Below the pieces are notes generated by a model. That model searched no databases and had not been told where the DNA came from. It saw only the letters and a program-made list of their open reading frames with translations. A program made the position numbers and the translations under genes. Below are positions 1 through 35,530 of a stretch of DNA of 35,530 nt, one piece after another. This stretch comes from Bordetella parapertussis (lineage in GTDB: Bacteria; Pseudomonadota; Gammaproteobacteria; Burkholderiales; SG8-41): positions 1 to 35,530 of the forward strand of contig CAMAYE010000009.1 in assembly GCA_945862135.1 (NCBI GenBank), written 5' to 3'. Position 1 is the stretch's first letter. Each line of letters starts with the position of its first letter.

Positions 1-855
1 TGCGATGTCACCGGTTGCAAACACGCCCGGATGCGACAGCGATTGCAGGTGCTTGTCCACGGCAATGAATCCTGCTTCATCCGTTTGCAAGCCACTGGCA
101 CGCGGCCACGCCGGCGCCGCGGCGCCAGTGACCCAGATGACTTCATCGAAAGCGAGCCGACCGCCTCCACGCAGCAACAAGGCACCTGGCGACGCACGTT
201 CAACCGCGGTATTCAGGCGTACCGAGATGCCCTGATTCTGCAGGATGGTCATGAACTGTTGCTGAACCCCGCGCGGATGCACCCCGAGAATGGTCGGTCC
301 GTCCCCGATCAGCGTGAATGACGCGTGTCCGCCATCACCCGAAATGCAGTGCCGCATGGCCAGCACGACTTCAACGCCAGCTGCACCGGCGCCGACCACG
401 ACGACCTGCAGCGGCCGCGGTGCCGTTTTTGCCGCTCCACGCAGCTGCGCCCAGTGTTCGAGGAATTGTGCGACAGGCTTTATCGCAATGCCGTACTGCC
501 CGGCGCCGTGGATCGGAGAAAGCACGGGTGTGGATCCGGTGTCGATGGAAGTGACATCAAACAACTGGTCGGGTGCATGGCCGCAACGCGCGATGCGCGC
601 GGTGAAATCGATTTCACCGACGCTGGCCTCGATGCGCGTGACGCCGGCCTGCGCACAGAGGGTATCCAGATCAATATGGCATTCGGAATGACTGTAATGC
701 CCCGCGATATAACCCGGCAGCATGCCCGAGTAGGGCGTGTGGCGATCGGGACTGACCAGTGTGAGCGTGACGCCCGGTTCAGGCTCAAGGCCCCAGCGGC
801 GGATCACCTCGACATGGCTGTGACCGCCGCCGATCAGCAACAGGCGTTTGGGCAT
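1..855 (-). CDS. FAD/NAD(P)-dependent oxidoreductase, probable SelD-fused type (3' end outside window)
   Basis: This reading frame starts at an ATG at 855 and runs leftward for 285 codons without a stop, so the C-terminus lies outside the window. Two dinucleotide-binding motifs are visible: GGGHSH at residues 9-14 (FAD) and GAGAAG at 155-160 (NAD(P)). A flavoprotein motif ending in ATGDIA closes the visible part. The segment TPYSGMLPGYIAGHYS (about 40-55) resembles the oxidoreductase domain that in many proteobacteria and cyanobacteria forms the N-terminal half of a bifunctional selenide, water dikinase (SelD), or a separate gene beside selD. The start lies 7 nt downstream of the msrA stop codon, so the two are probably co-transcribed. 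Whether the frame continues into a SelD domain cannot be seen. A generic type-II NADH-dehydrogenase-like protein is the alternative. Confidence 0.82.
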   Translation of the reverse strand, partial: MPKRLLLIGGGHSHVEVIRRWGLEPEPGVTLTLVSPDRHTPYSGMLPGYIAGHYSHSECHIDLDTLCAQAGVTRIEASVGEIDFTARIARCGHAPDQLFDVTSIDTGSTPVLSPIHGAGQYGIAIKPVAQFLEHWAQLRGAAKTAPRPLQVVVVGAGAAGVEVVLAMRHCISGDGGHASFTLIGDGPTILGVHPRGVQQQFMTILQNQGISVRLNTAVERASPGALLLRGGGRLAFDEVIWVTGAAAPAWPRASGLQTDEAGFIAVDKHLQSLSHPGVFATGDIA

Positions 856-862
856 TGCGGAG

Positions 863-1486
863 TTACTGGGTTTTCCAGACCTCTTGCAGTCGCGCCTGAC
901 GCCCGCAACTGGTTTTGTAATAGTTGTAGCGGATCGGATTTTTTTTGTAGTAATCCTGGTGGTACTCCTCGGCCGCATAAAATTCGGCCGCGCGCGTGAT
1001 CAGCGTGCGGATTTTTCCGGCAAAGGGTTTTGTTTTCTGCAGCGCGGTTTTCGAAGCCTCCGCGGCTTTGCGCTGTGCATCGTCGTGATAGAAGATTTCG
1101 CTGCGGTATTGAGAGCCGTGATCGCAGAACTGGCCGTTCGCCTGCGTCGGATCAATGTTGCGCCAGAACGCATCGAGCAATTGCGCGTATGTCACTTTCG
1201 CCGGATCGTAGACTACTTGCACGACTTCGTTATGGCCGGTGTTGCCGGCGGAGACCTGAGGGTAAGTCGGATTCTTCAGGTGACCGCCCATATAGCCGGA
1301 TGTGGTCGAGATGACGCCCGGCACCTTGTCGAAGGCTTCTTCGACACACCAGAAACAGCCGCCACCGAAAGTGGCTTTTGCGGTGGTTGCCGCGGGTGTC
1401 GTCGTTTGCGCCGTTGCCACCAGCGGTGTGCAGAGCAGCAGGGCCAGCGCGAAGCGCTGAAAATTCGCTTTCAAAATCATATACAT
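863..1486 (-). CDS. msrA: Peptide-methionine (S)-S-oxide reductase, exported
   Basis: This 207-residue protein reduces methionine-S-sulfoxide in proteins. The catalytic motif GGGCFWC lies at residues 41-47 with Cys44 as the likely nucleophile, followed by a GYMGG element, the HGSQYRS motif and EYHQDYY near the end. A cysteine about 14 residues from the C-terminus could act as resolving residue. The first ~26 residues form a signal peptide (basic start, FALALLL core, cleavage near ATAQ), so it probably acts in the periplasm. ATG 1486 is preceded by GGGAG at a good spacing; an in-frame ATG at 1480 is the alternative. It is followed after 7 nt by the FAD oxidoreductase and diverges from fbp. Confidence 0.93.
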   Translation of the reverse strand: MYMILKANFQRFALALLLCTPLVATAQTTTPAATTAKATFGGGCFWCVEEAFDKVPGVISTTSGYMGGHLKNPTYPQVSAGNTGHNEVVQVVYDPAKVTYAQLLDAFWRNIDPTQANGQFCDHGSQYRSEIFYHDDAQRKAAEASKTALQKTKPFAGKIRTLITRAAEFYAAEEYHQDYYKKNPIRYNYYKTSCGRQARLQEVWKTQ

Positions 1487-1576
1487 CGTTGATGTCTCCC
1501 GAAGAAAACCAGTATATCGGATAATTCCGCCTCGCCCGCCCGGTGTACCAGGTGGTTGCCTATTAGTGGAGAAAAC

Positions 1577-2572
1577 ATGCGTCGCATTACACTCACCCAG
1601 TATTTAGTCGAACAACAGCGCGAAAAAGGCGTTGTTTCCGCAGAGCTGCGCCTGCTCATCGAAGTGGTCGCCCGTGCCTGCAAATCGATCAGCAACGCCG
1701 TCAGCAAAGGTGCGCTGACCGGCATCCTCGGCAACGCCGGCAGCGACAACGTGCAGGGTGAAGCCCAGAAAAAGCTCGACGTCATCTCCAACGAAGTGCT
1801 GCTTGAGGCCAACGAGTGGGGTGGCCATCTCGCCGCAATGGCTTCCGAGGAAATGGAGCACCCTCATCAGATTCCCAACCGCTACCCGCGCGGCGAATAC
1901 CTGCTTCTGATGGATCCGCTCGACGGCTCCTCCAATATTGACGTCAATGTCTCCATTGGCACCATTTTCTCGGTACTGCGCTGCCCCGAAGGTGTTACGC
2001 CCGATGAGCAGGCTTTCCTGCAGCCGGGATCGAAACAGGTGGCTGCTGGATTTGCCGTCTACGGTCCATCGACCATCCTCGTGCTCACAGTTGGCAATGG
2101 TGTCGCCGGCTTTACGCTGGACCGCGAAATGGGCAGCTGGGTGCTGACCGAACCGAAAATCGAGATTCCCGCAGATACTGCTGAATTCGCCATCAATATG
2201 TCGAACCGCCGAAACTGGAATGCACCGGTGACTCGATATATCGACGAATGCCTCGCGGGCAAAACCGGGCCGTTGGGCAAGGACTTCAACATGCGCTGGG
2301 TCGCCTCAATGGTGGCCGACGTGTACCGCATCCTGTCGCGCGGCGGCATTTTCATGTATCCGCAGGACGCCAAACACAAGGAAGGCCGTCTGCGTTTGAT
2401 GTACGAAGCCAATCCGATGGCGATGATCGTCGAACAGGCCGGCGGCGCCGCGACCAACGGCACTCAGCGCATCCTCGACGTTCAGCCGACCAAGCTGCAC
2501 CAGCGCGTCGGCGTGATTCTCGGTTCGCGCAATGAAGTCGAACGGGTCACTGGTTATCACAAGGCAGGCTGA
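1577..2572 (+). CDS. fbp: Fructose-1,6-bisphosphatase class I
   Basis: This gene encodes a 331-residue enzyme that hydrolyses fructose-1,6-bisphosphate to fructose-6-phosphate in gluconeogenesis or a Calvin-type cycle. The class I metal-binding signature [11 protein letters not shown] is at residues 112-122. The substrate-binding NMSNRRNW and the late region [15 protein letters not shown] are also recognisable. Length matches the bacterial family. The frame is open to an ATG at 1556, but the ATG at 1577 follows a purine-rich GTGGAGAAAA element and yields the usual N-terminus beginning [10 protein letters not shown], so it is preferred. It lies between two msrA genes. Confidence 0.97.
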
Positions 2573-2637
2573 GCGCTGTCAGGTTTTTCCGCCGACAGCG
2601 ACTGATGTGGCATTGAATCTCAACGGGGGCAGGCTGG

Positions 2638-3198
2638 ATGACCGACACCATGGGTAAAACGGCAGGGAGCGAGGTGGCAACGCTGGGTGGCGGCTGCTTT
2701 TGGTGCCTGGAAGCGGTATTCGACGGCCTGGACGGCGTCGATACTGTTGAATCCGGCTACTGCGGTGGCCACCTCGACAATCCGACTTACGAAGACATCT
2801 GCGGCGGCGACACCGGCCATGCCGAAGTCGTACGCATCGTCTTTGATCCCGCCGTGGTCAGTTACGCCGATTTGCTGGAAGTGTTTTTTGTCATACACGA
2901 TCCGACTACGCTGAATGCGCAGGGCAATGACATCGGCACACAATACCGCTCGGCGATCTATTTCCATACGCCGCAGCAGCAAGCGACAGCAGAGGCAGTG
3001 ATCAGGAACTTGACTGAGGGGCGCGTTTTTTCACGCCCGATCGTCACCGAAGTGACGCCGGCGCCGCATTTCTACGTCGCTGAGCCTTATCATCAGGAGT
3101 ATTTTGAAAACAACCCGCGGCAGCCGTACTGCCAGTATGTGGTGGCGCCCAAGGTAGCCAAGTTCCGCGCGAAATTTGCCGCGCGCGTGAAGAAGTAG
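2638..3198 (+). CDS. msrA: Peptide-methionine (S)-S-oxide reductase, cytoplasmic
   Basis: This is a second MsrA of 186 residues. It has the GGGCFWC active-site motif (Cys20 nucleophile), GYCGG, DIGTQYRS and the terminal EPYHQEYFENNP block. Unlike the msrA at 863-1486 it has no signal peptide, so it should act in the cytoplasm. A GGGGCAGG ribosome-binding stretch precedes ATG 2638; an ATG at 2650 is a second possible start. It lies 65 nt after fbp on the same strand and may be co-transcribed with it. It converges on the DUF72 gene with a 9-nt gap. The two MsrA copies differ at many positions and are not a recent duplication. Confidence 0.94.
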   Translation: MTDTMGKTAGSEVATLGGGCFWCLEAVFDGLDGVDTVESGYCGGHLDNPTYEDICGGDTGHAEVVRIVFDPAVVSYADLLEVFFVIHDPTTLNAQGNDIGTQYRSAIYFHTPQQQATAEAVIRNLTEGRVFSRPIVTEVTPAPHFYVAEPYHQEYFENNPRQPYCQYVVAPKVAKFRAKFAARVKK

Positions 3199-3207
3199 AC
3201 CGACCGC

Positions 3208-4212
3208 TCAGCCGGACTGCGCGCGGTGGCGTGCCGCGCTTATGATCGCCTGTGCCAGCTTGACCAGCGTCAATGGCGCCGAACCTTCCGCCTTGTTGTT
3301 GGCGATGATCGTACATTCGTGCCCGGCACTGATGGTGGCCATGCACAGTTGCGCAATTGAATCGCGTGTTGCGCTGTCTTCATCCACCAACTGGTCAAAT
3401 GGCGTAAAGCGCGTGCGCGCCTCCTCATAGCTGTAGCCCGATTTAAGGTTCCAGCGGATCAGCAGCGGCCCTGAACCGAATCCGGACATCGCAGCGGCCT
3501 GCACTGCAACCGGCGGCATTCGCGGATGTACGCCGACGCAGTAGCGCACGCCGACTTCCTTCAGTGAGGCGAAAAACCGACGGTTGATGACGCGGTCATC
3601 GCGGACCTCGACTGCGTACAGCGGCCCCTGCGGCAAACGGCCCAGAAATTCCTGCAACTGCGCGATAAACCGTTCGGGTGCACGCGTTAGCGTGCGGCCC
3701 AGCGGCGGAAACTGGAACAGCAGTGGTCCTGTTTTTGTCCCCAGACCTTCGCGCACCGGTTCGACGAACTGCTCCAGTGCGTAATTTGCATCAAGGAACT
3801 GCGGGTTGTTGCCGCCGCGAAAACCGCCGTCACCGGGCAGCCACTGACTGGTCAGCAGGCTGGGTGCCTTGACAACAAAGCGGAAATTGTCCGGAACCTG
3901 TTCGGCGTAGGAAGCGTATTGCCGGGATGACAGCGGTGCATAAAACGATCGATCAACGCCCACGGTGCTGAACAGCGGATGCTGCGAATAGGCGGTCAGT
4001 CCCTGGCGTGACAGATCGCCGGGCACCACCGTGTCGGCCCAGACGATGCCGCGCCAACCGGGGAAATGCCACGACGATGTTCCGAGCCGCACGCCGGGTG
4101 GAAGCTGTCGCGCGAGGTCGCGTGCTTCCGGAGACGGTTCCGCCGCAACGATGGCGGCAGTGCGCGGCGCGCCCGGACGCGCACCCTCAAACAGGGACAG
4201 TTGTTTCGCCAT
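3208..4212 (-). CDS. DUF72 family protein (YecE-like)
   Basis: This 334-residue protein belongs to the DUF72/YecE family, a TIM-barrel-like fold of unknown biochemical role. Family features seen are LGTSSWHFPGWRGIVW near residue 43, the SQHPLFSTVGVDRSFY region, FRFVVKAPS, LFQFPP, and YAVEVRD in the middle. The N-terminal ~25 residues (MAKQLSLFEG followed by Ala/Pro-rich sequence) are an extension. It is a single gene transcribed leftward. No catalytic function can be assigned from the sequence. Confidence 0.85.
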   Translation of the reverse strand: MAKQLSLFEGARPGAPRTAAIVAAEPSPEARDLARQLPPGVRLGTSSWHFPGWRGIVWADTVVPGDLSRQGLTAYSQHPLFSTVGVDRSFYAPLSSRQYASYAEQVPDNFRFVVKAPSLLTSQWLPGDGGFRGGNNPQFLDANYALEQFVEPVREGLGTKTGPLLFQFPPLGRTLTRAPERFIAQLQEFLGRLPQGPLYAVEVRDDRVINRRFFASLKEVGVRYCVGVHPRMPPVAVQAAAMSGFGSGPLLIRWNLKSGYSYEEARTRFTPFDQLVDEDSATRDSIAQLCMATISAGHECTIIANNKAEGSAPLTLVKLAQAIISAARHRAQSG

Positions 4213-4626
4213 AGGGTGCGGAATTACCCGGAGTAGCGCCCTGTGGTGTCACCGTGCGGCGACGCAACGTGGCGTAAGCATGGAGCGCGGATGATGCAGA
4301 CAGACAATTCAAGTTCCCCCACTAGGTCATTGATTTGTTTCTGCTCTTGCACCGCGGCCATGGTGCCCGGATCAGCCGGCGGGGGCGTTGTTATTGTGCG
4401 GCGAGTATCGCGCAGATTCAAACGAATTACATCCTGACGGGATTCTGACGGCGTCCCGGTTGGTACGCACTGACATTTTCCCTATGGTACTGCATCGTTT
4501 TCCCTCTGAAAAAGCGTTGACAAAGGCATTTTCCCTCGGCATTCTCTCGACACCGTGCACTACACGGCAAAGCAGACTAACCTGAACTCTGTACTTATAT
4601 TCAGTCACCTAACGGGAGATCCATCG
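4213..4626. other. Intergenic region upstream of the SWIB gene
   Basis: This stretch of about 410 bases lies between divergently transcribed genes. Short frames here show no protein-like character. It must contain the promoters of the DUF72 gene (leftward) and the SWIB gene (rightward). A TTGACA hexamer at 4517-4522 is the clearest promoter-like element, and the ribosome-binding site of the SWIB gene is at 4611-4620. No strong inverted repeat was recognised. Confidence 0.5.
4517..4545 (+). promoter_or_regulatory. Possible sigma-70 promoter of the SWIB gene
   Basis: A perfect TTGACA (4517-4522) is followed after 17 nt by CATTCT (4540-4545), a weak -10 match. Transcription from here would leave a leader of about 75 nt before ATG 4627. 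A TTATAT-like element near 4595 is another -10 candidate. The call rests only on consensus matching. Confidence 0.35.
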
Positions 4627-4941
4627 ATGGCTGCAAAGAAAAAAGCGACCAAGAAACCTGCTGCTAAGAAAAAGAAAGCCGCGGCGAAACGTAAACCCAA
4701 TGCCGCATTCATGAAACCGATGCAGCCGAGCGCAGCGCTCGGTGCAGTGATCGGCAACGGCGCACAGCCGCGTACCGAAGTCACCAAAAAGATCTGGGCC
4801 TACATCAAGAAGCATGGCCTGCAAGACAGCAAGAACCGCCGCAACATCAATGCTGACGAGAAACTGAAAGAAGTTTTCGGCGGCAAGAAACAGGTTTCGA
4901 TGTTTGAAATGACCAAACTGGTCAACAAGCACCTGAAATAA
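4627..4941 (+). CDS. SWIB/MDM2-domain protein with lysine-rich histone-like tail
   Basis: This small basic protein has 104 residues. Residues 2-23 are an Ala/Lys-rich tail (AAKKKATKKPAAKKKK) like histone H1 or bacterial Hc1/HU-type tails. Residues ~30-104 form a SWIB/MDM2 domain, with EVTKKIWAYIKKHGLQD, the NRRNINADEKLKEVFGGKKQVSMFEM core and a KLVNKHLK terminus. SWIB domains are best known from eukaryotic chromatin remodelling complexes; stand-alone bacterial versions occur in chlamydiae and several proteobacteria and are thought to bind DNA or shape the nucleoid. The GGGAGAT element at 4614-4620 supports the ATG at 4627 over an upstream frame start. A rho-independent terminator follows directly, so it is probably monocistronic and well expressed. 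Confidence 0.9.
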   Translation: MAAKKKATKKPAAKKKKAAAKRKPNAAFMKPMQPSAALGAVIGNGAQPRTEVTKKIWAYIKKHGLQDSKNRRNINADEKLKEVFGGKKQVSMFEMTKLVNKHLK

Positions 4942-4962
4942 GCGGTTTTCCGCTATGAGAAC

Positions 4963-4990
4963 CGGGGCGCTGCGGCGCCCCGATTTTTTT
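4963..4990 (+). terminator. Rho-independent terminator of the SWIB gene
   Basis: An 8-bp perfect GC stem (CGGGGCGC at 4963-4970, GCGCCCCG at 4975-4982) with a 4-nt TGCG loop is followed by A and then seven T residues at 4984-4990. It sits 21 nt after the SWIB stop codon. It ends just before the 3' end of the opposing MFS gene at 4995. Confidence 0.9.
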
Positions 4991-4994
4991 GGTT

Positions 4995-6140
4995 TTACGT
5001 CTTGTGCGCAGTGGTGCCGCGGCTGCTATAGGCGCCGCCCAGCAACAGCACCGCTGCCATCGTCCAGAACACCGGCGTCATCCCCATCGTGCTGCCGACG
5101 ATGCCGAACAGCAGTGGAATGCCCGACTGCGTTACGTTCAGCAGAAAAGTGCGCACACCGACCACCTCGCCGCCACGTCCCGGCGGCGCCGTGTTGTAAA
5201 GCAGGGACATGATCATCGGTTGTGTGCCGCCGATGGCAAGGCCGAGCACGAAGGCCATTGTCATCAGCAGTGACACGCTTTCAATCAGCGGAAATACCGC
5301 CATCGCCGCACCAGTGGCGAACATGCCGCCAATCAGCAGCGGCCATTCGCTGAGGCGATGAACAATGGCGGGCAGCACCAGGCGCACCAGGAAGATCGCT
5401 GCTCCGAACGAACCGAGAATCAGTCCGATCACGGACGCCGACAGTCCCAATCGCGTGCCATGGATCGGCGTAACAAAGGTGAACAGGTCCCAGGCCATCG
5501 ACAGCACGGCGCTGGCGACAAAGGCACGGCGCAGATCGTGAATTCGGAACAGGTCGCCGACCCGTTTGCGGCCCTGTTCCAAGGGGGCGGCCGGATGCGC
5601 CGGAAGGCTCACCGGATGCAGCATCATCAGCAGGATAGCCGCCACGGTGCTGGCGCCGAGCAGCAGGAAGGTCAGCCGGTGTCCGATCAGGTCGATGGCA
5701 AATCCCGAGATCGTCGGGCCGAGGAAGCCGGATGTCGAAAACGCCAGCGCCAGCAGGCTGAAGTTGCGTGAACGCTGTTCCGGCGTGCCGAGCAAGCCCG
5801 CCACCTGGTTGACGCAGATATGAACCAGCATGAATCCGCTGCCGAGGACTGCGCTGACGACAAACAGTATTTCAATCCGCGGCACTGCTGCGCCCAGCAG
5901 CAGTGCGCTCAGCGCCAGGCTGGCGCCAATCAAAAGCGGTTTGCGTACGCCGATGCGATCGATGGTGCGGCCCCAGCCGACCGCGAACACCAGCGGCACT
6001 GCGGCGAGCAGCGAAATCAGGATGCCAACCGTCAGCGGCGTGGCCTGCAGATGCAGCGCCAGCAGCGACAGCGTGACCCGGCTTCCGGAAAACGCCAGAT
6101 GCAGCAATATCGTCAACAGCAGGATGAAGCGGATGTTCAT
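4995..6140 (-). CDS. MFS transporter
   Basis: This gene encodes a 381-residue major facilitator superfamily permease with about 12 hydrophobic segments. The loop 2-3 motif A appears as GRTIDRIGVRKPL around residues 57-69. The frame is open upstream to 6503, but that part overlaps the EamA gene and translates to non-protein-like sequence. The ATG at 6140 gives the natural membrane start MNIRFILLL. It overlaps the EamA stop codon in an ATGA arrangement, indicating translational coupling. The substrate is unknown; the fold resembles efflux-type MFS members. Confidence 0.88.
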   Translation of the reverse strand: MNIRFILLLTILLHLAFSGSRVTLSLLALHLQATPLTVGILISLLAAVPLVFAVGWGRTIDRIGVRKPLLIGASLALSALLLGAAVPRIEILFVVSAVLGSGFMLVHICVNQVAGLLGTPEQRSRNFSLLALAFSTSGFLGPTISGFAIDLIGHRLTFLLLGASTVAAILLMMLHPVSLPAHPAAPLEQGRKRVGDLFRIHDLRRAFVASAVLSMAWDLFTFVTPIHGTRLGLSASVIGLILGSFGAAIFLVRLVLPAIVHRLSEWPLLIGGMFATGAAMAVFPLIESVSLLMTMAFVLGLAIGGTQPMIMSLLYNTAPPGRGGEVVGVRTFLLNVTQSGIPLLFGIVGSTMGMTPVFWTMAAVLLLGGAYSSRGTTAHKT

Positions 6141-7036
6141 GCGGCCGACCTGGGTGCGCGTGCCCACGACACCATTGCCACGCCAAGACAGGTGATCGCA
6201 ATGCCCGCAAGAGAAATGGCGGAGGGCACGACATCGAACATCAACAACTCCAGCGCAACCGCAAAAATCGGCGTCAGATAGATCAGGCTGGTCACGCGAG
6301 TCGCGTGACCGCGCCGCATCAGCGTATGAAATGCATTGACCGCAAGTATCGAGGCGCCGATCACCAGAAATACGATCGCTCCCACGAGCGACCACGACCA
6401 GCGCACTGCCGCCCCCTCGATGAACCATGCCAGCGGCGCCAGCACGATGAAATTGCTGACAAACTGGATCAGTGAAGCGGCCCGCAGATCGACAACAGGA
6501 CAATGCAGGCGTTGGTAAAGCGTGCCGACAGTGACCCCCGCCAGCGAGATGGTCACCGCCATCAGCGCGCCCAGTGTTGCTTCGCGAACATCAATCTTGT
6601 GCCAGACAATCAGCGTGACCCCAGCCAGGCCGATGGCGATCCCTGCCCACTGCGCAACGCTCAAGCGCTCACGCATCCATCGTCCTGCAAACACCGCAGT
6701 CAGCAGGGGCTGTACCGACAGCAGAACCGCGGTAATACCCGCAGAAAGCCCGAGATACTGCGAATAGTGACTGCCGCCTAGATGCACCGTATGCATCAGC
6801 AGGCCCGCAACGATCACATGCCCCAGTTCGCGGCCTGAAGACGGCCAGCGCGGCTTCAGAACCAGTGCCATCGCTGTCAGGCAGACGATGCCGAAGGCGA
6901 AACGAATCGCCAAAAAGGTGAACGGCGCGGCGTGCTGCAGCCCGATTTTGGTGGCGATAAAACCAGAACCCCAGACCGCAACGAAATACCATGCGAGCAG
7001 GGATTCCCAGGTGCGCGCGGAAAGCGGAACTGGCAA
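6137..7036 (-). CDS. EamA/DMT-superfamily transporter
   Basis: This 299-residue inner-membrane protein has about ten transmembrane helices arranged as two EamA repeats (about 12-140 and 152-290). Typical features are WGSGFIATKIG in helix 1 and SVQPLLTAVFAGRWMRERLS in the first repeat. Family members export metabolites such as amino acids or their derivatives; no substrate can be inferred. The apparent start is TTG at 7036, 17 nt after the pdxH stop, with no clear Shine-Dalgarno and no ATG nearby, so the exact start is uncertain. Its 3' end overlaps the MFS start, so pdxH, this gene and the MFS gene probably form one transcript. Confidence 0.87.
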   Translation of the reverse strand: MPVPLSARTWESLLAWYFVAVWGSGFIATKIGLQHAAPFTFLAIRFAFGIVCLTAMALVLKPRWPSSGRELGHVIVAGLLMHTVHLGGSHYSQYLGLSAGITAVLLSVQPLLTAVFAGRWMRERLSVAQWAGIAIGLAGVTLIVWHKIDVREATLGALMAVTISLAGVTVGTLYQRLHCPVVDLRAASLIQFVSNFIVLAPLAWFIEGAAVRWSWSLVGAIVFLVIGASILAVNAFHTLMRRGHATRVTSLIYLTPIFAVALELLMFDVVPSAISLAGIAITCLGVAMVSWARAPRSAA

Positions 7037-7053
7037 GGCGGGCGTAATGCGGC

Positions 7054-7686
7054 TCAGGGTGCGAGCCGGACAATCGTCCAGCGGTCACCTTGCCGCCTAT
7101 AAAGCAGGCGATCATGCAGGCGGCTGGGGCGGCCTTGCCAGAACTCGACACTGGCCGGCAACACCCGGTAACCACCCCAGTGGGCGGGCCGTGGCGCGGC
7201 CTCGCCATGAGCGGCGGCTGCAGCGTCAAAGCGCGCTTCCAGCACGGCGCGGCTGGCGACCACTTCGCTTTGTGGAGATGCGATTGCGGCATGCCGGCTG
7301 CCCAGCGGACGGCTGGCGAAATATTCATCGGATTCGGCAGCGGTCACTTTTTCGACGCTACCGTCAATACGCACTTCACGTTCAAGGTCAGTCCAGTGAA
7401 AGACCAGCGCCGCACGCGGATTCCCGGCCAGCTCGCGTCCCTTGCGGCTCATGTAATTGGTATAAAAAACAAAGCCGTTGTGGTCGATGCCCTTGAGCAG
7501 AACGATACGGGCTGACGGTGCACCGTCAGCCCCGACCGTGGCCAGCGTCATTGCATTGGCCATGGGCAACTCCGCACGCAAGGCCTCATCAAACCAGCGC
7601 TGGAACTGGGTGAAAGGATCGCTTGCGACATCGGCTTCGTGGAGGCTCTCGCCTTTGTAATCCTGGCGCAGTGAGGCTAAGTTCAA
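7054..7686 (-). CDS. pdxH: Pyridoxamine/pyridoxine 5'-phosphate oxidase
   Basis: This 210-residue FMN enzyme oxidises pyridoxamine- or pyridoxine-5'-phosphate to pyridoxal 5'-phosphate in vitamin B6 metabolism. Recognisable blocks are [45 protein letters not shown], the [13 protein letters not shown] substrate/FMN signature and the invariant C-terminal RLAP. The start is a TTG at 7686 with GGAG 5 nt upstream, and the resulting N-terminus matches the family, so a non-ATG start is likely real. It leads a probable operon with two exporter genes. Confidence 0.95.
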
Positions 7687-7718
7687 GATGACTCCGTGAC
7701 TGGTGGATGTGGCTGATT

Positions 7719-8585
7719 CTAGCGCTCGGGCAGAGGGATGAACTCGGTTTCACCCGGTACCGCAGGAAAACGTTGTTCGCGCCAGCGTGTGCGGGCTTCG
7801 TCGATCATTTCGCGGCTGCTGGCGACAAAATTCCACGAAATATGTCGCTCACCATCCAACGCAGCGCCACCAAAGGCCATGATGCGCGCCGCACCGCGAG
7901 TGTTGACGGTGATGTCGATACCGGCATCAAACACCGCTACGGTGCGCGGAGCAACTGGGTTGCCTGCAACATCGACTTCACCGTCGACGACATAAATCGC
8001 CCGTTCCGCGTATTCCCTGGGCAATACAAATCGGGTCGCGGCGCTTGCTTCAATCGCTGCGTAGAACATTGGTGAAAACGTCCGCACCGGTGCCTGTTGC
8101 CCCCATCCATTACCCGCGATCAGCCGCAATGTCGCACCAGGCAGTTCAATGCGCGGCAGTGTGTCTTTCGGATGATGGGTGAATACCGGTTCGGTCTGTT
8201 CATGGGCCACGGGTAGCGCAATCCATACCTGGATGCCGTGCAGGCCGCGCGTGTTGTTGCGTTCGTCGTCTGGGCTGCGTTCCGAATGCACGATGCCGTT
8301 GCCGGCCGTCATCCAGTTCACGTCGCCGGGGGTAATGCGTTGCACGAAACCCAGGCTGTCGCGGTGCATCAGCGCGCCCTCGAACAGATAGGTCACCGTG
8401 GCCAGCCCGATATGCGGATGCGGCCGCACGTCGATGGCCTGACCCGGGTTGAAACGCACGGGCCCCATGTGATCAAAAAAGATGAAGGGGCCGACGGTGC
8501 GCCGGGCTGCAGCGGGCAACAGGCGACGCACCTCGAAACCGTCGCCGAGGTCTTTGGTATGTGCCTGCAGGGTTTGGGTAATCAC
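7719..8585 (-). CDS. Pirin family protein
   Basis: This is a cupin-fold pirin of about 288 residues. The metal-binding histidine region [10 protein letters not shown]... [17 protein letters not shown] and the following [19 protein letters not shown] block define the pirin N-terminal domain. The PMFYAAIEA and GEVDVAGN regions belong to the C-terminal cupin. Bacterial pirins are iron-binding proteins, some with quercetinase activity or roles in redox regulation. No ATG fits. The frame reaches a TTG at 8642, but that would lie upstream of the promoter-like palindrome, so the GTG at 8585 is preferred. The gene is divergent from the candidate selenoprotein and probably shares its control region. 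Confidence 0.88.
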
Positions 8586-8595
8586 GATGCTGCTG

Positions 8596-8624
8596 ATTAT
8601 AGACGGCAGTCCGCTGTCTATAAT
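8596..8624. promoter_or_regulatory. Palindromic divergent promoter between pirin and the candidate selenoprotein
   Basis: A perfect 9-bp inverted repeat, ATTATAGAC (8596-8604) and GTCTATAAT (8616-8624), is separated by 11 nt. Each arm ends in a perfect TATAAT, one per strand, so the -10 boxes of two divergent promoters seem to be embedded in one operator. Rightward transcription would start near 8631, just before the GGAGG at 8644-8648. Leftward transcription would begin only a few bases before the pirin GTG. The symmetry suggests a dimeric regulator (LysR, MarR or TetR type), but none is encoded beside it. Confidence 0.6.
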
Positions 8625-8654
8625 GATCCGATCTGAAACCAACGGAGGATATTC

Positions 8655-9263
8655 ATGGCCCGCCTGCAGCCCTTACCGATTGATGCTATTCCCGAACTCG
8701 CGGATTCGTGGAAGGTTTATCTCAAGGCTCTGGGTTTTGTGCCCAACAGCGTGCTGATCCTGCAGCGCAAACCGAAACTGGTGAAGGCGCTGGCGGCGAT
8801 GGCCGCCGCGGTCTGGGATCCGGAAGGCGAGGTGCCGGTCAGTCTCAAGCGCCTGATCGCACATATTGCCAGCAAGGCGCACGGCTGCAGTTATTGAATG
8901 GCGCACACTGCCGGGGCGGCGCTCCGGCTGGGCGTGGATGAGCAGAAAATGGAAGCAGTGTGGGAATACCGCAGCAGTCCGCTGTTCAGCGACGCCGAGC
9001 GTGTGGCGCTGGATCTCGCACTGGCCGCGGCCTCACAGCCCAACGACGTGACTGACGAACTGATGGATCGTGCCCTCAAACACTGGAACGAAAACCAGAT
9101 CGTTGAAATCGTCGGGTGCGTGGCGATGTTCGGTTTCCTCAACCGCTGGAATGATTCAATGGCGACGCCGTTGGAGGAAGAGCCGGTCGAAGTCGGTGAA
9201 AAACACCTCGCCAAACTCGGCTGGGAAATCGGAAAGCACGGCGACGGGAAGCACGGCAGCTAG
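8655..9263 (+). CDS. Candidate selenoprotein: AhpD/carboxymuconolactone decarboxylase-like with in-frame UGA (Sec81)
   Basis: Two adjacent in-frame pieces (8655-8894 and 8898-9263) together make one 202-residue AhpD/CMD-like protein. They are interrupted only by TGA at 8895-8897. The junction reads GCSY-U-MAHTAG. Homologues as I remember them have GCxYCxAHT, so the TGA replaces exactly the second cysteine of the CxxC redox motif, giving C78-S-Y-U81 with His84 following. The C-terminal part retains the family block EIVGCVAMFGFLNRWNDSMAT. A hairpin with SECIS geometry lies 12 nt after the TGA. AhpD-like selenoproteins with CxxU are known in other bacteria. The likely role is a thiol/selenol peroxidase or disulfide-exchange activity. 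GGAGG at 8644-8648 supports ATG 8655. A nonsense mutation or sequencing error is the alternative. Confidence 0.78.
8895..8928 (+). promoter_or_regulatory. UGA codon and putative bacterial SECIS hairpin
   Basis: After the TGA (8895-8897) a spacer of 12 nt leads to a hairpin at 8910-8928. Its stem is 8 bp (GCCGGGGC with GCGCUCCGGC, including one G-U pair) around a GGC triloop at 8918-8920. The loop is about 20 nt from the UGA and begins with two G residues. Both match the general rule for bacterial SECIS elements: a loop roughly 16-37 nt from UGA with a G in its first positions. The stem lies inside the coding region and still encodes family-like residues. GC-rich DNA can form such stems by chance. 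Confidence 0.6.
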
Positions 9264-9269
9264 CCGGTT

Positions 9270-9929
9270 TCAGCGCGCGCCGGTTTTTTCGAGCAGCCGG
9301 ATGATCCCGTTGTAACCGTGCCGGCGCGCATGCGCGAGCGGCGTCACGCCGTCGCGGTCGGCGATGCCGGGGTCCGCACCGTGCGCCAGCAGCAGGCGGA
9401 CGATCTCGGTGTGCTTCGGCCCGCCGTCTCCGAGGATGACGGCCTCGATCAGCGCGGTCCAGCCGAGGCGATTGACGTGATTGACATTGATCTTTGTCTT
9501 CAGCAATTCGCGTACCACCTCGACATGGCCGTAGTGTGATGCCGGAATCAATGCGGTGCCGCCGTACTGGTTCAGCGTGTGCACATCGGCGCCGTGTTTG
9601 AGGGTCAGGCGCAGCAGCTCGAGGTGACCGTAAACCGCAGCGACCATGAAGGCGGTGCGGCCCACGGTGTCACGAACATCGGGGCTGGCGCCGGCTTCCA
9701 GCAGAATGCGTGCGGCGTCGAGATGGTTGCCGTAGGCGGCCGCGACCAGCGCAGTACGGCCTGCGTCATCACGCGTCAGCAGTGACGCGCCTTCCTTCAT
9801 CAGGCGCTGTACCGCAGCAGCATCACCGCGGCTGGCGGCAGTAATCAGCGCCTGATCGCGTTCCGGCGATTGCGCCCAAGCCGAAGCGGCGCTCAGCAGC
9901 AGGGCGATGAGCAGTGCGCGGCGCTTCAT
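9270..9929 (-). CDS. Exported ankyrin-repeat protein
   Basis: This 219-residue protein has a cleavable signal peptide (MKRRALLIALLLSAASAWAQ) followed by about five to six ankyrin repeats. Repeat signatures are GRTALVAAAYGNHLDAARILLEAGA, GRTAFMVAAVYGHLELLRL, GGTALIPASHYGHVEVVRELL and DGVTPLAHARRHGYNGIIRLLE. It is probably a periplasmic protein-interaction scaffold; no enzymatic domain is present. Its ATG overlaps the uvrA stop codon in an ATGA configuration, so translation is coupled to uvrA even though the products would act in different compartments. It converges on the candidate selenoprotein with a 6-nt gap. Confidence 0.87.
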   Translation of the reverse strand: MKRRALLIALLLSAASAWAQSPERDQALITAASRGDAAAVQRLMKEGASLLTRDDAGRTALVAAAYGNHLDAARILLEAGASPDVRDTVGRTAFMVAAVYGHLELLRLTLKHGADVHTLNQYGGTALIPASHYGHVEVVRELLKTKINVNHVNRLGWTALIEAVILGDGGPKHTEIVRLLLAHGADPGIADRDGVTPLAHARRHGYNGIIRLLEKTGAR

Positions 9930-12900
9930 TTGCCGCGCTCCCGCAGGAACTCCCCGAGAATGCGCGCGGTGTGTGAGCGCGCAGCTTTTTTGACTACCTC
10001 CGCCGGCGGTCCTTCGGCAACGATGCGTCCGCCGCCGTCGCCACCTTCGGGGCCGAGGTCGATGATCCAGTCGGCTTCGGCCATCACATCAAGGTTGTGT
10101 TCGATCACCACCACGGAATTGCCGGCGTTGACCAGCCGGTGCAGCACATGGATCAGTTTTTCGACATCGGCCATGTGCAGCCCCACCGTCGGTTCATCGA
10201 GCACGTACAAGGTATGGCGCTGCGCACCAGCGCGGCCCGGACGGGCGGCCGCATCGTCGCTGCTGTTGCTGCGCACCTTGGCCAGTTCGGTAACCAGCTT
10301 GATGCGCTGCGCTTCGCCGCCGGACAGTGTCGGGCTCTGCTGGCCCAGTGTCAGGTAACCGAGGCCGACATCCTGCAGCAGGCGCAGCGCGTGATGGATC
10401 TGCGGATGCGCGGCGAAGAAATCGACGGCTTCGTCGATGCTCAGCGCGAGGATGTCGCCGATGGATTTTTCCTTGAACCGCACCGCGAGCGTTTCCGTAT
10501 CAAACCGCGCGCCATTGCAGACATCACAAGGTACTTTGACGTCGGGCAGGAAACTCATTTCGATTTTCTGCACGCCCTGGCCTTCGCAGGCTTCGCAGCG
10601 GCCGCCCTTGGTGTTGAAGGAAAAGCGGCTCGCGGTGTAACCGCGCATGCGTGCTTCCGGCGCTTCGGCGTAAAGGCGGCGGATGGTGTCCCAGAAACCG
10701 ACATAGGTCGCCGGACAGGAACGCGGTGTTTTGCCGATGGGCGTCTGGTCGACTTCAAGCACACGGCCCACTGCATCCCATCCCGCGATCTCCTTGCAGC
10801 CTGTTGTTTTAATTGCTGATTTTGTCTTGTTGCTGACCAGGCGCACGAGATTGGCGTGCAGCACATCGCGCGCCAGCGTCGATTTGCCCGATCCCGAAAC
10901 ACCGGTGACCACCGTCAGCCGGCCCAGCGGCACCCGCGCCTGCACGCGCTGCAGGTTGTGCAAAGCGGCGTCGCGCACGAAGAGTGACGGTGTTTTGGCA
11001 TCGACCTTGCGCGGCGGATACAGCGGATGCTGCAGCGGTTTTGCCAGCAGACGACCCGTCACCGATTGCGGATTGGCCTGCAGTTCGGCGGCGGTGCCGG
11101 CGGCGACCACATAACCGCCCAGCCGTCCGGCGCCGGGGCCGAGATCGATTACATGATCGGCGCGGCGGATGGTGTCTTCATCGTGTTCGACCACGATCAG
11201 CGTGTTGCCCTTGGTCTGCAGCTTGGCCAGCGTGTTGAGCAGGATCTGGTTGTCGCGCGGATGCAGACCGATGGTCGGTTCATCAAGGATGTAGGCGACG
11301 CCGCGCAGATTGGAACCGAGTTGCGCGGCGAGGCGGATGCGCTGCGCTTCGCCGCCGGACAGCGTCGGCGCCGCGCGGTCGAGCGCGAGATAACCGAGCC
11401 CGACCTCATCGAGAAAACTCAGCCGGCTGCGGATTTCGGTGACGATGTCGCGCGCAATTGCCGCTTCACGGCCGCTGAACGAGACATCGGTGAATTCGCC
11501 GGCCAGTTTTGCCACGGGCAACGCGGCCAGTTCGGCGATCGACCGTTTGCGGTAACGCACCGCCAGTGCGGTCGGGTTCAGGCGTTTGCCGGTGCAGGTC
11601 GGGCAGGGCTCATCAACCTCCAGCCAGTTCAGCCACGAATCCAGTACATGTTCTTCGGTGCCGGTTTTTTCGCGTTCCTCGTCCCAGTCCACTTTTTCCA
11701 GTGACAGCCCGGTGCCGAAACAGGTCGCGCACCAGCCGTGTTTGGAGTTGTACGAAAACAGCCGCGGATCCAGTTCCGGGAAACTCTTGTTGCATGACGG
11801 GCAGGCGCGTTTGACTGAATACACGGTTTCGGTGAACTGAATGCGCTTGGCATCCTTTTTTGCCATCGCGTCGGCCAGCGTATCAAGGCCACCCAGCACA
11901 TGCACCACGCCCTTGCCGTGCTCCAGTGCGGCAGCGAGACCGGCGCGCAGTGCGGCTTCGTTCTCCGGTTTGACGCGGATATCTGCGACCGGCAGTTCGA
12001 TGCTGTGTTCCTGGAAGCGTGCGAGGCGTGGCCAAGGCGAGGTCGGAATGAATTCGCCGTCGACCCGCAGATGGGTGTGGCCCTTGCTCGCGGCCCACTT
12101 CGCGAGGTCGGTGTAATAACCTTTGCGATTCACCACCAGCGGCGCGAGCAGGCCGATGCGGTCGTTGCGGCACTCTTTCATGATGCGCGCGGTGATCTGG
12201 TCGATGCTCTGTGGCTCAATCGCGACATCGCAGTCGGGGCAGTATTGCGTGCCCAGCTTGACGTAGAGCAGGCGCAGGAAATGATAAATCTCGGTCAGCG
12301 TTGCTACCGTGCTGCGGCGGCCGCCGCGGCTGGTGCGCTGCTCGATGGCCACCGTCGGCGGGATGCCGTAGATCGCATCCACTTCCGGTCGCGCCGCAGA
12401 CTGCACGAACTGGCGCGCATAGGCATTCAATGATTCGAGGTAGCGGCGCTGGCCTTCGGCAAAGACGATATCGAAGGCCAGCGTCGATTTGCCGCTGCCC
12501 GACACGCCGGTAACGACGGTGAACTTGCCGCGCGGGATGTCGACGCTGATGTTTTTCAGATTGTGTTCGCGCGCGTGGCTGACGCTGATCGAGTTGCCGT
12601 GCAGCGCAACGGCGTGGCGGACCTTGGGAATCGCCGGCGGCACGCCGAGGGAGGCGGCGTAGTCGCGCATCGCCTTCGCGGTGTGGGAGGTCGGGTGCTG
12701 CGTCACTTCATCCGGCGTGCCGGTGCAGACGATCAGGCCGCCGGCATCGCCGCCTTCGGGTCCAAGATCAATGATCCAGTCCGAGGCGCGGATCACGTCG
12801 AGGTTGTGCTCGATGACAATGATCGAATGCCCGGCTAGCAGCAGCTTGTGGAAAGCGCCGAGCAGCTTGCGTACGTCGTCGAAATGCAGGCCGGTGGTCG

Positions 12901-15595
12901 GTTCGTCGAACAGAAACAGCTTGCCCTTGCCGCCCAGCGCATTGCGACCCGCCGCATTACGTCCCGTATATGCGGCTTCGGCGAGGAAGCCCGCGAGTTT
13001 CAGCCGCTGAGCTTCGCCGCCGGACAGCGTCGGTACCGGCTGACCCAGTTTCAGGTAATCGAGGCCGACGTCGACCAGCGGCTGCAGCGCGCGTGCGATA
13101 TCGGGCGCGTAGTTGAAAAAAGCCAGCGCATCGGCCACCGTCAGTTCCAGCACATCGGCAATCGATTTTCCGCCGATGGTGATTTCCAGCACTTCGGCGC
13201 GGTAACGCCGGCCGTCGCAGTCCGGGCAGCGCAGGTAGACGTCGGAGAGGAACTGCATTTCGACATGTTCGAAACCGTTGCCGCTGCAGGTCGGGCAGCG
13301 GCCGGTGCCGGAATTGAAGCTAAAGGTGCCTGCGGTATAGCCACGCGACTGTGCCAGCGGCGCCGACGAATAACGACTGCGGATGGTATCGAAGGCGCCG
13401 ACATAACTCGCCGGATTCGAGCGTGTGGTGCGTCCGATCGACGACTGGTCGACCATCACCACATCGCTGATCTGATCGACGCCGTAAATACTATCGTGCT
13501 TGCCCGGGGCTTCCGTCGGCTGGCCCAGCGCCTTGCGCAGCGCCGCGTACAACACATCCTGCACAAGCGTGGATTTACCCGAACCTGAAACGCCGGTGAT
13601 GCAGACCAGCCGGTCCAGCGGGAAATCGGCGTCGACCATTTTGAGGTTATGTTCGCTGGCGCCGCGGATGCGGATATGCGGTGACTTCGGCGCCGGTGCT
13701 TTGACCACGCGCGGTTGCGACGCATGCAGTTCACCGGCGAGATAACGCCCGGTGACCGAGGTCTTGCTGTCCATCAGCCGTCCCGGTGTATCAAAGGCAA
13801 CGATTTCACCGCCTTTGGAGCCCGGCCCCGGGCCGATGTCGAGCAAACGGTCCGCGGCGAGCATCACCTGCGGATCATGTTCGACCACGACCAGCGAATT
13901 ACCCGCGTCGCGCAGCTTGTGCATGACGCTGATGACGCGGCCCATGTCGCGCGGATGCAAGCCGATGGACGGTTCATCCAATACAAAAAGCGTATTCACC
14001 AGCGAAGTGCCCAGCGCCGTGGTCAGATTGATCCGCTGCACTTCGCCGCCGGAGAGGGTGCGTGATTGACGGTCCAGCGTCAGATAGCCGAGGCCGACCT
14101 GGTTCAGGTAGGCGAGCCGCGTGCGGATTTCACCGAGCAGCATGTCGGTGGCTTCATCGAGCGGCGCCGGCAGCGTCAGCGCATCAAAAAGCGTTTTCGT
14201 GCGTTCGAGCGGCAGCAGCATCACGTCATGCACGGTCAGGCCGGGCAGTTTCTGCAGTTGCTCATCGCTGAATTGCACGCCATGCGGCTTGTAACGTGCG
14301 CGCCGGTGTTCACCCTGTCCCAGTGCGGCTTCGGTGTTTTCCGCGGAGCCGATGCGCCACAGCAGTGCATCGGTTTTCAGGCGCGCGCCGCCGCAGGTCG
14401 TGCATTCGGTATAGGCGCGGTACTTCGACAGCAGCACGCGCACATGCATCTTGTAAGACTTGGTTTCCAGCCACTTGAAGAAACGTGCAACGCCGTACCA
14501 GGTGCTCGGCCAGGACTTGCGCCAGCTTTCCCATTCCGGTTCGCCGTCGAGGACCCAACGCTTTTCTTTCGCCGACAGTTCGCGCCAGGGTTTGTCGACC
14601 GGAATGCCGCGCAGCCGCGCGTATTTCATCAGATCGTCCTGGCATTCCTTGTTCGACGGTGTTTGCCACGGTTTCACCGCGCCATCGCGCAGCGATTTGG
14701 ATTCATCCGGCACCACCAGCCCGAAATCGAGCCCGATCACCCGGCCGAAACCGCGGCAGGTGTCGCAGGCGCCCATCGGCGAATTGAAGGAGAACAGGCT
14801 CGGATTCGGTTCGGCGTAGTGGATATCGCATTCAGCGCAATGCAAATCGGTGGAATATTTCCACACCGTGCCGCTGCTGGCATTGGCGTCATCGGCGGCG
14901 AGCACATGCACATTGATGCGGCCCTGGCCGACTTTGATTGCGGCTTCCAGTGCCTCAACGACACGGCCGCGTTCGGCATTGCCCATGCGCAGCCGGTCCT
15001 GCACCACTTCAAAACCGTTTTTGTCTTCACTGAGAAAGCGCGTGTAACCCTGGGCGCCGAGCAGCGCCTTCACTTCATCTGCCTTGAAGTTGGCGGGCAC
15101 CGGCACCGGAAAGGCAATCGCCAGCCGCGGATCACCATCGGCTTTTGCGCGGGCCTGCAATGCATCGAATATGGATTGCGGCGTGTCCTGCGTCACCTTC
15201 GCACCGCAGCCTTTGCAGTGCAGATGCGCCGCGCGCGCGAACAGCAGTTTCAGATGATCGTTGAGCTCCGTCATCGTGCCCACGGTCGAGCGCGAGGTAC
15301 GCACCGGATTGACCTGATCGATGGCGATAGCCGGCGGGATGCCGTCGATGGAATCGACCTGCGGCCGGTCCTGGCGGTCGAGGAACTGCCGCGCATAGGG
15401 CGAGAAGGTTTCGACGTAACGGCGCTGGCCTTCGGCATACAGCGTGTCGAATACCAGCGACGATTTGCCGCTGCCGGAAACACCGGTGACCACCACCAGT
15501 TCGTTCAGCGGTACATCCAGAGACAGATTTTTAAGGTTGTTCTGGCGTGCGCCGCGGATGGCGATGTGGTCGCGGTCGTGTTCGGGAATATCCAT
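9926..15595 (-). CDS. uvrA: Double-length tandem UvrA (excinuclease ABC subunit A)
   Basis: This 1889-residue protein is about twice the usual UvrA length (~940) and consists of two complete UvrA copies. Walker A motifs GVSGSGKS occur near residues 38-45, ~668, ~1030 and ~1565. LSGGE signatures lie near 513, 858, 1413 and 1758, so there are four ABC nucleotide-binding sites instead of two. Both copies keep the zinc-finger cysteine pairs (for example CPTCSGNG...CPDCDG and CEACEGQG...CDVCNG) and the UvrB-binding region. UvrA loads UvrB at DNA lesions in nucleotide excision repair and normally works as a dimer, so this chain could be a covalent pseudo-dimer. The copies differ clearly in sequence. 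The stop overlaps the ankyrin ATG. A second, standard uvrA elsewhere in the genome is likely. Confidence 0.92.
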   Translation of the reverse strand: MDIPEHDRDHIAIRGARQNNLKNLSLDVPLNELVVVTGVSGSGKSSLVFDTLYAEGQRRYVETFSPYARQFLDRQDRPQVDSIDGIPPAIAIDQVNPVRTSRSTVGTMTELNDHLKLLFARAAHLHCKGCGAKVTQDTPQSIFDALQARAKADGDPRLAIAFPVPVPANFKADEVKALLGAQGYTRFLSEDKNGFEVVQDRLRMGNAERGRVVEALEAAIKVGQGRINVHVLAADDANASSGTVWKYSTDLHCAECDIHYAEPNPSLFSFNSPMGACDTCRGFGRVIGLDFGLVVPDESKSLRDGAVKPWQTPSNKECQDDLMKYARLRGIPVDKPWRELSAKEKRWVLDGEPEWESWRKSWPSTWYGVARFFKWLETKSYKMHVRVLLSKYRAYTECTTCGGARLKTDALLWRIGSAENTEAALGQGEHRRARYKPHGVQFSDEQLQKLPGLTVHDVMLLPLERTKTLFDALTLPAPLDEATDMLLGEIRTRLAYLNQVGLGYLTLDRQSRTLSGGEVQRINLTTALGTSLVNTLFVLDEPSIGLHPRDMGRVISVMHKLRDAGNSLVVVEHDPQVMLAADRLLDIGPGPGSKGGEIVAFDTPGRLMDSKTSVTGRYLAGELHASQPRVVKAPAPKSPHIRIRGASEHNLKMVDADFPLDRLVCITGVSGSGKSTLVQDVLYAALRKALGQPTEAPGKHDSIYGVDQISDVVMVDQSSIGRTTRSNPASYVGAFDTIRSRYSSAPLAQSRGYTAGTFSFNSGTGRCPTCSGNGFEHVEMQFLSDVYLRCPDCDGRRYRAEVLEITIGGKSIADVLELTVADALAFFNYAPDIARALQPLVDVGLDYLKLGQPVPTLSGGEAQRLKLAGFLAEAAYTGRNAAGRNALGGKGKLFLFDEPTTGLHFDDVRKLLGAFHKLLLAGHSIIVIEHNLDVIRASDWIIDLGPEGGDAGGLIVCTGTPDEVTQHPTSHTAKAMRDYAASLGVPPAIPKVRHAVALHGNSISVSHAREHNLKNISVDIPRGKFTVVTGVSGSGKSTLAFDIVFAEGQRRYLESLNAYARQFVQSAARPEVDAIYGIPPTVAIEQRTSRGGRRSTVATLTEIYHFLRLLYVKLGTQYCPDCDVAIEPQSIDQITARIMKECRNDRIGLLAPLVVNRKGYYTDLAKWAASKGHTHLRVDGEFIPTSPWPRLARFQEHSIELPVADIRVKPENEAALRAGLAAALEHGKGVVHVLGGLDTLADAMAKKDAKRIQFTETVYSVKRACPSCNKSFPELDPRLFSYNSKHGWCATCFGTGLSLEKVDWDEEREKTGTEEHVLDSWLNWLEVDEPCPTCTGKRLNPTALAVRYRKRSIAELAALPVAKLAGEFTDVSFSGREAAIARDIVTEIRSRLSFLDEVGLGYLALDRAAPTLSGGEAQRIRLAAQLGSNLRGVAYILDEPTIGLHPRDNQILLNTLAKLQTKGNTLIVVEHDEDTIRRADHVIDLGPGAGRLGGYVVAAGTAAELQANPQSVTGRLLAKPLQHPLYPPRKVDAKTPSLFVRDAALHNLQRVQARVPLGRLTVVTGVSGSGKSTLARDVLHANLVRLVSNKTKSAIKTTGCKEIAGWDAVGRVLEVDQTPIGKTPRSCPATYVGFWDTIRRLYAEAPEARMRGYTASRFSFNTKGGRCEACEGQGVQKIEMSFLPDVKVPCDVCNGARFDTETLAVRFKEKSIGDILALSIDEAVDFFAAHPQIHHALRLLQDVGLGYLTLGQQSPTLSGGEAQRIKLVTELAKVRSNSSDDAAARPGRAGAQRHTLYVLDEPTVGLHMADVEKLIHVLHRLVNAGNSVVVIEHNLDVMAEADWIIDLGPEGGDGGGRIVAEGPPAEVVKKAARSHTARILGEFLRERGK

Positions 15596-15766
15596 GCGTG
15601 CAATCGGTGATCGCGGGTGAAGCTGCGAGACTGTTGGGGAAGGCGTCCGCCGTGGAAGCTGCAGGCGAATCGCAAAATCATATTTTGATTCTACCGGCTT
15701 TGGATGTGGGCGAGCCCCCGAGTCCGGTTCATGTCCATGACACCGGCAAGGGGTTGCGGGGACAGG

Positions 15767-16753
15767 CTATTTTTTTTGCGGCTCGCCCGTTGGTGCGAAC
15801 TCGATATTGCCGCCATCGCTGATTTTATTGGTGAAATCCAACCCGCTTCCGCCGCGGCGGACGATGGTGCCGCGGTGGCCGAGCAGAATTTGCCCGGCAT
15901 CGTCGAGGTTGCCGATGGCGGCGAAGCTGCCGCCAGATTCGATAAAACGACAGGCCGCTTCGACTTTCGGCCGCATCGAACTTGCGGCAAAAGTGATTTT
16001 GCGCAGTTCGACCGGTGTCGTTTCAACGATGGGTTTGGCGCCTTTAGCGCCCCAGTTTTCGTAAACCGCCTCGACATCCGTCAGCAGCAGCAGCGCATCG
16101 GCCTTGAGTTGATGCGCCAGAAGTGAGGCCGACAGATCCTTGTCGATCACTGCATCGACGCCACGCATACCGCCTTTGGGCTGTGCGGCGACCGGGATGC
16201 CGCCACCACCTGCGCAAACCACCAATACACCGGCATCGGAAAGCAGTTTGATTGCCGGAAGTTCCAGAATGCGCAGCGGTTCCGGTGATGCCACCATGCG
16301 CCGCCATTTCGCACCGTCCGGATTGATGGTCCAGCCGTGCGCATTGGCCAGCCGGTCGGCCGTCGCTTCATCCATTGGCGGCCCGATAGGTTTCGACGGG
16401 CGGCGGAATGCCGGATCGGTACGGTGGACTTCGACTTGCGTCAGCACGGTGACCACATGCTTGCCGGGAAGCTGGTTGCGCAGTTCCTGTTCAATCAGAT
16501 AACCGATCAGGCCATCCGATTCGGCGCCAAGCATGTCGAGTGGATAGGGTTTGGGGCCCGCGTAGGCGTCGGACTGCATCGCCAGCATGGCCACCTGTGG
16601 CCCGCTGCCGTGCGTCACGATAACGCTGTGCGTGCGCGCAATCGCCGCGATGGAACCCGCGGCCCGCGCGATGTTCTGACGCTGTACCTCCGCATCCAGT
16701 GGTTCGCCGCGCCGTGCCAGCGCAGTGCCGCCCAGGGCAACAACAACTTTCAT
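15767..16753 (-). CDS. arcC: Carbamate kinase
   Basis: This 328-residue amino-acid-kinase-fold enzyme transfers phosphate between carbamoyl phosphate and ADP, usually making ATP at the end of arginine deiminase, agmatine or allantoin/urea-type catabolism. Typical features are the N-terminal VVALGGTALARRGEP, VTHGSGPQVAML, SKPIGPPM, VVCAGGGGIPV and DAVIDKDLSASLLA. The frame continues upstream to 16819, but ATG 16753 is preceded by a GGAG element and matches the family N-terminus. No arcA or arcB gene is adjacent, so it is an orphan here. It diverges from the zinc alcohol dehydrogenase. Confidence 0.93.
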   Translation of the reverse strand: MKVVVALGGTALARRGEPLDAEVQRQNIARAAGSIAAIARTHSVIVTHGSGPQVAMLAMQSDAYAGPKPYPLDMLGAESDGLIGYLIEQELRNQLPGKHVVTVLTQVEVHRTDPAFRRPSKPIGPPMDEATADRLANAHGWTINPDGAKWRRMVASPEPLRILELPAIKLLSDAGVLVVCAGGGGIPVAAQPKGGMRGVDAVIDKDLSASLLAHQLKADALLLLTDVEAVYENWGAKGAKPIVETTPVELRKITFAASSMRPKVEAACRFIESGGSFAAIGNLDDAGQILLGHRGTIVRRGGSGLDFTNKISDGGNIEFAPTGEPQKK

Positions 16754-16852
16754 CCAGCAATCTCCATAGTTCCGGAAAACCCGCATCTTAACCATGCCTG
16801 TGAAATTGATGGTACTCAAGCTGCTGGCGGCGGATTTGTCTTAAATCAACGT

Positions 16853-16866
16853 ACGGCGTGCGCCGT
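16853..16866. promoter_or_regulatory. Palindrome in the arcC / alcohol dehydrogenase divergent intergenic region
   Basis: ACGGCG (16853-16858) and CGCCGT (16861-16866) form a perfect inverted repeat around TG. It lies between two divergently transcribed genes, about 50 nt upstream of the dehydrogenase start. It could be an operator; no regulator is encoded next to it. Confidence 0.3.
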
Positions 16867-16913
16867 TCGGTGAGCTTGATGCTGAGTTAAGATGCGTGCG
16901 GGGAGGAATTGCG

Positions 16914-17948
16914 ATGAAAGCAATGGTGTTGAAAGGGAAAAACCAGCCGCTGGTGCTGGAAACCGTGCCGGATCCGGTGCCGGGCCCCGGAGAAGCCGTT
17001 GCCCGCGTGTTGTCCTGCGGCGCGGGCCTGACCATCCACCACGTACGCGCCGGGCGCGTACCGGTGCAGTACCCGCGAATTCTCGGCCATGAAATCACCG
17101 CTGAAATTGTTGCCACCGGTGCCGGCGTTACGCGGCTCAAGGCCGGCGACGCAGTGACCGCCTATTTCTACCTGACCTGCGGCCATTGTTACTGGTGTCG
17201 CATCAACCGCGAAACGCTGTGCGAGAACTTCGGCGGTTATGTGGGACGCGAATGCGACGGCGGGTATGCCGATTACATCAAACTGCCCGCGGAAAACTTT
17301 ATCCCCTTGCCCGAAGGCATGGATTACAAAAAACACGCCGCTGAAATCGGTGTCATCTGCGACGCGATTGCGACACCGCTGAAGGTCACGCGCAAGGCAA
17401 GGGTGATGCCCACCGATACCGTCGCCGTGATCGGCGCCGGCGGCGGACTCGGCGTGCACATGCTGATGGTGTCGCGCTGGGCACATGCGCGAAAAGTCAT
17501 TGCGGTGGACACCAAGGCTTCCAAATTCGAGTCCTGCGTGAAATGCGGCGCGGATGCGACTGTCGATGCCAGCGACGGCAAGGTCAGCGAGCAGCTGATA
17601 GAAATGACCGGCGGCAAGGGTGTGGACGTGGTCTTCGATTTTGTCTGCACCAAACAGAGCATCGAATCCGCCATCGGCGGCCTCAACGTCGGCGGACGGC
17701 TGGTGCTGTTGGCGGGCAACAGCGTGCGTTTTGATGCCGACGGTCCCTCGATCATGCGCAAGGAAATCGAAGTCATGGGCAGCCGTTACGCGACCAGACA
17801 GGAAGTGATTGAATCACTGGAACTGGTCGCGCGCGGTGACCTGTGGCCGCTGGTCACCGAAAAAGTGCCGATGGCGGAAGCAGAAGCTCTGCACCAGCGG
17901 CTGGAAACCGGCTCCGTTACCGGACGCGCGGCACTGATCATGGGCTGA
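16914..17948 (+). CDS. Zinc-dependent alcohol dehydrogenase (MDR family)
   Basis: This is a 344-residue medium-chain dehydrogenase. Catalytic zinc ligands are likely Cys35 and His59-Glu60 (LGHE). The structural-zinc lobe has four cysteines, CGHCYWCRINRETLC at residues 89-103. The Rossmann glycine motif is GAGGGLG near residue 178. It oxidises or reduces an alcohol/aldehyde with NAD(P); the substrate is unknown. ATG 16914 is chosen over the frame start at 16896 because GGAGG at 16902-16906 is ideally placed. It precedes the SRPBCC gene by 15 nt and is probably co-transcribed with it. Confidence 0.92.
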   Translation: MKAMVLKGKNQPLVLETVPDPVPGPGEAVARVLSCGAGLTIHHVRAGRVPVQYPRILGHEITAEIVATGAGVTRLKAGDAVTAYFYLTCGHCYWCRINRETLCENFGGYVGRECDGGYADYIKLPAENFIPLPEGMDYKKHAAEIGVICDAIATPLKVTRKARVMPTDTVAVIGAGGGLGVHMLMVSRWAHARKVIAVDTKASKFESCVKCGADATVDASDGKVSEQLIEMTGGKGVDVVFDFVCTKQSIESAIGGLNVGGRLVLLAGNSVRFDADGPSIMRKEIEVMGSRYATRQEVIESLELVARGDLWPLVTEKVPMAEAEALHQRLETGSVTGRAALIMG

Positions 17949-17963
17949 AACGGGAGGGTTGTT

Positions 17964-18491
17964 ATGGGTATCACCGTTCTATTGATCGTTGCCGGCCTGA
18001 TCGCGGCGTTGCTGGTGTATGCGTCCACGCGGCAGGACCGGTTCAGCGTGCAGCGGCAAATCAGCATCGGCGCACCTCCGGAAAATATTTTTCCCTTGAT
18101 CAACGAATTCCAGCAATGGGGGCACTGGTCGCCGTGGGCGACCATAGACCCGGCCATGCAGCAGTCATTCAGCGGCCCGTCACGCGGAGAGGGTGCGATC
18201 TACGAATGGTCCGGCAACAACAAGGTCGGTTCCGGCCGCATGGAAATCATCGAATCCGTGCCGTCATCGCTGGTTCGTATCCGGCTCGATTTCACACGGC
18301 CCTTTGAAGCACACAATATTTCCGAATTCGCACTTACGCCCGATGACAAGGCAACCACCGTGACATGGACGATGTCCGGACCTGCGAATTTTGTGTCCAA
18401 GCTGATGAGTGTGTTTGTCAGCATGGACCGGATGGTCGGCAAGGACTTTGAACGCGGATTGTCAGGCCTGAAGGCAGCCGCTTTGCGCTGA
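17964..18491 (+). CDS. Membrane-anchored SRPBCC (START/polyketide-cyclase-like) protein
   Basis: This 175-residue protein has one N-terminal transmembrane helix (about residues 3-20, ITVLLIVAGLIAALLVYA) followed by an SRPBCC helix-grip domain. The domain shows FSVQRQISIGAPPENIFPLINEFQQWGHWSPW, a pattern common to polyketide_cyc2-type proteins. Such domains bind hydrophobic ligands; no catalytic residue can be assigned. GGAGG upstream supports the start. It probably belongs to the same transcript as the preceding dehydrogenase. Confidence 0.85.
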   Translation: MGITVLLIVAGLIAALLVYASTRQDRFSVQRQISIGAPPENIFPLINEFQQWGHWSPWATIDPAMQQSFSGPSRGEGAIYEWSGNNKVGSGRMEIIESVPSSLVRIRLDFTRPFEAHNISEFALTPDDKATTVTWTMSGPANFVSKLMSVFVSMDRMVGKDFERGLSGLKAAALR

Positions 18492-18547
18492 ACGGCGATC
18501 CCTGCCCACGATATGCACTGTGGGTGCTATGCGGCAGATGACAGGAC

Positions 18548-18553
18548 TATAAT
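18548..18553 (+). promoter_or_regulatory. -10 box upstream of the Bug gene
   Basis: A perfect TATAAT lies about 62 nt before the start of the Bug-family gene and immediately upstream of the leader hairpin at 18562-18584. The -35 position (TGCTAT around 18525) matches consensus poorly, so an activator may be needed. Confidence 0.35.
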
Positions 18554-18561
18554 TTTCCCCC

Positions 18562-18584
18562 GCGGGCCGCCTCATGCGGCCCGC
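18562..18584 (+). promoter_or_regulatory. Strong hairpin in the leader of the Bug gene
   Basis: A perfect 9-bp GC stem, GCGGGCCGC (18562-18570) with GCGGCCCGC (18576-18584), has a CTCAT loop and is followed by CCTTATTT. It lies between a TATAAT box and the gene start. It may terminate transcription from the upstream genes or act as an attenuator in the leader. The U-tract is short, so it is not a classic terminator. Confidence 0.5.
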
Positions 18585-18615
18585 CCTTATTTGCGCATCG
18601 AAGAAAGGTTTCTGC

Positions 18616-19581
18616 ATGTTTTCATTCCGTTCCCTTACGGCCCTGCTCGGCGCGACGTTGTCGTTCGCCGCCGCAGCTCAAGGTTATCCTGACAAAACCG
18701 TGCGCGTGATCGTGCCGTTCCCGGCGGGCGGCGCTGCCGATATTGTCGCGCGCCATGTCACTACGCGGCTGTCCGTCGTCATCGGCCAGCAGATCGTTGT
18801 GGATAACCGCGGTGGCGCTGGCGGCATCATTGGTGGTGAGATTGCCGCGCGTGCACCGGCCGACGGCTATAACCTGCTGTTTGCCTCGTCGAGCGTGCTG
18901 TCGATCAACCCGCACCTTGGTGCCAAGGCGCCGTACGATGTGCTGAAAAGTTTTACGCCCATCGTCAAGATCGGCGATGCGCCGAATGTCCTGACCGTGC
19001 ATCCCTCGGTCCCGGCAAAAACCGTCAAGGAGCTGATTGCCATTGCCAAGGCCAAGCCGGATGCTCTCGCCTATGCCTCCAACGGCGCGGGCACGCTGAG
19101 CCACCTCACCGGTGAACTGTTTTCACAACGCGCCGGTGTGAAAATGTTGCATGTGCCGTACAAGGGTGCGGCGCCGGCCACCATCGACACTGTTGCAGGC
19201 AATGTCTCGGTGCTGTTTGCCGCCTATCCCAGCGTATCCGCCCAAGTGCGCGCCGGTCGATTGAAAGCGCTGGCAGTGACCAGCAGCAAACGCCTCGCAG
19301 TCGCCCCTGAGTTGCCCACCGTGGCGGAAGCGGCGCTGAAGGGTTTTGAGTCCAGTCAGTGGTGGGGACTTTACGGTCCTGCGGGATTGCCTGCGGCAAT
19401 GGTGGAGCGGATGAATGCCGCCGCCAACAAGGTGCTGGCGACGGATGACATCAAAAAAGCGCTGGCCCTCGACGGTGCGGAACCGGCTGGCGGCACGCCC
19501 GCTGCACTGGCGGCGTACCACAAGGCCGATTACGAAAAATGGGGCAAGGTCATCACCACGGCCAACATCAAAGCGAACTGA
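18616..19581 (+). CDS. Bug-family tripartite tricarboxylate transporter substrate-binding protein
   Basis: This 321-residue periplasmic binding protein of the Bug/TctC family has a signal peptide (MFSFRSLTALLGATLSFAAAAQG). Family landmarks follow: YPDKTVRVIVPFPAGGAADIVAR, VDNRGGAGGIIGGEIAARAPADGY, and HVPYKGAAPATIDTVAGNV. These proteins bind carboxylates, often aromatic or organic acids, and are extremely abundant in betaproteobacteria, usually without a linked TctAB permease, as here. ATG 18616 is preferred over 18574 because the signal peptide begins there and AAGAAAGG precedes it. It is followed after 17 nt by the MmgE/PrpD gene. Confidence 0.94.
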   Translation: MFSFRSLTALLGATLSFAAAAQGYPDKTVRVIVPFPAGGAADIVARHVTTRLSVVIGQQIVVDNRGGAGGIIGGEIAARAPADGYNLLFASSSVLSINPHLGAKAPYDVLKSFTPIVKIGDAPNVLTVHPSVPAKTVKELIAIAKAKPDALAYASNGAGTLSHLTGELFSQRAGVKMLHVPYKGAAPATIDTVAGNVSVLFAAYPSVSAQVRAGRLKALAVTSSKRLAVAPELPTVAEAALKGFESSQWWGLYGPAGLPAAMVERMNAAANKVLATDDIKKALALDGAEPAGGTPAALAAYHKADYEKWGKVITTANIKAN

Positions 19582-19598
19582 ACCCGGGTTATCACAAC

Positions 19599-21011
19599 AT
19601 GCCTGATCAAAAAACGACCACTGCACCGACCCGGCAATTTGCCGAATTCGCCGCCGGACTGACTTATGGCCGATTGCCGGCCAGTGTGCGCGAGGCACTG
19701 ACGATCTTCATGCTTGATTACCTGCGCGTAGCCTCGCTCGGGCAGCGGATGCCGTGGAGCGCCTGGGCGACCAATCTCGGTCGCGAACTCGGTGGCAACG
19801 GCCAGTCCACCGTGATGTTTTCGTCGGACCGCACCGATCCCGAGCGCGCGACCTTTATCAACAGCACCTACTCGGGAAGCATCGACGCCGATGATGTGCA
19901 TGTGGGTTCGATGCTGCATCCGGGCTGCATCGTCATTTCCGCGGCACTAGCAATTGGTGAAGCGCGCGGCGAGTCGGGCGAACGCATTCTGGCCGCGATT
20001 GCGGCCGGTTACGAGAACATGATCCGCATTGGTCTCTCCATCCAGCCTTCGCATTTTCGCCGTGGCTTCCAGAGCACGGCGACCTGCGGCGGTTTCGGTG
20101 CGGCGACGGCCGCGGCCAGCCTGATGTTCCGCGGCAGCGATCGTACGGAACGCATCGCCGAGACGATCGGCCTGGTTGCTTCCTTCAGCGGCGGGCTGAC
20201 GCAGTTCTATCACTCCGGCTCCACCGTCAAACGCATCCACGCGGCACACGCGGCGGGCGAGGGCGTACATGCGGCCTTGCTCGCAGGCGCGGGATTTTCC
20301 GGCCCGACGGACATCCTTGAAGGCAAGGACGGTTTTGCACGTGCCTATGCCGACGGCCATGACTTCGACAAGGGGCTGGCCGGCATCGGCGAAAGCTGGC
20401 GCCTGCTTGAAACCGCAATCAAGCCGCATGCAACCAGCGCGCGCGTGCTGGCCGCGATTGAAGCGACCGCAGACCTCTGTCGCGAAAACCAACTGATGCC
20501 GGCAGACATCAAAACCATCCGTGTCGGCATACCCAAAATCATCCAGGGCAGGCTCACCGTCAATGAACCTAAAGACGTGCAGGCGGCGCAGATGAGCTTG
20601 CCGTTCTGCATGGCGATGGTGATTGCGCGCGGCAAGGATCTGCCGGCAGGGTTCACCATCAACATCGACGACTTCGATGCTGCACTTGCCGATCCGTCGG
20701 TGATGGCGATTTCCAAAAGCATTGATTGCGCGCTGGACCCCGATGCCGAACGCGTCAGCACCGAACAATCGGTGGGCGCGAAAGTCACGTTGACGTTGCA
20801 GTCCGGAAAGACCGTCGAGAAATTTCTCGAAGCACCCAAGGGCAGCGCATCGCGTCCGTTCACGATGGACGATCATGTTGCGCGCTTCCGCGCCGAAATG
20901 CTGCGGCGTTTTGCGCCGGCGCAGGTCGACGTGTTGCTGAATGAAGTGCGCGACTTCGACCGTGCCGCCAACCCCGATCGCCTGATGCAACTGCTCGCCA
21001 GCCGGACCTGA
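19599..21011 (+). CDS. MmgE/PrpD family protein
   Basis: This 470-residue cytoplasmic protein is related to 2-methylcitrate dehydratase (PrpD) and cis-aconitate decarboxylase. Family features are the N-terminal all-helical region FAEFAAGLTYGRLPASVREALT, the DADDVHVGSMLHPGCIVISAALAIGE block, GFQSTATCGGFGAATAAASL, and KPHATSARVLAAIEA. It probably dehydrates or decarboxylates an organic acid. ATG 19599 is chosen because the upstream extension overlaps the Bug gene. Together with the Bug protein it suggests uptake and catabolism of a carboxylic acid. Confidence 0.92.
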   Translation: MPDQKTTTAPTRQFAEFAAGLTYGRLPASVREALTIFMLDYLRVASLGQRMPWSAWATNLGRELGGNGQSTVMFSSDRTDPERATFINSTYSGSIDADDVHVGSMLHPGCIVISAALAIGEARGESGERILAAIAAGYENMIRIGLSIQPSHFRRGFQSTATCGGFGAATAAASLMFRGSDRTERIAETIGLVASFSGGLTQFYHSGSTVKRIHAAHAAGEGVHAALLAGAGFSGPTDILEGKDGFARAYADGHDFDKGLAGIGESWRLLETAIKPHATSARVLAAIEATADLCRENQLMPADIKTIRVGIPKIIQGRLTVNEPKDVQAAQMSLPFCMAMVIARGKDLPAGFTINIDDFDAALADPSVMAISKSIDCALDPDAERVSTEQSVGAKVTLTLQSGKTVEKFLEAPKGSASRPFTMDDHVARFRAEMLRRFAPAQVDVLLNEVRDFDRAANPDRLMQLLASRT

Positions 21012-21029
21012 GGACGCCACGAACCCATC

Positions 21030-21833
21030 ATGCCGGCACTGAAACTCCCTGACTGCGAGATGTTCTACCTGGTCGATGACTTCACCGATCCGTGGACTCA
21101 ACCGGAAACCGTGTTGATGCTCCACGGCAACGCTGAAAGCAGTCTGTCGTGGTATGCGTGGGTGCCGGTGGTGGCGCGGCATTTTCGCGTGGTGCGTCCC
21201 GACATGCGCGGCTACGGCCAGTCAACGCCGATGCCGCGCGAATACGAATGGACGCTCGACAAACTCGTCGACGACTATTGCCGTCTGATGGACAGCCTGG
21301 GCATCGAACGATTTCATCTCGTAGCAGCAAAAATCGGCGGCACCATCGCGCGTGCCTTTGCCGGCCGCCGCCCCGATCGCATGTTGTCGCTGACGGTGGT
21401 GGGCACACCGCAGGCGCTGCGCCCCGGAGCGGAACATATCCCGGCACTGATTGAGGAATTCGAAACCAAAGGCGCCGAACACTGGGCACGACGTACGATG
21501 GACGGCCGGCTCGGTGAACATTTTCCTGATGAGGGCGTGGAGTGGTGGACGAAGTTCATGGGCCGCGCGCCGGTGTCGTCGCTGGTCGGCTTCAATCGAG
21601 GCGTCAATTACGCCGACATCCGCGCCGACCTGCCGAAGATCACCTGTCCGACGCTGGTGATCACCACTGAAGAAAGCGGGCTTGGTACCGTCGAGCGCAC
21701 GCGCGAATGGCAGGAAAAAATCCCGCATTCAAAACTGCTCGTGTTGCCCGGCAAGTCCTATCACGTGGCGGCAAGTGATGCGGAGGCCTGTGCCCTGGCT
21801 GCTCTGCAGTTCATGCGCGCAGTGAAATTATAA
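21030..21833 (+). CDS. Alpha/beta-hydrolase-fold protein lacking the nucleophile serine
   Basis: This 267-residue alpha/beta-hydrolase-like protein shows the oxyanion motif LHGNAE at 31-36, DMRGYGQS at 58-65 and a late His245 in GKSYHVA. The nucleophile elbow, normally GxSxGG, reads AAKIGG at 99-104, so the serine position is Lys101. It therefore may lack classical hydrolase activity, use different chemistry, or act as a binding protein. It lies 18 nt after the MmgE/PrpD gene and is probably in the same operon; a strong terminator follows. Confidence 0.88.
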   Translation: MPALKLPDCEMFYLVDDFTDPWTQPETVLMLHGNAESSLSWYAWVPVVARHFRVVRPDMRGYGQSTPMPREYEWTLDKLVDDYCRLMDSLGIERFHLVAAKIGGTIARAFAGRRPDRMLSLTVVGTPQALRPGAEHIPALIEEFETKGAEHWARRTMDGRLGEHFPDEGVEWWTKFMGRAPVSSLVGFNRGVNYADIRADLPKITCPTLVITTEESGLGTVERTREWQEKIPHSKLLVLPGKSYHVAASDAEACALAALQFMRAVKL

Positions 21834-21894
21834 AAATATCAATTAAAACAAATAGATATAATATATTCATGCGGACGGCAATCTGTTGAATCCA

Positions 21895-21930
21895 TAAAAA
21901 AACGGGGACCGAAGTCCCCGTTTTGTTTTT
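21895..21930. terminator. Bidirectional rho-independent terminator
   Basis: A perfect 7-bp stem, CGGGGAC (21903-21909) with GTCCCCG (21914-21920), has a CGAA tetraloop. It is flanked by an A-run (21895-21902) and a T-rich run (21921-21930), so it can terminate both the rightward hydrolase operon and the leftward PEP-CTERM gene. Confidence 0.92.
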
Positions 21931-21946
21931 CTGCTGGAGGCGCTGA

Positions 21947-22705
21947 TCAGGCGGTTGCTTGTTTGCGGCGACGCGCGAAACCCAGCAGCCCGAGGCCCAT
22001 CGCCATCATCGCGTAGATCTCGGGTTCCGGCACTGGTGTGGTGACCAGGTTCAGCGAAGTCTGGATCGAGAAGTTCGATCCCGAGGTGTGACGCTCGGCG
22101 AAGAAGAAATCGAACGAGTAGTTGCCCGCCGCCTTGCCCGGTCCGAACAGGGTGTCGAGGTTTACCGATTGGCCGATCGTGCCATGTACGCCACCGAGGT
22201 CAATGCCGAGCTTCTTGTCGAAGAACACCCACACATCATCATCGCCAGTGAAGGTGAAGGTCTGTCCGGTACCCGGGTTGTAGCCGAAGGTCGCCGCGAT
22301 CTGGTAAGTGAAGTGGTAGTTGTGGCCACCGCTATAATTACCGAGCAGCTGACCATCGATCGGGAAGAAACTGTTGTTGGAATATCCGTAAATGCCGGAG
22401 CCCGGAGCCGTTTCGTTCAGCGTGATCGAGTAGGCAACGTTCGGCGCCGAGTTGTCCCACCATTGTGCAAAGGACGTTGCGGATTGCACCGCGCCGTAAT
22501 CGCCGGAACCGATATAGGTCGGTGCGCTGCCGGTGAGCGTTGAACTGACCATGCCTGTAGTCCAGCCGGGAATCCCGCTTTCAAAATCCGGATGCGTCGG
22601 CGTGAAATCGCGCACCGTGCCGGTCAGTGTTGTGCTTGCGGCAAATGCGGAAGAGGTCAGCAGCAACGCTGCGGCCGCCAGAATGATTTGTTTGAATTTG
22701 TTCAT
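21947..22705 (-). CDS. Fibro-slime domain PEP-CTERM sorting protein
   Basis: This 252-residue exported protein has a signal peptide (MNKFKQIILAAAALLLTSSAFA) and a C-terminal PEP-CTERM tail: VPEPEIYAMMAMGLGLLGFARRRK, i.e. VPEPE, a hydrophobic helix and an arginine cluster. This tail is recognised by exosortase (EpsH) for export linked to exopolysaccharide. Between them lies a fibro-slime-like domain, with RDFTPTHPDFE near the start, TFTGDDDVWVFFDKKLGIDLGGVHG in the middle and DFFFAERHTSGSNF near the end. It is probably a surface or matrix protein. GGGGGAAAC precedes ATG 22705. The exosortase itself is not in the window. Confidence 0.92.
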   Translation of the reverse strand: MNKFKQIILAAAALLLTSSAFAASTTLTGTVRDFTPTHPDFESGIPGWTTGMVSSTLTGSAPTYIGSGDYGAVQSATSFAQWWDNSAPNVAYSITLNETAPGSGIYGYSNNSFFPIDGQLLGNYSGGHNYHFTYQIAATFGYNPGTGQTFTFTGDDDVWVFFDKKLGIDLGGVHGTIGQSVNLDTLFGPGKAAGNYSFDFFFAERHTSGSNFSIQTSLNLVTTPVPEPEIYAMMAMGLGLLGFARRRKQATA

Positions 22706-22728
22706 GTTTCCCCCATCATCATGTAGGT

Positions 22729-22785
22729 ATGCAATCTATTGCATTCGGTATTTGCAACCTGAAGATACCCCTGAGTCATTGGGGT
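22729..22785. promoter_or_regulatory. Two inverted repeats upstream of the PEP-CTERM gene
   Basis: ATGCAAT-CT-ATTGCAT at 22729-22744 is a perfect 7-bp-arm palindrome 24 nt upstream of the PEP-CTERM start codon. A second repeat, ACCCC (22767-22771) and GGGGT (22781-22785), follows. The first could be an operator overlapping the leader. No clear sigma-54 promoter (GG-N10-GC) was found by eye. Confidence 0.3.
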
Positions 22786-22932
22786 CAACAATGGCCAGTA
22801 CCAACCCCGCGAGATAGTAGATTCATCATGCTCGCGCATGGTTGAAACTAAGGGGGGTGCTCATGTCAAAATGCCGCTATGCATTTCAGGCACACCACTC
22901 AGACTTCACAAAGCTAAAGCGACTTTTAAATC

Positions 22933-23364
22933 ATGAAGCTGCATTCGATTCACGCAATGCTGATGGCCGTGCTGCTGCTGGCGGCCACGCCCGGCTATGC
23001 GGCGCCCGACCTCAGCGCCGAGCAGGCGCTGGCTGCAGCCAAGGCGGGCAAAGTCCGATTGATTGATATCCGCACCCCGCAGGAATGGCGGCGCACCGGA
23101 GTCGCCCCCGGCGCAGGCCGCGTCGATTACTACCGTGGTCCGCAGAACCTGCTGCAATCGGTGACGCAGTTGGTGGGCGGTGACAAGAACAAACCCATTG
23201 CATTGATCTGCCACACCGGCAGCCGTACCAGTCACGCACAAAAGTTCCTGCAGTCGCAGGGCTTCACCCAGGTCTATAACGTCAAGGAAGGCATGGCCGG
23301 CAGTGCAGCCGGGCCAGGATGGATTCGACGCGGACTGCCAGTGGAACCCTGCATGCAATGCTGA
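22933..23364 (+). CDS. Exported rhodanese-like sulfurtransferase
   Basis: This 143-residue protein has a signal peptide (MKLHSIHAMLMAVLLLAATPGYAA) and a single rhodanese domain. RLIDIRTPQEWRRTG is at ~42-56 and the catalytic loop CHTGSR starts at Cys93. The C-terminus ends CMQC, a possible second thiol pair. It probably transfers or detoxifies sulfane sulfur in the periplasm. There is no strong Shine-Dalgarno upstream of ATG 22933, so translation may be weak. It precedes the cupin gene by about 60 nt on the same strand. Confidence 0.9.
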   Translation: MKLHSIHAMLMAVLLLAATPGYAAPDLSAEQALAAAKAGKVRLIDIRTPQEWRRTGVAPGAGRVDYYRGPQNLLQSVTQLVGGDKNKPIALICHTGSRTSHAQKFLQSQGFTQVYNVKEGMAGSAAGPGWIRRGLPVEPCMQC

Positions 23365-23425
23365 ACGCAGCAGCGCCAAGCGTTTCATCGCCGCATCCCG
23401 TCGTCCGAGTTTCAATGGAGACTGT

Positions 23426-23905
23426 ATGACAACATCAAAACCACCCATTGCCATTCCCGCCGCAGACGCGCCGCCGAAAGCGAAGCAGAGCAACTATCCC
23501 GAGCCGTTTGCAGCCATGGTCGCCGGGCGGTTCAAACGACCGCTGGGCGATGTGTTTGGCCTGAAGAACTTCGGGGTTAATCTGACGAAGCTGGCACCCG
23601 GTGCGATGTCCGCGCTGCGCCATGCACACACCGTGCAGGATGAATTCATCTACATCCTGCACGGCACGCCGGTGCTGATCACTGATGCCGGTGAAACGCC
23701 GCTGTCTCCGGGCCTGTGCGCCGGCTTCAAGTCCGGCAGTGGTGACGCGCATCACCTCGTCAATCGCACTCAGGAAGATGTGGTCTATATCGAAATCGGC
23801 GATCGCAATCCCGGCGATGCCGCGACCTATCCCGATGATGATCTACAGGCGCTGTTCGAATCGGGGCAGTGGGTGTTCAGGCACAAAGACGGCCGCAGCT
23901 ACTGA
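23426..23905 (+). CDS. Cupin-domain protein
   Basis: This is a 159-residue single-domain cupin. The first motif is seen as ALRHAHTVQDEFIYILHGTPVLITDAG with two histidines and a glutamate, and the second as GDAHHLVNRTQEDVVYIEIGDR. These residues would form a metal site. The enzymatic role is unknown. The frame is open from 23303, but TGGAG just before ATG 23426 and the conserved region favour the shorter protein. The upstream part overlaps the rhodanese gene. Confidence 0.85.
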   Translation: MTTSKPPIAIPAADAPPKAKQSNYPEPFAAMVAGRFKRPLGDVFGLKNFGVNLTKLAPGAMSALRHAHTVQDEFIYILHGTPVLITDAGETPLSPGLCAGFKSGSGDAHHLVNRTQEDVVYIEIGDRNPGDAATYPDDDLQALFESGQWVFRHKDGRSY

Positions 23906-23945
23906 TTGCCCGGTGGTTGTGCCGCGGGTGTGAAAGAATCACCCA

Positions 23946-24581
23946 ATGGACGCCACCTTGACTGCCGGCACGCTTTTTGCGCTGTTCATTGCACTGTTGG
24001 TGCTCGCGGCCGTACCCAGCGTGAGCACGCTGACGGTCATCGCGCGTTCCGCGGCCTTAGGGTTTCGGCACGGCGTGGCGACCACGCTGGGCATCCTGAC
24101 CGCCGACGTCGTGTTCATCCTCGCCGCGATTTACGGGCTGGCTGCGCTCGCCGCGAACATCGGCCCGTGGTTCAAGGTGGTGAAACTGCTTGGAGGCGCG
24201 TACCTGATCGTCTCCGGTCTAATGCTGCTGCCTGCTGCTTTGCCCGTGCGGCAGACTGTGGCCGCCAAGGTGAGTACGTTGCGCGCGAGTTACCTTACCG
24301 GACTCTCCATCACCTTCAGTGACCACAAGGCCATCCTGTTTTACCTGGGATTTTTCCCGGCGTTCATGGACCTGGGAGCAATGACCACGCCGGACACTGT
24401 GCTGGTATTGCTGGCGGCGACTGCCGCAGTGGGCGGCGTGAAGCTCGTTTACGCCAGGCTTGCTGAATTGGCGCGCACGCGGCTTGATCAAACCATGCAA
24501 CGGAACATCAACAGCTTTGCCGGCGGCGTGATGATTGCTGTTGGGGCGATGGTGCTGATCAGGGTGTATGCAATGCCATGA
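23946..24581 (+). CDS. LysE/RhtB family amino-acid exporter
   Basis: This 211-residue inner-membrane protein has about six hydrophobic segments. The family start FALFIALLVLAAVPSVSTLTVIARSAALGFRHGVATTLGI is typical of LysE/RhtB exporters, as are KLLGGAYLIVSGL and GLSITFSDHKAILFYLGFFP. It probably exports a neutral or basic amino acid or analogue. It starts 40 nt after the cupin gene and converges on the methyltransferase with a 10-nt gap. Confidence 0.9.
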   Translation: MDATLTAGTLFALFIALLVLAAVPSVSTLTVIARSAALGFRHGVATTLGILTADVVFILAAIYGLAALAANIGPWFKVVKLLGGAYLIVSGLMLLPAALPVRQTVAAKVSTLRASYLTGLSITFSDHKAILFYLGFFPAFMDLGAMTTPDTVLVLLAATAAVGGVKLVYARLAELARTRLDQTMQRNINSFAGGVMIAVGAMVLIRVYAMP

Positions 24582-24591
24582 AGTGAAATAT

Positions 24592-25431
24592 TCAGCGCTT
24601 CACCGCCAGCAGGCCGTCGCCATTCAGCTTCACGCTGAAACCGGCGCGTTCCAGCCGCTTGCTGACTTCAGCCGGTACGTCGCGTCCGGAAGTCAGTTTG
24701 TTTGGTGTGCCGGTGTAATGAAACAGCCGGCCCTTGCGTTTGAGTACACGGGCGAGATGGTCGTAAAACACCTGTGAATACAACTCACCTGCAATACCGA
24801 AACGTGGCGGGTCGTGCAGCACCGCATCGAATGATGCATCGGACAATTGCGCAATTTCAATCGCAATGTCGCTGTTGGTCAGCGTGAGACTGCTGCCGGT
24901 TTGCGGCGACCACGGATTCAGACTGCGGAGCCAGATCACATCGGGATTTTTTTCGTAAGACTGCACCAGGCGAGCCTTGCCTTCCAAACACCACGCGGCG
25001 AAGTAACCGAGCCCGCCGCAGGTATCCAGTATTGTTTTTCCGCGCGGCTCGATCAGGCCCACTTTGCGTTCGGCATCCGCATACGGCGACACCTGCGCCG
25101 TAGGCAGCATCTTGATGCCGTCGATCTCGAAGGTCGGCGCGCCCCACTCGGTGGGCACCAGCTTGATCAGTGAGTGGCCAAATCGCGCCACGGCTTCGAA
25201 GGCATCACCGGTCCAGAAATAGATCGTGCGGTCCTTGCAGGCTTCCAGGTAGGGATACGGTTGGCCCTGCCATGACCAGTGTTCCGCACCGGCTTCCACC
25301 ACCGACTGCGAACGGCCGAGGTCGAGCGAACACGTGACCGTCGTCACCCCCTTGACGGCGGCGGCGAGCAGGGCTTCGTGGACAGGCAGCGTGAGCAGAG
25401 GTGTATTGGGCATTGCGTGCAGAGGCGTCAT
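24592..25431 (-). CDS. Class I SAM-dependent methyltransferase (COG2521-like)
   Basis: This 279-residue protein has a Rossmann methyltransferase domain in its second half. The SAM motif I reads ILDTCGGLGYFAAW (about 133-146), and motif IV is HDPPRFGIAGELYS, resembling the DPPY loop of nucleic-acid N-methyltransferases. The N-terminal ~120 residues, with a SLDLGRS element, look like a separate substrate-recognition region. The overall pattern recalls COG2521-type predicted methyltransferases. The target is unknown, with RNA or DNA possible. Neither candidate ATG (25431 or 25413) has a clear Shine-Dalgarno. Confidence 0.75.
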   Translation of the reverse strand: MTPLHAMPNTPLLTLPVHEALLAAAVKGVTTVTCSLDLGRSQSVVEAGAEHWSWQGQPYPYLEACKDRTIYFWTGDAFEAVARFGHSLIKLVPTEWGAPTFEIDGIKMLPTAQVSPYADAERKVGLIEPRGKTILDTCGGLGYFAAWCLEGKARLVQSYEKNPDVIWLRSLNPWSPQTGSSLTLTNSDIAIEIAQLSDASFDAVLHDPPRFGIAGELYSQVFYDHLARVLKRKGRLFHYTGTPNKLTSGRDVPAEVSKRLERAGFSVKLNGDGLLAVKR

Positions 25432-25554
25432 TCGGGCACGGGAGGTTTTGACTAGACCGAAGACCTAACCTCCCGATTTTAATGGCAGTTTGCTACGCGT
25501 CGCTGGCCTGATTGCGTTTCGGCCCTGCATTCGGCTCAATTGAAAAGGCTTTCA

Positions 25555-25584
25555 GGATACTTTTTTTATTGAAGAAAAGTATCC
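25555..25584. repeat. Perfect 10-bp inverted repeat upstream of the GGDEF gene
   Basis: GGATACTTTT (25555-25564) and AAAAGTATCC (25575-25584) are perfect complements around a 10-nt loop. They lie about 70 nt upstream of the diguanylate cyclase gene. No U-tract follows on either strand, so an operator or leader structure is more likely than a terminator. Confidence 0.5.
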
Positions 25585-25656
25585 CGGACGATTGCCCTTT
25601 GTCGTGATCAAAGTTAGCGTTACGGGTTAATAAAGCCTCATGCCTCAAGGGGGGGT

Positions 25657-26946
25657 ATGAAAAAACGGTTGCGGCTACTGATCGTCGAGCGGTTCAGCGC
25701 TGATAAGGCGTCGCTTCTGCTCGCATTGGAGAACCAGGGCTTCCGCATCGAAGAAGTTGCTGTTGATACCCCCATACGATTGCGTGCCGCCCTCGAAACG
25801 CAGCAGTGGGACCTGATCATCTGCTGCCAGCCCATCCCCGATTTCCCCGCCGCAAGCGCGCTCGCGATTGCCAAGGAAGTGCACCCCGATGTGCCCTTCA
25901 TCATCGTCTCCGCCGAAAACGACCTCAACCTTGCCGTGGGCTTGATCAAGCTGGGCGCGCAGGACTACATCCGCAACAACGAACTCGTCCGCCTCGGCCC
26001 GGTGATTGAACGCGAATTGCGCGATGCTGAAATGAACCGGCTGCAGAAAGTCACCCAGGCGCGGCTGCATGAAAGCCAGGAACTGTTCCGAGCGATTGTC
26101 GAAAACGTCGGCGACCTCGTCGCGGTGCTCGACACCAACGGCCGCCGCGTCTACAACAGCCCCTCGTACTGGCCGCTGTTCCGCGAGAAAGACATCCGCC
26201 AGGGTTCCAGCTCCTTCCGCGAAATCCATCCCGACGACCGCGAACGCATCAAGGAGATTTTCCGCAAGACCGTGCTCACCGGCGTGGGCGAATGCGCCGA
26301 ATTCCGCTTTTTGCTCAAGGACGGCAGCATCCGTTACATGGAGTCCGACGGCCGCGCCATCCGTGACGCCGAAGGCAATGTTTCGAAAGTGGTGGTGGTG
26401 TCGCGCGACATCACCGAACAAAAGCGCCTCGAAGCCGACCTGCGCGAAATGGCCGCCACCGACATGCTTACCGGCCTGCCGAACCGGCGCCACGTCCTCG
26501 CACAGCTCGACCAGGAAATGGCGCGCGTCAGCCGCGTCACTGAACACTATGCTTCGGTGCTGATGATCGACGTTGACTATTTCAAGCAGGTCAACGACAC
26601 CTTCGGCCATTCCACCGGCGACCATGCTCTGCGCCACCTCTCCAACCTGATGAAAAATACCCTGCGCAAGATCGACACGCTGGGTCGCCTCGGCGGCGAA
26701 GAATTCGCCATCATCCTTCCCGGCGCATCGCTGGCCTCCGCGCAGATATTTGCCGAGCGGCTGCGCAAGAAAATCGCGACATCACCGATGCCCCACGCGG
26801 GCAAGGCCATCACGTTGACAGTAAGCATCGGCGTCACCGAGATCAAACCTGACGACAGCAGCGCTGATGACACACTAGCCCGCGCCGACCGCGCGCAATA
26901 CCAGGCCAAGGAAAGCGGTCGCAACCGCGTTGTTGTTGAAGTCTGA
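25657..26946 (+). CDS. Degenerate receiver - PAS - GGDEF diguanylate cyclase
   Basis: This 429-residue cytoplasmic signalling protein has three regions. Residues ~5-125 are receiver-like. Residues ~140-260 are a PAS domain (FRAIVENVGDLVAVLDTNGRRVYNSP). Residues ~262-429 are a GGDEF domain with intact GGEEF at 346-350 and an inhibitory-site RKID at 337-340. It should make cyclic-di-GMP with product inhibition. In the receiver the phospho-acceptor aspartate position reads DLIICCQPIP, so it is probably not phosphorylated; the acidic pair near the N-terminus is also weakened. A strong GGGGGG element precedes ATG 25657. No EAL domain is present. Confidence 0.92.
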   Translation: MKKRLRLLIVERFSADKASLLLALENQGFRIEEVAVDTPIRLRAALETQQWDLIICCQPIPDFPAASALAIAKEVHPDVPFIIVSAENDLNLAVGLIKLGAQDYIRNNELVRLGPVIERELRDAEMNRLQKVTQARLHESQELFRAIVENVGDLVAVLDTNGRRVYNSPSYWPLFREKDIRQGSSSFREIHPDDRERIKEIFRKTVLTGVGECAEFRFLLKDGSIRYMESDGRAIRDAEGNVSKVVVVSRDITEQKRLEADLREMAATDMLTGLPNRRHVLAQLDQEMARVSRVTEHYASVLMIDVDYFKQVNDTFGHSTGDHALRHLSNLMKNTLRKIDTLGRLGGEEFAIILPGASLASAQIFAERLRKKIATSPMPHAGKAITLTVSIGVTEIKPDDSSADDTLARADRAQYQAKESGRNRVVVEV

Positions 26947-27071
26947 TCCGCCGCAACGCGGCCGGACTTGCGATTGATCAATGCCGCGTCTCCCGGCGCC
27001 GCGCACAATCGACTCCGTACGCCGCGTGACCGCGCGGGCTGCGCAGATCCCAGAAGAAAGCGAGAACGGCC

Positions 27072-28058
27072 ATGTCCGTCGAGCAGCTCTATAGCAATAC
27101 CCATGTCACTTTCGAGATCGCCTCCGAACACGCCAGTAGCAGCGTGCCGGTGACTGCTTCCGGCAACACCATCGCCGAAGTGCGGCATGAGATGATCGGG
27201 CAGCGTTATGAAACCGCCAGCCTCGTGGTCGTCTGCGACGATGGCCGGTTCCGTGGCGTCGTGCGTATTGAAGATCTGCTCGCAGCGCCCGCCGATGCAC
27301 GTGTCGACAGCGTGATGGACAGCGAGCCGCCGGTCGTTGCACCCGGCCTTGATCAGGAAGTCGCCGCGTGGCACGCCATCCGCAATGAAGAATCCGCACT
27401 CAGCGTGGTCGATGCCGCGGGACGCTTTGTCGGCGTGATTCCGCCGCATCGGCTGCTTGCGGTGATCCTGTCCGAACATGAAGAAGACTTGTCTCGAATC
27501 GGCGGTTTCACCAAAACCAATGCCGCGATACGCGCCACCAGTGAAGAGCCCGTCGAACGCCGCTTCCGTCACCGCCTGCCCTGGCTGCTGGTGGGACTGG
27601 CGGGATCGTTGCTGGCGGCGGATTTTGTCGGCTGGTTCGAAACGCAGTTGCAGCAGAAAGTGATGCTGGCCTTTTTCATTCCGGGCATTGTTTACCTGGC
27701 TGATGCCGTCGGAACGCAGACCGAGACCATTGTCGTGCGCGGCCTGTCGGTGGGTGTCAGCATCCGCCAGATGCTGCGCCGAGAACTGCTCGCCGGGCTC
27801 GCCATCGGCATTGTTCTGGGGATTTCGGGCGGGCTGCTGGTGTGGTGGCGCTGGGCTGATTCGGAAGTGGCACTGGTCGTGGGCCTGGCGCTGCTCGCCG
27901 CCTGCTCGACCGCCACGCTGGCGGCGATGGTGGTGCCGTGGCTGCTCGACAGGTTTGATTTCGATCCGGCCTTCGGCAGCGGACCATTGGCGACAGTGAT
28001 CCAGGACCTGTCATCAATCCTGATTTATTTTGCGATTGCGACAGCAGTGATACGATGA
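27072..28058 (+). CDS. MgtE/SLC41-like magnesium transporter with CBS domains, no MgtE_N domain
   Basis: This 328-residue protein has two CBS domains (about 20-135) followed by about five transmembrane helices. MgtE-type pore motifs are visible: FIPGIVYLADAVGTQTETIVVRGL near 195-220 and DFDPAFGSGPLATVIQDLSSILIYF near the end. Typical MgtE proteins (~450 residues) carry an N-terminal superhelical MgtE_N domain that senses Mg2+; it is absent here. The pore Asn/Gly signature is also modified. It probably transports Mg2+ or another divalent cation. ATG 27072 follows a purine-rich stretch. Confidence 0.86.
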   Translation: MSVEQLYSNTHVTFEIASEHASSSVPVTASGNTIAEVRHEMIGQRYETASLVVVCDDGRFRGVVRIEDLLAAPADARVDSVMDSEPPVVAPGLDQEVAAWHAIRNEESALSVVDAAGRFVGVIPPHRLLAVILSEHEEDLSRIGGFTKTNAAIRATSEEPVERRFRHRLPWLLVGLAGSLLAADFVGWFETQLQQKVMLAFFIPGIVYLADAVGTQTETIVVRGLSVGVSIRQMLRRELLAGLAIGIVLGISGGLLVWWRWADSEVALVVGLALLAACSTATLAAMVVPWLLDRFDFDPAFGSGPLATVIQDLSSILIYFAIATAVIR

Positions 28059-28077
28059 AATCAAAATCGCAAAATAA
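28025..28077. repeat. 13-bp inverted repeat across the 3' end of the mgtE-like gene
   Basis: TTATTTTGCGATT (28025-28037, inside the coding region) pairs perfectly with AATCGCAAAATAA (28065-28077, after the stop codon), leaving a 27-nt loop that includes the stop. It could form a stable 3'-end structure or be a relic of an element. There is no T-run for intrinsic termination. Confidence 0.5.
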
Positions 28078-28162
28078 CAGCCTTGATTCTCGAATCCGGC
28101 AGCTTCCAATACCGATACCGAACTGATCGACAGCGGCGTCAAAGTCGCGTGTCGCGACTGAT

Positions 28163-30541
28163 ATGACCGCAGCCCTGGCCCCGGCCCGCCGTGCCCGATC
28201 ACGCAACCTGCTGATACTCGCAGCACTCGCAGTCGCGAGCTGCGCGACGCTCACGCAGGACATGGCGCTTAACGAACAGTTCGGTTCCGCAAACCCCAAA
28301 CGGTTTGATGTGCCGATCGCGCCTGCACCCGGCCAGCCGCGCTGGGCTGACGTCAAACCCATCCTCGACAACCGCTGCGTGGTCTGCCACGCCTGTTACG
28401 ACGGCCCCTGTCAGCTCAAGCTCACTGCATGGGAAGGTGTAGCCCGGGGCTCGAATCAGCAATCCGTTTATGACGCCGCCCGTTTCAAAGAGGCGCCGAT
28501 AACGCGATTGTTCAGCGACGCGCAACTGCCCTCCGAATGGCGCACCAAGGGGTTCACGCCGGTGTTGAATGAACGCCCCGCACCCGAAGCCAATCTCGCC
28601 GGCAGCGTACTATTCCGCAGCCTTGCACTGAAGCAGGCGCATCCGCTTGCGGCTGATCCGGTGCTGCCGGCGTCATACCCTCTGGGCCTGGACCGCGAAA
28701 ACCAGTGCCCCTCCGTCGAGGCCTACGCGAAGTTCGAAAAAAACAATCCGCTGTGGGGCATGCCCTATGCGCTGCCGGGGCTCGACTCGCGCGAGCAGGA
28801 CGTAATCACCCGCTGGCTCGCCGCAGGCGCGCCGTACGAAGGCGCCGCGCCGCTGCCCGCTGCCGTACAGCGCCAGGTGCAGGAATGGGAAGCGTTTTTC
28901 AACGGCGACACGCTGAAAGAACGGCTGATGAGCCGTTATCTCTACGAACACCTCTATCTCGGCCATCTGCAGTTCGACGGCGATGCTACACGCGCCAGTT
29001 TTCGCCTCGTGCGTTCCACCACGCCGCCGGGGCAGCCCGTCCGGCTCGTGGTGTCGCGCCGGCCTTATGACGATCCCGGCGTGGCCCGCGTCTATTACCG
29101 GCTCGTGCCGGAACGTGAAACCCTCGTCGCCAAAACCTATATGCCCTATGTGTTAAGCCCTGCGCGCATGGACAAATACCGTGGCTGGTTTCTCAAGCCG
29201 GCATTCCATGTCGGTGAACTGCCCTCATACGACATCAAGCAGGCTTCCAACCCTTTCATCACTTTCCGCGCGCTGCCCCAGGAATCGCGCTACCGCTTTC
29301 TGCTCGATGAGGCGCAGTTCTTCATCATGAACTTCATCAAGGGCCCGGTGTGCCGCGGTCAGATCGCGGTGAACGTCATCGAGGACCGCTTCTGGGTGGT
29401 GTTTGCCGACCCGCGGCTCGACGGCGCCACCGCCAGTGCTGAAACGCTCGCGCGTGAAGCCGGTGAACTGACATTGCCCGGCGCTTATGGCAGTGAAGCC
29501 GGCATCATCAAGCCCTGGCTGACGCTGGCCGACGAAGAAAAAAAATTCCTGCGTGAAAAAAGCCGCCTGCTCGAAAAAGTGGTTGATACCGCCGGTCCTC
29601 TGACCGTGTCCGCCATCTGGGACGGCGACGGCCGCAACCCCAATGCTGCGCTGACCATTTTCCGCAGTTTCGACAATGCCAGCGTGGTGAAGGGCTTCGT
29701 TGGTGCCCCCCCGAAAACCAGCTGGGTCATGGGCTATACGCTGTTCGAGCGGCTGTATTACCTGTTGGTCACCGGTTACGACGTCTACGGCAACGCCGGC
29801 CACCAACTCAACTCGCGGTTGTACATGGACTTCATGCGCATGGAAGGCGAATTCAACTTCCTGGTATTCCTGCCCGAGCGTTCGCGCCAGTTGATTGCCG
29901 ACTACTGGTACCGCGATGCGCGTGACCAGGTGCAGGAATATCTCTATGGGCGCAATGCGGCTGTTAACCGCGAGACCGGCATCACCTACCGCAGCACCAA
30001 CGTGCAGCGCGAATTTTATGAAATGCTCAGAACGCGTCTCAATCCGGTACTCGACCGCCGTTACGACCTCGCCACCGTGCCCGACGCCGCGCTGCGCCGT
30101 GAACTCGAAATGCTGGCCGCAGTACGCGGACGCAGCCTGCAGTGGTTGCCGGAAATGAGCCTCCTGCGCATCGACGAACCATCAGGCCAGTCGCGCTGGA
30201 TCACACTGCTGCGCGACACCGCGCACGCCAACGTCAGCCACCTGCTGCGTGAGGAATCGGCGCTGCGCCCCGACGAAAACGGCCTGACGGTGGCGCCGGG
30301 TTTCATCGGCGATTACCCGAATGCGTTTTATCGCGTACAGCGCGCAGATTTGCCGGCGTTTACCGCGGCGGTCAGCAAGCTCGACTCGGAAGCGGATTAC
30401 CGCGCCTTCGCTGGGCGCTTTGGCGTGCGCCGTACCAACCCCGCCTTCTGGGCGCACAGCGACGCGGCACACACGGCCTACCGGCAGAACGCGCCGGCAG
30501 AAGCGGCGCTGTTCGATTTCAACCGCCTGGAAAACCGCTGA
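28163..30541 (+). CDS. cti: Fatty acid cis/trans isomerase, putative lipoprotein
   Basis: This 792-residue protein isomerises cis-unsaturated membrane fatty acids to trans, a response to solvents and heat. The family-typical c-type haem site CVVCHACYDGPCQ starts at Cys72 (CxxCH 72-76), followed by LTAWEGVARGSNQQSVYDAAR and the long conserved body. The N-terminus MTAALAPARRARSRNLLILAALAVASC ends in a lipobox-like VASC with Cys27, suggesting a lipid-anchored periplasmic protein instead of a freely soluble one. A 6-bp hairpin (28144-28158) sits 4 nt before ATG 28163 and no Shine-Dalgarno is visible, so initiation may be poor or regulated. Confidence 0.92.
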   Translation: MTAALAPARRARSRNLLILAALAVASCATLTQDMALNEQFGSANPKRFDVPIAPAPGQPRWADVKPILDNRCVVCHACYDGPCQLKLTAWEGVARGSNQQSVYDAARFKEAPITRLFSDAQLPSEWRTKGFTPVLNERPAPEANLAGSVLFRSLALKQAHPLAADPVLPASYPLGLDRENQCPSVEAYAKFEKNNPLWGMPYALPGLDSREQDVITRWLAAGAPYEGAAPLPAAVQRQVQEWEAFFNGDTLKERLMSRYLYEHLYLGHLQFDGDATRASFRLVRSTTPPGQPVRLVVSRRPYDDPGVARVYYRLVPERETLVAKTYMPYVLSPARMDKYRGWFLKPAFHVGELPSYDIKQASNPFITFRALPQESRYRFLLDEAQFFIMNFIKGPVCRGQIAVNVIEDRFWVVFADPRLDGATASAETLAREAGELTLPGAYGSEAGIIKPWLTLADEEKKFLREKSRLLEKVVDTAGPLTVSAIWDGDGRNPNAALTIFRSFDNASVVKGFVGAPPKTSWVMGYTLFERLYYLLVTGYDVYGNAGHQLNSRLYMDFMRMEGEFNFLVFLPERSRQLIADYWYRDARDQVQEYLYGRNAAVNRETGITYRSTNVQREFYEMLRTRLNPVLDRRYDLATVPDAALRRELEMLAAVRGRSLQWLPEMSLLRIDEPSGQSRWITLLRDTAHANVSHLLREESALRPDENGLTVAPGFIGDYPNAFYRVQRADLPAFTAAVSKLDSEADYRAFAGRFGVRRTNPAFWAHSDAAHTAYRQNAPAEAALFDFNRLENR

Positions 30542-30568
30542 CGTCCGGCGGTGTCGCCCGCGCCGGAA

Positions 30569-32440
30569 CTAGTGTGACCGCTTGTTCTGATACATCGCCA
30601 CATCCGCATCCTTCAGGATTTCATCAGGTGTGGCGTTGTTGCCTTCGTAAATCCGGATGCCGATGCTGATGCCGCCGTGGTAGCGGATACCGTCGAGGTC
30701 ATATTCAACCGCGGCCGCGGCCCGGAGCTTGTCGGCAATCAGTTCGGAATGGCGGGCGGCGCTTTCACGCGTCGGGCCCAGTGCTTCGAGCAGCACGACA
30801 AACTCGTCGCCGCCGATGCGCGCAACGGTGTCGCTGTCTCGCAATTCGCTCTGCAGCCGGCTGGAGACTTCCTTCAGCAATTTGTCGCCGGCATCGTGGC
30901 CGTGGGTGTCATTCAGCAATTTGAATTTGTCGAGATCGAGGAACAACACCGCAAGGTAATTGTTCTGCCGCCGGCTCACACGCAGCGCGCGCTCCAGGCG
31001 GTCCAGCAACAGCCGCCGGTTCGGCAGGCCGGTGAGATAGTCATGGGTTGCGGCGTCGCGCAGCTCATCCTCGAGGCGTTTGCGCTCGGTCAGGTCAAAA
31101 AACTGGATCAGCAGATGGCGCTGTCCCTTCAGGAACTGCGGCAGGATTCGATATTCAATCCAGATCGCCTTGCCGAAGGTGGTCAGCAGATGGCACTCCC
31201 GCTGCTCCTGGGAATGGAATTTCAGCGCAGCGAGGGCATCACCGAGCAGGGTGGTTTTTTTCCACGACTCAATATGGTTGAAGTTCTGCGCAAGCAGTTG
31301 TTCGCGGCTGGCTCCGACCAAAGCGGCAAAGGCGTCATTGACCATCACGCACTGCCCGCTTTCATCGTACACCGCCATCGGCAGCGGCGAGTTGAGCAGG
31401 ATGGTTTCATTGAAATTGAGCGCCTCGGACAGCTCGCCGGTGCGTTCGGTGACACGTTGTTCCAGTTGATCACGTTCCGCGGCGAGCTGGACGGCGCTTT
31501 CCTGCGCGGATTTCTCGGCGATTCTTCTCCGGGCAACTTCTCCAGCCAGTTTCCGGTTCCATTATAAACACGCCAGCAGGATGAATGTGGACGCGGCGAG
31601 GATCTGCCACACCAGCGTGTAATCCACTTGCTACTTGAATTCGATGACGCCCCATTTTTCATCGATACGGATGCGTTCTTCTACGGTCATCGTGGCCAGA
31701 CCCTTGTCGATCAGCCCGGCGACCACCTGCCAGTCCTTGCGTACCGCCATGCCCTGACTGTGCGCACCGAAGTGCGTTGGTGCCGCCACCACCAGATTGT
31801 GCAGCTGGTTCGCGCGGATGAAGTAATTTGATACCGCCAGATTGCCGATATAAGCGTCGGCCTGCCCGGTAGCCACCGCAAGCAGCGCATCAAGCGAAGA
31901 CTTCACCTCAAGGACCTGCACCTCGTGATAGTCCCGGTGCAGTTTGTCAACAATCACGAAGCCTGCTTCCAACGCGACGACCTTGCCCTTCAAGGCTTCG
32001 ACGCCGCTGAAGTAAGGGCTGTCACGGCGCGCGTAAATGACCCAGGGCGCCGACAGAAATTCCTTGGTAAAGGCGAAATGCTTTTCCCGCTCGGGGGTGC
32101 GGAAGGCCAGCAGCAGCGCGTCGTAACGCTTGCGCGGACCGATGACGTCATTGAAGCCCGAGTTCCAGTCATCAGTGCTCGGCACCAGTTCGATGCGCAC
32201 CCCGGCGCGTGCGGCGGCGGTGGTGATGTAATCAATCGCCATGCCCGCGACTTCGGGCTTGTTGAAGTTGTAGGGCGGGTAATGGCCAACGCGGATACGA
32301 ACGGTGTGTTTTTCCGCAAGCCAGAGCGTCTCTTCCGCCGTCAGTTCAACTGGGGCGGTGGCGTTTGCCGCGGAGATGCAAATCCACAGGGCGCAACTGA
32401 ACAGCGCGTACACACAGCGCCGTGCTGAATGACAAGTCAT
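30569..32440 (-). pseudogene. Sensor diguanylate cyclase (SBP_bac_3 - TM - coiled coil - PAS - GGDEF) broken by two in-frame stops
   Basis: One continuous reading frame of 624 codons encodes a whole sensor, but it is interrupted by TAG at 31633-31631 (codon 270) and TAA at 31564-31562 (codon 293). Before the stops is a signal peptide and a periplasmic SBP_bac_3 domain ending in EKWGVIEFK. The 22 codons between the stops encode a transmembrane helix (TLVWQILAASTFILLACL). After them, in the same frame, come WNRKLAGEV, a coiled coil (AAERDQLEQRVTERTGELSEAL), a PAS domain and GGDEF (IGGDEF near residue 541). The sequence flows naturally across both stops, so these look like recent point changes (for example CAG to TAG and TAT to TAA). 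No ATG or GTG with a ribosome site restarts the cytoplasmic part before the PAS. It might survive as a truncated periplasmic binding protein. Confidence 0.85.
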
Positions 32441-32498
32441 GCCTCCAGAATGACGGGGGCCGCCGGAACCGACTTTGTCTCAGATCAAATGCCCGCGC

Positions 32499-32519
32499 AA
32501 AAAGCCGGCCCGTTCCGGC
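32499..32519 (-). terminator. Putative terminator of the TDT-family gene
   Basis: On the minus strand GCCGG (32519-32515), a six-base loop and CCGGC (32508-32504) are followed by TTTTT (32503-32499). It lies about 27 nt beyond the stop codon of the leftward SLAC1/TDT gene. The stem is short but GC-only. Confidence 0.6.
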
Positions 32520-32545
32520 CGGGCCCGCAGAGGGTTAGTCGCGGC

Positions 32546-33541
32546 TCAGGGCTCCGGCACCAACAACGTCCCCCGCTGCAGCCCGCGCACCGTCCACAAA
32601 CACAGCGCCCCGATCACCAGCGTGGCCAGCGCCAGCAGCGGCATCGCCAGCAAGGCGAAGGGCTGGCCTGTCGGGGCGAGGCGCAGCGTCAGCGCGGCAA
32701 ACGCCGCCAGTGGAAAACTCAGCGCCCACCACGCCATCGAGAAGGGTTGCGCCAGCATCGGCTTCAGCACCTGCGCCGCCCACAGCAGGAAAAACAGCGC
32801 AATGCCCCAGCAGCCCTGCGCCCACGCCGGCACGGCTTCAAAGCGCAGCAGCGCGAGCCCGATCACCGCCGGCGGCGCGACAGTAATGAAGCCCGAGGGC
32901 AGCAGGCGTTCCGGCCACAGGCCGTGCACGCCGATGCGCGCGAGGATCAGCGTCAGCACAATGGGCCACAGAAAAGCGCCGATGCCGAACTGCACCGCCG
33001 ACCACTCATGCTGGCCCAGCGGCACACCGGCCAGCGGCGCCAGCACATTGCCCACCACCGGAATGATCAGCACCGGTGTGATCCCCGGCCACTGAAACCC
33101 GCCGACATTGTTGCCGCGCCACCAGCGCGACAGCACCCACACTGTTACCGCGAACTGCAGCAGGCAGGCGAGCAGCCACAGCGTTTCCCAGAACACCGAC
33201 ACGCCGAACAGTGCATGGCCCAGCGTCGCCAGCAGGATCAGCGACACCGTGATCGTCGCGATGAAGGCGTGGCGCACCGGATGCAGCAGATCGGCCGTCA
33301 GCGCCTCGGGATACAACTGCCCGCGCCGCGAGAAGAGCACCAGCAGGACAAGGAAGACCAGCGCCGCAAATCCGCCGATGCCGCGCGCCACCCATTCCGC
33401 CGCAGGGCCCATTTTCGGCACGGCGGCGGCCCAGGCCAGTGCGAGTCCGGCGAGGCCCATGACCGTGGCGAACCATTGGGGGCCGAGGAGTTTTAGGGGT
33501 GGGGGTGGGGTGTTCAGTGTGGTGGCGGATTCGGCGGACAT
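32546..33541 (-). CDS. SLAC1/TDT (TehA-like) family transporter
   Basis: This 331-residue integral membrane protein has about ten hydrophobic helices in the pattern of the TehA/SLAC1/TDT family. It shows LLGPQWFATVMGLAGLALAWAAA at the start, HPVRHAFIATITVSLILLA near the third helix, GITPVLIIPVVGNVLAPLAG in the middle and GLLPSGF-like ERLLPSGFITVAPPAVIGLALL later. Members conduct anions, export sulfite or C4-dicarboxylates, or confer tellurite resistance; the substrate here is not determinable. ATG 33541 follows a GGAAG element. A short Thr-Pro-rich cytoplasmic segment precedes helix 1. Confidence 0.88.
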   Translation of the reverse strand: MSAESATTLNTPPPPLKLLGPQWFATVMGLAGLALAWAAAVPKMGPAAEWVARGIGGFAALVFLVLLVLFSRRGQLYPEALTADLLHPVRHAFIATITVSLILLATLGHALFGVSVFWETLWLLACLLQFAVTVWVLSRWWRGNNVGGFQWPGITPVLIIPVVGNVLAPLAGVPLGQHEWSAVQFGIGAFLWPIVLTLILARIGVHGLWPERLLPSGFITVAPPAVIGLALLRFEAVPAWAQGCWGIALFFLLWAAQVLKPMLAQPFSMAWWALSFPLAAFAALTLRLAPTGQPFALLAMPLLALATLVIGALCLWTVRGLQRGTLLVPEP

Positions 33542-33936
33542 GTGGGGCTTCCGATAGTCAGAGGTGATCAGCGTATTTCATGACTTGCTGATATTGAAGA
33601 TAGGGCTTCCCGCTTTACGTGACAAGTAAGTGGCGCTTGCCGCAACCGACATCAGGAGTCCGCATCATCACAAGGATGGTTGCCCTGTTAAGGCAACACT
33701 GCCTAATATGTGGGCAAATATAGGCAAAGCGGACTGCCTCCTCATTCGTGAACTCTAGGCCCAAGCGATCTTTTCAGTCCCGAGAAAATAAAAAAATTCT
33801 GTATAGGTTGGCTCAAAATTCTTTCTAGGTTTTTCCTAACCTAATTTGACTTTTCATGTTCATTGATTTGAGGTCGCTAAAGTGCTTTAGAGCGACCTGG
33901 CTTTAATGAATGACATCTCTGCGGGGCAGAATCGTA
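33542..33936. other. AT-rich intergenic region before the ABC-3C operon
   Basis: This stretch of nearly 400 bases has no protein-like frame and is distinctly richer in A and T than the DNA to its left. It contains several short inverted repeats, for example GTTGCC/GGCAAC near 33679-33697 and TAGGTT/AACCTA near 33823-33842, and a strong hairpin at 33871-33898. It probably marks the boundary of an acquired segment. No tRNA gene, integrase or clear attachment repeat was found. Confidence 0.6.
33871..33898 (+). promoter_or_regulatory. Hairpin upstream of the ABC-3C operon
   Basis: AGGTCGCT (33871-33878) pairs perfectly with AGCGACCT (33891-33898), and the inner CTAAAG/CTTTAG can extend the stem. 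It lies about 40 nt before the preferred start of the first operon gene. It could be an operator, a leader structure or a boundary terminator; the tail GGCTTTAA is a poor U-tract. Confidence 0.45.
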
Positions 33937-34860
33937 ATGGCGCAAACACACTTGTTAAGTGGCGAGGAGTGGCAACGGTGGGCGAATAAGTTGCTCACTC
34001 AACATTTTGGGCACACCGAATACCAGACAGTTCCTGATAATGACAGGGGTGATGCTGGCATCGAGGGATTCACCATATCCAGTGGATGTGCATATCAAGC
34101 ATATGGTTGTGAAGAGCCGTTAACTACTGGTGATCGGTATGAGGCTCAGCGCAACAAGATGACGACTGATATTTCAAAGTGTATCAACAATCAAAAAATT
34201 CTTGCACGAATTTTCGGCGGTACAAAAATTAAACGCTGGATTTTGTTCGTCCCAAAATTTGATAGTAAGTCAATTATTGAGCATGCATCTAAGAAAACTG
34301 CGGAAGTTGTAGCGGCAAATCTTCCCTATGTTGATGCGGATTTCCGAGTCATGGTATGTCAGGAAGATGATTTTGTGGTTGCTCGCGATCAACTTCTAAG
34401 TGCAAATACAGGGACAATAGATATAACCCCTGACACTGCAACGCCTGAGCAACTTTCTGAGTGGGCTTCGGCTAATGATGGATTGGTTGCGAAATTACAA
34501 GGGAAGATATCTAGGCTCCCAACTATTAGCACTGAAAGCAAAAGAAAAGCATTTCTCGATCAAGTTCTCAAGTGGCACTTAGAGGGGCAATCGGTCCTGG
34601 ATGAACTTCGTCGATACCCAACTGTATTTGAGAAGGTGATTCGTGCAAAAGCGCATCACGAGAATGCTTTAGCGATGCTTGGCGCTAGCGAAATTGTCCC
34701 TCAAAAAATTTTATCGACGGCCTTAAATGATTTGAAGCTTTCGATAAAAGCAGAGGTAAATTCATTACATTCATTTTCAGCGGACACACTCGCGCAAGAG
34801 GCTGTTGCGGATTGGTTACTGAGATGTCCATTAGATTTTCCAGGGGGTTCTGATGGCTAA
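33937..34860 (+). CDS. Putative ABC-3C effector, possibly a restriction-endonuclease-fold protein
   Basis: This 307-residue protein has no confidently recognised family. Its N-terminus (residues ~8-60) recalls Mrr-like nucleases: an early helix SGEEWQRWANKLLTQHFG, then RGDAGIEGFTI (37-47) and a strand AYQAYG (52-57). In PD-(D/E)xK enzymes the corresponding elements are a GxD motif and Q/E-x-K; here the acid would be Asp39 or Glu43 and the lysine position is Tyr56, so activity is uncertain. The C-terminal half is helical. The frame opens at 33910 without a ribosome site; ATG 33937 is preferred, although its site is also weak. It overlaps the next gene by 8 nt. Confidence 0.7.
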   Translation: MAQTHLLSGEEWQRWANKLLTQHFGHTEYQTVPDNDRGDAGIEGFTISSGCAYQAYGCEEPLTTGDRYEAQRNKMTTDISKCINNQKILARIFGGTKIKRWILFVPKFDSKSIIEHASKKTAEVVAANLPYVDADFRVMVCQEDDFVVARDQLLSANTGTIDITPDTATPEQLSEWASANDGLVAKLQGKISRLPTISTESKRKAFLDQVLKWHLEGQSVLDELRRYPTVFEKVIRAKAHHENALAMLGASEIVPQKILSTALNDLKLSIKAEVNSLHSFSADTLAQEAVADWLLRCPLDFPGGSDG

Positions 34861-35344
34861 TAATTCGATGGATAACCTAAATATTCCTGAATTCGAAACG
34901 GCATTTTTGTTCAGGAAGCGGCCGTTATCTCTTTCGGCAGACTTGCGTCCCACTTGGAGAGTTGGCTTGTTGGTGTTGCTATTGAGTGAGTGTTGCCGAG
35001 GCGGTAAAGCCAGCCTAGCCCGTTTGCATGTTCTTAGCTGGGGGGTTAGATCGCAGAAAAGTCGTGAAGACTTACTGGCGGCGGTAAACAGCGAGCTCCC
35101 CCCGGAAGCTTTGGTTGTCCGCTTTGATCCTTTCTTAAATAGGGCTATTGATTTTGCGATTGGCGAGAGTCTCTTATCGCGAGCTTCTGGGGGGAAGGTT
35201 GCTCTATCTGCGAAGGGAAAGGAATTGTCAGAAGAGATTTATTCGGACAAATCAATTTATATCGCTGAGCGTGAATCAATCGAAAAGATTGGCCAAAAAG
35301 TGACAGAAGGTCTTGTTGATCGTATGTTTGGATGGGAGAAGTAG
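34853..35344 (+). CDS. ABC-3C middle component-like protein
   Basis: This 163-residue protein starts within the end of the preceding gene (GGGGG then ATG 34853, 8-nt overlap), which indicates translational coupling. The sequence FLFRKRPLSLSADLRPTWRVGLLVLLLSECCRGGKASLARLHVLSWGVRS looks like a winged-helix-type segment as in the small middle components of ABC-three-component systems. These are thought to bridge the effector and the ATPase. No catalytic motif is visible. The assignment rests on size, position and general resemblance. Confidence 0.65.
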   Translation: MANNSMDNLNIPEFETAFLFRKRPLSLSADLRPTWRVGLLVLLLSECCRGGKASLARLHVLSWGVRSQKSREDLLAAVNSELPPEALVVRFDPFLNRAIDFAIGESLLSRASGGKVALSAKGKELSEEIYSDKSIYIAERESIEKIGQKVTEGLVDRMFGWEK

Positions 35345-35346
35345 GC

Positions 35347-35530
35347 ATGCGATTTAGACAACTAAAAATTCAGGTGCAGACTACGGATGGCCCTTATGGG
35401 GCGACTCTGGAGTTTCCAGATGGGCTGGTGATCGTCTGGGCAGATAACACTATGGGTAAATCTACCTGTGCGAAAGCGATTCTTGTCGCGCTCGGGATGG
35501 AGGCACTTCTTACGACGAGCCAAAACGACT
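35347..35530 (+). CDS. SMC/ABC-type ATPase of an ABC-3C system (truncated by window edge)
   Basis: Only the first 61 residues are in the window. They begin MRFRQLKIQVQTTDG and contain a Walker A motif ADNTMGKST about 35-43, flanked by strands as in SMC/RecN-like ABC ATPases. ATG 35347 lies 2 nt after the stop of the middle component. The rest, including the coiled coil, signature and Walker B, is outside. Such ATPases drive ABC-3C conflict systems and probably sense or grip DNA. The sequence was not in the longer open frames because it is cut off. Confidence 0.75.
   Translation, partial: MRFRQLKIQVQTTDGPYGATLEFPDGLVIVWADNTMGKSTCAKAILVALGMEALLTTSQND

Follow-up and report, generated by a model that had tools for sequence, protein, structure and literature searches.

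Selenoproteins with a CxxU motif from the AhpD-like (COG2128 / TIGR01926) and CMD-domain (PF02627) groups were reported in the Sargasso Sea and GOS surveys of 2005 and 2008 (PMC1088965, PMC2398784), and the same AhpD-like/CMD selenoproteins appear in the list of a 2026 review (PMC13188914). That review describes clustering of Prx-like genes with AhpD-like genes and does not mention clustering with PrdB-like genes. In the open-licence literature we found no paper on an AhpD/PrdB selenoprotein pair or on AhpD-like selenoproteins of Burkholderiales.

Here we analyze a gene in a 35,530-nucleotide stretch of DNA (the window, taken at its full length) from a draft Burkholderiales MAG (88% complete, 310 contigs). 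Judging from the sequence and its homologs, the gene has an in-frame stop codon that is almost certainly decoded as selenocysteine (Sec) in the active site of a small redox enzyme, one shared by many related bacteria. A first-pass annotation of the locus had proposed a selenoprotein of the AhpD/CMD family and correctly stated that AhpD-like selenoproteins occur elsewhere. It had also suggested that this instance may be undescribed; the kind is already known, as CxxU proteins of the AhpD-like/CMD type have been catalogued since 2005.

One frame, one domain and a Bmp8-like motif

Reading positions 8655-9260 of the window gives MARLQP...AHGCSY-U81-MAHTAG...KHGS, with the sole in-frame TGA at codon 81 (Table 1). 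The first-pass annotation had described two in-frame halves of one protein split only by a TGA at the second cysteine of the redox motif, and this is borne out by the translation and by homologs that have TGC or TGT at the same place. C78 (codon 8886-8888), position 81 and H84 are invariant in homolog sets A1 and A3. The frame had also been called unbroken and its halves conserved-looking. Indeed, Pfam CMD (PF02627) is matched as a single domain that runs across the TGA (residues 40-122, E 2.9e-11), and its score of 43.7 bits against a gathering cut-off of 23 places the protein in the CMD family. Ten pairs of sequences were compared, and dN/dS came to ~0.02-0.36 upstream as well as downstream of the TGA; both halves of the protein are under purifying selection. 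The chance of 121 open codons at this base composition is P ~0.02; the open frame by itself is weak evidence, and it is conservation that makes the case.

Table 1. Features of the locus and of the related cluster on another contig of the same genome. Locations refer to the window unless a contig is named.
Feature	Location	Strand	Detail or basis
Predicted CxxU selenoprotein CDS, 202 aa, read through TGA	8655-9263	+	Stop TAG 9261-9263
In-frame TGA, putative Sec81	8895-8897	+	Translation and homolog codon counts
Redox motif C78-S-Y-U81-M-A-H84 (CxxUxxH)	8886-8906	+	Invariance in homologs, Bmp8 alignment
GGAGGA, Shine-Dalgarno-like, likely ribosome-binding site	8644-8649	+	5 nt upstream of ATG, read from the sequence
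SECIS-like stem-loop GCCGGGG-CGGCG-CTCCGGC	8910-8928	+	7-bp stem, loop 8917-8921, begins 12 nt past UGA
Pirin-family gene, divergent (PF02678 + PF05726)	7719-8642	-	Pfam domains
PrdB/GrdB-like gene with in-frame TGA (PVUPNCTC), between TetR and DXS	L167 (contig C102) 4932-6131	+	
Cys paralog of the window protein	L167 (contig C102) 3207-3797		
ArsS	L167 (contig C102) 2012-2995		

The predicted structure (pLDDT 93) has an AhpD-like fold, most similar to those of Bmp8 and of AhpD-like proteins. Among solved relatives Bmp8 stands well ahead of all others, both by fold (Z 25.7, with 184 residues aligned at 1.6 A; next best Z 20.0) and by sequence, where the profile search against solved proteins gave 148.7 bits for Bmp8 and 58.4 for the next. 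Bmp8 (PDB 6ohi and 6ohj) is a tetrabromopyrrole debrominase. The CxxCxxH spacing of Bmp8 (CMYCKSH) aligns with CxxUxxH here, whereas the AhpD-like structures 2prr, 2gmy and PA0269 have CxxCxxxH, so that the motif of the window protein is one residue shorter. The proposed family thus stands as far as the CMD domain and the AhpD-like fold are concerned, but "AhpD" is a loose name for a protein with the motif of Bmp8. The protein falls under the cut-off of TIGR01926 (69.1 vs 81.8) and far under those of the NCBIfam (seleno)protein families NF053654 (68.2 vs 310) and NF041238 (26.6 vs 175).

The likeness to Bmp8 raises the question of whether the protein might be a Sec version of a Bmp8-like reductive dehalogenase, in which a selenol-thiol pair would strip halogen from an organic substrate, as proposed for deiodinases. 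The profile and fold scores and the shared motif spacing all point in this direction. However, Bmp8 is only ~34-37% identical to the Sec forms, and in the tree its long branch falls outside the Sec clade, a placement that is itself unsure as long branches are, and among the neighbors examined no halogenation-related gene was seen. In view of the low identity and the separate branch, debromination is offered as a hypothesis and not as an assignment, and we consider it quite improbable.

A stem-loop conserved only in TGA genes

Among 58 distinct TGA regions, all seven pairs of the stem that follows the TGA are kept in 48 and six pairs in another 9, while no more than five are kept in any of 51 Cys regions. 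Three of the stem pairs have changed on both sides, chiefly from C-G to U-A; in the C-G to U-A case Arg (CGG) becomes Gln (CAG), together with a silent Ala change (GCC to GCT). The covariation score of the stem, 0.225, was not reached in any of 500 shuffles or in any slid register, and dS over the stem codons is 0-0.5 compared to 0.45-1.5 in the rest of the gene. Thus, as is characteristic of bacterial selenoprotein genes, a SECIS-like stem follows the UGA and is conserved as RNA, and the Cys genes are without it. On this comparative evidence, the stem-loop would direct recoding of the UGA. In a whole-genome scan with a model of the element, its own site scored E 1e-13 and the next match 0.04; this model, which was built from the present gene family and would overlook SECIS elements of other kinds, recognized no second strong copy in the genome.

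These data also bear on whether the locus holds two separately translated genes, with a real stop and a second half that starts at the ATG right after it. The ATG lies directly 3' of the TGA, which makes coupled reinitiation possible in principle. Yet such a split would run through the redox motif as well as the CMD domain, the Cys homologs are each a single continuous protein, and homologs often have a residue other than Met (V, Q, K, E or T) immediately after position 81. Together with a stem-loop that is kept with covariation in TGA genes only, this leaves two genes a very unlikely explanation.

TGA alternates with cysteine codons

In 138 homologous sequences, a count that takes in some near-duplicate loci, codon 81 is TGA in 84, TGC in 48 and TGT in 6, and there is no other codon. 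The in-frame UGA therefore aligns with Cys of homologs, as expected of a bacterial selenoprotein. A close homolog (54-97% identity) with an internal TGA is present in 30 of 61 genomes of the same genus, family and order. The TGA is kept in four further genomes of the genus, where protein identity is 95-97%, and an identical TGA occurs in independently assembled genomes of several families. In a scan of named genomes, the family turned up in Betaproteobacteria/Burkholderiales MAGs; forms with Cys were seen in Hyphomicrobiales, Polaromonas, Variovorax and other taxa. A tree built from 110 sequences groups the Sec forms together inside a wider set of Cys forms; 2 changes suffice, compared to 36 with shuffled labels.

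Metagenomic data and an in-frame stop could indicate a pseudogene or a TGC misread as TGA, but the recurrence of the TGA in independent assemblies from several families and the purifying selection on both sides of it make this exceedingly improbable, and the four genus genomes with TGA at 95-97% identity exclude a misread TGC. Both the two-gene split and the pseudogene or error readings are already contradicted by the comparative evidence.

Many of the relatives also hold distant TGA-bearing homologs. The source genome itself has a distant CMD-family frame (contig C166:5555-6004, + strand) with one TGA in a CGYU motif, likely another CxxU selenoprotein.

The genome encodes selenocysteine machinery

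The first-pass annotation had named selA, selB and selC as the genes to look for. In the same draft genome, contig C103 carries selA (1.5e-167), selB (3.4e-123) and a tRNA-Sec with anticodon TCA (selC); because the genome is a draft MAG, this contig is tied to the window by binning alone. In addition, contig C170 encodes SelD, which is a selenoprotein itself with the motif GGGUGCK. The genome therefore has selA, selB, selC and selD, the full complement expected where selenoproteins are made. Most relatives in the genus carry both the TGA gene and sel genes. More broadly, 29 of the 30 genomes that have the TGA form contain selA, as against 12 of the 31 that lack this form (Fisher p 1e-6, a value that is merely a guide, as the genomes are related). 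The TGA form without a detected selA was seen in G009 (84% complete). Decoding of the UGA as some other amino acid, or chance readthrough, has nothing in its favor beyond readthrough itself and next to no likelihood, given that Cys is the only replacement, that tRNA-Sec, SelA, SelB and SelD are present and that a SECIS-like element lies downstream.

Codon alternation, stem-loop covariation and the sel genes thus all support the selenoprotein reading put forward in the first-pass annotation. The best explanation, with its parts taken jointly, is an AhpD-like/CMD-fold selenoprotein in which UGA 81 is recoded via the stem-loop and which acts as a CxxU selenol-thiol oxidoreductase; we put its probability at about 0.93.

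Genomic neighborhood

The gene had been described as paired with pirin. The pairing is real in close relatives: of 80 named loci, 17 have a divergent pirin gene next to the homolog; every one of these carries the TGA form, and they come from several lineages. At this frequency pirin is not a general partner, and we rejected it as a general functional one. The pirin-family gene in the window probably starts a little further downstream than the TTG listed for it. In one relative (L055) two Sec AhpD-like genes stand in tandem beside pirin (1625-2209 and from 2259), and in other relatives the pirin-uvrA locus has one Sec AhpD-like subtype or the other. The window also contains a very long UvrA-like frame (9926-15595, - strand, 1889 aa), apparently two fused UvrA units, and two MsrA-like genes with GCFWC, that is, Cys and not Sec (863-1486, - strand, and 2638-3198, + strand). 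An Rfam search of the window gave no match and a tRNA search of it found none.

At about ten other loci, the Sec gene directly adjoins a PrdB/GrdB-like gene that has its own in-frame TGA (PVUPNCTC, UxxC). These loci often have TetR upstream, ArsS and a Cys paralog nearby, and DXS downstream. In the source genome, contig C102 keeps ArsS, the Cys paralog, TetR, the PrdB-like gene and DXS as a group but lacks the Sec gene, whose place is beside pirin in the window. By its sequence, the PrdB/GrdB-like gene on C102 is predicted to encode a second selenoprotein of this genome. Since it is on a different contig, a partnership with the Sec gene is not in cis here; relocation or differential paralog loss would both explain the separation.

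An AhpC/TSA-type gene lies upstream of a few homologs, mostly Cys forms, and none was seen beside the window gene. At four loci with Cys homologs (L085, L102, L106 and L123), TetR and an AhpC/TSA-type redox gene precede on the same strand. Such neighbors hint that the Cys branch may work with a peroxiredoxin.

Proposed mechanism and substrates

We propose that SelB and Sec-tRNA(Sec) recode the UGA at codon 81. Based on fold and motif, Sec81 would be the likely nucleophile that attacks an oxidized substrate, because it occupies the place of the second Cys in CxxC. Cys78 would then act as the resolving thiol on the intermediate, assisted by His84 as the likely acid/base, and a thiol system would presumably re-reduce the protein. 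The most likely reaction, as far as the fold alone can suggest a substrate, is the two-electron reduction, driven by thiol/selenol, of a peroxide or an oxidized partner protein. The partner could be the PrdB-like selenoprotein, for example, and an organohalide is a further candidate substrate. In relatives with both genes adjacent, recycling of the PrdB/GrdB-like partner is a plausible role. The more specific proposals, a natural Sec-dependent Bmp8-type reductive dehalogenase or a dedicated selenol reductant of a PrdB/GrdB-like selenoprotein reductase, are unlikely even when taken together. If the first were true, the enzyme would be the counterpart in bacteria of the selenocysteine deiodinases, built on a fold unrelated to theirs.

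Comparison with known systems

With this analysis, uncultured Burkholderiales gain a well-supported subfamily of selenoproteins, whose genes ordinary gene callers would probably split. Close Sec/Cys pairs within it allow the contribution of selenium to this fold to be tested directly. By description, the subfamily resembles the AhpD-like/CMD selenoproteins of the Sargasso Sea and GOS surveys in fold family, CxxU motif, Cys homologs and a predicted bacterial SECIS. The points contributed here are the CxxUxxH motif, shorter than in AhpD-like structures and common to Bmp8, the abutting second selenoprotein gene of PrdB/GrdB-like (UxxC) type in several relatives, and an adjacency to pirin that extends to several lineages without being general. 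For a selenoprotein group on record since 2005, the Bmp8-like motif and, in relatives, the PrdB-like neighbor point to substrates that can be tested. Solved proteins of the AhpD and AhpD-like type (M. tuberculosis AhpD 1knc, PA0269 and 2prr) share the fold and a two-residue redox motif with the window protein, but at Z 11.7-20 they are more distant from it than Bmp8, which also has a similar length and differs in using Cys instead of Sec.
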